Assembly: GCF_004010955.1 (NCBI RefSeq)
Contig: NZ_CP025227.1
Coordinates: 1,302,001 to 1,366,000, forward strand
Length of the DNA stretch: 64,000 nucleotides
Direction: 5' to 3'
Origin: Actinomyces wuliandei
Lineage (GTDB): Bacteria; Actinomycetota; Actinomycetes; Actinomycetales; Actinomycetaceae
The notes beneath the pieces were generated by a model, which saw only the letters and a list, made by a program, of their open reading frames with translations, ran no database searches and was not told the origin of the DNA. The stretch's first letter is position 1. The number at the start of each line of letters is the position of its first letter. A program made the translations under genes and the position numbers. Of this stretch, positions 1 to 64,000 are shown piece by piece.

Positions 1-591
1 AGCGTGCCTGGCCGGTCGTGTGCACAGGGCTAGGGTCATGCCCTGTGCCATCCCTGAGTGCCAGGGTGCGTGTAGAGTGATGGCAGGGTCGCCGTGTGGC
101 GCGTAGCCGAAGGGGTGTGGCAGCCAGCATTGGTCGCTGACGATGTGCGCACACCTTCTATTAGCCGTTGTGCGGTGGCGGCTGAGCGCCGCCAGTACTC
201 GTCGTTACCGGTTATATCGTATGCGCTCAACGCCCGCAATGCGTGCCAGCACTACGGTGTGGGATGGTAGACGTCGCTGCCGACGTCTTCTACTGGCGTC
301 GTCAGCGCGCCCTGGTCATTTACTTGTGGCCCGTCTGCGTTGTTTTCAGGGGTGCGTACCTGTCGATAATGTTCTGACTGAGTCCGAAAGGGTCGTAGAC
401 TCCGCCCAAGTCTATCGGATAAGTCTCTCCAAGGAGTCTATCGAGTAAATTTATTCGAGAACTTGTGATGCTGTGGTCGTCGTCGGGGGGTCTGCTGCCT
501 GCGGCTCCGATGCTGAGCAACCCACAAGAACTGCCCCCAGGGTGGCGGTAGTGGCGAGCAAGTAGTTGCGGTGTGACGGATGCGAACTCAT
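1..591 (-). pseudogene. Broken lipoprotein with D-glucuronyl C5-epimerase-like C-terminus (partial)
   Basis: Read leftward from ATG 591, the first 46 codons give a lipoprotein signal peptide: a basic N-terminus, the hydrophobic stretch LLATTATLGAVLVG, then the lipobox VGC. They end at TAA 451-453. The text then continues in other frames. YPIDLGGVYDPFGLSQN and IIDRYAP lie in a second frame. GALTPVEDVGSDVYHP and ALSAYDITGNDEYWRR lie in a third. CWLPHPFGYAPHGD and HAPWHSGMAQG return to the first frame at the window edge. The series YHP, ALSAY..TG, HPF and APW.SGMAQG is the order of conserved blocks in D-glucuronyl C5-epimerase C-terminal domains. At least three frameshifts and one in-frame TAG separate the pieces, so this is a decayed gene or a badly sequenced one. 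Family assignment rests on recalled motifs. The 3' end lies outside the window. Confidence 0.6.
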
Positions 592-677
592 TGAGCTGGG
601 CGTCATCTGTATCTATTTTAACGTTCTTGCTAGTGGTTGGCTGCTGGTATCGATGGCTTGACTGGGCGCAGACGTTG

Positions 678-1334
678 TCAGGTGGTGGGTACGCCCAGGC
701 CCTCGACCACCTCGGCACCTGGCAGGGCGGCGAGCAGGGCGCCGGGGACCAGCAGCTTGGAGCCGCGCAGGCCCGAGCCGATGAGCACCGTGGGGCGTGA
801 CGCGACGACGGCGTCGATGAGCAACCTCCAGTGGCTGGGCAGGCCCACTGGCGTGATCCCGCCGTAGGCCATGCCGGACAGGTCGGTCGCCCGGTCCATG
901 GGCAGGAAGGAGGCCTTGCGCACGTCCAGGCGCCTCTTGACCACGTGGTTGACGTCGGCGAGGTCAGTGGCGCGCACCACGCAGGCCGCAGCCCTCTCCT
1001 CCCCCTGCCGCTTGCCCGCCACCAGCACGCAGTTCCCGGTAGCGTGCGGGTCCAGCAGGTAGCGCGCGTTGAGCACGTCAGTGTCGGACAAGGCCGGGTC
1101 GATAGGGACCACCCGAGCCTGGCGAGCCAGGTCGGCGCGGGTCGTCCCGGCGTCCTCGTCTTCTCTGGGGTGGCTGCCCGTGCTGCTCCCGGCGCTTGTG
1201 GTTCCGGCGTCAGAGGCCGCCAGTTCGCGCAGCGCTGCCGCCACCGGGCCAGCCAGGAGGTCTGTGCGCTCCAGGGCGCTGAGCCACCCGGGGTCCGTGG
1301 CAAAGACCTCCTCGGGGTCACGCAGCTCGCTCAT
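678..1334 (-). CDS. YbaK/EbsC-family aminoacyl-tRNA deacylase-like protein
   Basis: The 218-residue protein has a C-terminal YbaK/ProX domain, the family of trans-editing enzymes that hydrolyse mischarged tRNAs such as Cys- or Ala-tRNA(Pro). Family-like segments are VVKRRLDVRKASF (containing the conserved lysine region), YGGITPVGLP and the closing GSGLRGSKL block. The first 70 residues are poorly conserved and include a low-complexity Ser/Gly/Glu stretch. Start ATG 1334 is chosen because a GGAG-type site lies just upstream and the preceding in-frame residues look non-coding. It is transcribed toward the broken lipoprotein gene and separated from it by 86 bp. The exact substrate cannot be read from the sequence. 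Confidence 0.85.
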   Translation of the reverse strand: MSELRDPEEVFATDPGWLSALERTDLLAGPVAAALRELAASDAGTTSAGSSTGSHPREDEDAGTTRADLARQARVVPIDPALSDTDVLNARYLLDPHATGNCVLVAGKRQGEERAAACVVRATDLADVNHVVKRRLDVRKASFLPMDRATDLSGMAYGGITPVGLPSHWRLLIDAVVASRPTVLIGSGLRGSKLLVPGALLAALPGAEVVEGLGVPTT

Positions 1335-1847
1335 AAGGTCCTGCTCCTGTTCTGCCCATGTGTGGCCAGGTTCCAGCCTCCGGCTGGGTTGCCTGAGACA
1401 GCCCACACCCTAGTCTGCGGTTCCCGGTCGCTCCAGCCTCTTTCCTGCCCCCTCGTTTCCTGCCCCCTCGTTTCCTGTCCACATCGTCTGGGCCGCCGCC
1501 TGTCACCCGTCACTACCGCTGCTCGGACCCTCTCCTGGTGTGCCTCTTCTGGTACCTCTCAGAGGGGCCGGGAGGTGGTTCAGAAGGCCTGGCTCGTGCC
1601 GGGGCCGCCTACCTCCCGGAAGCGCCAGGATCTGGGCTGGAGCCGGAATAGGGGAGCAGTGCGGGACGTTCGGCCTAGCGCACGTCCAGCGCTCCTGCTG
1701 CCTGGGCACACGCGTACATCGCCAGTGCCCGCGCGTGCTGGCCTGGTGTCAGCGTGGTGACCCGGCTGCTTGGAGCGCCCCTGACGGCAGCAGCACAGAA
1801 TAACCGCGATATATGCCGCGATGAGCACGACTCGAGGAGAAGACCTC
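1335..1847. other. Intergenic region with short tandem repeat
   Basis: This stretch separates the divergently transcribed YbaK-like gene and the flavin reductase gene. No reading frame here looks coding. Positions 1441-1480 hold about 2.7 copies of the 15-nt unit TTTCCTGCCCCCTCG. The promoters of both genes must lie here, but I cannot place a convincing -35/-10 pair. Confidence 0.5.
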
Positions 1848-3395
1848 ATGACGCAGCAGAGCCAGCCTGCCTGTCCCCAGGACACCAGCGACACCGCCTC
1901 CGTGTCCCAGGACGTTGGCACTGAGGAGGTCGACCTCCTTGTGGTCGGCGGGGGCAAGGCAGGCAAGTCCCTGGCGATGGCCCGGGCTAAGGCGGGCGAC
2001 GCCGTCGTCATGGTCGAGCGCGACAAGATCGGCGGGACCTGTGTCAACGTCGCCTGCATCCCCACCAAGACCCTCATCTCCTCCGCCCGGATCCTGCGCG
2101 ACGTCCAGGGCGCGCCTGCCCACGGCGTGGTCCTGACGGGCGGCCCTGGCCTCCCGGACGCTGAGAGCTCCGCCGAGGTCAGCGCAGCCAGCGGTGGTGA
2201 CGACGCAGACGGGGCAGACGAGGCCGCAGCCACCTGCCTGGCCCAGGCCCGTGTCGACCTGGCGGCCCTGCGGGCGCGCAAGGAGGCCGTGGTCGGTGGC
2301 ATGGTCGCTGCCCACGAGACCATGTTCCCGGCCTCCGGCATGGACTTCTGCCTGGGAACGGCCCGGTTTGTCGCCGAACGCACCGTGGATATCTCCCTGG
2401 CCGAGGGCGGTACCCGCCGTGTACGCGGCAGGACGGTCCTTCTTAACACCGGGACCACGCCGTCGGTCCCCGACATCGCGGGGCTGGGCGACGTGCCGTA
2501 CTGGACCAGTGAGGACCTGCTCACCCTGCCCGAGCTGCCCGAGCACCTGGTGGTCCTGGGTGGGGGCGTGATCGGCATGGAGATGGCCTCTCTCATGGGG
2601 ATGCTGGGAGTGCCCGTGACGGTGGTGCACGCCGGTGAGCACGTCCTGGACCGCGAGGACGCCGACGTGGCCGCCGAGGTCACCGCAGGCCTGGAGGCCC
2701 TGGGCGTCACGGTCCTCACCGGCTCCCGTGCCGCCCGCGTGAGCCCCTCCCCGCAGGGGGTCGTGGTCACCACCGAGGACGGGCGCGAGGTGAGCGGCTC
2801 CCACCTGCTCGTGGCCCTGGGGCGTACCCCTGTCACGCAGGGCCTGGGCCTGGAGGCCGCTGGCGTGGAGGTGGACCAGCGCGGGTTCGTCGTCGTCGAC
2901 GACCACCTGCGCACCAGCGCCGAGGGCGTCTACGCCGCCGGCGACGTGGCCGGGACCCCCCAGTTCACCCACGCCTCCTGGAACGACTTCCGCGTCCTGC
3001 GCGACCTGCTGTCCGGCAAGGAGGCCTCCACCGCCGGGCGCCTCATCCCCTGGGCGGTGTTCACCACGCCCGAGCTCGGGCACGTCGGCATGGGCGAGGA
3101 GGAGGCGCGCGCGGCCGGCCACACGGTGCGCGTGGCCAAGACCCCCACAGCAGCCGTGCCGCGGGCCAAGACCCTGGGGCGCACCGAGGGCTTCTACAAG
3201 GTGGTCGTGGACGCCGACACCGACCTCATCCTGGGGGCCGCCGTCATCGGGGCCGAGGCCAGCGAGGTGGTCACCAGCGTCCAGATGGCCATGCTGGGTG
3301 GCCTGACCTGGCAGCAGCTGCGTGACGCCGTCATCACCCACCCCACCATGAGCGAGGGTCTCAACATCGTCCTGGACGCCATGCCGCAGCCCTGA
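1848..3395 (+). CDS. FAD-dependent pyridine nucleotide-disulfide oxidoreductase (Lpd/mercuric reductase family)
   Basis: The 515-residue protein is a class I flavoprotein disulfide reductase. Residues 34-40 (GGGKAGK) form the FAD-binding Rossmann loop. GGTCVNVACIPTK at 62-74 holds the redox-active cysteines C65 and C70. A second dinucleotide fold, VVLGGGVIGMEMA, binds NAD(P)H. YAAGDVAG is the second FAD contact, and HPTMSEGL near the C-terminus supplies the His-Glu dyad of the dimer interface. There is no N-terminal heavy-metal domain, so mercuric reductase is not implied. A dihydrolipoyl dehydrogenase-like or orphan disulfide reductase is more likely. ATG 1848 has GAGGAG upstream; the earlier in-frame ATG 1821 has no such site. 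No E2 lipoyl or acyltransferase gene is adjacent. An acidic insert sits around residues 110-135. Confidence 0.88.
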   Translation: MTQQSQPACPQDTSDTASVSQDVGTEEVDLLVVGGGKAGKSLAMARAKAGDAVVMVERDKIGGTCVNVACIPTKTLISSARILRDVQGAPAHGVVLTGGPGLPDAESSAEVSAASGGDDADGADEAAATCLAQARVDLAALRARKEAVVGGMVAAHETMFPASGMDFCLGTARFVAERTVDISLAEGGTRRVRGRTVLLNTGTTPSVPDIAGLGDVPYWTSEDLLTLPELPEHLVVLGGGVIGMEMASLMGMLGVPVTVVHAGEHVLDREDADVAAEVTAGLEALGVTVLTGSRAARVSPSPQGVVVTTEDGREVSGSHLLVALGRTPVTQGLGLEAAGVEVDQRGFVVVDDHLRTSAEGVYAAGDVAGTPQFTHASWNDFRVLRDLLSGKEASTAGRLIPWAVFTTPELGHVGMGEEEARAAGHTVRVAKTPTAAVPRAKTLGRTEGFYKVVVDADTDLILGAAVIGAEASEVVTSVQMAMLGGLTWQQLRDAVITHPTMSEGLNIVLDAMPQP

Positions 3396-3542
3396 TCCCC
3401 GGGTGCCTTGAGCCGTCCCGGCGGGGTGAGAGCAGGGACCGTCTCTGCGGCCTACCCGGACCTGGGCTGCTCCCGAGCGGCCCGCTCCCTGGCGGTCCCG
3501 GTGCGGACCGTCAGGCTGGTAGTAGGGTGGCAGGATGTCCCC

Positions 3543-4022
3543 GTGCTGCACATGATCTTCTTCGAGCCGCGGATCCCCGGCAACACCGGTGCGGCGATCA
3601 GGCTCAGCGCCAACACCGGTGCTGCCCTCCACCTGGTGGACCCGCTGTTCAGCATGGACGAGCCCAGGCTGCGTCGTGCCGGGCTGGACTACCACGACCT
3701 GGCCAGGACGCGGGTGTACCAGACCCTGGAGGAGTGCCTGGAGCACGTCCCCGGACGGGTCCTCGCCCTCACCGCGCACTGCGACCGCCTCTATACCCAG
3801 GTGGACTGGCGTGACGACGACGCCCTGCTGCTGGGGCCGGAGCCGACAGGACTGCCCGAGGAGGTCATGAGCCACCCCCGGGTCACCGACCGGATCCGCA
3901 TCCCCATGGTGGCAGGCAGCCGCTCGCTCAACCTCGCCAACTCCGCGGCCGTCGTCGTCTACGAGGCCTGGCACCGCCTCGGCTTCTCCGGGGCCGCAGG
4001 CCTCCTGGGGGAGGCCTCCTGA
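3543..4022 (+). CDS. trmL: tRNA (cytidine/uridine-2'-O-)-methyltransferase TrmL-like
   Basis: The 159-residue protein is a SPOUT-class methyltransferase. It matches the length and layout of TrmL, which methylates the ribose of nucleotide 34 in tRNA-Leu isoacceptors. Recognisable pieces are MIFFEPRIPGNTGAAIRL at the start, LLLGPEPTGLP (motif 2) and IPMVAGSRSLNLANSAAVV (motif 3, the SAM-binding knot). GTG 3543 is preferred: AGGA lies about eight bases upstream and the family begins at the equivalent of VLHMIFFEP. It is the last intact gene before the IS remnants. Confidence 0.92.
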   Translation: MLHMIFFEPRIPGNTGAAIRLSANTGAALHLVDPLFSMDEPRLRRAGLDYHDLARTRVYQTLEECLEHVPGRVLALTAHCDRLYTQVDWRDDDALLLGPEPTGLPEEVMSHPRVTDRIRIPMVAGSRSLNLANSAAVVVYEAWHRLGFSGAAGLLGEAS

Positions 4023-4194
4023 GGCGTGCGGGGTAGCAGGCTGTGTGAGTGGCTGCCACCCCGCTCGACCGGAGACTGCTGAGAACGGATGGGGCCTGTT
4101 GCGAGAGTCGGGATGTGGTCGGTATGGCACAGGGCAGACAAGGCTTTCGGAGTGCCAGCTACTAAATTACACGGGATTTCGCCAAACGCTTCAG

Positions 4195-4293
4195 ATGATG
4201 GGTACAGGCACCTTTGTCCGTTATGACCTGACTGATGCTCAGTGGGAGCCACTCCCTTCTCTCCCGTTGTTACCTGTGCCCTGCGTTCGGTAG
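4195..4293 (+). pseudogene. Fragment of IS5-type transposase N-terminus
   Basis: A 32-codon frame contains RYDLTDAQWEPL, which resembles the N-terminal signature of IS5-family transposases (often xDLTDxQWxxLxPLLP). The expected continuation is absent and the frame closes at once. The piece lies 172 bp after trmL and near other IS debris. It is a short relic assigned on one motif, so confidence is moderate. Confidence 0.5.
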
Positions 4294-4474
4294 TACCCGT
4301 TACGGTTCCTGGCTGATGGGGGCGGGGTAAGGATCGGGGCATGTGGGGAGACGTGTCTGTGGGGGTGGGTGGTGTTTGCTCGGCTATTGGGATCAAACAC
4401 GGCTCTTTATGAGTGGTGAGGGGTGGGACCATGCCAGGAGTACGCTGCTGGGGGGTGTGCGCTTGTGTGGTGTG

Positions 4475-5525
4475 TCAGGCGGGGGCGGGTAGGTTCTTGG
4501 TGGGTTGGGGGGTGTAGGGGGAACCGTCTCGGGTCATGGCGTAGAGGGTGAGGACGCGTCGGTGGGCCAGGGCGGGTAGGGCCTGGTTGTGGTGTTTTCC
4601 CTGGTCTCGTTTGCGCTGGTAGCAGGCGCGGGATGCCGGGTCTGTTCTGAGGGAGGCGAGGGCGGGCAGGAGCATGGCTCGCTTGAGTCTCTTGCTGCCG
4701 GCGTGGGAGACGTGCTTACCGCGGATGGAGGACCCGGACCGCCGGGTGAGTGGGGTCAGGCCTGCGCAGGCAGGCCAGGCGGGCGCCGGTGTCAAAGGTG
4801 CGTCCGAGGGTCTCGGCCAGGAGCACGGCGGCGGTCCTGACCCCGACCCCGGGCACGGGTGGCCAGGGGAGCGGTGTGAGGAGGGTGGGCCTCCACCAGG
4901 GCCTCGACCTGGGAGGCGGCGTCGTCGCGCTGGGCGTGCAGGACGTGGTGAGCCGGACGGGGCCCGGGTGGGGCAGCACCACGCCAGCAGCGTCGGTGCC
5001 GGCGACCACCACGGTCTGCTTGTCCAGGGTGCTGACGATCTGGGCGGCCCAGGCGGCGTGGCGGCGGGCCCCGTGGGCCCTGAGCACGGCGGCGACCTGG
5101 TCGGTGCCAGCCTGGCGCAGGTCGGCGGGGGTGGGCCAGGTGGCAATGACCTCCAGGACAGGGTCGTGGTCGAGCCACGTGCCCAGCACAGTCTCGAGGG
5201 CGGGGTGGGTCTGGGTGCACACGGGCCCCGGACGCGGTTGGCGGTCTGGCTGGTCCTGGCGGGCCAGGTCCAGGTCGAACCCGGTGAGCATGCTCAGGGC
5301 GGCGGCGTCCTGGTCACTGGCGTCGATCGCGCGCAGCGTGTGGGGCATGGTGCGGGCGGCGTCGGCGATGACGGCCGCGTCCTTCGCGTCGGTCCTGGCA
5401 CTGCCTGGTGTCAGGTCGGCGATACGCCGCATCGACAGGCCGGGCAGGTAGCCCACGGTGATACCCACGGCCTGGGCCACCGCCACTGCCAGTGCCCCGG
5501 TGGTGGCGGGCTGGCGCGCAGGAGG
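4475..5525 (-). pseudogene. IS110-family transposase remnant (frameshifted, 5'-truncated)
   Basis: Reading leftward, ALAVAVAQAVGITVGYLPGL, MRRIADLTPGSARTDAKDAA and VIADAARTMPHTLRAID form the DEDD catalytic region of IS110 transposases. Next come a helical middle, then PGVGVRTAAVLLAETLGRTF and LTRRSGSSIRGKHVSHAGSK. The last is the Transposase_20 C-terminal block, followed by RAMLLPALASL, HNQALPALAHRR and a stop at 4475-4477. The blocks lie in more than one frame, so at least two frameshifts have occurred. The first residues, including the first catalytic Asp, are missing. The break falls where the oppositely oriented IS481 remnant begins. The long open frames on the opposite strand are antisense shadows. 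Confidence 0.85.
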
Positions 5526-5550
5526 GAGCAGGGATCATCGTGGTCAGGTA

Positions 5551-6090
5551 CACGCGCTGGTGGGGCCGCACAGGACCACCCTGCCACCTGGGTCTGGCGC
5601 CCTCCGCCGTGGGGCAGGGTCTCAAGCACTACCGCATGCCCAGGCTCGCCGACGCTGGCCAGGCCACCGGCCTGCCCGCAGGCAGGCCCACCGCGGTGCG
5701 CAGGGGGAGGACCGCCCCAGGCCAACTGATCCACGTCGCCGTCAACAAGCCTGGTCGTGTGACGGGCGCGGGCCGGCCCAGGACCGCGTCACTAGGGGGC
5801 GCCGCACCCGTACGTGGCTGGCGCTGGCTCCACCACACCGTGGACGGCTGCCCCAGGGTCGTCTTACTGGGAGACTCTTGATGGCGAGACCAGGCAGACC
5901 GCCGCAGGATCCTGGCAGCGCACCAGCGCCTTCCTCGCCTCCCCGGCGTGACCGCGCAGGAAGCTACGACCGGCAACAGGGCCTTCAACCAGGCCCTCCA
6001 GGCCGTCGGAGCAAGGCGCCGCCGCACCAGCCCCTACCGCCCCCACACAGGCAGCAAGATCGAGCGGTTGCGCAGGGTTTGCTAGCCTGA
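5551..6090 (+). pseudogene. IS481-family transposase remnant (frameshifted, 5'-truncated)
   Basis: LGLAPSAVGQGLKHYRMPRL, ADAGQATGLP and APGQLIHVAVNKPGRV match the helix-turn-helix to integrase-core junction of IS481 transposases (usual form GELVHVDVKKLGRI). The core continues as WLHHTVDGCPRVV, ETLDGETRQTAAGSWQRTS, AFNQALQAVGARRRRTSPYR and PHTGSKIERL, ending at TAG. These pieces are in different frames. The catalytic aspartates are altered: HVDV has become HVAV and the usual TDNGS has become TTGNR. The gene cannot be active. Its 5' end is lost at the junction with the IS110 remnant. Confidence 0.8.
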
Positions 6091-6352
6091 ACGATCCCGT
6101 TTGAGCGCACCGTAGTTTTGGACAGGTCGAGTTGACAGAAAATGACGGACTTGAGGCGAGCCCTTCAAGCCCAACTGACCAAGCACCTAGGGCAGGGAAG
6201 AGTAAGCAGGGCCATATGATGCGCGGTAGTGCAGTGCCCACAAGTGACGCCACTACGAAGATGGTCGGTCCCATGTCAGTAGTTGCGGGCTTCGTTGTCG
6301 CGGCAAGTCAGGCTCCTGCGCTACGCTGCAACGTCGTGTGGCACGTCGCATG
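6091..6352. other. Intergenic stretch, no gene recognised
   Basis: No supported gene is seen here. A short frame beginning MTDLRRALQAQLTKHLGQ at about 6142 stops after 25 codons and has no recognised relatives. It may be further IS debris. Confidence 0.35.
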
Positions 6353-7204
6353 TCACAGCATGGCGGAGGGACGGATCGACAGGTCCTCGACCACCGCGTC
6401 CATGGAGGTGCTCACGGCCAGGCGCACTGCCGAGGCGACCGACTGCGGCGCCATATGGTCAGCGGCACGGTAGGCCGGGGCGCGGCCTCCCTCCGCGCGC
6501 GTACGCGCAGCACTGAGCGCCTGGAGGCGCTCCTGCATGGGAGTGTCCACCCGGCCCGGGTAGATGGAGGTGACCCGGACCTGACCGCGCTCCTCCTCAC
6601 GCAGCGTGTCAGCCAGGGCCTTGAGACCGGCCTTGGAGGCACAGTAGAGGGAGTGGCCCGGCCAGGCGTGCAGGCTCGCACCCGAGCCGACGAACACCAC
6701 CAGTCCCCGGGACTCCCGCAGGGCGGGCAGCACCAGGCTCGTCAGGTGCGCGGCTGCCACCAGGTTCAGGTCCAGCACCGAGCGCCAGCGGGCGGGGGTG
6801 AGCCTCTCGACCGCTCCCGGTGCCTCCACCCCGGCGCAGTGCACCAGCACGTCGAGGCTGTCGAGCTGGATCCGGTTGACCAGGTAGGCCAGGGCGGTGT
6901 CGTCAGCCAGGTCGACCGGGCACACCAGGACAGCGGCCCCGGACTCCTCCTCCAGCGCACCCGCGAGCTCCTCCAGGTCGGTGGCGGTGCGGGCGACCAG
7001 GACCAGGTTGTGGTCCCGCGCCAGGTCCCTGGCCACGGCCAGGCCGATGCCCGAGGTCGCCCCGGTCACCAGGGCCACGGGGCGCCGTTGGTGGCGGCCG
7101 GAGCTGGTCGTCGTGGAGAACCCGAAGGCCGGGGTGGCGGCCTCGCCCTGACGGCGGCGCCCCCCGGGTCGGCTCGGCTCGGTAGCACCGGGAGGTGGCG
7201 TCAC
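6353..7204 (-). CDS. Short-chain dehydrogenase/reductase (SDR)
   Basis: The 283-residue classical SDR carries the cofactor motif TGATSGIG (47-54), an HCAG motif (122-125) in the NNAG position, a serine near 173, and the catalytic pair Y187/K191 in YCASK. PGRVDTPM follows the active site as usual. The substrate is unknown. The first ~40 residues are a disordered extension rich in Pro, Gly and Arg, so a later start is possible. The annotated start is GTG 7204, which overlaps the stop of the upstream PEBP-like gene in the string GTGA. That implies coupled translation. Confidence 0.86.
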   Translation of the reverse strand: MTPPPGATEPSRPGGRRRQGEAATPAFGFSTTTSSGRHQRRPVALVTGATSGIGLAVARDLARDHNLVLVARTATDLEELAGALEEESGAAVLVCPVDLADDTALAYLVNRIQLDSLDVLVHCAGVEAPGAVERLTPARWRSVLDLNLVAAAHLTSLVLPALRESRGLVVFVGSGASLHAWPGHSLYCASKAGLKALADTLREEERGQVRVTSIYPGRVDTPMQERLQALSAARTRAEGGRAPAYRAADHMAPQSVASAVRLAVSTSMDAVVEDLSIRPSAML

Positions 7205-7776
7205 TGAGCCTCCTTCAGGAAGGGTGCGGCACCCGGCTCCCCGGGCACGGAGTAGGTGGCGGTCAGTGTGGCCCGGGCCAGGCAGTGGGTGGCCAGCGCA
7301 AAGGCGGCGGCGGTGGGGGAGGCGCTGTCCTCAAGGCCGAGGGTGTCCACGTCCAGGGCGGAGACGGCGAAGACGTAGCGGTGGTCCCCGTCCCCGGCCG
7401 GGGGGTAGGGGCCGAACCAGGCGTGGTCCCCGCTGTCCCCGGCCAGGTGGAAGGCGGCCCCGTCCAGGTGGAGGTCGCTGGTGCCCGCCCCCTGCTCCAG
7501 CGAGGTCACCGAGACGTCCAGGTCCACCACGGTCCAGTGCCACCACCCGGCGGGGCTGGGCGCGTCAGGGTCGAAGCAGGACACGACGAAGGAGCGGGTC
7601 TGCTCAGGAAAGCCCGACCAGCTCAGCGCGGGGGAGATGTTGTCGTGGAGGCCCGTGAACCTGTCGGGGACGCGTTCGCCCTCGGCCACGTCCGGGGAGA
7701 CCAGGGTGAAGGTGGGGACACGGGGCAGGAAGTCGTAGGGTGCGGGCGGCCGTGGGCGGGTGAGGTCGGATGCCAC
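7201..7776 (-). CDS. YbhB/YbcL-family Raf kinase inhibitor-like (PEBP) protein
   Basis: The 191-residue protein belongs to the bacterial phosphatidylethanolamine-binding-protein family. Visible signatures are LVSPDVAEGERVPDRFTG, NISPALSWSGFPEQTRSF and CFDPDAPSPAGWWHWTVVDL (the DPDxP...H ligand pocket). WFGPYPPAGDGDHRYVFAV follows, containing the GPxPP...HRY block. The function of bacterial members is largely unknown. GTG 7776 is selected because GGAGG sits seven bases upstream; residues farther upstream do not resemble the family. It is the first gene of a two-gene unit with the SDR. Confidence 0.9.
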   Translation of the reverse strand: MASDLTRPRPPAPYDFLPRVPTFTLVSPDVAEGERVPDRFTGLHDNISPALSWSGFPEQTRSFVVSCFDPDAPSPAGWWHWTVVDLDVSVTSLEQGAGTSDLHLDGAAFHLAGDSGDHAWFGPYPPAGDGDHRYVFAVSALDVDTLGLEDSASPTAAAFALATHCLARATLTATYSVPGEPGAAPFLKEAQ

Positions 7777-8013
7777 GATGTGCCTCCAGAGGGTGTGGTA
7801 CGCGGGTGTCTGGTTTGCGGTCCGGTTCCTGAGATCCGGGTGAGGCCGGTTGGTGTCCGGGTGAGGGAACGACAGCCTGGTGGCTCCCACTGTAGAGCAG
7901 CCGGGGGAGCCGCGTCACCGTGGTGACCGTGGGTGACTGTGCGGGGCTGGCCGACTGGCTGAGCGTGACCAGGCTGAGCGTGTCGGTGCCCGGGGGTACC
8001 CTGAGCCTCTGTG

Positions 8014-8029
8014 TCGAACATTCGTTCGA
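8014..8029 (+). promoter_or_regulatory. LexA-type SOS box upstream of imuA'
   Basis: TCGAACATTCGTTCGA is a perfect match to the actinobacterial/Gram-positive LexA operator TCGAAC-N4-GTTCGA. It ends 30 bp before the imuA' start codon. This predicts DNA-damage induction of imuA' and imuB. Confidence 0.9.
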
Positions 8030-8059
8030 GCCGTGTCTGGTCCGTCTTAGGGGGAGTAC

Positions 8060-9025
8060 ATGACTGGAGCTCGCGGTAGTGGTGAGACTCTTGGGGACAG
8101 GGACGCGCGGCTGGCTGCGGCGCGCCTGGCCCTCAGGCGGGCGGAGGACAGCACCGGGCTGCGCCACCATAACCACTACGACCACCACGGCGGTGCGCTC
8201 GGGTTCCGGCAGCCTGCTGGGGCTGGGCGGTCCCCGGGAGGCTCCAGCCTCTGGGACTACCTGGGCTCCTGCCCTGCCGGCGTCCTGCACCTGGAGGGCT
8301 CTGCCGCAGTCCTCCTGGCCGCTGCGGCGCGGCGTCAGGGCGTCTACGGCTGGTGCGGGGTGCTGGGAGGGGAGGGGCTGGGCTGGTGCGCCGCTGCCGA
8401 GCTGGGACTTGACCTGTCCCGGGTCCTCAGCGTCCCTGTCGCTGGCCTGGGGCACGACAGCCTCCTGGCTGCTGCAGGAGTCCTGGTTGACGGGGTCGAC
8501 GTCCTCCTCGTCAGCGCCCGAGCGGCAGAGTGCCTGGGCGCTGGCAGCCGCAGGCGCCTGCTCGTGCGGGCACGGGATCGTGGCACCCTGGTCCTCAGTC
8601 CTCTCCCCTGGCAGGGGGGCCGGACCCTGGTCTGCGAGCGGTCCTGCCCTGATGACGGCGCTCCCGGGCCGACGGGCCTGGGCGTACCTGCTGACGTGCG
8701 CAGCGGTGTACGTGAGGGTGCGCATGAGGTGGACGGTGGTGCAGGTCGTGACCTGCGTGAGGAGACGCACGGCGAGGGCGTTGTCGTCCCTCTACGCCGT
8801 CAGGGGGTGCCTCAGGGAGCCCTGCCCGCCGCGTCCTCCACCCGGCAGGAGGCGGTGGAGATGCCAGTCGGTTACCTGCGAGGCCTCGTCTGGACCCTGG
8901 GCGACCCGGAGCGCGGCGTGGGCGGCACGGTGCTTACCCACGGTCCGCACGGGCTGAGCGTGGGCGGGCACGGCCCGGCAGCCAGCGCCCCTGCCTCTCC
9001 AGCGCCCCTGCGAGGTGCGGGATGA
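8060..9025 (+). CDS. imuA': ImuA'-like (RecA-fold) mutasome protein
   Basis: The 321-residue protein lies directly before ImuB, the usual place of ImuA' in actinobacteria. Residues 60-160 (GVLHLEGSAAVLLAAAARRQ, then WCAAAELGLDLSRVL, VDGVDVLLVS) follow the degenerate RecA-like ATPase core of that family without an intact Walker A motif. The C-terminal ~120 residues are low-complexity and poorly conserved. The known role, by family, is as an accessory that links ImuB and DnaE2 to damaged DNA during SOS mutagenesis. ATG 8060 follows a strong GGGGGAG site. Its stop overlaps the imuB start in ATGA. Assignment rests on context as much as on motifs. Confidence 0.75.
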   Translation: MTGARGSGETLGDRDARLAAARLALRRAEDSTGLRHHNHYDHHGGALGFRQPAGAGRSPGGSSLWDYLGSCPAGVLHLEGSAAVLLAAAARRQGVYGWCGVLGGEGLGWCAAAELGLDLSRVLSVPVAGLGHDSLLAAAGVLVDGVDVLLVSARAAECLGAGSRRRLLVRARDRGTLVLSPLPWQGGRTLVCERSCPDDGAPGPTGLGVPADVRSGVREGAHEVDGGAGRDLREETHGEGVVVPLRRQGVPQGALPAASSTRQEAVEMPVGYLRGLVWTLGDPERGVGGTVLTHGPHGLSVGGHGPAASAPASPAPLRGAG

Positions 9026-10797
9026 GCACCTCGGGAGCCGTGCCAGGAAGACGGCTCCTGGCCCTGTGGGTGCCTGACTGGCCCGTGGTGGCCCTGACCC
9101 TGGAGGGGCGCGGTCAGCGTCGTGCGAGCAGCCCGTCCCCTCGGGGCGCCCACCTCCAGGAGGGCCGCGCTGGTGTGGACCCGGCCCTGTCGCCCGTGGC
9201 TGTCGCTGGTGCCCGGGGTGTCCTGGCTGCCTCGGCACCGGCCCGTGCTGCCGGGGTCAGTGTCGGCATGAGGGTGCGCCTGGCCCGTGCCACATGTCCC
9301 GGGCTCATCGTCCTGCCGCCCCAGGCAGAGCGTGAGGCCCGCAGTTTCGAGCTCGTCATGGACGCGGCCAGCGCGCTCCTGGCGGACCCGATCGTCGCCC
9401 GCCCGGGCCTGGCACTGTGCCCCGCCCGCGGGTCGGCACGGTGGGCCGGGGGAGAGGAGCAGCTGGCCTCGGCCCTGGTCGAGGCCGTGGCGCAGGAGGC
9501 TGACGTCGAGTGCCAGGTCGGCGTCGCCGACTCCCTGGCCGGGGCGGTCCTCGCCTCCCGCCACGGGGTCCTGGTCAAGACCGGGGACACTCCTGACTTC
9601 CTCGCACCCTGGCCGCTGGAGTCGCTCCTGACCTGCCTGACCACCTCCCGTCTGAGGACCGAGGGCCGCGAGCTGGTGGAGGTCCTCGGGCGCCTGGGCC
9701 TGTACACCCTGGGTGACCTGGCGCGCCTGCCCCACGCCGACGTCGCGGCCCGGTTCGGGCCGATGGGGGCCAGGCTCCACCGGCTGGCCTGCGGCACCGA
9801 GCACGAGGTTCCGCGCACCACCCGGCCCGCCAGGGACGTGAGCGTGGAGGCCGTCCTGGACCCACCGGCAGAGCGTGCCGACGCCGCCGCCTTCGCGGCC
9901 CGGAGCCTGGCTGAGGAGCTGGCCTCCAGGCTCGTCTCCCTGCGCCTGGCCGCCAGCCGTCTCCTGGTGGAGGCGTCCTGCCAGGACGGTACCGGCCTGA
10001 GCCGCTGCTGGATGCTGGAGACCACCCCCACAGCCGCCGAGCTCACCGACCGTGTGCGCTGGCAGCTGGAGGGCTGGTTGTCAGGCCGCTGCGGGCGCCC
10101 GCCCGCCTCGGCCCTGGAGCGCCTGCGACTGGTCGCCCTCGGGCTCTTTCCCGCCGGGGCCGCCCAGACAGGCCTGTGGCGGGCCGCCGGTGACCAGTCA
10201 GCCAGGCGGGCACGCCGCGCGGCGAGCCGGCTGGAGTCCCTCCTGGGCGCAGGCAGCGTCCAGGTGCCTCGGCTCGTCCCCGGGTGGGACCCGCGCTCGC
10301 GTGCGCGCTGTGTCGCCTGGGGGGAGCAGGGGGAGCAGGCGCGTGGGCGTGCCGGCCCCGCCCGGGACCTTCCTCGGTCGCAGGAGGGGCGTGTGGGTGT
10401 CCCGTGGGCCGGGATGCTTCCAGAGCCCTCTCCCTCCGTGGTCCTGTCCCGGCCCTGCCCCGTACGACTTGCCAGCGCCTTGGGCGAGGACCTGGACGTT
10501 GACGTCCAGGGGCAGCTGCTTGGTACCCCTGACCACCTGGAGGTCTCCTGCCCGGAGGCGCTCTGCCTGCGGGACCAGCGAGCCTGCCTGGGGTGCGCCC
10601 CTGGGGAGGAGCCCGGGACGTGCCCGTCCCACCGGCTGCGTGTCCGCTCCTGGGCAGGGCCCTGGCCTGTCAGCGAGGCGTGGTGGAGGCCCGGAGGCGC
10701 CTCGCGGCGCGCCTACCTCCAGGTGGTCCCCGACCTGGGACCGCCCCTGTTGCTTGTGCGCGCAGGGCGGTGGTGGCTCGACGCCGTCTACTCCTGA
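9022..10797 (+). CDS. imuB: ImuB: Y-family DNA polymerase-like mutasome hub
   Basis: This 591-residue Y-family homologue starts ALWVPDWPVVAL. That is the ImuB form of polymerase motif I, in which the catalytic carboxylates of DinB are lost. The usual SxDE motif is also missing; the segment reads GLALCPARGSARWAGG. LGLYTLGDLARLPHADVAARFG is the helix-hairpin-helix region. The C-terminus from about residue 400 is proline/arginine-rich and may carry the beta-clamp and DnaE2 contacts. By family, ImuB is an inactive polymerase scaffold recruiting DnaE2. It is translationally coupled to imuA' by an ATGA overlap and sits under the SOS box at 8014. Confidence 0.88.
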   Translation: MSTSGAVPGRRLLALWVPDWPVVALTLEGRGQRRASSPSPRGAHLQEGRAGVDPALSPVAVAGARGVLAASAPARAAGVSVGMRVRLARATCPGLIVLPPQAEREARSFELVMDAASALLADPIVARPGLALCPARGSARWAGGEEQLASALVEAVAQEADVECQVGVADSLAGAVLASRHGVLVKTGDTPDFLAPWPLESLLTCLTTSRLRTEGRELVEVLGRLGLYTLGDLARLPHADVAARFGPMGARLHRLACGTEHEVPRTTRPARDVSVEAVLDPPAERADAAAFAARSLAEELASRLVSLRLAASRLLVEASCQDGTGLSRCWMLETTPTAAELTDRVRWQLEGWLSGRCGRPPASALERLRLVALGLFPAGAAQTGLWRAAGDQSARRARRAASRLESLLGAGSVQVPRLVPGWDPRSRARCVAWGEQGEQARGRAGPARDLPRSQEGRVGVPWAGMLPEPSPSVVLSRPCPVRLASALGEDLDVDVQGQLLGTPDHLEVSCPEALCLRDQRACLGCAPGEEPGTCPSHRLRVRSWAGPWPVSEAWWRPGGASRRAYLQVVPDLGPPLLLVRAGRWWLDAVYS

Positions 10798-10889
10798 CCT
10801 GCTGCTCCTTGGTCGGCCCCTGCTGCCTCCGGTCTCCCGTCCCCCGGGCACTGGCAGCAGCAGGTACCGTAGGGGCGTCGCACTGAGGC

Positions 10890-10930
10890 GTCCCGGCCAG
10901 GAACGTCCCGGGCAGGAACGTCCCGGCCAG
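10890..10930 (+). repeat. Short tandem repeat between imuB and tdk
   Basis: About 2.7 copies of the 15-nt unit GTCCCGGCCAGGAAC lie in the 219-bp gap between imuB and the thymidine kinase gene. The second copy has one C-to-G change. No function is apparent. The repeat may mark where tdk was inserted or where the operon was interrupted. Confidence 0.6.
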
Positions 10931-11016
10931 GGCGGTAGCCGTGGCTGACGTACCTGGAGGGTGCCAGCACACCGGCAGGTACACGGGCCGGTACGTCGGC
11001 CAGGAGGAGGAACCGC

Positions 11017-11661
11017 GTGGCCAAGCTCTACTTCCGCTACGGCGCCATGAACTCCGGCAAGACCACCAGCCTGCTCCAGACCGCCCACAACTACGAGGAG
11101 CGCGGGCAGACCGTCCTGGTCGTCAAGGCCGTCGTGGACACCAGGGGAAGGAGCGCCGTGGTCTCCCGCCTGGGCGTGTCCCGCGAGGTGGATCTTCTGG
11201 TGCGGGACGAGGACGACCTGCGTGCCCTGGTGTCACGCCGTGCCCTGGTCGACCACGAGGCCGGGACCCCGCTGGGCCACGTCCTGGACTGCGTCCTGGT
11301 GGACGAGGCCCAGTTCCTCACGCCCTCCCAGGTGGACCAGCTCATGGAGCTCGTCCTCCTCGACGACGTCCCCGTCCTGGCCTACGGCATCCGCTCCGAC
11401 TTCCAGACCCGCAGCTTTCCTGGGTCACGCCGCCTGCTTGAGATCGCCCACTCCCTGGAGGAGCTCAAGACGATCTGCCGCTGCGGCCGCAAGGCGGTTT
11501 TCAACGCCCGCAGGACTGGGGGTGGTCCTGGTGGTGAGGGGGGACGGTTCGTCTTCGACGGGGACCAGGTCGTCATTGACTCCGGGGAGGCTGGCGACAT
11601 CACCTACGAGTCCCTGTGCGGCAAGTGCTACCTCGCGGCCGGAGGCACCCTGTCGGGGTAG
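11017..11661 (+). CDS. tdk: Thymidine kinase (type II)
   Basis: The 214-residue protein phosphorylates thymidine to dTMP in pyrimidine salvage. The P-loop GAMNSGKT is at 9-16, the Walker B-like DEAQF at 96-100, and the tetrameric-TK lasso region holds YGIRSDFQTRSF. The structural zinc site uses CRCG and CGKC near the C-terminus. The annotated GTG 11017 follows GGAGGAGGAA. It lies between imuB and dnaE2, two mutasome genes. Whether it is co-transcribed with imuB is unclear because 219 bp intervene. Coupling dTMP supply to a damage-response cluster is suggestive but inferred. Confidence 0.93.
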   Translation: MAKLYFRYGAMNSGKTTSLLQTAHNYEERGQTVLVVKAVVDTRGRSAVVSRLGVSREVDLLVRDEDDLRALVSRRALVDHEAGTPLGHVLDCVLVDEAQFLTPSQVDQLMELVLLDDVPVLAYGIRSDFQTRSFPGSRRLLEIAHSLEELKTICRCGRKAVFNARRTGGGPGGEGGRFVFDGDQVVIDSGEAGDITYESLCGKCYLAAGGTLSG

Positions 11662-11712
11662 TGAGGACCTGCCGGGACCCGAGCCGCTGCTGGTGCCGTT
11701 AGTGCCACTAGT

Positions 11713-11728
11713 ATGGACACATGTTCGA
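11713..11728 (+). promoter_or_regulatory. Possible weak SOS box before dnaE2
   Basis: ATGGACACATGTTCGA keeps the right half GTTCGA of the LexA operator and three of six bases of the left half. It lies 129 bp before the dnaE2 start. It could give damage-inducible dnaE2 expression, as is known for dnaE2 in mycobacteria, but the match is imperfect. Confidence 0.35.
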
Positions 11729-11857
11729 TTGTCTGGGGCGCTGTGAGGGGCGTGCTCCCCGCGCCGCCGGTCTCACCGCTCCTGCGGCTTCCTACGTCGC
11801 TTTCTACGTCGCTTCCTACGTCACCGTCCCCTGTACGGCCCTTCCGGGACCCGGCTC

Positions 11858-14800
11858 GTGACCCACCGCTACGCAGAGCTGCACGCCCACTCCGCCTACT
11901 CCTTCCTTGAGGGCGCCAACGAGCCCGAGGACCTGGTCCAGGCAGCCATGGACCTGGGGCTGGAGGCGCTGGCCCTGACCGACCGTGACGGCGTCCCCGG
12001 CATCGTCAGGCACGCCCAGGCCGGTCGGTCCCTGGGACTGCCGACAGCCCACGGCGCCGAGCTCACCCTGGCGGACGGCTCCCACCTTCCCGTCCTGGCC
12101 CGTGGCCCCGAGGGGTACCGGCGCCTCGTGTCCGCCATATCCCGGCACAACCTGGGCGCCGGGCACCGCGTCGAGCCCGCCCACGACCTGTCCGTCCTGG
12201 CCCAGGCCCTGCGCGGCTGCAGTACCGGAGCCACCGGTGGTGCTGCTGGTGGCGGCAGCCCCGGTACTGGTACCTCGACCTCTGCCCCTGCCTGCCTGGT
12301 CCTCACCGGCACCGCCAACGGTCCCCTGCGACGGGCGCTGGGCCACCCTCACCGACCGCAGGACTGGGACCTGGCAGCAGCGGATGCCTGCCTGGGCCGC
12401 CTCGTCGAGCTCTTTGCCGACCCCGACCGCCCCCGGTACCAGGGTCGGGACGCGGGGGCAGCGGCAGCGGGCACGCCCCAGGCCAGCGCCTGTGCCGGCG
12501 TGGCCGTCGAGATCGCCCTGGACGGCGGCCCCTGCGACGCGGCCCTCACCGAGGTGCTGTCCGGACTGGCCCGTGCCCACCACCTGCCGCTCGTGGCGAC
12601 GGGGGCGGTACGCTGCGCCCGCCCTGGCGACGCCCCCCTGGCTGACGTCCTGACGGCGACCCGTCTGGTGACCGACCTGGAGGGTGCTCGTGGGTACCTG
12701 CCCGCCACCGGGCGCTGGCTGCGTGGGGCGCAGGACATGGCCCGCCTGCACCGTCGCCTCCCGGCGGCGGTGGAGGTCGCGGCGCAGATCGGTGCCGAGA
12801 TCGCCTTCGAGCTGTCCCTGATCGCCCCAGACCTGCCCTCTCCCGAGGTCCCCCACGGCCACACGCCCGCCACCTGGTTGCGTGAGCTCACCCGGCGCGG
12901 TGCGACCAGCCGCTACGGCACCCCCGAGGAGGATCCCCGGGCCTGGCAGGTCCTGGAGCACGAGCTCGGCGTCATTGAGCAGCGCGGCTTCCCTGGGTAC
13001 TTCCTCATCGTGCGCTCGATCGTCGACTTCTGCGAGCGGCAGGGGATCCTGTGCCAGGGGCGGGGCTCGGCAGCGAACTCCGCAGTCTGCTACGCGCTGG
13101 GGATCACGGCTGTCGATGCCGTGCGTCACCGCATGCTCTTCGAGCGGTTCCTGTCCCCGGGGCGCAGCGGGTACCCGGACATTGACCTGGATATCGAGGC
13201 CTGTCGCCGCGAGGAGGTCATCCAGCATGTCTACACCCGCTACGGGCGCGACTACGCCGCCCAGGTCGCCAACGTCATCTCCTACCGGCCGCGCTCGGCG
13301 GTGCGTGACGCGGCCCGGGCGCTGGGCTACCCGCCCGGGGTGCAGGACGCCTGGGCTGCCCAGGCGGGATCCTGGCTGGCGAGGCGTGGGCGGGACGCTG
13401 CCGCGCACGGGGAGGTCCCCGGGCAGGCAGGCGGTGAGGCCGGACCGGGGAGGGGTGGCCCCGGTGCTGCCTCGCAGTGGTCGGCGGCGTCACGGGGGGA
13501 GCCTGGCCCGACGTCGGCAGAGTCGCTTGATGAGACGGTCCCTGCCCAGGTCCTGGAGGTGGCGGGGCGGCTGCTGCGCCTACCTCGGCACCTGGGCGTC
13601 CACCCCGGGGGGATGGTCTTGTGCGACCGTCCGGTCACGCAGGTCTGCCCGGTGCGCTGGGCGGCCAAGGAGAACCGCAGTGTCCTGCAGTGGGACAAGG
13701 ACGACTGTGCCGCAGTCGGCCTGGTCAAGTTCGACCTCCTGGGGCTGGGCGAGCTGACGGCCCTGCGCCTGTCCTTCACCTCGCTGTCCCAGCGGGGTGA
13801 GACTGTTCCCGAGACCCCTGATGCTGACCAGGAGGCCGTGGCTGGTGCGGTACCCGCAGCCACTGCCGCTGCCGGGACCTCCGCCGACGGCGTCCCCTCA
13901 GCCAGCGGTGGCGTCAGCGCCGGGGGCAGGACACGTCCGGTGCAGGCCGGGCGCCCGTGGAGCCTGCACACCCTGCCAGAGGACGACCCAGCCGTCTACC
14001 GGCTGCTCAGCGCGGCAGACACCGTCGGGGTCTTCCAGGTGGAGTCACGTGCCCAGATGGCCACTCTGCCGCGTCTGCGCCCCTCGACCTTCTACGACAT
14101 CGTCGTGGAGGTGGCCCTCATACGTCCCGGCCCCATCCAGGGCGACGCCGTCAGCCCCTACATCCGTCGCAGGCTCGGCCACGAGCCGGTCACCTACCTC
14201 CACGACCTGCTCAGGCCCGCCCTGGCCAGGACCCTGGGCGTCCCCCTCTTCCAGGAGCAGCTGATGCAGATTGCTGTTGACGCCGCCGGCTTCACTCCTG
14301 CCGAGGCGGACGCCCTGCGTCAGGCCATGGGCTCCAAGAGGTCGACAGAGCGGATGGAGGCCCTGCACGACCGCTTCGTCGCGGGCATGGAGGCCCACGG
14401 TATCGACACCCCTACGGCTGAGACCGTCTTCGACCAGCTGCGCGCCTTCGCCGACTTCGGGTTCCCCGAGTCCCACGCCTTCTCCTTCGCCTACCTGGTC
14501 TACGCCTCAGCCTGGCTCAAGGTCCGCAGGCCTGAGGACTTCTATGCCGGGGTCCTGGCAGCCCAGCCCATGGGGTTCTGGTCACCGCAGTCGCTCGTGG
14601 CTGACGCGCGCCGTCACGGGGTGCGGGTCCTGCCTGCCGACGTCAACGCCTCGGCCGTCCTGGCCACCGTGGAGCAGCGCCCTGCCCCGGGTGCTGCTGG
14701 CTCCTGCGGCGGGGATCCTGCTGGTGAGGATGGAGCCGATCCCTGGGGGCCTGTCAGCCCCTCGCCGCACGCCCTGACCTCCCTGGACGTCCATGGCGAC

Positions 14801-15538
14801 CTTGCCGTGCGCCTGGGGCTGGCATCCCTCCGGGGTCTGGGAGGTGGCGTCGCGCAGGAGATCGTCTCCCAGCGCCTGGAGTCGGGTCCCTACCGGGACC
14901 TGGAGGACCTGGCTCAGCGTGTGCGCCTAGGACGCGGGCACCTGGAGACCCTGGCGGCCTGCGGTGCCTTGTCTGGTCTCGGTGCGCACCGTCGTGAGGC
15001 CCTGTGGGCGGCAGGCCCCCTGGCGTCGGGGCGCCTGCGTCGGGCTGGGAGGGAGGGGGGCAGGTGGTTCCAGCCGCCGCTGCCCGGTACCGCTGTCGCT
15101 GTCACGGCACCTGTGCTGCCGGTCATGGGGGAACGTGAGCGTCAGGTGGCAGACCTCAGGCTGAGCGGGGTGTCATCCCAGGGGTACCCGACCGTGCTCG
15201 TACGGCCCCGGCTGAGCCAGGCCGGTGTCCTGACCCTCGCGGAGGCCGCCCGCCAGGAGCCGGGGAGACGGGTGAGGGCGGCGGGGGTGGTGACGCACCG
15301 GCAGCACCCGCGTACCGCTACCGGTGTGGTCTTCCTCAGCCTGGAGGACGAGACCGGGCTGCTCAACGTCGTGTGCCCCGCAGGCACGTGGCGACGCTAC
15401 CAGGATGTGGGACGACGGGCCGCCGCGCTGGTTGTCCGGGGCCTGGTGGAGCGGGCCGACGGCGCGGTGTCCCTGGTCGCCGAGCGCCTGGACGCCCTGC
15501 CCGGCGTCGTCTCCACGGGTAGCCGGGACTGGCGCTAG
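11858..15538 (+). CDS. dnaE2: Error-prone DNA polymerase DnaE2 (ImuC)
   Basis: This 1226-residue C-family polymerase begins YAELHAHSAYSFLEGA, the PHP-domain signature in the DnaE2 form. GYPDIDLDIE places the catalytic aspartates at 441 and 443. LVKFDLLGLGELTALRLSF supplies the third acidic residue. GSKRSTERMEALHDRF and FPESHAFSFAYLVYASAWLK are finger and thumb blocks. An OB-fold is at the C-terminus (VVFLSLEDETGLLNVVCP). Two Gly/Ala/Pro-rich inserts, around residues 500-560 and 650-700, make it longer than usual. With ImuA' and ImuB it would perform SOS translesion synthesis and mutagenesis. GTG 11858 is the best start by alignment to family N-termini, but it has no clear ribosome site. Confidence 0.92.
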   Translation: MTHRYAELHAHSAYSFLEGANEPEDLVQAAMDLGLEALALTDRDGVPGIVRHAQAGRSLGLPTAHGAELTLADGSHLPVLARGPEGYRRLVSAISRHNLGAGHRVEPAHDLSVLAQALRGCSTGATGGAAGGGSPGTGTSTSAPACLVLTGTANGPLRRALGHPHRPQDWDLAAADACLGRLVELFADPDRPRYQGRDAGAAAAGTPQASACAGVAVEIALDGGPCDAALTEVLSGLARAHHLPLVATGAVRCARPGDAPLADVLTATRLVTDLEGARGYLPATGRWLRGAQDMARLHRRLPAAVEVAAQIGAEIAFELSLIAPDLPSPEVPHGHTPATWLRELTRRGATSRYGTPEEDPRAWQVLEHELGVIEQRGFPGYFLIVRSIVDFCERQGILCQGRGSAANSAVCYALGITAVDAVRHRMLFERFLSPGRSGYPDIDLDIEACRREEVIQHVYTRYGRDYAAQVANVISYRPRSAVRDAARALGYPPGVQDAWAAQAGSWLARRGRDAAAHGEVPGQAGGEAGPGRGGPGAASQWSAASRGEPGPTSAESLDETVPAQVLEVAGRLLRLPRHLGVHPGGMVLCDRPVTQVCPVRWAAKENRSVLQWDKDDCAAVGLVKFDLLGLGELTALRLSFTSLSQRGETVPETPDADQEAVAGAVPAATAAAGTSADGVPSASGGVSAGGRTRPVQAGRPWSLHTLPEDDPAVYRLLSAADTVGVFQVESRAQMATLPRLRPSTFYDIVVEVALIRPGPIQGDAVSPYIRRRLGHEPVTYLHDLLRPALARTLGVPLFQEQLMQIAVDAAGFTPAEADALRQAMGSKRSTERMEALHDRFVAGMEAHGIDTPTAETVFDQLRAFADFGFPESHAFSFAYLVYASAWLKVRRPEDFYAGVLAAQPMGFWSPQSLVADARRHGVRVLPADVNASAVLATVEQRPAPGAAGSCGGDPAGEDGADPWGPVSPSPHALTSLDVHGDLAVRLGLASLRGLGGGVAQEIVSQRLESGPYRDLEDLAQRVRLGRGHLETLAACGALSGLGAHRREALWAAGPLASGRLRRAGREGGRWFQPPLPGTAVAVTAPVLPVMGERERQVADLRLSGVSSQGYPTVLVRPRLSQAGVLTLAEAARQEPGRRVRAAGVVTHRQHPRTATGVVFLSLEDETGLLNVVCPAGTWRRYQDVGRRAAALVVRGLVERADGAVSLVAERLDALPGVVSTGSRDWR

Positions 15539-15574
15539 GTGTGCTGCTTGGCCAGGTTGGCTGGGTCACACGTC

Positions 15575-15636
15575 AGGCAACAGAAACGTCGTAAGGCAGC
15601 ATGGTGTCGCATTGTCCTACGACGTTTCTGTTGCCT
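15575..15636. terminator. Perfect 19-bp inverted repeat between convergent genes
   Basis: Arm AGGCAACAGAAACGTCGTA (15575-15593) is repeated exactly, inverted, at 15618-15636, with a 24-nt loop. It lies between the 3' ends of dnaE2 and the AI-2E transporter gene, so a bidirectional terminator is the simplest reading. It lacks a clear T-tract, and its arms are less GC-rich than the surroundings. Confidence 0.65.
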
Positions 15637-15642
15637 AGGCTG

Positions 15643-17334
15643 CTACTCCCGCCGGGTGGCCGTGTAGGAGGGCAGCGCCCCGAGCACCGGGGCGTCGCGT
15701 ACATGCAGCTCGGAGTACACCGACCAGGCCACGCTGATGACCGGGACGGCGACGATGGCCCCCAGCAGTCCTGCTGAGTACGTCCCGACGGCTACCGCGA
15801 TGATGACGACCACCGGGTGCAGCGAGACCTGTCGGCCCATGATGAGCGGCTGGAGGATGTGACCCTCGATCTGGCCGATGCCGGCCACGCCCAGACCCAC
15901 CACCACCATGGTGAGGGGTCCCTGGGAGGCCAGGGCCACCACCATGGCGATCACCATGGCCACCGGGGCGCCGATCAGCGGGATGAAGGCACCGATAAAG
16001 ACCAGCACCGCCAGCGGGGCGGCCAGGGGGATTCCCACCAGCTGCAGGAAGATCCCTGCCATGACCGCGTCGGTGAGGGCGACGATGACTGTGCCGCGAG
16101 CGTACCCGGCGAAGGTGTACCACCCCGCCCCGGCGGCCCGGTGCACGGGCTCGCGCAGGTGGGCGGGCAGCTCGTTGAGAAACCAGCGCCACATCTTCTC
16201 CCCGGAGGCCAGGAAGAAGATCGTGGAGAAGACAGCCAGGGCCATGACGGCGAAGAAGTCGACGAGGCCGCTGGCGTTGGACAGGACCTCGCTGGCCAGC
16301 GACGGGGCGTTGTTCTGCAGGTAGTCCTGGCCCTGGGAGACCCAGTCCTGGAACTGCTCCGTCAGCTGCTGCTGGGTCACGTGCAGGGGAAGTGGACCCG
16401 TCTCCACGAACTCGACGATGGTGTCCAGACCGTCGCTGAACTGGGCCGCCAGGGAGTCCCACTGGTCGGTGACCGAGGCGACGACGTAGGCCACCAGACC
16501 CACCAGGGAGGCCAGTGCCGTCAGCAGGGCCAGGAAGGTCGCCGGGTAGCGGGGCATCACCCGGCCGAAGAGGCCGACCAGGGGCTGGAGGATCGAGGTG
16601 AGGACCAGGGCGATGAAGAGCCCGACGAACACCGGGACGACCCTGGCGGTGACGAAGACCATCAGGGAGACGATGATGATGACGCCCAGCAGCAGCCAGG
16701 CCCCCAGGCCCCCACGCACCAGCCAACGGGGCAGGGAGGCCAGGGCGCTGGAGCGGGTGGTGACGGTCGCTGGAACGACTGGTGCCGTGCCGGTCGTGCC
16801 AGCGGTTGCGCTCCCGGCCGCCTGGTTGCCCCTCGTGGGTGACATGCCCCCTGGGACGTCCTCCCTTGAGCCCTCCTCCCCGGTGCTGGTGCCGCTGCTG
16901 CTGGCACTGTTGCCGGTACCGTTGTCAGCACCGTGCGGGGAGGCTGTGGGCTCGTCGCGCGCCGGGTCACCTCCTGTGGAGACCGGGCACGTGCCGGTGC
17001 CTGTGGTGGGGCCGACCGCCTCCGCCCGGCCGGGCGTGTCCTGTGGGGCGGGGGCCTCCTGCTGGTAGCGCAGGTGGGCGGCCCGGTCAGCCTGCCGCCG
17101 CTCCTCGACCCGGTCGATGGTGCGGTCCAGGGCCTCGCGGGCGTGGCGCAGGTGCGCGAGCATGCTGTTGTCACGGGTGGCGCCACCGGGGGAGGGCCTG
17201 GGGACGGTCCCCTCCTGCCCCGTCTCCCCCTCAGCGGACGGGACCCCGGCCCGCCCGGGCTCTTCCTTAGCGGCTGCGGGGCGTGCCGGCGAGGGCGGCT
17301 GCACAGAGTAGCCTGCGTCCTGGTCTGCGTCCAC
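15643..17334 (-). CDS. AI-2E family transporter
   Basis: The 563-residue membrane protein belongs to the AI-2 exporter/PerM family (PF01594). After a ~200-residue disordered N-terminus it has about eight membrane segments. The first is WLLLGVIIIVSLMVFVTARV. The family hallmarks are a long amphipathic loop (around residues 265-350) and the conserved end pieces GQIEGHILQPLIMGRQVSLH and AGLLGAIVAVPVI. Members export autoinducer-2 or act as cation antiporters; the substrate here is unknown. The start is GTG 17334. It diverges from the mutarotase gene with only 59 bp between start codons, so the promoters must overlap. Confidence 0.87.
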   Translation of the reverse strand: MDADQDAGYSVQPPSPARPAAAKEEPGRAGVPSAEGETGQEGTVPRPSPGGATRDNSMLAHLRHAREALDRTIDRVEERRQADRAAHLRYQQEAPAPQDTPGRAEAVGPTTGTGTCPVSTGGDPARDEPTASPHGADNGTGNSASSSGTSTGEEGSREDVPGGMSPTRGNQAAGSATAGTTGTAPVVPATVTTRSSALASLPRWLVRGGLGAWLLLGVIIIVSLMVFVTARVVPVFVGLFIALVLTSILQPLVGLFGRVMPRYPATFLALLTALASLVGLVAYVVASVTDQWDSLAAQFSDGLDTIVEFVETGPLPLHVTQQQLTEQFQDWVSQGQDYLQNNAPSLASEVLSNASGLVDFFAVMALAVFSTIFFLASGEKMWRWFLNELPAHLREPVHRAAGAGWYTFAGYARGTVIVALTDAVMAGIFLQLVGIPLAAPLAVLVFIGAFIPLIGAPVAMVIAMVVALASQGPLTMVVVGLGVAGIGQIEGHILQPLIMGRQVSLHPVVVIIAVAVGTYSAGLLGAIVAVPVISVAWSVYSELHVRDAPVLGALPSYTATRRE

Positions 17335-17393
17335 AGACTCGTCCTTTGGTCGTGGGGGCTGACGAAACGGGACCAGCCTACTAGCGTGGGGGC

Positions 17394-18359
17394 ATGGCGT
17401 ACCACGCAGGCAGCGGGCCCCGGCACGAGCCCTTGGGGGAGACCCGGGGCGCCCACCCCTCCCTCCCGCCCACGGCGGCTCTGGCCCCTGGGCGGGGAGG
17501 CCAGCCGCGGCTCCTGGTCGACGCCCCGGCTGGGTACGGGGAGATCTACCTCCACGGCGCCACCGTGACCTCCTGGAGACCCCGGGGTGGCAGGGAGGTC
17601 ATCTTCACCTCCCGCCAGGCTGTCTTTGACGGACGGACCGCGATCCGCGGCGGCGTGCCCCTGTGCCTGCCGGTCTTCAGCGACGGGATCCACGGTGGCG
17701 CCAGCCCCAGGCACGGGTGGGCACGTACCAGCCTGTGGCGGCTGCTGTCGGTGTCAGCCACAAGGCAGGGTGGGGCGCGGGCGCTGCTCCTGCTCTCCCG
17801 GGACCACCTGACAGCCCTGTACGAGGTGGAGGTGGGCCACGAGCTGGGCCTGAGCCTGTCGCTGCGCAACGACGCAGCCTTCCCACGGACCGTGGAGGCG
17901 GCGCTGCACACCTACCTGGCGGTCCACGACGTGACCGGGACCCAGGTCAGCGGCCTGGACGGCGCCCTTTTCAGCGACAACCTCACCGGCACTGTCTCCG
18001 GCACTGTCCTCAGCGGTCTTCCCGAGGGTCCCTCCCCCGGGGCGGGAGGGCGCTACCGGGCGCAGCGCGGACCCGTCACGGTCAGCGGACCGGTCGACCG
18101 CATCTACCGCAGCGAGAGCGACCTGCGGGTGTCGGACCCGGGTCACCGCAGGGTCATCACGGTGCGCAAGCAGAACGCCGCCTCCACCATCGTGTGGAAC
18201 CCGTGGTCCACTGGCAGCGCCGCCATGCCGGACATGGCCGATGACGAGTTCGCCTCCATGCTCTGCGTGGAGGCGGGCGCGGTCCGCCAGGACGCCCCCA
18301 CCATCATGCCGGGGGAGAGCTGGTCGATGCGGGCTGTCGTGGGCACAGAGCCTGCTTGA
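17394..18359 (+). CDS. D-hexose-6-phosphate mutarotase (YeaD-like aldose 1-epimerase family)
   Basis: The 321-residue beta-sandwich protein interconverts alpha and beta anomers of hexose 6-phosphates. Family marks are EIYLHGATVTSWRP, AIRGGVPLCLPVF and PRHGWARTSLWRL, the last carrying the catalytic His. ALHTYLAVHDV holds the second His, and VVWNPWSTGSAAMPDM-type text at the C-terminus (here IVWNPWSTGSAAMPDM) follows. The first 45 residues are extra compared with typical members. Start ATG 17394 follows GTGGGGGC. It is followed by tRNA-Leu. Confidence 0.9.
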   Translation: MAYHAGSGPRHEPLGETRGAHPSLPPTAALAPGRGGQPRLLVDAPAGYGEIYLHGATVTSWRPRGGREVIFTSRQAVFDGRTAIRGGVPLCLPVFSDGIHGGASPRHGWARTSLWRLLSVSATRQGGARALLLLSRDHLTALYEVEVGHELGLSLSLRNDAAFPRTVEAALHTYLAVHDVTGTQVSGLDGALFSDNLTGTVSGTVLSGLPEGPSPGAGGRYRAQRGPVTVSGPVDRIYRSESDLRVSDPGHRRVITVRKQNAASTIVWNPWSTGSAAMPDMADDEFASMLCVEAGAVRQDAPTIMPGESWSMRAVVGTEPA

Positions 18360-18507
18360 GCCCTAAGAGCCCTAAGAAGGGTGTCCCAGAGCAGCGTGAC
18401 GGGAAGCTGTGACGGGAAGCACTGTGGGCTGCTTTTGTCGGCTTCGCTGTGGTCGTGCTAAGTTTCTCTGCGTTGCCTGCTCCTCCTGAGGCAGCAGGAG
18501 CCGTCTC

Positions 18508-18595
18508 GTCCGAGTGGCGGAATAGGTAGACGCGCTAGCTTGAGGTGCTAGTGCCTTATTAAACGGGCGTGGGGGTTCAAGTCCCCCCTCGGACA
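18508..18595 (+). tRNA. tRNA-Leu (anticodon GAG)
   Basis: An 88-nt class II tRNA has acceptor arms GTCCGAG / CTCGGAC, anticodon arm CTAGC-TTGAGGT-GCTAG (anticodon GAG), a long variable arm and T-arm GGGGGTTCAAGTCCCCC. The discriminator base is A, as expected for leucine. CCA is not encoded; CCT follows the discriminator. Confidence 0.96.
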
Positions 18596-18607
18596 CCTAG
18601 GGGTGGA

Positions 18608-18645
18608 GGGGTCTTGGAAGCCGCATTTCTGGCTTCCAAGACCCC
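18608..18645. terminator. Intrinsic terminator after tRNA-Leu
   Basis: GGGGTCTTGGAAGCC and GGCTTCCAAGACCCC form a perfect 15-bp stem with an 8-nt loop, followed by TTCCTTACTTCTC. It can stop the tRNA transcript. It may also serve the DUF805 gene arriving from the right. Confidence 0.88.
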
Positions 18646-18801
18646 TTCCTTACTTCTCTCCGCCGCCCTCCGTGCACCGGACTTGTGGTGGGCGACGTAG
18701 GCGACCGCGTCGTCCTACCGACGTCCTGGGTGGCGCCGCTCGGGCTTGCGTCCAGGCTTCTTGCCCCCGGGCTCGCTGTGCCCCGTCTGCTGCGTGTCGG
18801 A

Positions 18802-19407
18802 TCAGCCCCACTCGGGGCGATAGCGTTCGGGGCGGGAGGGCAGGCACCACAGCACGAGGAGCGCGATGCTCCCGCCGGGTACCAGGACAAGGAGGAAGAA
18901 CAGTCCGGAGAACCCGCCGTCGTGGAGACGGCGCACTGCCGCTGCTATGCAGGGGACAATGGTGCCTAGACCGATGACCATGTACAGGAACCATCCCACG
19001 GCTATGACTGCCGCGTTCGGCGTCCCGTCGGAGGAGGCCGCCGCGCTGCCGGCTGTCAGGCCCAGCACCACCAGCGTGACGACAAGCTGGGCCGCGAGCA
19101 GGGCAGCGAGGGCCCACCAGAACTCTGAGCGTGAGGCGTAGCCGCGGAACTGGGCGTAGCGCCGGAAGAAGCGCCTGACCGCCTGGATGGGGTCGGCTCC
19201 CGCCAGCGGCGCGACCTCAGGAGGCAGGGCGGGGGAGAAGCCGGGCTGGCCGTACCCGCTGGCTCCGTAGCCAGCCCCGTAGCCGTAGCCGGTCCCGTAG
19301 GTACCGCCTGCTGCGTAGGTGCTCTGCTGGCCGGGGTAGGCCCCGGCCTGCTGGCCGTAGGGCTGCTGCGGCTGGGGCGCACCGCCAGGGCTGCTTCCGT
19401 AGGACAT
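18802..19407 (-). CDS. DUF805 membrane protein with Gly/Tyr/Gln-rich N-terminus
   Basis: The 201-residue protein has a low-complexity, Pro/Gln/Gly/Tyr-rich N-terminal ~75 residues. A DUF805 domain follows: FRGYASRSEFWWALAALLAA at the first helix, then three more hydrophobic helices and AAAVRRLHDGGFSGLFFLL, the family signature RRLHDxGxSG. The function of DUF805 proteins is unknown. The protein should be inner-membrane with a cytoplasmic disordered tail. Start ATG 19407. It ends 156 bp right of the tRNA terminator. Confidence 0.88.
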   Translation of the reverse strand: MSYGSSPGGAPQPQQPYGQQAGAYPGQQSTYAAGGTYGTGYGYGAGYGASGYGQPGFSPALPPEVAPLAGADPIQAVRRFFRRYAQFRGYASRSEFWWALAALLAAQLVVTLVVLGLTAGSAAASSDGTPNAAVIAVGWFLYMVIGLGTIVPCIAAAVRRLHDGGFSGLFFLLVLVPGGSIALLVLWCLPSRPERYRPEWG

Positions 19408-19580
19408 GGTGAGTGCTCCACTTCGTAGGGTGCAGGTTCGTCGACGCTGTGCCCGGCCCGGAGTCAGGCCAGGGCGGCGCCAGCAGACGACGGTACGCGG
19501 TAGCCGCGATGCCGCGTGAGCCGGGGACGTGCCTGTCTCATCACGAGAGAGATGACTGACGGTCTTGGCGGGACGCTAGT

Positions 19581-20792
19581 ATGACGACCATGCAGCCCTG
19601 CGAGATCACGGTCCCTGCCGACGGCGACTGCCCCGAGCTCCTGCTGTCCGTGCCCACGCTGGCTGACATCGAGCGCATCGCCGAGTTGTGCGCCGACCCC
19701 GACATCCAGGAGTGGCTTACCGTGCCCCGCGACTACACGGTGGGGGACGCCCGCGACTTTGTCAATGACGTCGCCGCTCCTGGGTGGGAGACCGGCAAGG
19801 AGCTGACCTGGGGGATCCGTGAGCCTGACGGCCGGGGGGGCTGGTACCTGGTCGGGCTGGTCAGCCTGGCCGCACAGCCCGGCGACGTCCGGGTGCTCGG
19901 GTTCTCGCTGGCCGCTCAGGCGAGGGGCCGCGGCATCATGACCCGGGCGGCGCGTGCTGTCGTCGACCTCGCCTTTGACGCGGCCGGACCGGTACGTGCC
20001 GCCGCCTTGCGCTGGGTCTGCGAGGTCCACGACGGCGTGCCCAACTGGGCCTCCTGGCGCGTGGCCTGGAGGCTCGGCTTCACCCGGGAGGCTCATCTGC
20101 GGGCCGCGCTGCCCAACAAGGGGGAGCTGCACGACGCCTGGTACGCCACCCTCCTGCCTGGTGACCCCCGGGAGCCCCGCGCCCCCTGGGACGGCCCCCT
20201 CCCCAGAGGCGCCAGCAGTGTGGCGCCGGGGCGGGGGAGCGGCTCTGAGGGTGCCGGTCGTGCCGGGGGAGCCCGGACACCTCTGGTCCCCCACGACGGC
20301 GTGGGCAGGCGGGAGGGGGACGACCCCGAGGCCCTGGTGCGCCGCTTCCACCATGTCTACGGGCTCCCGGTGCGCACTGACGGCCCCTGCCTGGACCGCC
20401 CCAGCCTGCACATGCGCATGAGCCTCATCGCTGAGGAGCTCGCCGAGCTCACCGGCGCCGTCTACGGTGCCGCCGCTCGCGCCGAGGTCGAGGCCGCCTG
20501 CGCCCGAGCCGCCCAGGTCGACGACGGCACCCGCGACACTGTGGAGACGGCTGACGCCCTGGCGGACCTGGTCTACGTCATCTACGGCATGGCCCTGGAG
20601 ACGGGGATCGACCTGGCTGCTGTCCTGGCTGAGGTCCAGCGATCCAACATGTCCAAGCTGGGCGAGGACGGCAGGCCCGTCTACCGTGAGGACGGCAAGG
20701 TGCTCAAGGGGCCGGCCTACTTCCCGCCCGACGTCGCGGGAGTCCTGGGCCTCCGAAAGAGGGGTGGGGAGGACGGGCCCCTACGGGCCTGA
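19581..20792 (+). CDS. Fusion: GNAT acetyltransferase (RimJ/RimL-like) + MazG-like NTP pyrophosphohydrolase
   Basis: Residues 1-200 form a RimJ/RimL-type N-acetyltransferase: VLGFSLAAQARGRGIMTRAA holds the acetyl-CoA loop, and NWASWRVAWRLGFTREAHLR the closing helix. After a Gly/Ser/Arg linker (about 205-245), residues 250-385 form an all-alpha MazG/PRA-PH-like domain. It carries the metal motif IAEELAELTG, the second metal motif ETADALADLVYVIYG, and the tail VQRSNMSKLGEDGRPVYRED, as in phage and bacterial MazG-like proteins. The two activities, acyl transfer and NTP house-cleaning, are not known to be linked. Either ATG 19581 or ATG 19590 could start the protein; there is no strong ribosome site, so a leaderless mRNA is possible. 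Confidence 0.85.
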   Translation: MTTMQPCEITVPADGDCPELLLSVPTLADIERIAELCADPDIQEWLTVPRDYTVGDARDFVNDVAAPGWETGKELTWGIREPDGRGGWYLVGLVSLAAQPGDVRVLGFSLAAQARGRGIMTRAARAVVDLAFDAAGPVRAAALRWVCEVHDGVPNWASWRVAWRLGFTREAHLRAALPNKGELHDAWYATLLPGDPREPRAPWDGPLPRGASSVAPGRGSGSEGAGRAGGARTPLVPHDGVGRREGDDPEALVRRFHHVYGLPVRTDGPCLDRPSLHMRMSLIAEELAELTGAVYGAAARAEVEAACARAAQVDDGTRDTVETADALADLVYVIYGMALETGIDLAAVLAEVQRSNMSKLGEDGRPVYREDGKVLKGPAYFPPDVAGVLGLRKRGGEDGPLRA

Positions 20793-20870
20793 CCTGCTGG
20801 GCGCCTCCTGGGCACAGGGCAGTGCGAGCGGGGTCACCCTTGCCTGTGTGTAGCAGCACAAGGGCTTCGC

Positions 20871-20906
20871 CCCGAAACTATACTACACGTGTAGTACAGT
20901 TTCGGG
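20871..20906. promoter_or_regulatory. 36-bp palindrome, probable TetR operator over the MFS promoter/start
   Basis: Half-site CCCGAAACTATACTACAC is followed at once by its inverted partner with a single mismatch, giving an 18+18 palindrome. It ends one base before the GTG start of the efflux gene. TATACT (20879-20884), a -10-like hexamer, lies inside it. The tetR gene immediately downstream of the pump is the obvious candidate to bind here and repress by covering promoter and start. Confidence 0.85.
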
Positions 20907-20907
20907 C

Positions 20908-22467
20908 GTGACCCATGAGACCCTCGCCCTCTCGTCGGCAGCGCGGACTGCTCCCGCCAGGCGGGACTGGTACGCCCTGGCCGTCCTCACCCTGGCGGTG
21001 ACCCTGCTGTCCATCGACTCCACGGTCCTGTCCCTGGCTGTCCCTTCTATGAGTGCGGACCTGTCCCCGACGGCCAGCCAGCTGCTGTGGATCGGTGACA
21101 TCTACTCCTTCGTCCTGGCTGGGCTGCTCGTCACCATGGGCAACCTGGCGGACCGTGTAGGAAGGCGCCGTCTCCTCCTCGTCGGGACCGTGGGCTTCGG
21201 AGCCTCCAGCGTCCTGGCGGCGTTCGCGCCCAGCGCTGGAGCACTCATCGCCGCCAGGGCGCTGCTGGGTCTCAGCGGGGCCACCATCATGCCCTCCACC
21301 CTGTCCCTGGTGCGGACAATATTCTCTGACCCTCGCGCCCGGGCTACCGCTATCGCGATATGGTCGGCGGGCGCCTCGGGCGGCATGGCTCTGGGACCCG
21401 TGGTCGGCGGGCTCCTCCTGGAGCGCTTCTGGTGGGGCAGCGTCTTCCTCATCAACGTGCCCGTCATGGTGCTGGTCGTGGTCGCCGGGCTGAGGCTGCT
21501 TCCAGAGTCGCGCAACGCGCAGGGGGACCCGGTCGACCTGCCTTCTGCGGCCCTGTCCGTCATGGCGGTCGTACCGGTGGTCTACGGCGTGAAGTCCCTG
21601 GCCCACGACGGTCCGACCCTCCTCGCGGCGCTGGCCCTGGTGGCGGGGCTGGGGGCTGGCTGGCTGTTCCTGCGGCGTCAGGCAACCCTGACCACTCCTC
21701 TCATCGACGTCAGCCTGTTCCGGCGGCCGGCCTTCACCTGGGCTGTCCTGGCCATCGTCATGACCAACTTCGCCCTGGTGGGGCTGCTGTACTTCTTCTC
21801 CCAGTACCTCCAGCTGGTACGAGGCCTGTCCTCCTTCTACGCCGGCCTGGCTCAGATGCCGGCCTTTCTCGCGGCTGTCGTTGTCGTGGTTGTCGTGGCC
21901 TGGGTGCTGCGCCGTCTCGGCTACGGCCACGCGCTGGGGGGTGGTCTTCTGGTCGCTTCCGTCGGCCTGCTCCTGGTCGCTGTGGCGGAGTCCTACGGCG
22001 GCGGCGTCGGGCTCGCCCTCATCTGCCTGGGTCTGCTGATCCTCGGCGGAGGGGTCGGCCTCGCCTTCACGGTGTCCACCGGGGCGGTGCTGGGGACGGT
22101 ACCTGCCCAGCGCGCCGGGGCGGCCTCTGCTGTCTCGGAGACGGGGCTGGAGCTTGGCGCCGCCCTGGGGATTGCGGTGCTGGGGACGGTCCAGGACGTC
22201 GGCTACCGTCTCTACCTGGGGGCCGTGGCGCACAGTGTCCCCGCGGAGGTGGCCCAGGCGGCCCGCCAGTCCCTGCCGACGCTGTCAGGCGTCGCGGACA
22301 CCTCCAGCTCTGACCAGGCTGCCCTGCTGGACCAGGCCCAGGTGGCCTTCACCCACGCCATGCAGACCACCGCCGTGATCGCGGCCGTCGTCCTGGTCCT
22401 GGCCGGGGTCATGGCCGCCCGCCGTGTCCCTGCCCGGGGCGCGGAGGACAGCGCTCCGCTCCCGTAA
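20908..22467 (+). CDS. MFS drug efflux transporter, 14-TM DHA2 family
   Basis: The 519-residue permease begins with ALAVLTLAVTLLSIDSTVLS (TM1 with the motif D1 equivalent). Motif A GNLADRVGRRRLLL follows TM2, and motif C-like ASGGMALGPVVGGLLLE is in TM5, typical of drug:H+ antiporters. About 14 hydrophobic segments can be counted. GTG 20908 touches the palindromic operator, leaving little room for a leader or ribosome site, so the mRNA has a very short 5' end or is leaderless. The next gene is a TetR regulator, 39 bp on and in the same direction, consistent with an autoregulated efflux unit. Substrates are unknown. Confidence 0.9.
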   Translation: MTHETLALSSAARTAPARRDWYALAVLTLAVTLLSIDSTVLSLAVPSMSADLSPTASQLLWIGDIYSFVLAGLLVTMGNLADRVGRRRLLLVGTVGFGASSVLAAFAPSAGALIAARALLGLSGATIMPSTLSLVRTIFSDPRARATAIAIWSAGASGGMALGPVVGGLLLERFWWGSVFLINVPVMVLVVVAGLRLLPESRNAQGDPVDLPSAALSVMAVVPVVYGVKSLAHDGPTLLAALALVAGLGAGWLFLRRQATLTTPLIDVSLFRRPAFTWAVLAIVMTNFALVGLLYFFSQYLQLVRGLSSFYAGLAQMPAFLAAVVVVVVVAWVLRRLGYGHALGGGLLVASVGLLLVAVAESYGGGVGLALICLGLLILGGGVGLAFTVSTGAVLGTVPAQRAGAASAVSETGLELGAALGIAVLGTVQDVGYRLYLGAVAHSVPAEVAQAARQSLPTLSGVADTSSSDQAALLDQAQVAFTHAMQTTAVIAAVVLVLAGVMAARRVPARGAEDSAPLP

Positions 22468-22506
22468 CGGGGACGGAGCAGGACGGGGACATGACAGGAT
22501 AGGGCC

Positions 22507-23037
22507 ATGAAGCAGTCCAGACGTGACCTCATCATGGACCGCGCCCTGGAGATCACCCATGAGGAGGGCTTTGAGGCGCTGACCTTCGAGGCGCTGGCCG
22601 AGCGCGTGGGAGTCACCCGTGGAGGGATCGTCTACCACTTTCCTACCAAGCGAGACCTGGCTGCGGGGATCGCGCTGATGCTGCTGGAGAGCTGGCAGAC
22701 CGCCGCACGTGACGCCCTGGGCAAGCCGCCGGAGCAGGCGAGCCAGGGTGAGCGGCTCCAGGCGCTGGCCCGTAGCATCCTTGAGGGCGAGACCCGGCGC
22801 GGGGAGCTGTCCTTCATGCTCTCCCCCGAGCCGGAGGCGGCTGAGCTGACTGAGGCCTGGGACAGGCTCTACGCGGAGTGGGTAGGGGACATGAGCACCC
22901 TCACGCCGCTCCAGCGCGTGGGGCTCCTGGCCATCGACGGCTGGTGCGCCAGCGACGCCGGGGCGCTGAGCGCCGACCTGCAGGACGAGGAGACGATGCG
23001 GCTCATCATCCGCATGGTGACGGGCGAGGGCCTGTAG
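22507..23037 (+). CDS. TetR-family repressor of the adjacent MFS pump
   Basis: The 176-residue regulator has an N-terminal helix-turn-helix (ALTFEALAERVGVTRGGIVY followed by HFPTKRDL) and an all-helical ligand domain. It fits TetR_N plus a YcdC/TetR_C-like C-terminus. It follows the MFS gene by 39 bp with its own GGATAGGG-like site. The 36-bp palindrome before the pump is its probable operator. Because pump and regulator would share one promoter, the repressor should control its own synthesis and be released by a pump substrate. Confidence 0.88.
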   Translation: MKQSRRDLIMDRALEITHEEGFEALTFEALAERVGVTRGGIVYHFPTKRDLAAGIALMLLESWQTAARDALGKPPEQASQGERLQALARSILEGETRRGELSFMLSPEPEAAELTEAWDRLYAEWVGDMSTLTPLQRVGLLAIDGWCASDAGALSADLQDEETMRLIIRMVTGEGL

Positions 23038-23243
23038 GGTCGGGGCCGGGGGTGGAGCAGGCGTGTCCGGTGTGCACGGGCACCTCACCGGTGTGCCGGG
23101 CCGCACCCATCCCCGGCGTCCTCTTCACCGGGTGCCCAGGTCGTGGCAGGATGTGTCCATGACGACGGCGGGCGAGCCGTGGTGACGAGGGTGTGCCCGC
23201 CGACGGCTGTCAACGACCACCTGCCTGACCGGAAGGAACACAC

Positions 23244-24338
23244 ATGGTTCGTGTCACTGTCGTCGGAGGGGGGTACGGCGGCATCACGGTCGCCAAGGCG
23301 CTTGATGACGTCGCTGAGGTCACCCTCGTCGAGCAGAAGGACACCTTTGTCAACCACGCCGCGGCGCTGAGAGCCGCCGTGGACCGGGAGTGGGCCGACA
23401 AGATCTTCATCCCCTACGACAACCTCCTGGCGCACGGGCGGGTCGTCCACGGTACGGCCCTGGCGGTGCGGGGGACCACGGTGGAGGTCTCCGGCGAGGG
23501 GCCGGTGGAGGCTGACCACCTCGTCCTGGCCACAGGGACGGCCTACCCGTTCCCCGCCAAGCACATGGAGTCCTCCTCCGTCATTGCCAAGGCCCGTATC
23601 GAGCGGGTACGGACCAACCTGGAGCAGGCGGCGCGGGTGCTCATCCTGGGAGCCGGAGGGGTCGGTATCGAGCTGGCGGGAGAGATCACCTCCGCCTTCC
23701 CTGACATCAAGGTCACCCTGGTGGAGGCGGCCGACCAGATCCTCCCCTCCGACGACTGCAGGCCCGAGCTGCGGCGGTCCATCGCCGCCCAGCTGGCCCA
23801 GCGCGGTGTCGAGGTCGTCACCGGCGACACCCTCGGCTACCTGCCACCGGTTGACGTGGGGGTCCTCTCCCCGTTCCGGGTGGACACCAGGGCCGGACGC
23901 CGCATCGAGGCCGACATGTGGTTCCGCGCCTACGGCTCCGCAGCCGCAACGGGCTTCCTCGGCGAGGACTACGACGACATCCGCCGCTACGACGGAACTA
24001 TCCGCGTCGACAGCCACCTGCGGGTGCTCGACCACCCCGGGGTGTGGGCCATTGGAGACATCACTGACGTGCGCGAGTCCAAGCGTGCCCAGGCGGCGCG
24101 TGACCACGCCCAGGTGGTTGCCCGCAACATCTCTGACATCATCGCGGGCAGGCAGCCTTCAGCCACCTATACCCCGGGCGTCCAGATGACCGTCCTGCCG
24201 CTGGGTCCTGACGGAGGCGCCTCCCAGGTCCTGAGGGACGGTGTACGTGTCGTGGTGGGACCTGAGGAGACCAGCCGCCTGAAGGGGGAGGATCTTTTCC
24301 TGGGGTTTGTTCGTGAGGAGCTCGGGGCCGGTGGCTGA
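23244..24338 (+). CDS. NAD(P)/FAD-dependent oxidoreductase (FSP1/AIF- and NDH-2-like)
   Basis: The 364-residue flavoprotein has VTVVGGGYGGITVAKAL (FAD-binding fold) at its N-terminus. LVLATGTAYPFP follows, then a second dinucleotide fold VLILGAGGVGIELAGEI for NAD(P)H, and VWAIGDITDV closing the FAD site. There are no redox-active cysteines, which separates it from the disulfide reductase at 1848. The architecture resembles the single-subunit quinone/CoQ reductases of the AIF-M2/FSP1 and NDH-2 type. No membrane helix is obvious. Start ATG 23244 follows GGAAGGAA. It stands alone, 206 bp after tetR. Confidence 0.85.
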   Translation: MVRVTVVGGGYGGITVAKALDDVAEVTLVEQKDTFVNHAAALRAAVDREWADKIFIPYDNLLAHGRVVHGTALAVRGTTVEVSGEGPVEADHLVLATGTAYPFPAKHMESSSVIAKARIERVRTNLEQAARVLILGAGGVGIELAGEITSAFPDIKVTLVEAADQILPSDDCRPELRRSIAAQLAQRGVEVVTGDTLGYLPPVDVGVLSPFRVDTRAGRRIEADMWFRAYGSAAATGFLGEDYDDIRRYDGTIRVDSHLRVLDHPGVWAIGDITDVRESKRAQAARDHAQVVARNISDIIAGRQPSATYTPGVQMTVLPLGPDGGASQVLRDGVRVVVGPEETSRLKGEDLFLGFVREELGAGG

Positions 24339-24406
24339 GCGCCGCAGCGGTATGGGGAACCGGTTCCCGGTGCACCAGGCCGCCTGGAGCGGGTAGTCTA
24401 TACCAC

Positions 24407-24721
24407 ATGACGAACGACCCGCGGTCCGCGCTCAACCGACTCATTGCCGCTTTCGAGGCGCACCTGGATGCTGCTGCCACCGGTGACGAGCTCTCGCCGG
24501 CCGTGGTTGCTGCTGAGAGCACGCTCCAGGACGCTTTCTTCACCTACGACGACGCCCTTTTCACCGCCTTCGGGATCGAGCTTCCCTTCGACGCCTACGA
24601 CGATGAGGAGGATGACGATGAGGAGGATGACGACGACTACGACGACCTCGGCTCAGACGACCTTGACTCTGAGGACGACGACTACGACGAGGAGGACCTA
24701 GAGGCGCGGGGCGAGGTCTGA
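24407..24721 (+). CDS. Small highly acidic protein of unknown function
   Basis: The 104-residue protein has an alpha-helical N-terminal ~60 residues (SALNRLIAAFEAHLDAA, then VVAAESTLQDAFFTYDDALF). It ends in a ~40-residue tail that is almost wholly Asp/Glu with interspersed Tyr. ATG 24407 and amino acid usage support real coding. I recall similar short acidic-tailed proteins in actinobacteria, sometimes loosely labelled 'primase', but see no primase motif here. Tails of this kind often bind basic proteins or nucleic-acid-binding partners; that is inference only. Confidence 0.7.
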   Translation: MTNDPRSALNRLIAAFEAHLDAAATGDELSPAVVAAESTLQDAFFTYDDALFTAFGIELPFDAYDDEEDDDEEDDDDYDDLGSDDLDSEDDDYDEEDLEARGEV

Positions 24722-24868
24722 GCCTTTAGTGCCCAGTGCCCCGGGGTTCTCCGGCGTCGCCCAGTCCCGGGGGCCTGTGCGTCCCGGGACTGGCTGGATG
24801 AGGGAGCGGCTGGCTGAGACGGTCAGGCCCAGTATCGTCAGCCAGCTCCTTGGCGGACTCAGCCGGTC

Positions 24869-25849
24869 TCAGAACCGCTCGGGATAGCCCAGGACCGGTG
24901 CGGTCACCTCGTCCAGGGCGTGGCGGATCTGCACGGGCAGGTGCAGGTCCTCAGCCGCGAGCGCGCCCTGCAGCTGGGATGGGGTGCGTGCCCCCAGGAC
25001 AGTGCAGGCAACTCCCGGGGCGTCCCGGGCCCAGGCCAGGGCCACCTCTACCGGCTTACGGTCCAGGCCCGCTGCGGCAGTGGCGACCGCCTCACCGACC
25101 CCGCGGTGGTGCTCCGCCAGATAAGGCGCGACGTAGGAGCGCAGGTGGGGGGAGGCGGCCCGGGAGTCCGGGGGGGTGGAGGACCGGTACTTGCCGGTGA
25201 GGACTCCCCGTCCCAGCGGGGCGTAGCCGATCACGCCAAAGCCCAGTGCCCCTGCGGCAGGGATGAGCTCGCGCTCCACACCCCGGGCGAACAGGGAGTG
25301 CTCCACCTCCACGGCCGCCAGCCCCGGCCCCTGGACCCCTTCGCTGAGAAGGTCGCTGACGCGTACGGTGGCCCAGGCGGGGTGGTTGGACAGGCCCACG
25401 TAGCGCGAGCGTCCCGAGGCTACTGCAGTGCGCAGGGCGTGGGCGGTCTCTTCCAGCGGGGTGGTGGGGTCCGGTACCTGGACCAGCCACAGGTCCAGGT
25501 GGTCGGTCCCCAGGCGCTCCAGGGAGGCATCCAGGGTGTCCAGGAGGGTGCCGCGGGAGGCATCGGCGGCGCTGGGCCGCTCACCGGTCCGCCACGTGCG
25601 CACCCCGGCCTTGGAGACCAGGACGACCTCCTGCCGGAGCACGTGCTCGCGCAGGAGGGTCCCGACCACCTCCTCAGAGGCTCCCTCGCAGTAGGACGCT
25701 GCGGTGTCGAGCACCGTGCCCCCGGCGTCGAGGAACACGTCCAGCTGTTCCCTGGCCTCCAGCTCGTCGGTGTCGCGGCCCCAGGTCAGAGTGCCCAGAC
25801 CCACTGACGAGACCCGCAGTCCGGTCCGGCCAAGCTTCCTGTGCTCCAT
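24869..25849 (-). CDS. Aldo/keto reductase
   Basis: The 326-residue (beta/alpha)8 NADPH-dependent oxidoreductase opens with MEHRKLGRTGLRVSSVGLGT. Catalytic D48, Y53 (in SYCEGASE) and K80 (VSKAGV) are present. The position that is normally His, as in DLYxxHxPD, is Gln124 in LDLWLVQVPDP. VLTGKYR and the late GARTPSQLQGAL are family cofactor-site segments. ATG 25849 is chosen because the family starts at MEHRKLG; earlier residues are non-conserved. It stands alone between the acidic-protein gene and the thiosulfate-uptake pair. The Gln may alter the range of carbonyl substrates. Confidence 0.88.
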   Translation of the reverse strand: MEHRKLGRTGLRVSSVGLGTLTWGRDTDELEAREQLDVFLDAGGTVLDTAASYCEGASEEVVGTLLREHVLRQEVVLVSKAGVRTWRTGERPSAADASRGTLLDTLDASLERLGTDHLDLWLVQVPDPTTPLEETAHALRTAVASGRSRYVGLSNHPAWATVRVSDLLSEGVQGPGLAAVEVEHSLFARGVERELIPAAGALGFGVIGYAPLGRGVLTGKYRSSTPPDSRAASPHLRSYVAPYLAEHHRGVGEAVATAAAGLDRKPVEVALAWARDAPGVACTVLGARTPSQLQGALAAEDLHLPVQIRHALDEVTAPVLGYPERF

Positions 25850-26028
25850 GGGACAACCGTAGTGGTTCCTGGAACCCCCTGGCTGTCGACGCCCAGGCGA
25901 GGGGCACCTGGACCGCCGTGGGCCGGGCCCGGCCTGGCTGCTGAGCAAACAGTGTTGAGCAAGCAGTACTGAGCAGCAGCCAGGCCCAGGTAGTGGCCGT
26001 GAGGCGTCCCCATTACCCGGGTGAAGGG

Positions 26029-26250
26029 CTACTTGCGCACGGTGATGGACCAGGCAGCGTTCCCGGTCCTGACGAACTCGGTGACCTCGTAGCCGTTATC
26101 AGCGGCCCAGGCGGGCAGCGACTGCGTTCCCTGGGTGCAGTCGAAGCCGATGACCAGCTCGTCACCCGGGTCGAGCTCGGCCATGGCCTCCTCCGCCTCC
26201 AGGACGGGGAACGGGCATACCTGGCCGGTGGTCTCCAGAACGGTACGCAT
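26029..26250 (-). CDS. tsuB: TusA/TsuB-like sulfur carrier protein
   Basis: The 73-residue TusA-fold protein carries the CPxP motif as CPFP at 12-15, whose cysteine transiently holds sulfur. It follows the YeeE/YedE-type membrane protein by 47 bp with its own AGGAGG site six bases before ATG 26250. In the characterised TsuAB pair, TsuB is needed for thiosulfate uptake through TsuA and likely hands on the sulfur. That role is inferred from pairing. Confidence 0.85.
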   Translation of the reverse strand: MRTVLETTGQVCPFPVLEAEEAMAELDPGDELVIGFDCTQGTQSLPAWAADNGYEVTEFVRTGNAAWSITVRK

Positions 26251-26297
26251 AGGGGTCCTCCTTGCCGTTGTGAGTGCGTGCTTGTGGGGTGCGTGGC

Positions 26298-27395
26298 CTA
26301 CTGCCCGGCCGTGGTGGTGACGGGCGGCGCGGTCGCGGTAGACCCAGCCGCTCTGGCTGCGCGGCGCCGCTGGCGGGGACGGATGATGGTGACCCAGGCG
26401 GCGGCACCGACCCCGAGCACCTGGAAGGTCAGTGCCAGCCAGCCTTGCCACGACAGCAGGGAGGTCTGGACCAGGGCGTTGCCGATGGAGCAGCCGCCTG
26501 CCCAGGCTGCCCCCACGCCCATGAGGACGCCGCCCCCGATGGAGCGCTGGATGACGCTGGCAGAGGGCACACGCACGCGGAACTCACCGGAGGCCCTGGC
26601 CGCCAGGTAGGAGCCGAGCAGGATGCCTAGGACCAGCAGGACGCCCCAGTCCAGGCGCTCGGTGTCCCCGGTGACGACAAGCCCCACCAGGTTGGACGAG
26701 GGCGTGGTGATGCCCAGGCCGTCCTCCCGTCCTGACGCCCAGGAGAGGGGCCAGGCGAGAACTGCCACGGCACCGACCAGGGCACCGGTGACCAGCGGGT
26801 TCCAGGCTCTCTCCAGGAGGAGGTGGGCCAGGCCCCGGCGCTGGGCGGGCAGCCCGGCCCGCGGTGCCAGGCCCCGGGAGGTGACCACCCTGCGGTGCAC
26901 CAGGACGGTGGTGAGGCCAGCCAGGATGACCACCCCCGCCCAGTCTGGGACCCCAATGGTGGCTGGAAGCGTCGTCAGGTCGGTGACCCACAGGCTCCTG
27001 ACCCGCTCCGTGGCTCCGGCCAGGATGCCGGTCTTGGAGGCGGCTGCGGTGACTGCGTAGGCGACCAGGGCGAACCAGGAGCCCACCAGCCCCTCCCCAG
27101 CCCGGTAGTAGGTCCCGGTGGCGCAGCCTCCGGCCAGGACGATCCCGGTACCGAAGATGAAGGAGCCGACCACGGTAGCCACGACGGAGAGCTGGGGGAT
27201 CTCCGGGGTCACGACTCCCAGGCCCGTCAGGACGGCCACGCCGACGGACTGGACGGCCACGGCCAGGAGGAAGGCAGTGAACCAGTGCCAGGAGCGGGAG
27301 ACCCACAGGTCCCGGAAGGCGCCGGTGATGCAGAACCGGCCGCGCTGGAGGATGAAGCCGAGGACAGCGCCTACGGCAAGTCCGGTGATGATCAT
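26298..27395 (-). CDS. tsuA: YeeE/YedE-family thiosulfate transporter (TsuA-like)
   Basis: The 365-residue polytopic protein has about nine to ten hydrophobic helices. Three conserved cysteine motifs are seen: GRFCITG (C22), GGCATG (C91) and GGCSIGN (C302). In TsuA such cysteines relay thiosulfate across the membrane. It is the first gene of a two-gene unit with the TusA-like carrier. A ~30-residue basic and Ala-rich tail closes the protein. No cysteine biosynthesis gene lies nearby in the window. Confidence 0.87.
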   Translation of the reverse strand: MIITGLAVGAVLGFILQRGRFCITGAFRDLWVSRSWHWFTAFLLAVAVQSVGVAVLTGLGVVTPEIPQLSVVATVVGSFIFGTGIVLAGGCATGTYYRAGEGLVGSWFALVAYAVTAAASKTGILAGATERVRSLWVTDLTTLPATIGVPDWAGVVILAGLTTVLVHRRVVTSRGLAPRAGLPAQRRGLAHLLLERAWNPLVTGALVGAVAVLAWPLSWASGREDGLGITTPSSNLVGLVVTGDTERLDWGVLLVLGILLGSYLAARASGEFRVRVPSASVIQRSIGGGVLMGVGAAWAGGCSIGNALVQTSLLSWQGWLALTFQVLGVGAAAWVTIIRPRQRRRAARAAGSTATAPPVTTTAGQ

Positions 27396-27953
27396 GAGAG
27401 GTCCTTGTCTTGCCGCCGACCGCGCGCCGACCCGTGCTCGGGCTCACGGCGCGTGCAGCAGCTGTGGTCAGGGGCGCGAGGCTGGACCGCGTCACCGTGA
27501 CGGTGCTCGGAGCAGGCGGGACATGCGTCAGCTGCGCCCCGAGGCCGGGGGCGGCGGGACAGCCCTCACGTGCGCAGGTGGAGGCAGAAGGGATAGGTAC
27601 GGGCGACAAGCCCTGGGCGTGCCTGGCCGGGACGTGGCGCACCTGTGCCGTCGCGGCACAGGTGGCCTGGAGGGGGCTGGGGAAGGAAGCGTTGCCGCTG
27701 GCAGCCTGCCTCAGCGCGTCCAGACCAGGCAGGGCATACACAGGCCGTTCCCGCGCAGTGCGGTACGGCAGGTGCGTGCCTGGTTGGCGCTCATGGGCTG
27801 CTCCGGGTCCTGACGAGTCCTACTGGATGGGGGCGCGGCCGGGAAGGCCGCTCGCGTGGAACACTAGCGGTCCTGCGAGGTCCAGGCAAGGTCCCTGGTC
27901 AGGGGCGTGCGGGCTGCCCAGGGTGTGGCACCAGCCCGTAGCCGGCCCGGCCC
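27396..27953. other. Intergenic region upstream of the thiosulfate transporter
   Basis: About 560 bp lie between the start of the transporter gene and the stop of the RecB-like gene. I see no convincing gene. A 27-codon frame on the minus strand beginning MSANQARTCR and containing GLCMPC could be a leader peptide, but it has no supporting ribosome site and lies about 350 bp upstream of tsuA. No riboswitch fold could be recognised by eye. Confidence 0.35.
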
Positions 27954-28913
27954 TCAGTCGGCAGGTCGGCGCGCGGTGAGGAGACGGGCCAGGCCGTCGT
28001 CGGGGACCGGGGGTGTGGTGCCCCCGAAGAGGGGGCACTGGGGCTGGAAGGAGCACCAGTCGCACAGGCGGGACCGGCGTGGCCTGAACTCCCCGGTGCG
28101 CGCGCAGTCCTCAATCTCCTCCCAGATCCGTGCGATCCTGGTCTCTGCGGACTCCAGCTCGCCTGGGCGGGGGTCGTGAGTGAGGGTGCGCCCGTCCTTG
28201 AGGTAGACGAGCTGGAGACGGGCCGGGACCCGGCCCCGCAGCCGCCACAGCACCAGCCCGTAGAAGCGCATCTGGAACAGGGCGTCCTCTATGTAGCGGG
28301 GGTGCGGGCTGCGTCCGGTCTTGTAGTCCACCACCCGCATGGCACCGTCGGGGGCGACGTCGAGGCGGTCCACGAAGCCCCGCAGGAGCAGGCCGTCGGA
28401 GGTCTCGGCCTGGACCAGGAGCTCGCGCTCGGCAGGCTCCAGACGAGTGGGGTCCTCCAGGGAGAAGTAGGCGCGGACAAGGTCACGGATCTCCTCAAGC
28501 CACTCCTCCACCTGTGCGGGGTCTGTGAACAGGTCCATGACGGCCGGGTTCCTCTCCCGGTGGGCCTCCCACTGGCCGGGAAGCACCGCCACCGCTGCCT
28601 GAGCGGTGCGCTCGGCGGCAGGCAGGTCGTAGAGACGCTCCAGCACGCTGTGCACCACGGTTCCCTTGTGGGTCGCCAGCGACCCGGGCTCAGGCAGACG
28701 GTCCACTGCACGCAGCCGGAACAGGAGCGGGCACTGCAAGAAGTCCTTGGCCCGGGACGGAGACAGAGCGGCTCGTCTGCGGTCCCAGTCGCGCGCCTGC
28801 CCTGCCTGTCGCGTCCCTGAGGAGGTGCGGGCGGTCGCTCCCGGTGACGTGGTGGGGTGTGGCGGGCGCGACCCACCCTCCGGCTGGTTGCGTGGCTGGG
28901 GCGACTGGGTCAT
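27954..28913 (-). CDS. RecB-like PD-(D/E)XK nuclease (Cas4/RecB C-terminal fold)
   Basis: The 319-residue protein carries ALSPSRAKDFLQCPLLFRLR (first cysteine of an Fe-S cluster), HKGTVVHSVLERLYDLP (H-x-x-x-H helix), LRGFVDRLDV and MRVVDYKTGR. The last two hold the catalytic Asp...Asp-x-Lys motif. CDWCSFQPQCPLF at the C-terminus supplies three more cysteines. The four Cys and the nuclease core match the stand-alone actinobacterial RecB-family exonuclease that neighbours trmI in Mycobacterium. The first 50 residues are disordered. It diverges from the M50 protease gene. Confidence 0.88.
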   Translation of the reverse strand: MTQSPQPRNQPEGGSRPPHPTTSPGATARTSSGTRQAGQARDWDRRRAALSPSRAKDFLQCPLLFRLRAVDRLPEPGSLATHKGTVVHSVLERLYDLPAAERTAQAAVAVLPGQWEAHRERNPAVMDLFTDPAQVEEWLEEIRDLVRAYFSLEDPTRLEPAERELLVQAETSDGLLLRGFVDRLDVAPDGAMRVVDYKTGRSPHPRYIEDALFQMRFYGLVLWRLRGRVPARLQLVYLKDGRTLTHDPRPGELESAETRIARIWEEIEDCARTGEFRPRRSRLCDWCSFQPQCPLFGGTTPPVPDDGLARLLTARRPAD

Positions 28914-29131
28914 GGGGTGACGCTACCGCCACCGGGTGGTGGTAGCGGCCTGAGCGCACGGACCTGTGGACAGCGCCCTGTCCTGTCCCTGCCCCTTTCC
29001 TGCACGCGGGCAGGGAGCCAGGTAGGCGGACCTCCGACTGCAGTCCGGATGGACTTCCTGCACGTGGACGGTCGGCGCCCCTGCGGGTGGTGCGGTGCAG
29101 GGCTGGCACAGGCTGGCGTAGGCTCTGGCGC

Positions 29132-30283
29132 ATGCCTTTCTCCTCCACTACGTCCCCGGCACGGTCCGGACGGTTCGGTGGGTGGACCCTGGGACGTGTC
29201 GGCGGGGCGCCGGTGGTCGTGTCAGCCACCTCCCTGCTGCTGGGGCTCCTCGTCGCCGCCAGCTGGTACCCCTTGGTCTCCCGCGCCCTGGGGACCCTGG
29301 GTACGCCGGTGGTGCTTGGCGTGGTCGTCGCCACTGTCGTGGGCGTGGCACTCAGTGTGCTCCTCCACGAGCTCGCCCACGGCCTGACCGGGACGCTACT
29401 GGGCCGCAGGCCCGTGCGCTACGAGCTCTACCTGTGGGGAGGGCGTACCAGCTTCGGGCCGCCTGACAGTACCTGGGTGCCGTGGAAGGACGCGGTGACC
29501 TCCCTGTCCGGTCCTGCTGCCAACCTGCTCCTGTGGGCAGGAGGAACCCAGGCCCAGCGTGCTCTCTGGGAGACGCACGGGCAGTGGGTGCTGCCGACCT
29601 ACGCGACCGTCTGGGCACTGACGTGGGTCAACCTCGCCCTGGCGGTCTTCAACGCGCTCCCGGGCCTGCCCCTGGACGGGGGCCACGCCCTGGCGGCCTT
29701 CCTCACCCATCTGACCGGCAACGAGGGGCTGGGGCGCAGAGCTGCGGCCTGGGGAGGCTTGCTCGTCGTCGCGGCAGCGGTGTGGTGGTGGGTCCTGCGG
29801 CCCCTGGTTGCCTACGGCCTGCGTCCTAGTGCCACCACCCTGGTCCTGGTGGTGCTGGTGGGCTGGTCCGTCGGCTCCACCAGCTGGCGGGTGCTGGGGC
29901 TCGGCCGTGGCTCGCGCGCGGCAGCCTCTCTCGACCTACGGCCCCTGGCCCGCCCGGTGGCTGTCACGGGCCGTGACACCCCGGTACCGGAGGTCAGGTC
30001 CCTGCTGAGGCGGGTGGGCCTGGTCCTCGTTGCTGACGGGTCCCGGCTGGTGGGCGGCATCGACGCCGCCACGCTGGCCCAGGCTGGCCTGCAGGTGGAA
30101 GGGAGCGGGACGGAGGCTGTCGCCGACCAGGTGTGCACGGTCCTGCCACCGGCCTCCCTTACGACCACCATGACGGGTCAGGAGGCCGCCGAGGCGATGC
30201 AGGCCGCCCGAGCCGTGTCACGGTGGCTCGTGCTGGTGGAGTCGGGCACCATCAGCGGCGCGGTCCCCACCGGGGCGCGATGA
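29132..30283 (+). CDS. Site-2 protease-like M50 metallopeptidase
   Basis: The 383-residue integral membrane protease has the zinc motif HELAH at 79-83 inside a hydrophobic helix. The second metal motif is NALPGLPLDGGH at about 174-185. The C-terminal ~110 residues look like a degraded CBS-domain pair (VRSLLRRVGLVLVADGSRLVGG). Members cleave transmembrane or signal peptides within the membrane. The substrate is unknown. ATG 29132 is preferred over the upstream in-frame 29087 because family N-termini begin just before GGWTLGRVGGAPV. The gene sits between the RecB-like gene and trmI. Confidence 0.87.
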   Translation: MPFSSTTSPARSGRFGGWTLGRVGGAPVVVSATSLLLGLLVAASWYPLVSRALGTLGTPVVLGVVVATVVGVALSVLLHELAHGLTGTLLGRRPVRYELYLWGGRTSFGPPDSTWVPWKDAVTSLSGPAANLLLWAGGTQAQRALWETHGQWVLPTYATVWALTWVNLALAVFNALPGLPLDGGHALAAFLTHLTGNEGLGRRAAAWGGLLVVAAAVWWWVLRPLVAYGLRPSATTLVLVVLVGWSVGSTSWRVLGLGRGSRAAASLDLRPLARPVAVTGRDTPVPEVRSLLRRVGLVLVADGSRLVGGIDAATLAQAGLQVEGSGTEAVADQVCTVLPPASLTTTMTGQEAAEAMQAARAVSRWLVLVESGTISGAVPTGAR

Positions 30284-30385
30284 CGAATGCGGTGACGGCT
30301 CAGTGACGGATCACTGACAGTCCCGTGACAGCTCGGTGGAAAGTCTGGTGAGAGCACGGGTGGCATCGTCGTGGAAAGAGAACGC

Positions 30386-30672
30386 GTGACCTCGCCCCTG
30401 TCCGGACTGCAGTCCAGGCCTGCTGCCGCCTCGGCGGGCCTCCTCCTCGCCCTGGTGCTGGGCGAGGTGTGCCATATCGCGGGGCCGCCAACGCCCTGCT
30501 GGACCTGGCGCAGGCCGTGGCCAACGCGACCGCCGCCCCGCTTGCCAGCTCAGGCGGCAGCGACACTGCTGTGCCGATGGTGGTAGTCATGGTTGTGGGT
30601 GTCACAGGAGCCTGGGCCGCCTACACCGTCGTAGGGCGTACCACCCAGAAGAGGCACCTGCCGGAGGCCTGA
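30386..30672 (+). pseudogene. Small two-helix membrane protein interrupted by a frameshift
   Basis: GTG 30386 opens a frame with a hydrophobic helix AASAGLLLALVLGEVCHIA. Near 30480-30490, beside a GGGG run, coding sense moves to another frame: GAANALLDLAQAVANATAAP, then a second helix VPMVVVMVVGVTGAWAAYTV and the basic tail RTTQKRHLPEA with a stop at 30672. Joining the two frames gives a plausible ~95-residue two-helix protein, so a one-base indel is likely, either real or a sequencing slip. No family is recognised. It precedes trmI. Confidence 0.5.
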
Positions 30673-30816
30673 CCGGTGACGGCACGGGCTGCGAACGCGC
30701 CCGGCCCCCTCCGTCTGGGCACCTGGCGTCGGTGTGCGCGCCCGCTCCGGCCCTGACCCACCTGCTCTGCACCTGTCATCGCCGGACGCCTCCGAGCACA
30801 GGCCATAGACTCCCTG

Positions 30817-32067
30817 GTGATGACAGACAGCAGCAGTCCCAGCCTTCACGGTCCCGGATGCCCGGGCGGTCCCGGGCCGGAGGCCTCAGCGGCCCGCCAG
30901 GCCTCCTCAGCTCCCTCCCCGGCGACCGCCAGCGCGCCCCTGCCACGTCACCTGACCCAGGAGGTACTGGACCAGGCCGGACGACGGGGCACCTTCCGCT
31001 ACGGCGACCGGGTGCAGGTTACCGACTCCAAGGGCCGTCAGCACACCTTCGTCCTGGAGCCCCGCGGCTACTTCCAGTCCGTGCGCGGGTCCTTTCACCA
31101 CCGGGAGGTGGTCGGCCTGGAGGAGGGCTCTGTCGTCGTCACCGCCACCGGGCACGAGCTGCTCCTGCTGCGGCCCCTGCTGGCTGACTACGTCCTGTCC
31201 ATGCCGCGGGGGGCACAGGTGGTCTACGCCAAGGACGCCGCCCAGGTCGTCGCCCTGGGCGACATCTTCCCCGGCGCACGCGTGCTGGAGGCGGGTGTGG
31301 GCTCGGGCGCGCTGACCATGAGCCTGCTGCGTGCCGTCGGCCCCCAGGGGCACGTGCTGTCCGTCGAGCGTCGAGAGGACTTCGCGGCTATCGCCGCCTC
31401 CAACGTCGACTCCTGGTTCGGCGGGCACCATCCTGCCTGGCAGCTGCGCACCGGCGACTTCGCCGACGTCGTCGCCGCCCACGTGGCCCCGGCCAGCGCC
31501 GACCGGGTGGTCCTCGACATGCTCGCCCCCTGGGAGAACACGCAGGCGGTGGCCACAGCCCTGGCCCCAGGGGGGGTCCTTGTGGCCTACGTCGCCACCG
31601 TCACCCAGCTCTCCCGCACCGTGGAGGTCCTGCGCCACAGCGGGCTGTTCACCGAGCCGGCCTCCTGGGAGTCGATGGTGCGTACCTGGAACGTGGACGG
31701 CCTGGCGGTACGGCCCGACCACCGCATGGTGGCCCACACCGGCTTCCTGGTGTCAGCCAGGCGCCTGGCTGCGGGCAGCCGCCCCCTCACCCGCAAGCGG
31801 CCGCCAGCGCGTGGCGCCTATGACGAGGGCGGGTACTGGGTGGCACAGGACGTGGGGGAGCGCACGAGCACGGACAAGAAGGTCCGCCGCGTCCTGCGTG
31901 ACGCCCGGGCCAGGCAGCCCCTGGACGCCACCCCGGTCCAGCCCGGTGCCGCCGAGGGCGACGACGTGCACGGTGCCGGGTCGCCCTCGCGGCACCCCCT
32001 GCCCTCCCAGCCGTCGCGGACCTCGCAGTCCTCGCGGCCGTTGCCCCCGGACGGAGCAGGCGCATGA
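30817..32067 (+). CDS. trmI: tRNA (adenine-58-N1)-methyltransferase TrmI
   Basis: The 416-residue protein methylates A58 in the tRNA T-loop. The N-terminal FPL-type domain includes FRYGDRVQVTDSKGRQH and PRGYFQSVRGSFHH. The SAM-binding core has VLEAGVGSGALTMSLLRAVG (motif I), VERREDFAAIAASNV and VVLDMLAPWENTQAV (motif IV). WESMVRTWNVDGLAVRPDHR is the specific C-terminal block. A ~75-residue disordered tail follows. Its stop overlaps the ARC start in ATGA, so the two are translated together, as in the Mycobacterium arrangement where trmI lies upstream of mpa. GTG 30817 or ATG 30820 starts the protein. Confidence 0.93.
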   Translation: MMTDSSSPSLHGPGCPGGPGPEASAARQASSAPSPATASAPLPRHLTQEVLDQAGRRGTFRYGDRVQVTDSKGRQHTFVLEPRGYFQSVRGSFHHREVVGLEEGSVVVTATGHELLLLRPLLADYVLSMPRGAQVVYAKDAAQVVALGDIFPGARVLEAGVGSGALTMSLLRAVGPQGHVLSVERREDFAAIAASNVDSWFGGHHPAWQLRTGDFADVVAAHVAPASADRVVLDMLAPWENTQAVATALAPGGVLVAYVATVTQLSRTVEVLRHSGLFTEPASWESMVRTWNVDGLAVRPDHRMVAHTGFLVSARRLAAGSRPLTRKRPPARGAYDEGGYWVAQDVGERTSTDKKVRRVLRDARARQPLDATPVQPGAAEGDDVHGAGSPSRHPLPSQPSRTSQSSRPLPPDGAGA

Positions 32068-33986
32068 GCAGGAGCGGCCCTGCTGCTGAGGACCCGGGTC
32101 CCCGGGAGACGGAGGGGGGCTCGGTGGTCGGCTCCCTGGTCGGCTCAGACAGTCCCCAGGCGCAGGCCCAGCCTGGCGTCCCCGACTTCACCAGCCACCA
32201 GCTGCGCGAGGCGCGGGCCGAGGCCGTGAGCCTGGCAGCCAAGAACGAGAGGCTTGTCGCCGCGCTGGCTGCGGCCCGTGAGCGCATCACCGAGCTGGGC
32301 GCCCAGCTGGACGCGGTCACCCACCCTCCGGTGACGCTGGGGCTCGTTGTCGCACTCCTCCCGCCTGCGGACCCTGGGTCCGCTGCGGCATGGAGCCAGG
32401 CACCGGCAGGGGCGTCGGCGGGTGAGGGCACACAGGCGTCCTCCCGGCAGCTCCTGGTCCACCTGGGGGGTCGGCCCGTGGGGCTGGCTGTCCATCCAGG
32501 GCTCGCCCCCGGGGAGCTCCAGGTAGGCCGCCTGGCGGCCGTCAACGACCAGATGCTCGTGGTGGGTACCCTCCCGGCACCCACCACCGGTGAGGCCGTC
32601 ACCCTTGACGAGGTGCTTGACGCCACCCGGGTCCTGGTGACGACCGGCAGCGGGGCCACCCGCGTCCTTGCCCTGGCCAGCCACCTGGACACCGAGCGCC
32701 TGCGCATCGGGGAGACCCTGGCGGCCGACCCTCGTGCCGACGTGGCCACCGCCGTGGTGGAGCGCACCGGCGTCGAGCAGCTCGTCGTCTCCGAGGTCCC
32801 GGACGTCTCGTGGGAGGACATCGGTGGCCTGGGTCCTCAGATCGAGCAGGTCCGCGACGCTGTGGAGCTTCCTTTCACCAGTCCCGGGCTCTACCGCGCC
32901 TACGGGCTGCGCGCTCCCCGGGGGGTGCTCCTGTACGGGCCGCCCGGGTGCGGCAAGACCCTCCTCGCCAAGGCGGTCGCCACCTCCCTGGCCGGCTCAC
33001 GGTCCGGCACGGGCAGGCAGTCCCGGGCCGCGTTCCTCAGCGTCAAGGGCCCCGAGCTGCTCACCAAGTTCGTGGGGGAGACCGAGCGTCAGGTCCGTGC
33101 CATCTTCGAGCAGGCCCGCAGGGTGGCCGCCGAGGACCGGCCTGTGGTGGTCTTCTTTGACGAGATGGAGGCGCTGCTGCGCACCCGGGGCACGGGCGTG
33201 TCCAGCGACGTGGAGTCCACCGTCGTCCCCCAGGTCCTGGCGGAGATCGACGGCGTGGAGCCGCTGGGCAACGTGGTGGTCATCGGCGCCACCAACCGGG
33301 AGGACATGATCGACCCTGCGCTGCTGCGGCCCGGTCGTCTTGACGTGCGGGTCCGTGTCGACCGTCCTGACGCTGCGGGCGCCCAGGACATCCTGGCCCG
33401 GCACCTGACCAGCGACCTGCCCCTGGCTGCGGCGGAAGTGGCTGCGCACGGGGGTGACAGGGAGGCGGCCGCCGCCGCGATGCGCCGTGCCACCGTCGCC
33501 GCCCTCTACGCACGCACTCCGGCGACTGCTGTCCTGGAGGTCACCTACGCCGACGCCACCACCCGCACCCTCCACCTGGCGGACCTTGCCAGCGGGGCCA
33601 TGCTGGCTGCCGTCGTGACCGGTGCCAAGACGGCAGCCGTCAAGGACGAGCTCGCTGGCGGCCAGGGGGGACTGAGCACGCAGCGCCTGCTGGAGGCCGT
33701 CTCGATGCAGGCCCGTCACAGCGAGGAGACGACCGGTGCGGCGACCAGCCCGCAGGAGTGGGAGCGGCTCGTGGACCGTGACGGACGGGGAGTCCGTCAC
33801 GTGCGCAGGCTGGTACCTTTTGCGCCCGCTCCCGGTGGCCGCAGGGCGGGCGGTCAGGAGCCGTGCACAGGCCTGGCCCGGGGGTCGCGTGACAACGGGC
33901 GTGACGTCGGGGGCCGCCTGGGCGGACAGGGATCCCAGGACCACCGGGACCAGGCGCCCGGGCACCAGGACGGAGGGCGGCAGTGA
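32064..33986 (+). CDS. arc: ARC/Mpa AAA ATPase (proteasome-associated ATPase family)
   Basis: The 640-residue ring ATPase has an N-terminal coiled coil (about 44-86, SHQLREARAEAVSLAAKNER) that captures Pup. An OB-fold region (90-235) follows, then one AAA domain with Walker A GPPGCGKT (292-299), Walker B VVVFFDEME (361-369) and the arginine-finger region LLRPGRLDVRV. The C-terminus is unusual: after RLVPFAPAPG it runs into a Gly/Arg/Gln/Asp-rich extension ending HQDGGRQ. It therefore lacks the Gly-Gln-Tyr-Leu docking tail by which Mpa opens the 20S core. With no prcBA nearby, it probably unfolds pupylated proteins without a proteasome, as proposed for corynebacterial ARC. It overlaps dop in GTGA. 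Confidence 0.93.
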   Translation: MSRSGPAAEDPGPRETEGGSVVGSLVGSDSPQAQAQPGVPDFTSHQLREARAEAVSLAAKNERLVAALAAARERITELGAQLDAVTHPPVTLGLVVALLPPADPGSAAAWSQAPAGASAGEGTQASSRQLLVHLGGRPVGLAVHPGLAPGELQVGRLAAVNDQMLVVGTLPAPTTGEAVTLDEVLDATRVLVTTGSGATRVLALASHLDTERLRIGETLAADPRADVATAVVERTGVEQLVVSEVPDVSWEDIGGLGPQIEQVRDAVELPFTSPGLYRAYGLRAPRGVLLYGPPGCGKTLLAKAVATSLAGSRSGTGRQSRAAFLSVKGPELLTKFVGETERQVRAIFEQARRVAAEDRPVVVFFDEMEALLRTRGTGVSSDVESTVVPQVLAEIDGVEPLGNVVVIGATNREDMIDPALLRPGRLDVRVRVDRPDAAGAQDILARHLTSDLPLAAAEVAAHGGDREAAAAAMRRATVAALYARTPATAVLEVTYADATTRTLHLADLASGAMLAAVVTGAKTAAVKDELAGGQGGLSTQRLLEAVSMQARHSEETTGAATSPQEWERLVDRDGRGVRHVRRLVPFAPAPGGRRAGGQEPCTGLARGSRDNGRDVGGRLGGQGSQDHRDQAPGHQDGGRQ

Positions 33987-35884
33987 GACCAGCGTCAGCA
34001 AGTGACCCTGCTGCTCCGGCTGCGGCGCAGCAGGCGGAGGACTGGCAGGACCAGGACGGAGCGCCGGAGCCGGTGGAGCGTCCGGTCGGCCTGGAGACGG
34101 AGTTCGGTGCTCTGTGCCCCGGCGCTCCACGGACCCACCCTGTCGCGGTGGCAACCAGGGTGGTCCGGGCCTACGCCGCCTCCTCCCGTCGCGGCCTGGT
34201 CGGCCCCGACGGGGCTGCCGCCCCGCCTGTGCGCTGGGACTACGAGGGGGAGGACCCTCTGGCCGACCTGCGGGGAGGGCGTCTGGACCGGGCCCGGGCA
34301 CACCCCAGCCAGCTGACTGACGACCCGTCCCGTCCCGCGCCGTCGGAAGACTCAGGCTCAGCCCCTGGGGGAGAGCCCGGGGGCGCTCGGACCGGCGGGG
34401 GGAAGGGCCGGGGGCGGTCCGCGCGTGGGCCGTGGAGCAGTCGGCCCCGCCCCAGCGCCCAGGTGGCCGCGCTGCCGACGGCCACGAACCTGGTCCTGGC
34501 CAGTGGTGCCCGCTTCTACGTCGATCACGCCCACCCCGAGTACTCCTCGCCGGAGGTCCTGACCCCCCGCCAGGCCGTGGTGTGGGACCGCGCCGGGGAG
34601 GCCGTCGCCCGACGCGCCATGGAGGCACTGGTCCGCACGGGTCAGGAGCCGTCCGGGTCGTGCGGGCAGCCTGGGGTACCTGGGCAGGCGGCGGCGCTGT
34701 CGGCGTCAGGGAGCCCGGGAAAGAATCTGGGGAGGAAGAGGCAGGCAGGCGGGGAGGTCGTCCTGTACAAGAACAACGTGGACGGCAAGGGCGCCTCCTA
34801 CGGCTCGCACGAGAGCTACCTGGTCTCCCGTGAGGTCCCGTTCGCCGACCTGGCGGCAGCCCTTGTCCCCTTCCTCGTGACCCGGCCCGTCTACGCTGGC
34901 GCCGGACGCGTGGGAATCGGCCAGCGCAGCGAGGTGGCGGGGTTCCAGGTCAGCCAGCGCGCCGACTACGTGGAGTCCGTCCACGGCCTGCAGACCACCT
35001 TCAGCCGCCCCATCGTCAACACCCGCGACGAGCCCCACGCCGACGCGCGACACCTCCGCCGCCTGCACGTCATCAACGGGGACGCCAACCGCTTCGACGT
35101 GCCCGTCTACCTCAAGGTGGCGGCCACCAGCCTGGTGCTGTGGCTGCTGGAGCGCCAGAACCGGCTCGGCCAGGGCCAGGGCCGCCTGGCCGACCTCCGG
35201 CTGGTCGGTGACCCTGTGGAGGAGCACTGGGCCTTCTCCCACGACACCTCGCTGGCTCACAGGCTGCGCACGCGGGGCGGTTCCATGACCGCGCTGGACA
35301 TCCAGGACGGCTACCTGGAGGCTGTCAGGCAGGCCCTGACCGAGGACTACGGGGGGTGTGACGCCGAGGCCGTCGGCCAGCAGACCGCGGAGGCGCTCGA
35401 CATGTGGGCGGAGGTCCTGGTGTCCTTGCGCCAGTGGGTCCACGACCGCAGCGGCTCCGCAGCCTCCCTGGTGGAGTGGGTCGCCAAGCTGGAGCTGTGC
35501 GAGGCGCTGCGGCGGCGCCACGACTGCGGCTGGGAGGACCCACGGCTGGCTGCGCTGGACATCCAGTGGGCTGACCTGCGCCGGGGGCGTTCCGTAGTGG
35601 ACCGGCTCGACGCTGCTGGCCGAGTGCGCAGGCTGACCAGCGTCGAGGAGGTGGAGGCGGCGGCAGAGGCCCCGCCCCGGGGGACCAGGGCACAGGCTCG
35701 CGGGCTGGCTGTGGCCCGCTACCCGCAGGTGGTGGCTGCCTCCTGGACGTGCCTGGTCCTGGACCTGCCGGGACGTGAGGACCTTCTTCGACTGGACCTT
35801 CCCGGCGGCGTGCGTGCCGACGACGATGAGACTCTTGCCATTCTCCAGGCCGTTGGAGAGGCGGTGTCCCCTGGGGGAGACTAG
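33983..35884 (+). CDS. dop: Dop: Pup deamidase/depupylase
   Basis: The 633-residue protein belongs to the glutamine-synthetase-like Dop/PafA family. It deamidates the C-terminal Gln of Pup and also removes Pup from substrates. VGLETEFG (35-42) carries the ATP/Mg glutamates. FYVDHAHPEYSSPEVLTPRQ, LYKNNVDGKGASYGSHESYL and SRPIVNTRDEPHADARHLRR are hallmark blocks. It is ~130 residues longer than the Mycobacterium protein because of two low-complexity inserts, near 105-160 and 205-260. Both have Ser/Gly/Pro/Arg-rich composition and should be surface loops. The gene is coupled to arc by a 4-bp overlap and followed by pup after 80 bp. Confidence 0.94.
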   Translation: MRPASASDPAAPAAAQQAEDWQDQDGAPEPVERPVGLETEFGALCPGAPRTHPVAVATRVVRAYAASSRRGLVGPDGAAAPPVRWDYEGEDPLADLRGGRLDRARAHPSQLTDDPSRPAPSEDSGSAPGGEPGGARTGGGKGRGRSARGPWSSRPRPSAQVAALPTATNLVLASGARFYVDHAHPEYSSPEVLTPRQAVVWDRAGEAVARRAMEALVRTGQEPSGSCGQPGVPGQAAALSASGSPGKNLGRKRQAGGEVVLYKNNVDGKGASYGSHESYLVSREVPFADLAAALVPFLVTRPVYAGAGRVGIGQRSEVAGFQVSQRADYVESVHGLQTTFSRPIVNTRDEPHADARHLRRLHVINGDANRFDVPVYLKVAATSLVLWLLERQNRLGQGQGRLADLRLVGDPVEEHWAFSHDTSLAHRLRTRGGSMTALDIQDGYLEAVRQALTEDYGGCDAEAVGQQTAEALDMWAEVLVSLRQWVHDRSGSAASLVEWVAKLELCEALRRRHDCGWEDPRLAALDIQWADLRRGRSVVDRLDAAGRVRRLTSVEEVEAAAEAPPRGTRAQARGLAVARYPQVVAASWTCLVLDLPGREDLLRLDLPGGVRADDDETLAILQAVGEAVSPGGD

Positions 35885-35964
35885 GAGCAGACAGGCGCCC
35901 GCTGTCCGCAGGACGGTGCTCCTCCGGGTCCGGGCCGTATTCGTCACCGGGAGGAGACAGCCAC

Positions 35965-36165
35965 ATGACGCCGTCGCACACCGTCTACCAGCAGGCCGAG
36001 GCAGCCGAGGTCCCGGGGGACCCGGGTGCGCAGGCAGGCCTGAGTAGCGTCGGACCCCAGGCCCAGGTCGCCGGTGTTGACGAGATCCTTGACGAGATCG
36101 ACTCCGTCATCGAGACCAACGCGGCCGCCTTTGTCCAGGGTTTTGTGCAGAAAGGGGGCCAGTAG
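35965..36165 (+). CDS. pup: Pup: prokaryotic ubiquitin-like protein
   Basis: The 66-residue protein has a disordered N-terminal half and the conserved helical C-terminal part VDEILDEIDSVIETNAAAFV, ending QKGGQ. The terminal Gln means it must be deamidated by Dop to Glu before PafA can ligate it to lysines. A strong GGAGGAGA site lies nine bases before ATG. The gene ends two bases before pafA, with no prcB or prcA between them. Confidence 0.97.
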   Translation: MTPSHTVYQQAEAAEVPGDPGAQAGLSSVGPQAQVAGVDEILDEIDSVIETNAAAFVQGFVQKGGQ

Positions 36166-36167
36166 GG

Positions 36168-37619
36168 ATGAGGGGCGCCCGCCCCCCGGCCCGTCGCGTC
36201 ATCGGTATCGAGACCGAGTTCGGCATCACCTGCGCCTCCACGCGCGGAGGCCCACCCCCCCTGGACGCCGACCAGGCGGCCCGCGAGCTCTTCGAGCCGG
36301 TGGTCCGGCGTGGGCGCTCCTCCAACGTGTTCACCCGCTCCGGAGGGCGTCTCTATCTTGACGTGGGCTCCCACCCCGAGTACGCCACTGCGGAGTGTGA
36401 TCGGCTGGAGGACCTGCTGGCCCAGGACCGTGCCGGCGAGCTGGTCATGGCCGACCTGGCGGACCAGGCCACCTCACGCCTGAGCCGGGCGGGCGTCGAG
36501 GGGCGTGTGCACCTGCTGAAGACCAACCTCGACGCCCAGGGCAACGGGTTCGGCTGCCACGAGAACTACCTGGTGCACCGGCGTGCCAGCTTCCTTGACG
36601 ACGTGCGAGCCCTGGTCCCGCACCTGGTGACCCGCCAGCTGCTGGTGGGCTCCGGGCACATCCTGCCTGCTGCCGACGGTGCCCCCGCGCGCTACGTCCT
36701 CTCCCAGCGGGCCGACCAGGTGTGGGAGACGGTGTCGTCTGCCACCACCCGCGCCCGTCCCATGGTGAACACCCGGGACGAGCCCCTGGCACGTGCCGAG
36801 GACTACCGCCGCGTGCACGTGATCGTGGGGGACTCCAACATCGCCCAGGGCTCCACGCTGCTCAAGGTCGCCTCCGTGGACCTCCTCCTGGACTATCTGG
36901 AGTCCGGGGGGGACCTGTCCGACCTGGCCCTGGCGGACCCGGTGAGAGCCGTGCGCGACACCTGCCGCGACCTGAGTGGGGGGGCACTGCTGGAACGGGA
37001 CGCGGGAGGCACCATCACGGCGCGTGAGGTGCAGGAGGAGCACCTGGGACGTGTGCGCTCCCACGTGCAGTGCCACCGTGACCTCACCGGGCTGCAGGCA
37101 GCCGCCCTGGACCTGTGGGAACGGGGGTTGCGGGCCGTCGCCGTCGGGGAGCCCGACCTTGTGGCCGACGAGCTGGACTGGGTTGCCAAGCTCAGACTGC
37201 TCACGCGTCTCACTGAGCGTCTGGGCACGGACCTGGGCGACCCGCGTGCGGCTCGTCTGGCCCTGGCCTACCACGACGTCTCTGCTACTGACGGGCTTCG
37301 TGACCGGCTGGAGGCCTCCGGGGCGCTGCGGTGCTACGTGGACCGGCAGGCCTGTCAGGCGGCGGTGGACACGCCCCCGGCGACCACGCGGGCGCACCTG
37401 AGGGGCAGGGCGGTGGCCCTGGCCGAGGACACACGGCAGGATCTCACCGTAGACTGGGTCAGTCTCAGACTTGACGACGGGAGCCTGCCGGTGATCTCGT
37501 TACGTGATCCCTTCGCCGCTGCTGACGAGCGGGTGGACGCCCTCGTGGCAGAGATGGAGGCTCGTTCCGCCAGAACTTTCCGCCGGGATCTGAGCCGTCA
37601 CGACCAGGAGAACCTATGA
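36168..37619 (+). CDS. pafA: PafA: Pup-protein ligase
   Basis: The 483-residue ligase uses ATP to join deamidated Pup to substrate lysines. IGIETEFG (12-19) holds the metal-binding glutamates. RLYLDVGSHPEYATAECD contains the catalytic Asp region. HLLKTNLDAQGNGFGCHENY, YVLSQRADQVWETVS and RPMVNTRDEPLARAEDYRR are family blocks that separate it from Dop. It is of usual length. It starts two bases after pup and its stop overlaps the FKBP start in ATGA, making pup-pafA-FKBP one tight unit. Confidence 0.95.
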   Translation: MRGARPPARRVIGIETEFGITCASTRGGPPPLDADQAARELFEPVVRRGRSSNVFTRSGGRLYLDVGSHPEYATAECDRLEDLLAQDRAGELVMADLADQATSRLSRAGVEGRVHLLKTNLDAQGNGFGCHENYLVHRRASFLDDVRALVPHLVTRQLLVGSGHILPAADGAPARYVLSQRADQVWETVSSATTRARPMVNTRDEPLARAEDYRRVHVIVGDSNIAQGSTLLKVASVDLLLDYLESGGDLSDLALADPVRAVRDTCRDLSGGALLERDAGGTITAREVQEEHLGRVRSHVQCHRDLTGLQAAALDLWERGLRAVAVGEPDLVADELDWVAKLRLLTRLTERLGTDLGDPRAARLALAYHDVSATDGLRDRLEASGALRCYVDRQACQAAVDTPPATTRAHLRGRAVALAEDTRQDLTVDWVSLRLDDGSLPVISLRDPFAAADERVDALVAEMEARSARTFRRDLSRHDQENL

Positions 37620-39337
37620 GCACACCGAGCACGCCGCGCCCTGAGGGCAGTGCGCCGCTGACCCGGCGTCAGCGCCGTGAGCGTGAGCGCGCCCAGGAGG
37701 CGGAGCGTGTGCGGCAGTCAGGGCAGGTGCCCGGGACCGACTCCCTCCCCGACCGAGTCGATCCAGCCTCCGACCGACCCGCTTCTGCGACGCCTCCTGT
37801 GGCGCCGCCCAGGGCCTCCACGGACCGGTGGGCCTCTCATCAGACCACCTCCTTCGACCAGGTCGTCACCGGATCGGTCTCCGCTGTCCCCGCTTCTGCC
37901 TCTCCTGACCGGCCCGCCCCTCCCAGCCAGGGGGCTTCACCCTCCCAGGGTGCCAGGCGCTCCTCGGGCGCTCGCCGGGGGACAGGGGCGCCCCGACGGG
38001 GGGACGCCCAGGTCGTGCCGTCCCCACCTGCCTCGACGGCTGCTGCCAGCCTGCCTGCTCCGACGGCTGCAGCCGCTCCTGCTCCCACCCTGGTCACTGC
38101 TCACCCGCCTGCCGAGCCGGGCGTCTCCGGGCGCGGTGCCGATCGCGGCGCCGACCTCGGAAGTGCTGCTGCTGACCTCGAGCACGCTGAGGACCCTGAG
38201 GACCTTGAGGACGTGGTCGCAGGTCCTGAGCCTGCCCCGGTCACCGGCCCCCAGCGGGTGCTGGGTGCCGCCCTGGGGCGGCGGCCCCGAGGACTGGCTG
38301 CCCTGGCCCTGACAGGCCTGGTGGTGATCGCCATGGTCCTGATCCCGCTGGCGGTGACCCACCTGGGCCTGGGAGGGCAAGGGGCCTCCAGCTCCGCCGG
38401 GGCGGTGGAGACGGTCCTGCCCGGCGACGCCGAGCTGAGCACGGTGGCTGAGATCGCGGGCAGGCAGGGGACCGTGCCGGTGGTGTCGGTCAAGGGGGTC
38501 CTGGCTGCCCCCTCCTCCCTGGTGACCGACGTCCTGGTGGAGGGGACGGGACGCGTCGTCGCCGAGGACGAGCCGGTCGTGCTCTCGGTGTCCACCTTCT
38601 CCGGGATTGACGGCTCCAACACCACCGGGACGGACTCAGGGACCTACCTGTACACGGGCAGGCTCACCGAGGAGGTGGGCCAGGACATGGACGCCGCTCT
38701 TCGGGGTAGGACGGAGGGCTCCCGCGTCGTGCTTCGCGCGCCCGCGCAGGAGGAGGACGGCACCAGGACCACGGAGATCACCGTCGTGGACATCCTGCCC
38801 ACCACTGCCACGGGGGAGGAGCAGGCGGCAGCAGAGAGCATGCCTGCTGTCACGGTGAAGGACGACGGCACCGTGTCCGTGTCAGTTGACGACGTCCCCA
38901 CCCCTACGAGCGCGGCAGCCTCCACCCTGGTCCGGGGCGGGGGACGGCAGGTGGGGCCGACAGACCGCGTCGTGGCCAGGTACTCGATCGTGAGCTGGTC
39001 CACCGGCAAGGACGTGACAGAGTCAACCTACGGGGACACCGTCGTGCCCCGTGTCATCGACATGACGGACACCATGGCGGGGATCTCCCAGCTGCTGGCC
39101 GACGTCACGGTCGGCTCACGCGTGGTCATGGCACTGCCCCCCGAGCTGGCCCGGGGGGAGGAGGCCGTCGTCGTCGTCGTTGACGTCCTGGCCATCAAGG
39201 ACACCAAGGACACCGCCGCCTCTGACCAGGAGGGCTCTGACGGGGCGGGAGCCAGTACCGCACCGCCAGCGACGTCAGTCGCCACACCAGCTGCCACAGC
39301 AGGTTCCCCGTCCTCCGCCTCGGCCCAGCAGGGCTAG
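37616..39337 (+). CDS. FKBP-type peptidyl-prolyl isomerase-like membrane-anchored protein
   Basis: The 573-residue protein has a ~215-residue disordered N-terminus rich in Pro, Ala and Ser. One transmembrane helix follows ([20 protein letters not shown]), then an extracytoplasmic region with two FKBP-like domains. The first (about 270-395) contains [20 protein letters not shown]. The second (about 430-560) has [20 protein letters not shown] and [24 protein letters not shown] genes commonly follow pafA in actinobacteria. Several active-site aromatic residues of classical FKBPs appear replaced, so chaperone activity without isomerase activity is possible. It is coupled to pafA by an ATGA overlap. 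Confidence 0.83.
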
Positions 39338-39369
39338 GGACGGGGCGGACCACGGAGGAGAGAAAAGCC

Positions 39370-40140
39370 ATGTGTGTTGCCGTTCGTGTCATTCCCTGCC
39401 TCGACGTCAAGGACGGACGCGTGGTCAAGGGGGTCAACTTCCAGGGCCTGCGCGACGCGGGCGACCCTGTGGAGCTGGCCTCGCGCTACGACCGCCAGGG
39501 CGCTGACGAGATCACCTTTCTGGACGTCTCGGCCTCTGCGGAGGGGCGGGCCACGATGATGGAGGTGGTCTCCCGCACGGCTGAGCAGGTGTTCGTCCCG
39601 CTCACCGTCGGAGGTGGGGTGCGCAGCGTCGAGGACGTGGACCGGCTGCTGCGGGCAGGAGCGGACAAGATCAGCGTCAGTACGGCGGCCGTGGTGCGCA
39701 GCGAGCTGCTGGCCGAGGTGGCTCAGCGCTTCGGCAGCCAGGTCCTGGTGCTCTCCCTTGACGCGCGCCGCTGCCCGCAGGGTGTGACCACCGACTCCGG
39801 GTACGAGGTGACCACTCACGGGGGGACCCGCTCCACCGGTATCGACGCCGTTGCCTGGGCGGTGCGCGCGGTCGGGCTGGGCGTGGGGGAGGTCCTCCTG
39901 AACTCAATGGACGCTGACGGTGTCGCTGACGGATTCGACACAGAGATGATCGACGCTGTGCGACGTGAGATCACGGTCCCGCTGATCGCCTCGGGAGGTG
40001 CGGGCAGGCCCGGGGACTTCGCCGAGGCGGCCGACCACGGTGCGGACGCCGTCCTGGCCGCCTCCGTCTTCCACTACGGGACCCTGACTGTGGCCCAGGC
40101 CAAGGAGGCGCTGCGCGCGGCGGGACACCCGGTGCGCTGA
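39370..40140 (+). CDS. hisF: HisF: imidazole glycerol phosphate synthase cyclase subunit
   Basis: The 256-residue (beta/alpha)8 enzyme converts PRFAR and ammonia to IGP and AICAR in histidine synthesis. It begins [20 protein letters not shown], with the catalytic Asp in [14 protein letters not shown] holds the second catalytic Asp, and [11 protein letters not shown] and [20 protein letters not shown] are phosphate-binding loops. The partner HisH and other his genes, apart from hisI at 41414, are not in the window. ATG 39370 follows GGAGAGAAAAG. It lies 32 bp after the FKBP gene. Confidence 0.95.
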
Positions 40141-40246
40141 CGGGGCGAGCCACACGGTCGGCGGCGGGGCGGGCCGGTGGGACGGTCCGAGGAGAGCGGT
40201 CCGACGAAGAGGGCTGACGCGGCCGGGCGAGATCTGGTGACGTGCC

Positions 40247-40289
40247 CGAGGAAAGCAGCCCAGTGAGGTGGGCCGAGGAAAGCAGCCCA
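40247..40289 (+). repeat. Direct repeat downstream of hisF
   Basis: The 16-mer CGAGGAAAGCAGCCCA occurs twice, 27 bp start to start, in the 292-bp gap between hisF and the next gene. Two weaker versions, CGAGGAGAGCGGTCC and CGACGAAGAGGGCTG, occur just upstream from about 40188. No role is evident. Confidence 0.55.
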
Positions 40290-40432
40290 AACTGCGATGG
40301 GTTACGGAAGCGCTGCGAGGCAGTCACAGGTCGTGTAGCCTCGCACCGCCCCGCCACGTGGCGGGCGCTGGCTGGGAGTGCCTGGTAGCACCACCCGGCA
40401 GCAGTGACGAGTGACCTGAGGAGTTAGTCATC

Positions 40433-40837
40433 GTGAGCACCTATGACCCGAACCAGCCCGGCGGCTACCCTGGCCAGCCCGGTCAGCAGCCGGGGACCTA
40501 CCCCGCCCAGCCCGGCGGCTACCCCGGTCAGCAGCCCGGGGCCTACCCAGCAGGCTACGGGGCGTACGGGGCGGGGCCGAACCCCACGGAGAGCAACTGG
40601 ATGGGCGGGTGGTCCCTCGGCCTGGGCATCGCCTCGATCTGCTGCGGGATCACGGCCGTGGTGTCGATCGTCTTCGGCGTCCTCGGCATCGTCGCGGCCA
40701 ACCAGGGTCGGGCGACCAACCGGGGGATGTCCATCGCCGGCATCGTCATCTCGGTGATCTATCTTGTCGGCAGCACTATCTGGGTCCTGTCAGGCGGATA
40801 CGCCGAGATGATGGACCAGCTCAACAGCCAGTACTGA
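40433..40837 (+). CDS. DUF4190-like small membrane protein with Pro/Gly/Gln/Tyr repeats
   Basis: The 134-residue protein has an N-terminal ~50 residues made of imperfect [14 protein letters not shown] repeats. Two transmembrane helices follow around [20 protein letters not shown] and [20 protein letters not shown], separated by the short loop NQGRATNRG. That layout matches DUF4190 proteins of Gram-positives, whose role is unknown. GTG 40433 follows TGAGGAGTT. It ends one base before the next start, so it is co-transcribed with the DUF2752 gene. Confidence 0.8.
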
Positions 40838-40838
40838 T

Positions 40839-41396
40839 GTGAGCTCCCTGCGCAGCCTCCCGCGCCGTGGCACCCGCCCCAGCCCTCCAGCCGCCTGGGA
40901 GCACTCGGCGACCAGGCAGGCCGTTGCCACCACCGGCCCCAGGGGCGCTGAGGGAGCCGGGCTGCTGCGTGGGCCTGGCCTGGCCGTCCTGGGCGCGCTG
41001 GTGGCGGTGCCCGCGCTGCCCTCCGTCATCGCCCTCCTGACCTCCCTGGGCAGGCCTGCGGAGGAGATGGACGGGCCGGACCTGTGCGTGCTCCACCGCA
41101 CCACCGGCCTGTGGTGCCCCCTGTGCGGGGGGACCCGGGCCACGCGCGAGCTGCTGTCCGCAGACCTCTCCGGAGCCCTGTCCTACAACCCCTTTGCCGT
41201 GGCCACCGAGGTCCTCATCGTCCTGGCCCTCGGGCGCTGGCTCGTGGCCAGGTGCTCGGGCAGGAGCCGCCTCCTGGCCTCCTCGGGTGAGGTGGTGGCC
41301 TACAGCATCGCTGCGGTGGTGTTTGCGGTAGTGCGCAACCTGCCCGGGATGTGGGTCTACCTGGGGCCGGGCCTCGGGCCAGGGGCACTGGGCTGA
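40839..41396 (+). CDS. DUF2752 membrane protein
   Basis: The 185-residue protein bears the DUF2752 signature: CVLHRTTGLWCPLCGGTRA followed by ELLSADLSGALSYNPF. The CPxCGxTR core could bind metal. Two or three transmembrane helices are predicted (LAVLGALVAVPALPSVIALL, FAVATEVLIVLALGRWLVA and a third near VVAYSIAAVVFAVV). Function is unknown. A DUF2752 gene near lgt and the trp/his genes is typical of actinobacteria. GTG 40839 begins one base after the preceding stop. Confidence 0.85.
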   Translation: MSSLRSLPRRGTRPSPPAAWEHSATRQAVATTGPRGAEGAGLLRGPGLAVLGALVAVPALPSVIALLTSLGRPAEEMDGPDLCVLHRTTGLWCPLCGGTRATRELLSADLSGALSYNPFAVATEVLIVLALGRWLVARCSGRSRLLASSGEVVAYSIAAVVFAVVRNLPGMWVYLGPGLGPGALG

Positions 41397-41413
41397 CGTG
41401 AGAGGATGCGACG

Positions 41414-41806
41414 GTGACTCTGCACCCTGACATCGCCTCCCGGCTCAAGCGAGATCCCACCGGACTCGTGTGCGCTGTGGTCCAGCAGCACGACACCGGG
41501 GAGGTCCTCATGGTCGGCTGGATGGACGACGAGGCCCTGGACCGCACCCTGAGGCAGGGGCGGGTCACCTTCTGGTCGCGCTCCCGCCAGGAGTACTGGC
41601 GCAAGGGGGACACCTCCGGCCACGTCCAGTACGTGAGGTCGGTGGCACTGGACTGCGACGGGGACGCGTTGCTGGTCACGGTGGACCAGGTGGGCGCCGC
41701 CTGTCACACGGGGTGTCGTACCTGCTTCATGGCTGGTGGTGACCTGGGCGCGGTTGTCGGCGCCGCCCCTGGAGACCGGTGTCCAGGCCCTGGGAAGACC
41801 GGATGA
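41414..41806 (+). CDS. hisI: HisI: phosphoribosyl-AMP cyclohydrolase
   Basis: The 130-residue enzyme opens the adenine ring of PR-AMP in histidine synthesis. [33 protein letters not shown] and [20 protein letters not shown] lead to the zinc-binding end [12 protein letters not shown]. The last ~20 residues are unrelated to the family and Gly/Pro-rich. GTG 41414 starts it, 17 bp after the DUF2752 gene. It lies 1.27 kb from hisF, so his genes are split by two membrane-protein genes. Confidence 0.94.
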
Positions 41807-41911
41807 GGATTTGCCCTCGGGTGCGCTGCCGGGGACGATGATCCAGACGGTCCAGGAGCCCCGCAAGGTCCTGTCCGGCTCGTGAGCGCGGTAAGGAGGT
41901 GTACGGAGGCA

Positions 41912-42739
41912 GTGTTCGGTCACTTCGAGCAGCGTGCGGTCGAGGCGCGCCGGGCCGTGGAGGGGCGGGAGCGCCAGGTCCCCCTGGAAGCCGTCAAGGA
42001 CCTGTCCCGCACCGTCCCCGGGGCGATCGATGCCCGTACCGCGATGAGGGTGGCTGACCGCGCCGTGACGGTCATTGCCGAGGTCAGGCGCTCTACGGCC
42101 ACCTTTGCCGACCTCTCCGGCGCCGGTGACCCGGGTGTCCTGGCCCGGTTCTACGCCGCTGGCGGCGCCGCCTGCATCTGCGTGGTCACCGGTCCCACTG
42201 CCTCCTACGGGTCCCTGCGCGACCTCGACGACGTCCGTGCCGCCGTCGACCTGCCTGTCCTGGTCAACGACATCATCGTCACCCCCTACCAGGTGCACGA
42301 GGCCCGTGCCCACGGAGCGGACCTGGTGGCGCTTGACGCCCGTCTCAGCCCCCTGGTCCTGGAGGCCCTGGTGGAGCGTACCCACTCCCTGGGGATGACC
42401 GCCGTCATCAAGGTCCGCACCCGGCGCGAGGCACTGACCGCCGTGGAGCTGGGAAGCCTGGTGGTCGCGGTGGACGCCCTCGACCTGCAGACCCTGGCGA
42501 CTGACCGCGCCCGTTTCGAGCAGGTCGCCGAGGTCCTGCCCCCCGAGGTCATCCGGATCGCCTGCGGGGGCGTGCGCACGCCCCACGACGTCATGGACTG
42601 CGCCCGCAGCGGGGCGGACGTGGTCGTGCTCGGCGAGGCGGTCATGCGGGCCACCGACCCCCAGCAGCTGGTCGCCGAGCTGGTGGCCGCTGGCGCCCAC
42701 CCCTCCCTCCTTCACGCCGTCCACCGAGAGGCTCCCTGA
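41912..42739 (+). CDS. TrpC-like (indole-3-glycerol phosphate synthase fold) protein lacking catalytic residues
   Basis: The 275-residue TIM-barrel follows IGPS end to end: VTVIAEVRR, AAGGAACICVVT, SLRDLDDVRAAVDLPVLVND, PYQVHEARAHGADLVALDAR and GADVVVLGEAVMRATDPQQL. At the catalytic sites only the first Glu (E57) remains. The lysine after it is Arg59. The general-acid Lys of LRKDF is Asn119. The Glu of LVEVH is Lys167. The Asn of GINNRNL is Asp/Ala at 188-189. The Glu of SESGI is Cys218. It sits where trpC lies in Mycobacterium, before lgt, but trpE, trpB and trpA are absent. GTG 41912 gives the family-like N-terminus; GTG 41882 is in frame. It is probably not an active synthase. Confidence 0.85.
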   Translation: MFGHFEQRAVEARRAVEGRERQVPLEAVKDLSRTVPGAIDARTAMRVADRAVTVIAEVRRSTATFADLSGAGDPGVLARFYAAGGAACICVVTGPTASYGSLRDLDDVRAAVDLPVLVNDIIVTPYQVHEARAHGADLVALDARLSPLVLEALVERTHSLGMTAVIKVRTRREALTAVELGSLVVAVDALDLQTLATDRARFEQVAEVLPPEVIRIACGGVRTPHDVMDCARSGADVVVLGEAVMRATDPQQLVAELVAAGAHPSLLHAVHREAP

Positions 42740-43714
42740 GTGCACCTTCTGACCCACGGCTCTGCGCCCTACGACCTGGTGGCGCTGGCCCCGGCCTCCA
42801 TCCCCAGCCCATCCTCCAGCGTGTGGCACCTGGGGCCGTTTCCCCTGCGCGCCTACGCGCTGTGCATCCTGGCTGGCGTCGCCGTCGCCGTGTGGTGGGG
42901 GGACCGGCGCTACCGGGCACGGGGCGGCCCCGGGGAGGTGGTCCTGGACGTCGCCGTCCTGGCCGTCCCGGCAGGCGTGCTGGGCGCCCGCCTGTACCAC
43001 GTCGTGTCCTCCCCGCAGGCATACTTCGGCCCTGGCGGTGACCCCTGGCTCATCCCGCAGGTCTGGCAGGGTGGCCTGGGCATCTGGGGCGGTGTGGCGG
43101 CGGGTGCGGCGGCGGCTGCCTGGATGGTCCGCCGACGGGGCCTGCGCCTGGCCCCTTTCGCCGACGCGCTCGCCCCGGCGCTGTTGGTGGCCCAGGCGGT
43201 CGGGCGGCTGGGCAACTGGTTCAACCAGGAGCTCTTCGGAGCCCCCACCACCCTGCCGTGGGGCCTGGAGATCGACGACGCCCACCTTCCCCCCGGCTAC
43301 CCTTCCGGCACTCTCTTTCACCCCACTTTTCTCTACGAGGCCCTGTGGAACCTTGCCGGGGCGGCCTTTCTGGTCTGGCTGGGCCACCGGCTGGCGGCTC
43401 GTGGGACTGCCACCGGGGGTCGGCTCATGTGGGCCTACCTCATGGTCTACACCTCTGGCCGGGTGTGGATCGAGATGCTGCGTATCGACGAGGCCCAGGC
43501 GGTCCTGGGCCTGCGGCTCAACGTGTGGACCTGCCTGGTGGTCTTCACCGTGGGTGCCGTGGGACTCGTCCTGACCTCGCGCAGGACGCCGAGTGACGCG
43601 GTCTACGCCGGACCTCGGGAGGAGGGCGCCCCACCCCGGGAGGATGCGGAGCCCGGGCCGCCCGCAGATGAGGAAGGCCCCACGTCAGGGGAGGGCAGCA
43701 GCAGCGCGCCCTGA
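42740..43714 (+). CDS. lgt: Lgt: prolipoprotein diacylglyceryl transferase
   Basis: The 324-residue, about seven-helix membrane enzyme transfers diacylglyceryl to the lipobox cysteine of lipoproteins. FPLRAYALCILAGVAVAVWW, the GARLYHVV segment, GGLGIWGG and the Lgt signature VGRLGNWFNQELFGAPT are all present. GGRLMWAYLMVYTSGRVWIE carries the late conserved Arg. A hydrophilic Glu/Pro-rich tail of ~40 residues is added. GTG 42740 directly abuts the stop of the TrpC-like gene. Its substrates here include the iron-uptake lipoprotein at 48514. Confidence 0.94.
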   Translation: MHLLTHGSAPYDLVALAPASIPSPSSSVWHLGPFPLRAYALCILAGVAVAVWWGDRRYRARGGPGEVVLDVAVLAVPAGVLGARLYHVVSSPQAYFGPGGDPWLIPQVWQGGLGIWGGVAAGAAAAAWMVRRRGLRLAPFADALAPALLVAQAVGRLGNWFNQELFGAPTTLPWGLEIDDAHLPPGYPSGTLFHPTFLYEALWNLAGAAFLVWLGHRLAARGTATGGRLMWAYLMVYTSGRVWIEMLRIDEAQAVLGLRLNVWTCLVVFTVGAVGLVLTSRRTPSDAVYAGPREEGAPPREDAEPGPPADEEGPTSGEGSSSAP

Positions 43715-43775
43715 GACGGGTGCCGTCCCGGCGCTGCCCGGTGCCGTCCCGGTAGCCTCCCGGTAGGATTGGCCC

Positions 43776-45206
43776 ATGCGCAGAGCCAAGACCGTATGTA
43801 CCCTCGGCCCCGCCACGGACTCTCCCGAACAGGTGCAGGCGCTCGTGGACGCCGGCATGAACGTGGCACGTATCAACCGCTCTCACGGCAGGGCGGAGGA
43901 CCAGGAGGAGGTCATTGACCGCGTGCGCGACGCCGCGCGGGCCTCGGGGCGGGCCGTGGCCATCCTGGTGGACCTTCAGGGCCCCAAGATCCGTCTGGGC
44001 AAGTTTGTCAACGACCAGAAGGTCATGCTCAACAAAGGGGACGAGTTCACCATCACCACCGAGGAGGTGCTCGGTACGGTCAAGCGGTGCTCCACCACCT
44101 TCAAGGGCCTGCCCGGGGACTGCCGCCCCGGCGACCGCCTCCTCATTGACGACGGAAACGTCGCCGTGCGTGTCGTGTCCGTGACGGACACCGATGTCGT
44201 CACCAGGGTCGAGGTTCCCGGCTACGTGTCCAACAACAAGGGCATCAACCTGCCTGGCGTGGCGGTGTCCGTGCCGGCGCTGAGCGAGAAGGACCGCGAC
44301 GACCTGCGCTGGGCACTGGGGATCGGTGCCGACCTCATCGCCCTGTCCTTCGTGCGTAACGCGGCCGACATCAAGGACGTCCACGAGATCATGGACGAGG
44401 TCGGTGTGCGCATCCCTGTCATCGCCAAGATCGAGAAGCCTCAGGCGGTGGAGAACCTCTTCGAGATCGTCTCCGCCTTTGACGGCATCATGGTGGCCCG
44501 AGGTGACCTGGGTGTGGAGATGCCCCTGGAGGCTGTGCCACTGGTCCAGAAGCGTGCCATCGAGCTCGCGAGGCGCCAGGCCAAGCCGGTGATCGTGGCC
44601 ACGCAGGTGCTGGAGTCCATGATCCAGAACCCGCGTCCCACCCGGGCCGAGGCCTCTGACTGCGCCAACGCGATCCTGGACGGCGCCGACGCGGTCATGC
44701 TCTCCGGAGAGACCTCCGTGGGCGCCTACCCCATTGAGGCGGTGCGCACGATGGCCAGCATCATCGAGAACGTCGAGGAGAACGGCGGGGAGCGTATCGC
44801 CGAGCTCGGCTCCTACCCGCAGACGCGTGGCGGGGCCCTGACCCGTGCTGCGGCGGAGATGAGCGAGCAGCTCGACGTCTCCTGCATGGTGACCTTCACC
44901 CACTCCGGTGACACGGCACGGCGTCTGTCCCGGCTGCGCTCCCCGATCCCTCTGCTGGCCTTCACCCCTCTGGACTCCACCCGAAACCAGCTGTCGGTCA
45001 CGTGGGGCGTGACCACCTACCGTGTCCCCGAGGTGCGCCACACCGACGAGATGGTCGCCCAGGTCGACGAGGTCCTTCAGGAGAAGCACCTGGCCAACCC
45101 GGGCGACGTCGTCGTCATCGTGGCCGGCATGCCTCCGGGCACGCCTGGCTCCACCAACTCCATCCGCGTCCACACGGTGGGTGAGAGGGCGGACTACACG
45201 GTCTGA
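43776..45206 (+). CDS. pyk: Pyruvate kinase
   Basis: The 476-residue glycolytic enzyme converts PEP and ADP to pyruvate and ATP. It shows RAKTVCTLGPATDSPEQVQA and MNVARINRSHG, an Actinomyces-like form of the usual NFSHG. The potassium/substrate loop VIAKIEKPQAVENLFEI, ARGDLGVEMPLE and MLSGETSVGAYP follow. Length and motifs are complete. ATG 43776 follows CCTCCCGGTAGG. It lies 61 bp after lgt, as in Mycobacterium, where lgt and pykA are close. Its 3' end overlaps the convergent gene by 13 bp. Confidence 0.95.
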   Translation: MRRAKTVCTLGPATDSPEQVQALVDAGMNVARINRSHGRAEDQEEVIDRVRDAARASGRAVAILVDLQGPKIRLGKFVNDQKVMLNKGDEFTITTEEVLGTVKRCSTTFKGLPGDCRPGDRLLIDDGNVAVRVVSVTDTDVVTRVEVPGYVSNNKGINLPGVAVSVPALSEKDRDDLRWALGIGADLIALSFVRNAADIKDVHEIMDEVGVRIPVIAKIEKPQAVENLFEIVSAFDGIMVARGDLGVEMPLEAVPLVQKRAIELARRQAKPVIVATQVLESMIQNPRPTRAEASDCANAILDGADAVMLSGETSVGAYPIEAVRTMASIIENVEENGGERIAELGSYPQTRGGALTRAAAEMSEQLDVSCMVTFTHSGDTARRLSRLRSPIPLLAFTPLDSTRNQLSVTWGVTTYRVPEVRHTDEMVAQVDEVLQEKHLANPGDVVVIVAGMPPGTPGSTNSIRVHTVGERADYTV

Positions 45207-45904
45207 CTGTGGGAGGAGGCCTGGTTGTGGAAGCGGGCCTCCGCCCAGCGCAGCACGCAGTAGATGAGCTGGGTGGCTCCCGGCATGAACCCGGCACCGT
45301 GGTGGAAGCACGGATCCATACTGGTCACCAGGATCGCCCCGGGCGTGCTCACCTCGTCCAGGTAGGTGGTGACACCCACCTCCACGCCGCCCTCCTCATA
45401 GGCCACCAGCGGGACAGCGCCCTCAGGTGCCTGGAAGATGCCGTGCTGGTGCCAGATGACGGCGCGCTGCGAGAGGTAGCCCCAGACAGGGTGCTCCGGT
45501 GAGCGTAGGCGCATCCCGTGGTCCTCACCGGTGCGCCACCACCAGAAGTTCGTGGGCCGTGCCTGCCAGCGCACGCCCGGGAGCCACTCGTGGGCGGAGT
45601 TCTCCCCGAAGACGACCAGCGTCCCACCCCACCGCGCAACCTTCAGCATCGCCTCGGCGTGCCGGGCGAGCAGCCGGGGGTGTGAGCGGTCGGCGACGAG
45701 AAGGACGTCAAGGTCCGCGAAGTCGTCCTCAGTGACGTCAGGAAGGTACAGGTCCCTGAGCCGGTAGGGACGTAGGGCGGGGTCCGCCAGCGTCCGCAGC
45801 TGTGATCCGGTCCCGGTGTGTGCCAGCCCGATGACGGGGACCGGCAGGGTGGTGCCGAGGCCGTCGGGGACCCTCGGAGCCGTAGGTGCAGTGGGAGTGG
45901 TCAT
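45194..45904 (-). CDS. Uncharacterised GATase1-like protein in iron-uptake operon (second copy)
   Basis: The 236-residue soluble protein has a ThuA/class I glutamine-amidotransferase-like layout: LDVLLVADRSHPRLLARHAE, GGTLVVFGENSAHEWLPG, HPVWGYLS and VTSMDPCFHHGAGFMPGATQ. No clear catalytic Cys-His-Glu triad could be assigned, so activity is uncertain. It is the last gene of the leftward iron-type ABC operon. Its start overlaps the stop of its upstream neighbour by 4 bp. Weak resemblance to that neighbour (HPVW, GGTL/GGRM) suggests the two arose by duplication or work as a pair. Function is not known. Confidence 0.65.
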   Translation of the reverse strand: MTTPTAPTAPRVPDGLGTTLPVPVIGLAHTGTGSQLRTLADPALRPYRLRDLYLPDVTEDDFADLDVLLVADRSHPRLLARHAEAMLKVARWGGTLVVFGENSAHEWLPGVRWQARPTNFWWWRTGEDHGMRLRSPEHPVWGYLSQRAVIWHQHGIFQAPEGAVPLVAYEEGGVEVGVTTYLDEVSTPGAILVTSMDPCFHHGAGFMPGATQLIYCVLRWAEARFHNQASSHSQTV

Positions 45905-46557
45905 GCGGCCTCGCCTCCAAGCCAGGTTCGGATGTTGTCGCTCAGAGATGTCAGCGTCGTCCCCGGGGTGTCGGAGAAGACGACGAGGTCCAGGCCGGCG
46001 TGGACGACGAGCCTGCCCTTGCCGACGGGGATCTCGACGTCAACAGGTGCCCTCAGCGGGCCCAGGGCATTGATGATGGTGGTGCCCTCGGGCAGGTCGA
46101 GCAGGTACCCCCTGGCGTAGAAGCCGGCTACCCCGTAGCGCTCCAGGGACTGCGGTGTCCTGGGTACGTGCGGGCCGGACCGATACAGCAGCTCGGAGAC
46201 GTCGAGGCCCTCCCACACCGGGTGGGAGGCGAGCCGCGTGATGCCTAGGTCGCGCGGGCCCCGGTAGTCGATGAGCCGCCAGGTGGGCATGCCCGTGACC
46301 CACGGGTCAACGACGTGGCCGTTGACGAGCATACGCCCACCGTCGTGGAGGTAGGCGTCGAAGCGCCCCCGCAGCCGGGCGAGATGACGCTGGTCGCACA
46401 TTCCCGACACGAGGATCCCGGGGACGCCCTCCAGCGAGGTATCCTCAAGGTCGTAGGGGTCGAGCGCGCGGAATCCCTCCGGTAGGTCGGGAGAGCCCAT
46501 GACCGGCGAGCGTGCCCCGGGCGCGGGCATGAGCCACAGTGGTTCCTTGTATGTCAC
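45901..46557 (-). CDS. Uncharacterised GATase1-like protein in iron-uptake operon (first copy)
   Basis: The 218-residue soluble protein shows GILVSGMCDQRHLARLRGRF, LHDGGRMLVNGHVVDPW, ITRLASHPVWEGLDVSELLY and VPVGKGRLVVHAGLDLVVFS-like text (here IPVGKGRLVVHAGLDLVVFS). This is the alternating strand/helix layout of class I GATase-like or ThuA-like domains. The HPVW segment is shared with the next gene. No nucleophilic elbow GxCxG is visible. It follows the ABC ATPase by 85 bp and precedes the second copy with a 4-bp overlap. It may process or sense the imported chelate, but that is a guess from position. Confidence 0.62.
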   Translation of the reverse strand: MTYKEPLWLMPAPGARSPVMGSPDLPEGFRALDPYDLEDTSLEGVPGILVSGMCDQRHLARLRGRFDAYLHDGGRMLVNGHVVDPWVTGMPTWRLIDYRGPRDLGITRLASHPVWEGLDVSELLYRSGPHVPRTPQSLERYGVAGFYARGYLLDLPEGTTIINALGPLRAPVDVEIPVGKGRLVVHAGLDLVVFSDTPGTTLTSLSDNIRTWLGGEAA

Positions 46558-46642
46558 AGTGTTCTTCCGTGTCCTTTCATGTTGTTTCAGGAGTCGGCAC
46601 TTTCTGCCCCACGTCCAGGTCTCTGGCTGCCGCAGGGGTCTG

Positions 46643-47491
46643 CTATGCCGGCTGCGGTGCCCTTGGTACTAGCCGTGAGACGCCGAAGTCGGGGACGACC
46701 ACCCGCTGGGGCGCCCCGCCGATACTGACCTCGGGCGTCTCCACGGGCAGCCCGTAGAGCGAGGACAGCGTCTGCGCGGTCAGGAGCCTCTCGCTGCTGC
46801 CGACCCGGACGTCCTCAGGACCCACGATGAGCAGCGTCTGGTGGGCGATCCGCAGGGCGTGGTCCGGGTGGTGGCTTGTCATGACCACAGCCAGGCCCTC
46901 GTGCGTCAGGGACTGGAGGACGCCGAGCACCCTGGCCTGGTTGCGCAGGTCGAGGGCGGAGGCCGGCTCGTCCAGCACCAGGACCTGGCAGCCGGTCGCC
47001 AGGGCGCGCGCGATGAGCACCATCTGACGCTCCCCGCCGGACAGGGCGTGGTAGTCACGGTCCTGGAGGTGGCCGATGCCCACACGCTCGATGGCCTCCT
47101 GAGCGGCCTTGTGGTCGGCCCTGCCCGGGCTCGAGTAGGCCTTGACGAACCGCGCCCGTCCCATGAGCACCATGTCCAGGACGGAGAAGGAGGCCGCTGC
47201 CCCGTGGGTCTGGGGAACATATCCCACGACCGCGTTGTGGTGGACGGATCCTTCGGTGGGCGTCCTCAGCCCCGCCAGACAGGTGACCAGGGTGGTCTTT
47301 CCCCGTGCGTTGGGGCCGAGCACGGCCAGCACCGTGCCCGCCTCGACCTGCAGGCTGACCCCGCGAAAGACCCACTGGCCCCGGCCGTAGCGGAAGCCGA
47401 TACCGTCTGCCGTGATCACTGCGGTGGCCCCTGTCGTGATATCTGATCTGGTCTCTGGCCTGGTCTCCGCCTTGATGGCTGTCTCAGTCAC
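46643..47491 (-). CDS. Iron-siderophore/heme-type ABC transporter ATPase (FepC-like)
   Basis: The 282-residue ATPase has Walker A GPNARGKTT (59-67), signature LSGGERQ (150-156), Walker B LVLDEP (171-176) and the H-loop VMTSHHPDHALRI. The Ala-Arg within Walker A, where GPNGAGKS is usual, still fits GxxxxGKT. The start is GTG 47491, which overlaps the permease stop by 8 bp; an earlier in-frame start adds only Ser-rich residues. It pairs with the FecCD permease and the lipoprotein upstream to import iron complexes. Confidence 0.9.
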   Translation of the reverse strand: MTETAIKAETRPETRSDITTGATAVITADGIGFRYGRGQWVFRGVSLQVEAGTVLAVLGPNARGKTTLVTCLAGLRTPTEGSVHHNAVVGYVPQTHGAAASFSVLDMVLMGRARFVKAYSSPGRADHKAAQEAIERVGIGHLQDRDYHALSGGERQMVLIARALATGCQVLVLDEPASALDLRNQARVLGVLQSLTHEGLAVVMTSHHPDHALRIAHQTLLIVGPEDVRVGSSERLLTAQTLSSLYGLPVETPEVSIGGAPQRVVVPDFGVSRLVPRAPQPA

Positions 47492-48533
47492 TGAGCCACA
47501 CCCGCTTTCGGAACCGTGCCAGGAGGATGACGAAGAACGGTGCACCAATGATCGCGGTGAGGATTCCCAGCGGGACCTCCACCGGGCTCAGCGTGCGCGC
47601 CAGCGTGTCCACCACGGTGAGGTAGCCGCCTCCCAGCAGGAAGGAGGCGGGCAGCAGGACCCGGTTGTCACTTCCCACCAGGAGGCGGGACAGGTGCGGC
47701 ACCAGCAGCCCCACCCAGCCGATCACGCCTGAGACGGCGATCGCCGCGGCGGTCAGCAGCGCCACTGCCAGCAGGAGGGCGTTGCGGTACGGTGCGGGTG
47801 GGACTCCTAGCGCCTGGGCGTCGTCGTCGCCCAGGGCCAGGATGTTGAGCCTCCACCGTAGGAGGAGGACGACCACGGTTCCCAGGATGATGGGCGGTAG
47901 GGCTGTGGTCACACTGCCCCATCCTGCGGTGGCCAGGGAGCCCAGCAGCCAGAACGTGATGGCGGGAAGGTCCCGGTAGGGGTCGGCAACGTAGGTCATC
48001 AGCGAGGTCAGCGCACTGAACAGGGCGCTGATGACCACCCCGCCCAGGACGATCATGAGCAGGGGTGCGGTGGAGACGATGCGGCTGAAGGCGACGACGC
48101 AGACCAGCGCCCCCAGGCCGAAGACGAAGGCCCCGCCGACCAGCCCTGCTGAGCCCAGGCCGAGCACCATGCTCAGCACCCCGCCGAAGGAGGCCCCCGC
48201 GGAGACGCCCAGCACCTGGGGGCTCACCAAGGGGTTGCGGAACACCGACTGCAGCACGGCACCGGCGATGGCCAGGGCGGAGCCGACGAGGAAGGACAGG
48301 ATGACGCGCGGCAGCCTCACCTCGAAGACGATGCTCTCCTCCTGCTCGTACCAGGTGCGTTCCAGGGGCAGCACCCGGTCAGTCAGCATCCGGGCGACCT
48401 CGTTGACGGGGACGTGGAAGCGTCCCACCGACAGCGCGACCAGGCAGGCCAGCAGCGAGACCACTCCGATGACGGCTACGGTGAGCCAGGGCAGCCTGCC
48501 TCGTGCGGTCGGCTCAGCGGGCGAACTGCTCAT
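47484..48533 (-). CDS. FecCD-family iron-complex ABC permease
   Basis: The 349-residue permease has about ten hydrophobic helices. FecCD/BtuC hallmarks are LPRVILSFLVGSALAIAGAV, QSVFRNPLVSPQVLGVSAGA, the coupling-helix region ALGVPPAPYRN and IGWVGLLVPHLSRLLVGSDN, then LARTLSPVEVPLGILTAIIG. Its start overlaps the lipoprotein stop by about 20 bp, and its own stop overlaps the ATPase start. It likely works as a homodimer since only one permease gene is present. Confidence 0.93.
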   Translation of the reverse strand: MSSSPAEPTARGRLPWLTVAVIGVVSLLACLVALSVGRFHVPVNEVARMLTDRVLPLERTWYEQEESIVFEVRLPRVILSFLVGSALAIAGAVLQSVFRNPLVSPQVLGVSAGASFGGVLSMVLGLGSAGLVGGAFVFGLGALVCVVAFSRIVSTAPLLMIVLGGVVISALFSALTSLMTYVADPYRDLPAITFWLLGSLATAGWGSVTTALPPIILGTVVVLLLRWRLNILALGDDDAQALGVPPAPYRNALLLAVALLTAAAIAVSGVIGWVGLLVPHLSRLLVGSDNRVLLPASFLLGGGYLTVVDTLARTLSPVEVPLGILTAIIGAPFFVILLARFRKRVWLSD

Positions 48534-49671
48534 AGCCTGCGGCGTCGGCGTTGTCCTCGAGCCGGAGGATCGAGTCGATCTCGTCCTCGGAGACCTGGTA
48601 CCCGTAGAGGAACTCGTAATTCTCCTTGATCTGGGAGCGCAGGTCGTAGGTGGCAGTGTCCGGGTAGGCCACCTGGGCGGCCCACATCATCATCAGGTGC
48701 GACTCGGCGCTGGGGGGATCCCACCAGAAGCCGCCGGAGGGGACCGCGTAGATCTTCTTGCTCCTGACCGCCTTCAGCTGCGACAGCGAGGAGTCCGCGT
48801 AGATGTCTGCGGGGGTCAGGGCGGTCATGGAGGAGACGTAGATGATGTCAGGGTCCCAGTCGAGGAGCTGCTCGACACTGGTCGCGTTGGTGCCTGAGTA
48901 GTCGACGTCGGCCCCGATGTTGGTTGCGCCGCACAGTGTCATCCAGGTGTTCATGTAGCCCTTGGTCGAGCTCATGCCCGCGTTGTAGCCCTCGTCTCCC
49001 GCCGAGCGCAGGAAGAGCACCGTGGGGGAGGTGTCCTGCTCGGCGGCAAAGGCCTCCAGGGACGCGATGGTCTGGTGCATCCGCTCCAGAATCTGCTCGC
49101 CACGCTCCTCCTGCCTCAGCAGGGTGGCGAATATTTGGATCCACTCCTCCAGCATCTCCTGGGTCCCGTAAGTCAGGCCGATGACGGGGTAGCCTGCGGC
49201 CTCGATGGGCTCGATGTAGGTGGCGGCGTCACCCTGGTCAGCCCACTGGATGACTACGTCGGGATTGATGCTGGTGATCTCCTCGACGTTGGGGATGAAG
49301 TCGGAGTTGGCCACGGTCCTGTTGGCCACAGCCTCAGGGAACATCGTCTCGAAGACGGAGCCCTTGTCCCGGTTGACGGTGGACTCGTTGACCCCTTTGA
49401 TGCGGTCGTAGCCCTGGTCAATCGCCGTGAGCATCGAGGGGGAGGGGATGACGGTGGTCACAATGCTCTCGACGGGCCTGGTGAAGGTGTGCTCCTTTCC
49501 CCGCTGGTCGGTGACGACGATGGGTTCCGCCAGCGTGGCCTGCTCCTGGGAGGCAGTGTCCTGGCCGGACCGCGACGAGCAGGCGCCGACAGCGAGGAGG
49601 ACGGGGAGGGTAGCGGCCAGGCCTGTGGCAGCCTGGACAACCGTGCGACGTCGGAACAGGTAGGTGCTCAT
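48514..49671 (-). CDS. Iron-complex-binding lipoprotein (FepB/BtuF-type)
   Basis: The 385-residue substrate-binding protein has an arginine-rich start (FRRRTVV), a hydrophobic segment and lipobox VGAC with the lipidated Cys31. Lgt at 42740 would modify it. TFTRPVESIVTTVIPS, VVIQWADQGDAATYIEPIEA, YPVIGLTYG and DIIYVSSMTALTPADIY mark a class III (helical-backbone) binding protein for siderophores, haem or cobalamin. ATG 49671 is preferred over upstream in-frame codons because the signal peptide begins there and GAAGGGG lies upstream. It is the first gene after the DtxR-type box. Confidence 0.9.
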   Translation of the reverse strand: MSTYLFRRRTVVQAATGLAATLPVLLAVGACSSRSGQDTASQEQATLAEPIVVTDQRGKEHTFTRPVESIVTTVIPSPSMLTAIDQGYDRIKGVNESTVNRDKGSVFETMFPEAVANRTVANSDFIPNVEEITSINPDVVIQWADQGDAATYIEPIEAAGYPVIGLTYGTQEMLEEWIQIFATLLRQEERGEQILERMHQTIASLEAFAAEQDTSPTVLFLRSAGDEGYNAGMSSTKGYMNTWMTLCGATNIGADVDYSGTNATSVEQLLDWDPDIIYVSSMTALTPADIYADSSLSQLKAVRSKKIYAVPSGGFWWDPPSAESHLMMMWAAQVAYPDTATYDLRSQIKENYEFLYGYQVSEDEIDSILRLEDNADAAGYEQFAR

Positions 49672-49738
49672 GCAGCGCCCCTTCTGAGGTGGTAGGCGGG
49701 ACCCGCCGCTGCGGAGGAGCTCCGGCGGGGACGAGATG

Positions 49739-49757
49739 TTAGTGTCGCCTAACCTTA
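49739..49757 (-). promoter_or_regulatory. DtxR/IdeR-type iron box
   Basis: On the plus strand TTAGTGTCGCCTAACCTTA matches the DtxR consensus TTAGGTTAGCCTAACCTAA at 15 of 19 positions. It lies 68 bp before the lipoprotein start. This predicts repression of the uptake operon by an iron-loaded DtxR-family protein. Confidence 0.75.
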
Positions 49758-49872
49758 CATGATCTCGACGCGGTGACAACGTGGATCCCGGGTCGGGGTG
49801 GCAGGACCTGTCGTGGCCTCTCGGGGAGCGACAGGCTGTGTGGCCTACGGAGACGGCTCTGTGGGCACCGGG

Positions 49873-51582
49873 TCACAGGGCCAGCATCCGGCCCGCGACC
49901 ACGGTGGTCAGCGGGCGCACGGCAGCCAGCGCGTCGGCGCCAAGACTCAGCGGGTCCTCCTCCAGGACGACCAGGTCGGCGCGGGAGCCGGGGCGCACCG
50001 GCCCCTGCCCGTCCACGGAGGCCGCCAGGGCCTCCTCGGTGGTAAGCCGCTGGTCGGGTGACCACACCTGGTGGTCTGGGGTGCTTCTGCCGACCGCGAC
50101 CGACATGGCCAGCCACGGGTCCAGCGGGGCCACCGGGGCGTCCGAGCCCAGGTGCAGCAGGGCGCCAGCCGTCACCATGTCGGCAAAGGCGTAGGCTCGC
50201 TGTCTGCGTCCGGGCCAGACCCGTTCCACGGCCTGCCAGTCGTCCAGGAGGTGAGCAGGCTGGACGGAGAGCTCGACCCCGCACGCGACCAGGCGGGCCA
50301 GTGCTCCGGTCCCGGCCTGGGCGGCGTCGTGCGGCAGCAGCTGGGCGTGCTCAAGCCGACCCCGTGCACCGGAGGTGGCAAAGGCGGCGGCGACGTCGTC
50401 CACGGCGGCGTCCCCGATCGCGTGCACCGCCATGTCGAACCCTGCCCGTGAGGCACGGGTCATCAGGGCAGTCAGCCCCTCGCGGTCGATGTTGACCACG
50501 CCGTGGGTGTGGCTCAGCCCCAGGGACTCGGGGTAGGGGTCGTGCACGTGGGCGCTGGCGGTGCCCATCGAGCCGTCGGCGATGACCTTGAGCGGCCCCT
50601 GGGTGAGCAGCGGCACTCCGTCCTCACCCACGGGGGAGCCCTCCAGCCCCTGCCCGGTGCGCAGGCCTGCGGCGATCCACTGGTCCAGGCGGTCGCGGTA
50701 CACGGCGGTGCGGATACGCGGTACAAGCGCAGACGTCCCGTCCCCAAGCGTCGTGGTGACACCGGCCTCAGCCATGGCAGCCAGGCGCAGCGGCCAGTCC
50801 TGCGGGCTGGGTGCCCAGCTCATGTCCACCACCCCGGTGACGCCTTGGCGCAGCAGGTTGTCCAGTACTTGACGGTATCCGGACTCGCGCAGCTGTCGTG
50901 TTCCGGGGATGAGGTCCAGGCGGTCCATGACGGAGAACCAGGCGTCCTCGGTGAGCGGCGCGCCCGGGTCGCTGGTGGTGGCCCCGGGCAGTCCGAGGTG
51001 GCGCAGGGCCGCTGAGCTCAGCCACCCGGAGTGGGCGTCGCCGGAGACCAGGACCACCGGGACGTCACCGCACACGGCGTCAAGCTCGGCGACGGTGGGT
51101 ACTTGCGGCCACAGGGAGAGCCGGTGGCCGAAGCCCTGCACGCTGGCAGGCGGGCGGTCGCGGGGGTGCTCCCGCAGCGCCTGGGCCACCAGGGCGAGCG
51201 CGTCCTGGGCGCAGGTGGTGGCAGAGGTGTCGATGCGCCCCTTCCTGGCGGCTTCCAGGTCCAGGTGGGCATGGGCGTCCCACAGCCCCGGGATGACGTA
51301 GGAGCCCTGCACGTCCAGGATCTGCTCGCCGTGGTAGGGCAGGCTGGGGCCTACCTGGGTGACACGTCCTGCGGAGACGCGGATGTCTGTGACTTGTGTG
51401 CCCTCCTCCGGGCGTGCCTGAGCGCTGGCCGCACCGGTGGCGCCTCGGGGCTGAGGAGGACGGGGTGGGGGCTCCGCGGTGGGGGAGTGGGAGGGGCGGG
51501 GCGAGCAAGCGCGCAGGGCGGCGAGCGTGGGGCGGGAACGAAAGGCGACGATGCGCGCGTGCCGGATCAGCAGGTCGGGCAT
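49873..51582 (-). CDS. Amidohydrolase (YtcJ-like, amidohydrolase family 3)
   Basis: The 569-residue metallo-hydrolase has the N-terminal metal site IPGLWDAHAHLDLE, followed by VLVSGDAHSGWLSSAAL and GVTGVVDMSWAPSP. LKVIADGSMGTASAHVHDPY, HAIGDAAVDDV (a metal His) and LHLGSDAPVAPLDPWLAM follow. The layout matches YtcJ-like imidase/amidohydrolases. The substrate is unknown. A ~35-residue Pro/Ala-rich insert near residues 25-60 is not typical. Its upstream side holds the first four-arm repeat, whose nearest arm is 61 bp from ATG 51582, so that structure may sit in its promoter or leader. Confidence 0.85.
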   Translation of the reverse strand: MPDLLIRHARIVAFRSRPTLAALRACSPRPSHSPTAEPPPRPPQPRGATGAASAQARPEEGTQVTDIRVSAGRVTQVGPSLPYHGEQILDVQGSYVIPGLWDAHAHLDLEAARKGRIDTSATTCAQDALALVAQALREHPRDRPPASVQGFGHRLSLWPQVPTVAELDAVCGDVPVVLVSGDAHSGWLSSAALRHLGLPGATTSDPGAPLTEDAWFSVMDRLDLIPGTRQLRESGYRQVLDNLLRQGVTGVVDMSWAPSPQDWPLRLAAMAEAGVTTTLGDGTSALVPRIRTAVYRDRLDQWIAAGLRTGQGLEGSPVGEDGVPLLTQGPLKVIADGSMGTASAHVHDPYPESLGLSHTHGVVNIDREGLTALMTRASRAGFDMAVHAIGDAAVDDVAAAFATSGARGRLEHAQLLPHDAAQAGTGALARLVACGVELSVQPAHLLDDWQAVERVWPGRRQRAYAFADMVTAGALLHLGSDAPVAPLDPWLAMSVAVGRSTPDHQVWSPDQRLTTEEALAASVDGQGPVRPGSRADLVVLEEDPLSLGADALAAVRPLTTVVAGRMLAL

Positions 51583-51642
51583 GTGCCACTATAACTCGCC
51601 TGGCACGGTGGGGCGTTGCGAACGGCGGGAATATAGCAAGGC

Positions 51643-51873
51643 TGCACATCTTCATCGCCCTGGTGTGCCGCACCAAGGCCTTGTCCTTGCAGGATCCCGC
51701 TGTGCCCAGAGGAGTTAGCCTGACGGCTGCTGCCTGAAGATGTGCAGCGCGCTCCTTGTTGCACATCTTCACTCGCGTTCCGACGTATCTGGGAGGAGAG
51801 AGATCGCGAAGCTGCAAGGATCGTGCCCCTTTGTCGACCACAAGGACGCGTGGCTCAAGCCTGAAGATGTGCA
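51643..51873. repeat. Four-arm repeat locus A (12-bp word TGCACATCTTCA in alternating orientation)
   Basis: TGCACATCTTCA occurs at 51643-51654 and 51760-51771, and its exact inverse TGAAGATGTGCA at 51735-51746 and 51862-51873. The order is forward, inverse, forward, inverse. This gives two units of 104 and 114 bp, each bounded by a perfect 12-bp inverted repeat, separated by 13 bp. The middle pair can also form a compact hairpin (12-bp stem, 13-nt loop). Unit interiors are not obviously alike. No open frame is supported. The same architecture recurs at 54059-54266. Its function is unknown; possibilities are operator array, structured RNA or tandem MITE-like elements. Confidence 0.85.
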
Positions 51874-52156
51874 CCTCATGGTCTGGGAGAGGAGGCAGGC
51901 ATTCTCTGATGCACCCAGAAGTAGTGACAGGCGGGAGCGGGTGGTATCGGGGTCTGTCCCCAGCCGGTGCCTACTGGGACACGGAGTGCCGGGACTAAGC
52001 GGCAGCCAGGCAACCCCGAGCCGGTGCTCCTGGACGACGCTGCCAACGGACTGGGCACCTCAGGTCCTCATGAATGAGATCCGTGAGCATGGCACCAACC
52101 CGCCGAGCACTGGGGAGCTTCGTCGCACGGGTGCGCAGTGCCACAGTGTCTGTGAT

Positions 52157-52246
52157 ACGTACCGTTTCCTCGCAGAAGGCCCTCCCAGAGGGTCGGCATG
52201 CCTGTCGTCCTGTGGGGGGTCGTCGTCCTGCGAGGAAACGGTACGT
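52157..52246 (-). terminator. Perfect 19-bp inverted repeat with long loop, downstream of DDAH-like gene
   Basis: ACGTACCGTTTCCTCGCAG (52157-52175) is repeated exactly, inverted, at 52228-52246 with a 52-nt loop. It lies 63 bp past the stop of the leftward DDAH-like gene. It could end that transcript, but the long loop and lack of a T-run are unusual. The remaining DNA between 51874 and 52308 shows no supported gene. Confidence 0.5.
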
Positions 52247-52308
52247 GTGCGGTCAGGCAACGTCATGCCGGGTGCGGCAGGGCGCTGTCACGGCTAGGAC
52301 CCCGGTAC

Positions 52309-53187
52309 CTAGCCCCTGACTAGCGGGAGCGTCGCGCAACGGAAACCTCCCGGGAATCGCGTGACCTCGGTGAATTTCAGCGGCACCGGGGTGATACCGT
52401 GCGAGGCGAGCTTGCGCCCCAGACGGGTGGCGCGCTCATCAATGATGACGCGGTCGGGCGCCAAGGCAACAGTGTTGACCATGAGCGCGAGCATCTCCTC
52501 CTCGGTGGCCTCGATCAGGTTGAGGAGCTCGGCGACCTTGTCCCGTGATCGGGGTGCCAGGGCGGGAGAGTAGACGTAGCCTAGCCCAGGTCCCACGAGG
52601 GTGAGCTTGGTGTCCAGGTGGACCACACCGCGGTGGGAGAACTCGATGGGGACAATCTCCCGGTCGATCCCCGCCCTGGCGAAGGCGCGCCGCAGCGAGC
52701 CCACCCCCTTGAGGTCGGTGGCCTCGCTGAGCCCCACGAGCACGACGTCGTCAGTGACGATGACGTCCCCGCCCTCAATGTAGCCGTCGTCCAGGGGTAC
52801 GACGCGTGAGACCTCTGCCAGCAGCGGGTAGAGCGCCCTCTGCTCCCGACGGCGCACCGGGTCTACTGAGCGGGCCAGGAACAGGACGTCGTCAACCGCG
52901 AAGGCGATGTCGCGAGGGTAGAGCTGGACGGAGACGTCCTTAAGAGCGTCCAGCGTGTGCACGGTGACTCCGGCCTCACGCAGGGTGGAGACAAACTGCT
53001 CGTGCTCGCGCTGGGCGATGTCATGGTCCGGGATGCTCACCGTGTTGTTGGAGAGGTAGAACACGTAGCTGAGGTTGGGGCTGCGCAGCGTCTCGCGCAC
53101 CAGCGGCCACCATCCGTACCGCTTGTACGGTCCGACGACGACCTCCTTGAGCGGGGCGATGTCGCTGGGGTTGTGGATCTGGATCAT
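52309..53187 (-). CDS. DDAH / arginine deiminase-family hydrolase
   Basis: The 292-residue guanidino-group hydrolase has LYPRDIAF (90-93 YPRD, substrate Asp), YIEGGDVIV (EGGD 138-141), VHLDTKLTL (catalytic His190) and the C-terminal FPGGFRCATLPLVR with nucleophile Cys284. The size fits dimethylargininase (DDAH) or related dihydrolases rather than the ~410-residue arginine deiminase. The product would be citrulline plus an amine or ammonia; the true substrate is unknown. ATG 53187 is 111 bp after the divergent-free TetR stop, and both genes run leftward. An arginase-family pseudogene nearby suggests an arginine or guanidine theme. Confidence 0.85.
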   Translation of the reverse strand: MIQIHNPSDIAPLKEVVVGPYKRYGWWPLVRETLRSPNLSYVFYLSNNTVSIPDHDIAQREHEQFVSTLREAGVTVHTLDALKDVSVQLYPRDIAFAVDDVLFLARSVDPVRRREQRALYPLLAEVSRVVPLDDGYIEGGDVIVTDDVVLVGLSEATDLKGVGSLRRAFARAGIDREIVPIEFSHRGVVHLDTKLTLVGPGLGYVYSPALAPRSRDKVAELLNLIEATEEEMLALMVNTVALAPDRVIIDERATRLGRKLASHGITPVPLKFTEVTRFPGGFRCATLPLVRG

Positions 53188-53298
53188 GATGCTCCTCTGG
53201 CTTGGTTGTGCAGTGGTCTGCTGTCCCGGCGCCCTGTCTAGGTCACTGGTGGCAGCGGGCCGTGGTCCCAGACGCTGACGGCCTGGGCTGGTTGTGTG

Positions 53299-53874
53299 TC
53301 ACTCCGGGGCAAGCTCCGTGATGAGTAAAGGCTCCATCCCCCGGATAAACCAATCTGCGTCGAGAGTGGGGTCAAGTGCGCTCTGCAGCAGGAAGCCGTC
53401 GACTGCGGCCACCAGGACGAGTGCCCTGGCCTCGGCCTCCCCTGTCTGTGCCCCCTCTTGAGCGGTGAGCCGCTCGACGAGCCGGGAACGGAAGGCAGAG
53501 AACATCGCGGCAAGGTCGGTACGCAGCGCAGTGTCGTGCGTGGCTGCGACCAGCGCCTCGTTGAGCAGGGCGACTCTCGGGTCGTCAGGGCCGGAGTCAA
53601 GACGGCTAAGGAAGGCAAGCAGGCCCTCGCGGAGGCTACGCGCATCCACGGCCTCCCGGAAGGGACCCTCCAGGAGCGCGCGCGCACCCTCGCAGACAGC
53701 GATACGTCGCAACTGCTCGATGCTGCCCGTGTGGTAGTGCACGACACCCGGGCTGACCCCAGCACGGTCGGCGACGCGACGTGTGGTCACTGATCCCCAG
53801 CCACCGTCAACGACGAGCTCCTGGGCGGCGGCTATCAGTGCCTGGCGGGTCGAGGTCTTCTCGGTCTCAGGCAC
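53299..53874 (-). CDS. TetR-family regulator beside the DDAH-like gene
   Basis: The 191-residue regulator has helix-turn-helix text SVTTRRVADRAGVSPGVVHY followed by HTGSIEQL and a helical ligand domain (BetI-like). GTG 53874 is chosen: AAAGGAGAG lies just upstream, whereas the longer in-frame extension is non-conserved. It precedes the DDAH-like gene in the same direction and likely controls it. The second four-arm repeat lies 185-392 bp upstream of its start, so it is a candidate protein to bind the repeated 12-bp word. Confidence 0.85.
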   Translation of the reverse strand: MPETEKTSTRQALIAAAQELVVDGGWGSVTTRRVADRAGVSPGVVHYHTGSIEQLRRIAVCEGARALLEGPFREAVDARSLREGLLAFLSRLDSGPDDPRVALLNEALVAATHDTALRTDLAAMFSAFRSRLVERLTAQEGAQTGEAEARALVLVAAVDGFLLQSALDPTLDADWFIRGMEPLLITELAPE

Positions 53875-54058
53875 GACTCTCCTTTCATCTCCTCCGCCGT
53901 GGCGCGCGGCGGACCTGTGCGGATAGGCCGTACACCCGTCTTGGGCGATTGACCAAGACGAGCGTACAAGTTCTGTTGCCCCGATGCAAGTTCTGCTCGG
54001 CACTGCGCCGCGGGCATCCTCCGACTCTGGCGGTACTGAGCTCCGCGCTCCGCGCGGC

Positions 54059-54266
54059 TGCACATCTTGGTTCTGCGGTGAAGCCGCACAGTTCCTGGGA
54101 CTGCGGGGAAACGAGGCTTACGAGAGAACCGGACGCGGCTGAAGATGTGCAGCCCGTGCTGCACTACACATCTTCAGCCGCGTCCGGGCACCGAGGCAGC
54201 CCAGAACCCGCGTCATGACACTAGATTCCCAGCCGCTAGCACGAGCTGTCGGCGTGAAGATGTGCA
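54059..54266. repeat. Four-arm repeat locus B (same 12-bp word and order as locus A)
   Basis: Arms lie at 54059-54068 (TGCACATCTT, then GG instead of CA), 54140-54151 (TGAAGATGTGCA), 54165-54176 (TACACATCTTCA, one change) and 54255-54266 (TGAAGATGTGCA). The two units are 93 and 102 bp, again separated by exactly 13 bp as in locus A. Inner complementary pieces extend the stems: GGTTCT with AGAACC in the first unit, GCCG with CGGC in the second. A changed base in an outer arm is not compensated. It lies between tetR and the arginase-family pseudogene. Confidence 0.85.
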
Positions 54267-54269
54267 GCG

Positions 54270-54953
54270 GTTGCTTGTCGGTGCCGGCCTTGAGGACCTG
54301 ACCTGTATGCGTGAGCACTACCAGCGTCTTCTCGGTGAGGGGCGCAGACCTGTCACGGCCTCAAGCCGGTGCGTGCTCTCCCTGGCCACCGTCCCGGTGG
54401 TCGCGCAGCAGCGCCCCGACGTGGTGGTGCGCTGGCTCAACGCCCACGCCGACATCAACACTCCTGCCACCACAGCCACCGGCTACCTCGGCGGGCTCGC
54501 CCTGGCGGGGCCGCTGGAAGTGGGACTCAGGCCTGGGTGGTGGACTGGCTCCTGGGAGCACGGTTCGTGTGGGCGTGCGTGACATCGACCCGCCTGAGGC
54601 CGACCTGGTCAAGAGAACCGATCTCACCCTTGTCGCGCCCGGTCCCTCCCGGGTTCGGCGAGCGTCTCGGACGGGCTGTCGGCGACAGACCGGTCGCCGT
54701 CCACATTGACTGCGACATTGACTGCGACGTCCTGGAACCTGGCACTGTGCCCACTGACTACCGGGTTCTACCAGGTTCCTGGAGGCCTCACCCTCACCGA
54801 CCTGCGTGCCGCGACCGCCGCGTTGGCGTGGACCGAGGTAGTCGGCATCAAGGTGGATGAGCTGGAGACCTGCACGCAGCACGAGGACCTTGCGCCGCTC
54901 CTGGGTGCGCTGGAGCCGCTTCTCGCATCTATTGACGTGCCTGACAGGGACTG
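54270..54953 (+). pseudogene. Arginase/agmatinase-family pseudogene (several frameshifts)
   Basis: Coding-like text runs through changing frames: SRCVLSLATVPVVAQQRPDV and VVRWLNAHADINTPATTATG (the metal motif, usually WxDAHxDxN). WDSGLGGGLAPGSTVRVGVR and DIDPPEADLVKR follow, then DRPVAVHIDCDIDCDVLEPG (usually SxDxDxxDP) and PGGLTLTDLRAATAAL. The tail is VVGIKVDELETCTQHEDLAP. The order is that of an arginase. At least three frame changes lie between the blocks, at about 54520, 54650 and 54770. The metal site also reads LNAHADIN, with Asn for the first Asp. The gene cannot make a full enzyme unless these are sequence errors. Confidence 0.82.
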
Positions 54954-55110
54954 ACGGACTCTACTGCTACCGCCTTCCTGCCTGGTAGACAATGCGAGCG
55001 CGGGCGTGCCGATCCCGCGAGGTGCCCGCTGCGTCGGCGGACGCTGTGGGAGCGGGACGGTGCTGGTAGTACTAGTGACGCGCAGGGCCAGCGGTGCCGA
55101 AGGAGTCGAC

Positions 55111-55723
55111 GTGTCCACGCCCCCTTACGAGCCCGACCAGGCTACCGGCCACCTGAGAGACCTCGGTGGAGGCTACCCGACTGTACCGGTCGACGTCGGC
55201 GTGGTCCCGCCTGCCCCGGGGTGGCGCGTCTACCGACCTGCCTGCCTCCCTGGTGCGTCGCTCCAGCCCGTTCTCCCTCCTTGCCTCCAGCCTGTTCCTC
55301 CTCGTGGGGGTGGCGCTTGCGGGTCGTGGTTTTACATTGCTCACCCACCGAGACCTGACCGGAGGTGGCATCCTCGTCTCCCTAGGCCTTCCTTTCCTGG
55401 CCCTCAGCGTGGTGCCCTGGGGGCGACGCACCGTCTTGCCGCTGACGGGATCCACTCCTCCACCTTCTTCAGTCACTTTTCAGCCACGCTGATACCGCCT
55501 GGCCTGACTCGCGAGCCGCTTTCACGGTCAACGTGTTGCTCAGTGGACGCAGGCCGGGGGAGGCCACCGTGGAGGTTCCAGGCACGTGGAGGTGCCAGGC
55601 ACGTGGGGGAACATCTGGCTGGTGGCCCTGCGGGTGGGTGCCGACAGCGTGCGGGAGGCCCTGGTACGGGGTGAGGCTGAGGCTGACGACCTTTGGTGGG
55701 CGCTGGCGCGCGGGTACGCCTGA
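55111..55723 (+). pseudogene. Degenerate gene for a hypothetical membrane protein
   Basis: GTG 55111 has GAAGGAG six bases upstream and opens STPPYEPDQATGHLRDLGGG. Near the CCCCGGGG run at about 55215, sense moves to another frame with two hydrophobic helices: FSLLASSLFLLVGVALAGRG and GGGILVSLGLPFLALSVVPW. Later text, AFTVNVLLSGRRPGEATVEV and NIWLVALRVGADSVREALVR, lies in two further frames and ends EADDLWWALARGYA with a stop at 55723. A 17-bp tandem duplication (55571-55604, GGAGGTTCCAGGCACGT with one change) sits between the last two pieces and would itself shift the frame. No family is recognised. Confidence 0.5.
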
Positions 55724-56204
55724 GAGACCGTCTTGCAGCTTCACGGGGAGTCCGACCGGTCTCGGGAGGGGCTGTCAGCAGGTTTCGTGGCTGGACGCAG
55801 TGGGCGCGGGCGCTGCCGGACTCAGGTACCACAGCGGCTCCGGGAGCGCGTCCGACGCCGAGGTGGTTGTGAGGACGGCGGTGCGCCCGCAGGCCAGTAG
55901 AGTGTGTCCGCGCCCGTCGGCTACGACCTGCTGAGGCAGGACTCGTTGGTCCTCACGGCGTGGCCCGGGGGGCGCACGGACGTCATAGGGTGCCTCCTTC
56001 TCAGCCTCCTGATCGGGGGCTACGGCATCGACCCCCAGGAAGGACACCCAGTTCCAGCGGGCTGCTACCGCCAGGCGCCTGGAGTACCTCATGTCCCGGC
56101 GTGGAGGACTGGGGTGAGGCTGACCGTCTGGGACGGGTGGTCCGAGGCCGCCGCGTGGCTCCGACGAAAGAAGGCCGCCACCCTGGGGGACGGCCTGTGC
56201 CGGG
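55724..56204. other. Gene-poor stretch before tRNA-Leu(CAA)
   Basis: No intact gene is supported. Open frames here have poor amino acid composition. A short run TPRKDTQFQRAATARRLEYL on the plus strand around 56030-56090 looks protein-like but has no start and stops soon after, so it may be a gene remnant. Confidence 0.35.
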
Positions 56205-56278
56205 TGCCTCCGGTGGGACTCGAACCCACACTGCTCCGATTTTGAGTCGGATGCCTCTGCCAATTGGGCTACGGAGGC
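56205..56278 (-). tRNA. tRNA-Leu (anticodon CAA) with a short variable arm
   Basis: On the minus strand a 74-nt cloverleaf has acceptor arms GCCTCCG / CGGAGGC, D-arm GCCC..GGC, anticodon arm TCCGA-CTCAAAA-TCGGA (anticodon CAA) and T-arm GTGGGTTCGAGTCCCAC. The discriminator is A. The variable region is only about five bases, although leucine tRNAs normally have a long one. CCA is not encoded. Anticodon and discriminator indicate leucine. Confidence 0.88.
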
Positions 56279-56332
56279 GCGCCGTCCGCTCAGCTGCGGC
56301 GTGACCAGCAGGATCATACTAGGATTGCGGCT

Positions 56333-56950
56333 GTGAGCAACGAGCCAGAACCCACAGAATCCTCCAGGTCTCGCCGGGTCCTCGTCGCCGAGGACGAGAC
56401 CATTATCCGCCTTGACATTGTCGAGACGCTTACTGACGCGGGCTACGAGGTCGTGGCGGAGGCCTCTGACGGGGAGGAGGCTGTCCGCCTGGCGGAGGAG
56501 AACAGGCCGGACCTGTGTGTCATGGACGTCAAGATGCCTGTCATGGACGGCATCACCGCTGCTGAGCGCATTCTTGACAAGCACTCCTGCGCCGTCGTCA
56601 TGCTGACCGCTTTCTCCCAGACCGACCTGGTCGAGCGTGCCGGTGCCGCAGGTGCCATGGCCTACGTGGTCAAGCCTTTCACTCCGGCCGACCTCGTCCC
56701 GGCTATCGAGGTGGCGTTCTCGCGTCACGAGGAGATCGTGTCGCTGGAGAACGAGATCAGCGACCTCACCGAGCGTTTCGAGACGCGCAAGCGCGTGGAC
56801 CGCGCCAAGGGCCTCCTCATGGAGCGGATGGGCCTGAGTGAGCCGGAGGCGTTCCGTTGGCTGCAGAAGACCTCAATGAACCGTCGTCTCACCATGCGCG
56901 AGGTAGCTGACGCCGTCGTGGAGCAGGTGGGCTCAGCCAGGGAGTCCTGA
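56333..56950 (+). CDS. pdtaR: ANTAR-domain response regulator (PdtaR-like)
   Basis: The 205-residue regulator has an N-terminal receiver domain: VLVAEDETIIRLDIVETL (acidic pocket), CVMDVKMPVMDG (phospho-acceptor Asp), VMLTAFSQ and VVKPF with the conserved Lys. The C-terminal ANTAR RNA-binding domain is RFETRKRVDRAKGLLMERMG followed by LSEPEAFRWLQKTSMNRRLT. ANTAR proteins bind paired hairpins in mRNA leaders to prevent termination. The kinase (PdtaS) is not in the window. GTG 56333 is selected; a promoter-like CATACTAGGAT lies just upstream, so the mRNA may be leaderless. It diverges from the tRNA-Leu(CAA) gene. Confidence 0.93.
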   Translation: MSNEPEPTESSRSRRVLVAEDETIIRLDIVETLTDAGYEVVAEASDGEEAVRLAEENRPDLCVMDVKMPVMDGITAAERILDKHSCAVVMLTAFSQTDLVERAGAAGAMAYVVKPFTPADLVPAIEVAFSRHEEIVSLENEISDLTERFETRKRVDRAKGLLMERMGLSEPEAFRWLQKTSMNRRLTMREVADAVVEQVGSARES

Positions 56951-56984
56951 CCGCCTGGCTGAGCTCAGGTGGGAGGCTTCCTGC

Positions 56985-57593
56985 TCAGGTGAACAGGCTG
57001 CGCAGGCTGCCGCGCGCCACCTGCCGTCCCTGGTCGTCGTGGATGCTCACCTCGTAGACCACGGTGTGCCGCCCCCGGTGGACGGGAAGCGCCTGTGCTG
57101 TGACCCACCCCTCCTTGACGGGTCGTAGGTGGCTGACCGTCAGTTCGGCTCCTACCGGGAGGCTGTCCTGGGGCGCCCCGGCCCGAGCAGCCACGGAGGC
57201 GGCGGTCTCGACCAGGGCGGCACTGGCGCCTCCGTGGAGGAACCCGGCTACCTGGCGCGCTCCGTCCACAGGCATACGGACCACGGTGCGCTCTGCACCG
57301 CGGACCAGGACCTCCATGGCCAGGGTGTCCATGAGGGTCCCTGCTTGCGACTCCGCCGGGACCGGGCGCTGGGCGCTGGGCGCCGAGACTGCCGAGCCTG
57401 CCGGGCGCGGGTCCGGGTAGGGGCGGGGAGAGGCGGTCGGGAAGGCGACAGGTGCCGCGCTCACCTCGGCCAGGCAGGCCCCGGTGTCCTGGCCTACCGG
57501 TCCGCTGGGCCCGACGACGGCAGGTGAGGCTGCCGCCGCGCTGCCCTGCGGGGACGTGCCGCAGGCCGGGGTGTCGTCATGATGCTCAGTCAT
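56985..57593 (-). CDS. PaaI-family hotdog thioesterase
   Basis: The 202-residue protein has a ~85-residue disordered N-terminus and a hotdog domain. It includes GFLHGGASAALVETAASVAA, the PaaI/YbgC-like HGG motif with the active-site Asp/Glu position on the following helix. LTVSHLRPVKEGWVTAQALP and GRHTVVYEVSIHDDQGRQVA follow. It should hydrolyse acyl-CoA thioesters; the substrate is unknown. It is transcribed opposite to its neighbours, and its start is 18 bp from the polA start, so the two share a very compact divergent promoter region. Confidence 0.87.
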   Translation of the reverse strand: MTEHHDDTPACGTSPQGSAAAASPAVVGPSGPVGQDTGACLAEVSAAPVAFPTASPRPYPDPRPAGSAVSAPSAQRPVPAESQAGTLMDTLAMEVLVRGAERTVVRMPVDGARQVAGFLHGGASAALVETAASVAARAGAPQDSLPVGAELTVSHLRPVKEGWVTAQALPVHRGRHTVVYEVSIHDDQGRQVARGSLRSLFT

Positions 57594-57610
57594 GGGCCTA
57601 GGCTGGCACG

Positions 57611-60526
57611 GTGAGCACCACCGCCACCACTCCTGACCGCGTCGGCCGCCTCCTGCTCGTTGACGGCCACTCCATGGCCTTCCGGGCTTTCTACGCCCTT
57701 CCGGCTGACGGGTTCACCACCTCGACGGGCCAGGCCACCAATGCCGTCCACGGTTTCACCTCAATGTTCCTGTCCCTGCTTGACAACGAGAGGCCCTCCC
57801 ACGTCGCCGTCGCCTTCGACCTGCCTGGCGGGACCTTCCGCACCCGCGAGTACGCCGACTACAAGGGAACCCGGGAGGAGACCCCGGCGGCCCTGACCGG
57901 CCAGGTCGAGCTGATCCAGGACCTGCTGGGCGCCATGAGGGTGCCCACCCTGAGCGCGCCGGGCTACGAGGCCGACGACATCCTGGCCACCCTGGCGGCT
58001 GCCGCCCAGCGAGAGGGGATGGAGGTCCTCATCTGCTCGGGCGACCGGGACTCCTTCCAGACGGTGACGCAGCACTGCACCGTGCTCTACCCGGTCAAGG
58101 GGGTCTCCACGCTGCGCCGGATGACGCCTGAGGAGGTCGAGGCCCGCTACGGCGTGCCGCCCCAGCGCTACCCGCACCTGGCGGCCCTGGTGGGCGAGCC
58201 CAGCGACAACCTACCAGGAGTTCCCGGCGTGGGGCCCAAGACTGCCGCCAGGTGGCTCACCGCCTACGACGGCCTGGACGGTGTCATCGCCAGCGCCGAC
58301 CAGATCAGGGGCAAGGCGGGGCAGTCGCTGCGCGACCACCTGGACGACGTGCTGCGCAACCGACGTCTCAACCGGCTGCTGACCGACCTCGACCTGGGCG
58401 TGAGCCCGAGCAGGGACCTCCGCCTGTCCGGCAGCCGCCGCAGCGACCTCGCCCGGGCCTTTGAGGCACTGGAGTTCCGTACGCTGCACCAGCGCGCGCT
58501 GCGCACGCTTCCACTGGCTGACGACGACCACGACGGACGCACCGGTTCAGGAGCCGGGGGACAAGACCCGCTGGAGGTTCTCAGGGCGCTGGACGTCTCG
58601 GTCCTGGGCCGCAACCTGCCTGCGGGGTCACTGGGGCAGTGGCTGCACCAGCACCTGGGTGCGGGCGCTGACGACAGTGATGACAGTGATGCCAGTGACG
58701 GTAACGGCGGTAGCGGCGAGCAAGCCCGTGACGGTGTCGTGGGGGTCGCGGGAGTCGGGGGGGTCGTGGGGCTGGACGTCGTGGGCAGCCTGCAGCCGGT
58801 GCTGGGGGAGGTCACCCTGCTGTCGCTGAGCGACGGCCACAGGGCCGTGGTGGTGGACCCGTCCCTGGTCATGCCGGAGGATGAGGCCGCCCTGGCCCGG
58901 CTGCTCGCTGACACGTCACGGCCCAAGGTCGTGGCTGACGCCAAGGGCTCCTGGCACGCCCTGGAAGCCCGTGGGATGCGCCTGGACGGTGTAGCAGCCG
59001 ACCCGTCCCTGGCAGCCTACCTGTGCCGTCCTGAGCAGCGTTCCTACGCGGTCAAGGACCTGGCGCAGCGCTGGTTCGGCATCGACCTGGACTCCCTGGA
59101 CCCCCTGCCCCAGCCTGTGTGCCCGGGAGGCACGCAGCAGCCGGACCAGACCGCCCTGGACCTGGGCTCCCTGGACAGCCCCCCCGACGACGGCCACGTC
59201 CTCAAGGAAGCCCCTGAGGAGGTCCTGGCCAGCGCCCGCCGAGCAGGGCTCCTGCCGCGCCTCCAGGAGGTCCTGGACGCCCAGGTGGCCCAGCGCGAGA
59301 GCACGGGGCTCTTCACCGGGCTGGAGATGCCCGTGGCTGCCACCCTCGCGATGATGGAGCACACCGGCATCGCCGTGGACGACACCGTACTGGCCCGCCG
59401 GGAGGCCGAGCTGGACGCCCGGGTGACCCGCGCCGCCGAGGCCGCCTTTGCCGCAGCTGGCCACGAGCTTAACCTCTCCAGTCCCAAGCAGCTCCAGACG
59501 GTGCTGTTCGACGAGCTCGACATGCCTCGTACGAGGCGGACCAAGACCGGGTACACCACGGACGCCGAGGCCCTGGCCACCCTGTACGCCCGGACGGGGC
59601 ACCCCTTCCTGGAGCACCTCCTGGAGCACCGTGACGCCATCAAGCTCCGTCAGACCGTGGAGGGCCTGCGCAAGGCGGTCCAGCCCGACGGTCGTATCCA
59701 CACCACCTTCCAGCAGACGATCGCCGCCACCGGGCGCCTGTCGTCGAAGGACCCGAACCTGCAGAACATCCCGGCGCGTACCGAGGAGGGGCTGAGTATC
59801 CGGGAGGCCTTCACGGTCGGGGATGGCTACGAGTGCCTTGTGACTGCGGACTACTCCCAGATCGAGATGCGGATCATGGCGCACCTGTCCGGGGACGAGG
59901 CGCTGATCGAGGCCTTCCGCAGCGGCGAGGACCTGCACCGCTACGTAGCCGCCCTGGTGCACGGCACCACAGTCGCCGAGGTCTCCTCCCAGCAGCGCAG
60001 CCACATCAAGGCCATGAGCTACGGGCTGGCCTACGGGCTGTCCACCTTCGGCCTGGCCCGTCAGCTCGGGATCGGCAACGCCGAGGCGGCTGCCCTGAGG
60101 GACGCCTACTTCGCCCGCTTCGGACAGGTGCGTGACTACCTGGAGTCCGTGGTCGAGCAGGCCCGCAGGGACGGCTACACGCAGACCATGTTCGGCCGCC
60201 GCCGCTACCTGCCCGACCTCACCAGCGACAACCGCCAGCGCCGTGAGATGGCGGAGCGGGCGGCCCTCAACGCCCCGATCCAGGGCAGCGCGGCTGACAT
60301 CGTCAAGAAGGCCATGATCGACGTGGACCGGGCACTGGCTGAGGAGGGGCTCGCGAGCCGCCTGCTGCTCCAGATCCACGACGAGCTGCTGGTGGAGGTG
60401 GCCGCTGGGGAGGCCGACGTCGTCAAGGGGCTGCTCCAGGAGCGGATGAGCCAGGCCGCGCAGCTGTCGGTGCCGCTGGACGTCGCCACCGGCAGCGGGC
60501 TCAGCTGGCGGGCCGCCAGCCACTGA
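57611..60526 (+). CDS. polA: DNA polymerase I
   Basis: The 971-residue enzyme has an N-terminal 5'-3' exonuclease (LLLVDGHSMAFRAFYALP, APGYEADDILATLAAAA, ICSGDRDSFQTVTQ). The middle domain, about 320-560, is divergent and contains a Gly/Asp/Ser-rich insert near 355-385. No intact 3'-5' exonuclease motifs are visible, as in other actinobacterial PolA. The polymerase domain has motif A DYSQIEMR (D747), motif B KAMSYGLAYG (about 800-810) and motif C HDE (923-925). Motif B has Tyr where E. coli has Phe762, a change known to relax discrimination against dideoxynucleotides. GTG 57611 starts the gene. Confidence 0.95.
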   Translation: MSTTATTPDRVGRLLLVDGHSMAFRAFYALPADGFTTSTGQATNAVHGFTSMFLSLLDNERPSHVAVAFDLPGGTFRTREYADYKGTREETPAALTGQVELIQDLLGAMRVPTLSAPGYEADDILATLAAAAQREGMEVLICSGDRDSFQTVTQHCTVLYPVKGVSTLRRMTPEEVEARYGVPPQRYPHLAALVGEPSDNLPGVPGVGPKTAARWLTAYDGLDGVIASADQIRGKAGQSLRDHLDDVLRNRRLNRLLTDLDLGVSPSRDLRLSGSRRSDLARAFEALEFRTLHQRALRTLPLADDDHDGRTGSGAGGQDPLEVLRALDVSVLGRNLPAGSLGQWLHQHLGAGADDSDDSDASDGNGGSGEQARDGVVGVAGVGGVVGLDVVGSLQPVLGEVTLLSLSDGHRAVVVDPSLVMPEDEAALARLLADTSRPKVVADAKGSWHALEARGMRLDGVAADPSLAAYLCRPEQRSYAVKDLAQRWFGIDLDSLDPLPQPVCPGGTQQPDQTALDLGSLDSPPDDGHVLKEAPEEVLASARRAGLLPRLQEVLDAQVAQRESTGLFTGLEMPVAATLAMMEHTGIAVDDTVLARREAELDARVTRAAEAAFAAAGHELNLSSPKQLQTVLFDELDMPRTRRTKTGYTTDAEALATLYARTGHPFLEHLLEHRDAIKLRQTVEGLRKAVQPDGRIHTTFQQTIAATGRLSSKDPNLQNIPARTEEGLSIREAFTVGDGYECLVTADYSQIEMRIMAHLSGDEALIEAFRSGEDLHRYVAALVHGTTVAEVSSQQRSHIKAMSYGLAYGLSTFGLARQLGIGNAEAAALRDAYFARFGQVRDYLESVVEQARRDGYTQTMFGRRRYLPDLTSDNRQRREMAERAALNAPIQGSAADIVKKAMIDVDRALAEEGLASRLLLQIHDELLVEVAAGEADVVKGLLQERMSQAAQLSVPLDVATGSGLSWRAASH

Positions 60527-60907
60527 CGCGCTACCGACACGTACGACGTACTGCGGCTGGCGCCGCCAGCCACGGCCTCCTGTCGCCGCCTTCCTCTTCC
60601 TCGTCTTCTCCGCCTCGCTGAGCCGGCCTGCTCGGTGCCTTCCCCCACTACTCTTCCCGCGCTGTTCCCGGTCGACCAGGCCTGAGGAGGTGAATGTGAG
60701 CGATTGCACGTGTTCGGGGAGCGGGGACGGGGAACAGTCCAGTCACGGCTCCGTCACGTGCTGATAGGGTACTTGCGTGCGTTCCTGGGCATCTTCTTTA
60801 CTCTGGTCCCAGCCGCGTCGTGAGCCGGTCCGGGCCGGCACAGGGCGCGGGGGACGCACGGTCCCTGTCAACCCGAACCACCTATCCGTATTCGGAGCAA
60901 CCACTCA
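60527..60907. other. polA-rpsA intergenic region and rpsA leader
   Basis: No gene is seen. The region should contain the rpsA promoter: TGATAGGGTACTTGCGTG near 60760-60780 is the most promoter-like segment, about 130 bp before the start. This leaves a long leader in which r-protein autoregulation could act. No T-rich polA terminator is obvious. Confidence 0.4.
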
Positions 60908-62359
60908 ATGACCACCACTCCGCCCAGCCCCGCCCCGGTCGCAGTCAACGACATCGGTGCGACCGAGGAGATCCTCGCTGCCGTCGACGAGACCATCAAG
61001 TACTTCGACGACGGTGACATCGTCGAGGGCACTGTCGTCAAGGTCGACCGCGACGAGGTCCTCCTCGACATCGGCTACAAGACCGAGGGCGTCATCCTGG
61101 CCCGCGAGCTGTCCATCAAGCATGACGTCGATCCCGACGAGATCGTTGCCGTTGGTGACCAGATCGAGGCTCTCGTCCTGCAGAAGGAGGACAAGGAGGG
61201 GCGCCTGCTCCTGAGTAAGAAGCGGGCTCAGTACGAGCGTGCCTGGGGCACGATCGAGCGCATCAAGGAGGAGGACGGCGTCGTCACCGGTACCGTGATC
61301 GAGGTCGTCAAGGGCGGCCTGATCCTGGACATCGGCCTGCGTGGGTTCCTGCCCGCCTCCCTGGTCGAGATGCGGCGCGTCCGCGATCTCCAGCCCTATG
61401 TGGGCCGTTCGCTTGAGGCAAAGATCATCGAGCTGGACAAGAACCGCAACAACGTGGTCCTCTCCCGCCGCGCCTGGCTGGAGCAGACCCAGTCCGAGGT
61501 CCGCACCAACTTCCTCCAGACCCTTCAGAAGGGCCAGGTCCGCTCCGGTGTGGTCTCCTCCATCGTCAACTTTGGTGCCTTCGTGGACCTGGGGGGCGTG
61601 GACGGCCTGGTCCACGTCTCCGAGCTGTCCTGGAAGCACATCGACCACCCCTCCGAGGTCGTCGAGGTGGGAACCGAGGTCACCGTGGAGGTCCTGGACG
61701 TGGACTTCGACCGGGAGCGTGTCTCCCTGTCCCTCAAGGCCACCCAGGAAGACCCGTGGCAGGCCTTTGCCCGTACCCACGCTATCGGCCAGGTGGTGCC
61801 CGGGAAGGTCACCAAGCTGGTTCCCTTCGGTGCCTTCGTCCGTGTCGAGGACGGGATCGAGGGCCTGGTCCACATCTCCGAGCTGGCACAACGCCACGTC
61901 GAGGTGCCCGAGCAGGTCGCCAAGGTCGGTGACGAGGTCTTCGTCAAGGTTATCGACATCGACCTGGAGCGTCGTCGCATCTCCTTGTCGCTCAAGCAGG
62001 CCAACGAGGGCGTGGACCCCGTCTCGGAGGACTTCGACCCGTCCCTGTACGGCATGGCGGCTGAGTACGATGAGGACGGCAACTACAAGTACCCGGAGGG
62101 CTTTGACCCGGAGACCAACGAGTGGCTCGAGGGGTACGAGGCCCAGCGCGAGGCCTGGGAGGCGGAGTACGCCGCTGCCCTGGCCCGCTGGGAGGCGCAC
62201 AAGGCCCAGGTTGCCAGGGCGATGGAGGAGGAGCAGGACTCGGGCGCGGCTGCGGCGGCTGGCAGTACCTCTTACTCCTCGGCACCGTCCGAGGCCTCGG
62301 GCACTCTCGCCTCTGACGAGGCCCTTGCCGCCCTGAGGGAGAAGCTGACCGGTAACTGA
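60908..62359 (+). CDS. rpsA: 30S ribosomal protein S1
   Basis: The 483-residue protein carries four S1 RNA-binding domains, at about 35-105, 120-190, 205-275 and 290-360. Recognisable parts are GDIVEGTVVKVDRDEVLLDI, GLILDIGLRGFLPASLVEMR, VSSIVNFGAFVDLGGVDGLV and KLVPFGAFVRVEDGIEGLVH. Four domains rather than six is the usual actinobacterial form. A Tyr/Glu/Ala-rich tail of ~120 residues follows. S1 helps load structured mRNAs on the ribosome. ATG 60908 follows TCGGAG. A strong terminator lies just downstream. Confidence 0.97.
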   Translation: MTTTPPSPAPVAVNDIGATEEILAAVDETIKYFDDGDIVEGTVVKVDRDEVLLDIGYKTEGVILARELSIKHDVDPDEIVAVGDQIEALVLQKEDKEGRLLLSKKRAQYERAWGTIERIKEEDGVVTGTVIEVVKGGLILDIGLRGFLPASLVEMRRVRDLQPYVGRSLEAKIIELDKNRNNVVLSRRAWLEQTQSEVRTNFLQTLQKGQVRSGVVSSIVNFGAFVDLGGVDGLVHVSELSWKHIDHPSEVVEVGTEVTVEVLDVDFDRERVSLSLKATQEDPWQAFARTHAIGQVVPGKVTKLVPFGAFVRVEDGIEGLVHISELAQRHVEVPEQVAKVGDEVFVKVIDIDLERRRISLSLKQANEGVDPVSEDFDPSLYGMAAEYDEDGNYKYPEGFDPETNEWLEGYEAQREAWEAEYAAALARWEAHKAQVARAMEEEQDSGAAAAAGSTSYSSAPSEASGTLASDEALAALREKLTGN

Positions 62360-62399
62360 CAGCGACACCACGACGTTCTTGGCTGCTGCCGACAGGCGT

Positions 62400-62433
62400 G
62401 TGGGGGTCCCACCCGACCGGGTGGGACCCCCAC
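62400..62433 (+). terminator. Intrinsic terminator after rpsA
   Basis: GTGGGGGTCCCACCC and GGGTGGGACCCCCAC form a perfect 15-bp, very GC-rich stem with loop GACC, 40 bp after the rpsA stop. It should end the rpsA transcript before coaE. Confidence 0.9.
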
Positions 62434-62507
62434 GTCGTGTGCCGCCTGGCTGCTGCTCATATCGGTTCGTAGCTGACCGAGAGCCCGGGGGAGGGCATCA
62501 TGGGGCT

Positions 62508-63137
62508 ATGGCTCGTGGTACCCGTCGTCCTCCTCACCCCTCGGACAGAGCGCTGCGTGTCGGCCTGACCGGGGGGATCGGCACTGGCAAGTCCACGGTG
62601 GCTGACCTCCTGGCCGAGCACGGTGCCACCGTGGTCGCCGCCGACGACATCGCCCGTGACGTCGTCGGGCCGGGGACCCCTGGCCTGGCAGCGGTCGTCG
62701 AGGAGTTTGGCCAGGGTGTGCTCAAGGCCGACGGCACGCTGGACCGCTCTGCGCTGGGCAGCATCGTCTTTGCCGACGAGGGCAGTCGCGCCCGTCTGGA
62801 GGAGGTCCTCCTGCCGCTCATCGCTGCCGAGGCCTGGGCCCGTCTGGAGGAGGTGCCTGCTGGCGAGGTGGCTGTCTATGACGTGCCCCTGCTGGTCGAG
62901 GGACAGATGCAGGACATGTTCGACCTCGTGGTGGTGGTGGAGGCTGACCTGGACACGCGCCTGGAGCGACTGGCCGAGCGTGGACTGGGTGCTGAGCAGG
63001 CCATGGCCCGTATCGCCTCCCAGGCGACCGATGCCGAGCGACGAGCCGTGGCCGACGTGGTCCTGGTCAACTCTGGGACGCCGCAGGCCCTGGCACGCGA
63101 CGTCGCCTCCCTGTGGGAGGACCAGCTGGCCCCCTGA
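62508..63137 (+). CDS. coaE: Dephospho-CoA kinase
   Basis: The 209-residue kinase performs the last step of coenzyme A synthesis. [18 protein letters not shown] is the P-loop. [20 protein letters not shown] is the substrate-binding block (usually DADxIARxVxxPG). [20 protein letters not shown] and [20 protein letters not shown] complete the family pattern. Actinobacterial CoaE often has a long GrpB-like C-terminal extension; it is absent here. ATG 62508 is preferred because upstream residues do not align. Order rpsA-coaE-uvrB is conserved in actinobacteria. Confidence 0.94.
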
Positions 63138-63171
63138 CCGGCTGTCGTGGCACTCGCGTAGCCTTGGGCGC

Positions 63172-64000
63172 ATGCGTCCTGTCACTGACCTGCACCGTGC
63201 CGTCAAGCCCTTTGAGGTCGTCAGCCCTTACAGCCCCAGCGGCGACCAGCCCACTGCCATCGCCGAGCTGGCCCGGCGTCTGGAGGCCGGTGAGAAGGAC
63301 ATCGTGCTGCTGGGAGCCACCGGTACTGGCAAGTCCGCGACGGCCGCCTGGCTGGTGGAGAAGGTCCAGCGCCCCACCCTCGTCCTAGAGCCCAACAAGA
63401 CCCTAGCGGCGCAGATGGCCGCCGAGTTCCGCGAGCTGCTGCCGAACAACGCGGTGGAGTACTTCGTCTCCTACTACGACTACTACCAGCCCGAGGCCTA
63501 CGTCCCCCAGACGGACACCTTCATCGAGAAGGACTCCTCCATCAACGACGAGGTTGAGCGCCTGCGCCACTCCGCCACCAACTCCCTGCTCACCCGGCGT
63601 GACGTCGTCGTCGTCTCCTCGGTGTCGTGCATCTACGGGCTGGGCACGCCCCAGGAGTACGTGGACCGTATGACGCCCCTTGCGGTGGGGGACCGGGTGG
63701 ACCGTGACGACCTGCTGCGCCGCTTCGTGTCCATGCAGTACACCCGCAACGACACGGACTTCACTCGTGGCACGTTCCGGGTCCGGGGCGACACGGTGGA
63801 GATCATCCCCATGTACGAGGAGCTGGCCATCCGCATCGAGCTGTTCGGGGACGAGATCGAGGCCCTGGCCACCCTGCACCCGGTCAGCGGTGACGTCATC
63901 GACACCACCGACCAGGTGTTTGTCTTCCCTGCCTCCCACTACGTCGCCGGGCCGGAGCGCATGGAGCAGGCGATCCAGGGTATCGAGGCGGAACTGGCTG
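63172..64000 (+). CDS. uvrB: UvrB: excinuclease ABC subunit B (5' part)
   Basis: The first 276 codons are in the window and the frame runs off the end. It begins [18 protein letters not shown], with helicase motif [16 protein letters not shown]. The damage-probing beta-hairpin is [20 protein letters not shown], followed by [20 protein letters not shown] and [19 protein letters not shown]. UvrB verifies lesions and recruits UvrC in nucleotide excision repair. ATG 63172 begins 34 bp after coaE. No LexA box is visible directly upstream. Confidence 0.96.

What the first reader, a model, noticed from the sequence alone, without database searches (positions are those of the whole stretch)
51643..54266. 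Two copies of a four-arm repeat architecture built from one 12-bp word
TGCACATCTTCA and its inverse occur four times in strict alternation at 51643-51873 and again at 54059-54266. In both places two units (104/114 bp and 93/102 bp) are separated by exactly 13 bp. Unit interiors differ while the arms and the 13-bp spacing are kept, which argues for selection on the arms. The alternating order would allow mutually exclusive hairpins (1-2, 2-3, 3-4) in RNA. It could equally present half-sites to a DNA-binding protein. I know of no described element with this layout, though I could not search.
Basis: seen in the sequence. Interest (0 to 1): 0.78.

Follow-up and report, generated by a model that had tools for sequence, protein, structure and literature searches.

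The report
Helix-phased paired DNA sites across chromosome
The window holds two members of a genome-wide family of paired DNA sites in Actinomyces, whose short end-words are kept while the DNA between them changes and whose lengths change mostly by whole turns of the double helix, which points to an unidentified protein machine that folds the DNA there.

Summary
The genome holds 170 copies of the 12-bp word (at most 1 mismatch; reversed-pattern control 1), in about 66 places; of 48 clusters checked, none lies inside a predicted gene. The family also occurs in Actinomyces bowdenii and one more species, and is nearly absent from 45 other Actinomyces genomes. Back-to-back words are nearly always 13 bp apart. 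Facing words lie 69, 80, 91, 102, 113, 124... bp apart: steps of about 10.95 bp, one turn of DNA. A palindromic core modelled on A. bowdenii lies in phase with both arms in this genome (38 of the 39 units with a strong core). Between A. bowdenii and the third species, arms differ at 9 of 600 positions and interiors at 299 of 1612. In a sister species, 1 of 41 words is unchanged at 13 orthologous places. Interiors are not unusually foldable as RNA. I read these as double-stranded-DNA assembly sites (arm-core-arm, usually two in tandem) for an unidentified clade-specific protein, dispersed like a miniature element and kept by selection. No RAYT transposase was found, and no tyrosine or serine recombinase or second ParB with the right distribution. 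A chromosome-organising role is the most novel reading, unproven.

The parts
51643..51654 (+). arm 1 of locus A (unit A1, left), exact word
51677..51702 (.). best candidate core of unit A1 (dyad 35 bp from the left arm, 45 bp from the right arm; score 4.7, modest)
51735..51746 (-). arm 2 of locus A (unit A1, right), exact; arm separation 92 bp
51747..51759 (.). 13-bp junction between units A1 and A2
51760..51771 (+). arm 3 of locus A (unit A2, left), exact
51862..51873 (-). arm 4 of locus A (unit A2, right), exact; arm separation 102 bp; no clear core in this unit
54059..54070 (+). arm 1 of locus B (unit B1, left), 2 mismatches
54140..54151 (-). arm 2 of locus B (unit B1, right), exact; arm separation 81 bp; the best core match of this unit is out of phase (16/53)
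54152..54164 (.). 13-bp junction between units B1 and B2
54165..54176 (+). arm 3 of locus B (unit B2, left), 1 mismatch
54198..54223 (.). best candidate core of unit B2 (34/44 bp from the arms; score 5.9)
54255..54266 (-). arm 4 of locus B (unit B2, right), exact; arm separation 90 bp

Best explanation
Each locus is a double-stranded-DNA assembly site, usually two tandem units. A unit is arm (TGCACATCTTCA, inward), spacer, loosely conserved palindromic core, spacer, inverted arm; the next unit follows after 13 bp. SHOWN: arm-arm distances step by about one helical turn; in units with a recognisable core, core-arm distances do so too; arms (and, less strongly, the core centre) change more slowly than the spacers; loci are intergenic. 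INFERRED: a sequence-specific protein or complex binds arms and core and brings them together on one face of the DNA by bending or looping, so that insertions and deletions survive mostly as whole turns; its gene is specific to this clade and was lost in the sister species G015, after which the sites eroded. Copies spread as whole elements, and tandem arrays of near-identical units point to unit duplication. The role (chromosome organisation, or a selfish DNA element whose sites are kept) is inferred only.
For: 170 words against control 1. Junction 13 bp in 8 of 8 places with exact words and a gap of 6 to 20 allowed; of 49 adjacent outward pairs in own loci 41 are 13 bp, 2 are 14 bp, and 6 are other values that all involve a match with 2-3 mismatches. 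Arm separations of 81 own units: resultant 0.91 at 10.95 bp, against at most 0.431 in 2000 jitters; slope over 223 units of three species 10.97 bp per class. Core model trained on A. bowdenii, applied to own units: arm-distance resultant 0.745 against at most 0.224 in 200 shuffles that keep the arm spacing, mean score 5.17 against at most 1.89. A/T-rich positions recur every ~11 bp in the spacer of A. bowdenii 80-bp units. Orthologous loci of own and A. bowdenii have largely unalignable interiors and lengths that differ by about whole turns (91+101 versus 69+69 at L080/L041) and keep most arms. A. bowdenii against G004: arms 9/600, interiors 299/1612. G015: 1 of 41 words unchanged at 13 orthologous places.
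Against: No binding protein was identified. 42 of 81 own units have no strong core (score under 5), and in the window only two of four units have an in-phase best core. The ladder has exceptions (88, 110 and 144 in own, 74 in G004, 161 in A. bowdenii). The data do not separate 10.95 sharply from 10.5 bp (own resultant 0.862 at 10.5; A. bowdenii, with almost only two classes, peaks at 11.4). Arm conservation is ascertained partly through the word itself (G004 loci were fetched because they hold an exact word). A recently dispersed subfamily behaves like a mobile element, which could explain part of the arm identity.
Confidence: 0.73

Rival explanations
1. A miniature transposable element: the arms are terminal and internal recognition sites of a transposase, and the sites have no host role. 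Phasing reflects the geometry of the transposase complex.
For: About 10 own places give pairwise alignments mostly of 200-356 bp, ending at or within some 35 bp of the outer arms in the full-length cases read. The place L093 is occupied in own, and its A. bowdenii counterpart (L014) shows no word within 3 mismatches. Three near-identical tandem units in L038 and in L043.
Against: Old orthologous copies keep most arms while interiors are unalignable or 18.5% diverged, not expected of dead copies. No clear target-site duplication by eye in the flanks (not tested systematically). No RAYT/Y1 transposase in 5 of 5 genomes. DDE transposases were not searched.
Confidence: 0.3
2. Site-specific recombination sites: the core is the crossover site and the arms are accessory sites, as in lambda att or resolvase res (both recalled).
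For: Arm-core-arm anatomy with helical phasing and a palindromic core modelled over 26 bp.
Against: PF00589 finds only two tyrosine recombinases each in G003 and G004 (open frames 346-430 aa, taken by me as XerC/XerD). The large serine recombinase shared by G003 and G004 (80% identical) has no close counterpart in G000, whose only PF00239 match is a 185-residue frame allied to that of G015.
Confidence: 0.1
3. RNA switch with mutually exclusive hairpins 1-2, 2-3, 3-4.
For: Arms are complementary and would pair in any transcript; at locus B the junction palindrome extends to 24-nt arms.
Against: Interiors fold no better than shuffles (mean z between -0.36 and 0.52 in six length classes; 0.12 for 40 own units); loci are convergent, divergent and tandem alike; nearly invariant arms give no covariation; in window 51300-54700 no Rfam family reaches its gathering score.
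Confidence: 0.04
4. Operators of an ordinary regulon (TetR at 53299 or another factor).
For: Looping operators are helically phased (PMC1762422, passages seen); locus B lies upstream of a TetR gene, and another TetR-like gene lies beside the cluster at L086 4310.
Against: Of 48 own clusters 9 are between convergent, 14 between divergent and 25 between tandem genes; the neighbours I recognise by eye are of many unrelated kinds.
Confidence: 0.06

Closest known systems
[quoted passage not shown]
   Same: Dispersed extragenic inverted doublets with conserved ends and a less conserved spacer, singlets and clusters
   Different: No RAYT/Y1 transposase found in 5 of 5 genomes; spacer length is quantised by helical turns rather than one fixed length (GI REPINs 71 bp, passages of PMC3116915); interiors show no excess folding; extra central core
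Noc and SlmA binding sites (nucleoid occlusion)
   Same: Tens of scattered sites, denser towards the origin; passages of PMC4726725 give about 70 Noc and 24-52 SlmA sites, not uniformly distributed
   Different: Those are short palindromes; here two kinds of segment, four arms and helical phasing; no second ParB-domain match in G000, G003 or G004; the terminus sixth is not empty (4 of 66 places)
Phased looping sites (LacR, AraC) and multi-segment sites such as lambda attP or P1 parS (the latter two recalled; a search for P1 parS phasing, listed nothing direct)
   Same: Binding segments held in helical phase; fitted in-vivo lac looping repeat 11.08-11.60 bp per turn (PMC1762422 passages), here about 10.95
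   Different: Tens of chromosomal copies, with spacers that vary in nature over up to nine length classes

Membership tests
REPIN / REP-RAYT | RAYT (Y1_Tnp, PF01797) in the genome | tested here: not met
   0 of 5 genomes at E 0.001, while 5 of 14 control genomes ring
REPIN / REP-RAYT | inverted extragenic doublets with conserved ends | tested here: met
REPIN / REP-RAYT | spacer of fixed length that forms a hairpin | tested here: not met
   separations 69 to 159; interior folding z near 0
MITE of a DDE transposon | terminal inverted repeats bounding homologous copies | tested here: met
   subfamily (alignments end at or within some 35 bp of the outer arms)
MITE of a DDE transposon | target-site duplication | tested here: inconclusive
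   none obvious by eye in the ten flanks printed
MITE of a DDE transposon | cognate transposase in the genome | not tested
   no DDE family was searched
Tyrosine-recombinase attachment site | recombinase beyond XerC/XerD shared by G000, G003, G004 | tested here: not met
   G003 and G004 have two matches each
Serine-resolvase res site | serine recombinase shared by G000, G003, G004 | tested here: not met
Noc/ParB-type site family | second, clade-specific ParB-domain protein | tested here: not met
   one PF02195 match each in G000, G003, G004; two each (the second weak) in G015 and G007
Noc/SlmA-type site family | sites denser near the origin, few near the terminus | tested here: met
   own 66 places, sixths from origin 20,13,13,10,6,4, KS p 0.0008, but p 0.064 for the 45 places with two or more words; G004 p 0.027 with 5 unlisted words assumed near the terminus
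Structured RNA (Rfam) | match over a family's gathering score | tested here: not met
   window 51300-54700: 3 matches, all far below their cut-offs

The most novel reading that the evidence does not exclude
A clade-specific chromosome-folding or segregation system: an unknown protein binds about 60 or more sites of paired arm-core-arm units, denser towards the origin, and folds the DNA at each. Because site lengths are filtered by whole turns, the genomes carry a natural record of the in-vivo helical repeat (about 10.95 bp per turn).
Probability: 0.3. Interest if true: 0.88.

Novelty: new variant of a known kind. Interest (0 to 1): 0.72.

Why it matters
If right, this is a family of dispersed bacterial repeats whose natural variation is filtered by DNA helical phase. 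It gives a sequence-only test of whether a repeat acts as DNA or RNA, a natural estimate of the in-vivo twist of DNA, and a defined bait (short arm, core, spacing rule) for finding the protein. The sister species that lost the sites offers a natural comparison.

Tried and rejected
Autonomous gene between two clusters: the 318-residue gene at L086 11397-12350 (weak PF18741 nuclease-like match, below its cut-off) is flanked by elements in G000 and G003, but G004 has no match to it at E 0.001, so it is not the factor. Tyrosine recombinases, Y1 transposases, serine recombinases and ParB paralogues were tried in five genomes and did not fit. DDE transposases, TetR and other regulator families and gene content as a whole were not compared. 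One A. bowdenii element with its flanks (361 bases) had no match in plasmids or phages, and the exact junction pattern none in viral contigs. A version with a different word in G007 was sought by counting short words in 400 kb and was not seen; that stretch holds another palindromic repeat. Papers: the word or its inverse occurs in 4 papers, none on this subject by title; 'Actinomyces' with 'REPIN' (4 of 4 listed), repeat and helical-phasing terms (5 of 5 listed) and Actinomyces repeat terms (10 of 178 listed) showed nothing relevant. The library lacks most subscription papers. RNA folding and Rfam gave nothing.

Full report
OBSERVATION. Locus A (51643-51873) has four exact words; locus B (54059-54266) has two exact words, one with 1 mismatch and one with 2. 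Both junctions are 13 bp. In the window 11 matches (at most 2 mismatches) stand against a mean of 1.62 expected, and 0 of 100 shuffles reach 11.

FAMILY SIZE. The assembly G000 is one contig of 3,107,761 bp. It holds 84 forward and 86 reverse words with at most 1 mismatch; the pattern read backwards gives 1 and 0. From the 158 of 170 words that the capped listings showed I count 66 places, some of them single words.

RANGE. Exact words: G000 54+54, G003 87+98, G004 39+35, G015 3+4, and 0 to 2 in the other 45 of 49 Actinomyces genomes. A scan of genome contigs for the intact junction found 50 stretches, all in Actinomyces bowdenii DSM 15435 (records near the window's genome may be left out there). 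G003 is most likely that genome, since its contig C1 has the same length, 286,400 bp. No viral contig matched.

JUNCTION. With a gap of 6 to 20 allowed and exact words, 8 of 8 places have 13 bp. Among own loci, counting words with up to 3 mismatches near a good one, 49 adjacent outward pairs lie within 400 bp: 41 at 13 bp, 2 at 14 bp, and 6 at -4 (three), 8, 24 and 68 bp, each of which involves a match with 2-3 mismatches. In one search (A. bowdenii loci, eight own loci and the window) it was 63 of 64. In G004 18 pairs: 13 bp in 13, 12 bp in 1, and 42, 121, 136 and 137 once each.

QUANTISED LENGTHS. With at most 2 mismatches per arm, 3 in all, and separations of 40 to 200 bp, own units number 81: 69 (1), 80 (21), 81 (2), 88 (1), 90-92 (28), 100-103 (15), 110 (1), 113 (5), 123-125 (4), 135, 144, 159 (1 each). 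The best period is 10.95 bp with resultant 0.91 (0.862 at 10.5 bp); 2000 jitters by up to 5 bp reach at most 0.431. A. bowdenii: 105 units, 97 of them at 69 or 80, best period 11.4, which two classes hardly fix, and one unit at 161 off the ladder. G004: 37 units, 34 at 69 or 80, best period 10.9, one unit at 74 off the ladder. A straight line through 223 units, with classes assigned by a step of 11.05, gives 10.97 bp per class, own alone 10.94. The window's four units are 92, 102, 81 and 90, each within about 1 bp of a class.

CORE. A symmetric model of 26 bp was trained on A. bowdenii units only. Of 81 own units 39 score 5 or more; in 38 of these the core dyad lies 24, 34-36, 43-46, 54-57, 66-69 or 76-78 bp from each arm, and the one exception (16/53) is unit B1 of the window. 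Over all 81 units the resultant at 11.0 bp is 0.745 (shuffled interiors with the arm spacing kept: mean 0.07, largest 0.224 of 200) and the mean score 5.17 (largest shuffled mean 1.89). In the window A1 and B2 have an in-phase best core, A2 and B1 do not. In the 80-bp units the A/T profile of the spacer outside the core has a period of 11.1 bp in A. bowdenii (67 units, above all 500 shuffles), 11.0 bp in G004 (22 units, above the 95% level only), and 12.0 bp in own (15 units, barely above the 95% level).

SELECTION. I compared 17 orthologous places of A. bowdenii and G004 (15 with both flanking genes in common, 2 with one). 25 unit pairs of equal length differ at 9 of 600 arm positions and 299 of 1612 interior positions. 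One pair (47 of 68 interior differences, L017/L178) is not orthologous: the script missed the second A. bowdenii unit that one search lists; without it the figures are 7 of 576 and 252 of 1544. Two pairs of unequal length were dropped (80 against 74 and against 69). In the 17 pairs of the 80-bp class, seven central positions, chosen after seeing the counts, differ at 8 of 119. The G004 places were fetched because they hold an exact word, so arm conservation is somewhat overstated. Own and A. bowdenii share places (L072 with L054, L080 with L041, L091 with L018, L085 with L025) whose interiors hardly align and whose unit lengths differ by about whole turns. Most arms remain; at L091 one own arm has 3 mismatches and one has 1.

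LOSS IN A SISTER SPECIES. G015 is the nearest relative in the gene tested (ribosomal protein S1 by my recognition: 95% against 92, 91 and 91% for G004, G003 and G007). In 416 kb of it there are 5 words with at most 1 mismatch. At 13 orthologous places 28 of 41 words fall in gaps, 13 align with 41 differences in all, 1 is unchanged and 1 has a single change; 35 own clusters had no orthologue in the stretches fetched. Several of these places are much shorter in G015 and their near flanks align poorly (identity 0.05 to 0.78), so they show loss but not its steps. Relics are visible by eye. Since A. bowdenii shares places with the own genome, loss in G015 is likelier than gain.

MOBILITY. About ten own places (L059, L060, L067, L068, L074, L084, L093, L097, L103, L109) are alike, mostly over 200-356 bp; at least five carry both units, and the full-length alignments end at or within some 35 bp of the outer arms (the middle of that output was cut). 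The A. bowdenii counterpart of L093 has no word within 3 mismatches, while that of L101 holds a decayed remnant. A. bowdenii has arrays of three near-identical units (L038, L043). Seven of the 17 places show two recognisable units in A. bowdenii and one in G004 (L010, L013, L016, L023, L035, L036, L044); gain, loss and decay were not told apart.

POSITION. With a home-made gene finder, 47 of 48 own clusters overlap no predicted gene and 1 overlaps by at most 40 bp; in A. bowdenii 50 of 55, 4 by at most 40 bp and 1 (L044) by 160 of 197 bp; predicted genes cover 72% and 81% of those stretches. Own: 25 tandem, 14 divergent, 9 convergent; A. bowdenii: 22 tandem, 14 divergent, 7 convergent, 12 at stretch ends. 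The gene at coordinate 18-1826 reads as dnaA (my recognition), so coordinate 0 is taken as the origin. Places per sixth from origin to terminus: 20, 13, 13, 10, 6, 4, KS p 0.0008; for the 45 places with two or more words p is 0.064. G004, origin taken at its parB: p 0.027 with 39 places from 69 of 74 words and the five unlisted words assumed near the terminus.

WHAT BINDS. Unknown. Families tried in G000, G003, G004, G015, G007: PF00589, PF01797, PF00239, PF02195. None is shared by the three carriers in a way that fits. A nuclease-like gene flanked by elements in G000 and G003 has no match in G004.

JUDGEMENT. The dsDNA assembly-site reading rests on the arm-arm periodicity, on the core-arm periodicity tested with arm spacing held, and on conservation. 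The step to a host function rests on conservation at old copies and on loss in G015; a mobile-element reading remains open. I rate it a new variant of dispersed extragenic repeats: the helical quantisation and arm-core-arm anatomy were not seen described in the four searches named.

Noticed in passing
window 52157-52246: Inverted repeat of 30-nt arms (83% complementary, 30 nt apart; inner 15-mer perfect) between the two loci; its inner 14-mer has no exact match in the 233 fetched loci.
   Followed up: partly
window 54129-54187: At locus B the junction palindrome extends beyond the words to 24-nt arms, 96% complementary; no such extension was listed for locus A.
   Followed up: no
L152, L156, L158 (G007): A different repeat, GGACAACCTTTTCGTA facing its inverse 59 bp apart, six copies in 400 kb of G007.
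   Followed up: no
L086 11397-12350: Gene with a weak nuclease-like (PF18741) match flanked by elements in G000 and A. bowdenii, not found at the corresponding place in G015.
   Followed up: yes
L107 4740-7041 and 9381-11679: Two near-copies of a gene pair, each followed by a single-unit element; 452 bp of the element regions are identical: a local segmental duplication.
   Followed up: no
L059, L060, L067, L068, L084, L093, L109: Subfamily with an arm TGCACATCATGG in place of TGCACATCTTCA and long units, mostly 113-159 bp.
   Followed up: partly
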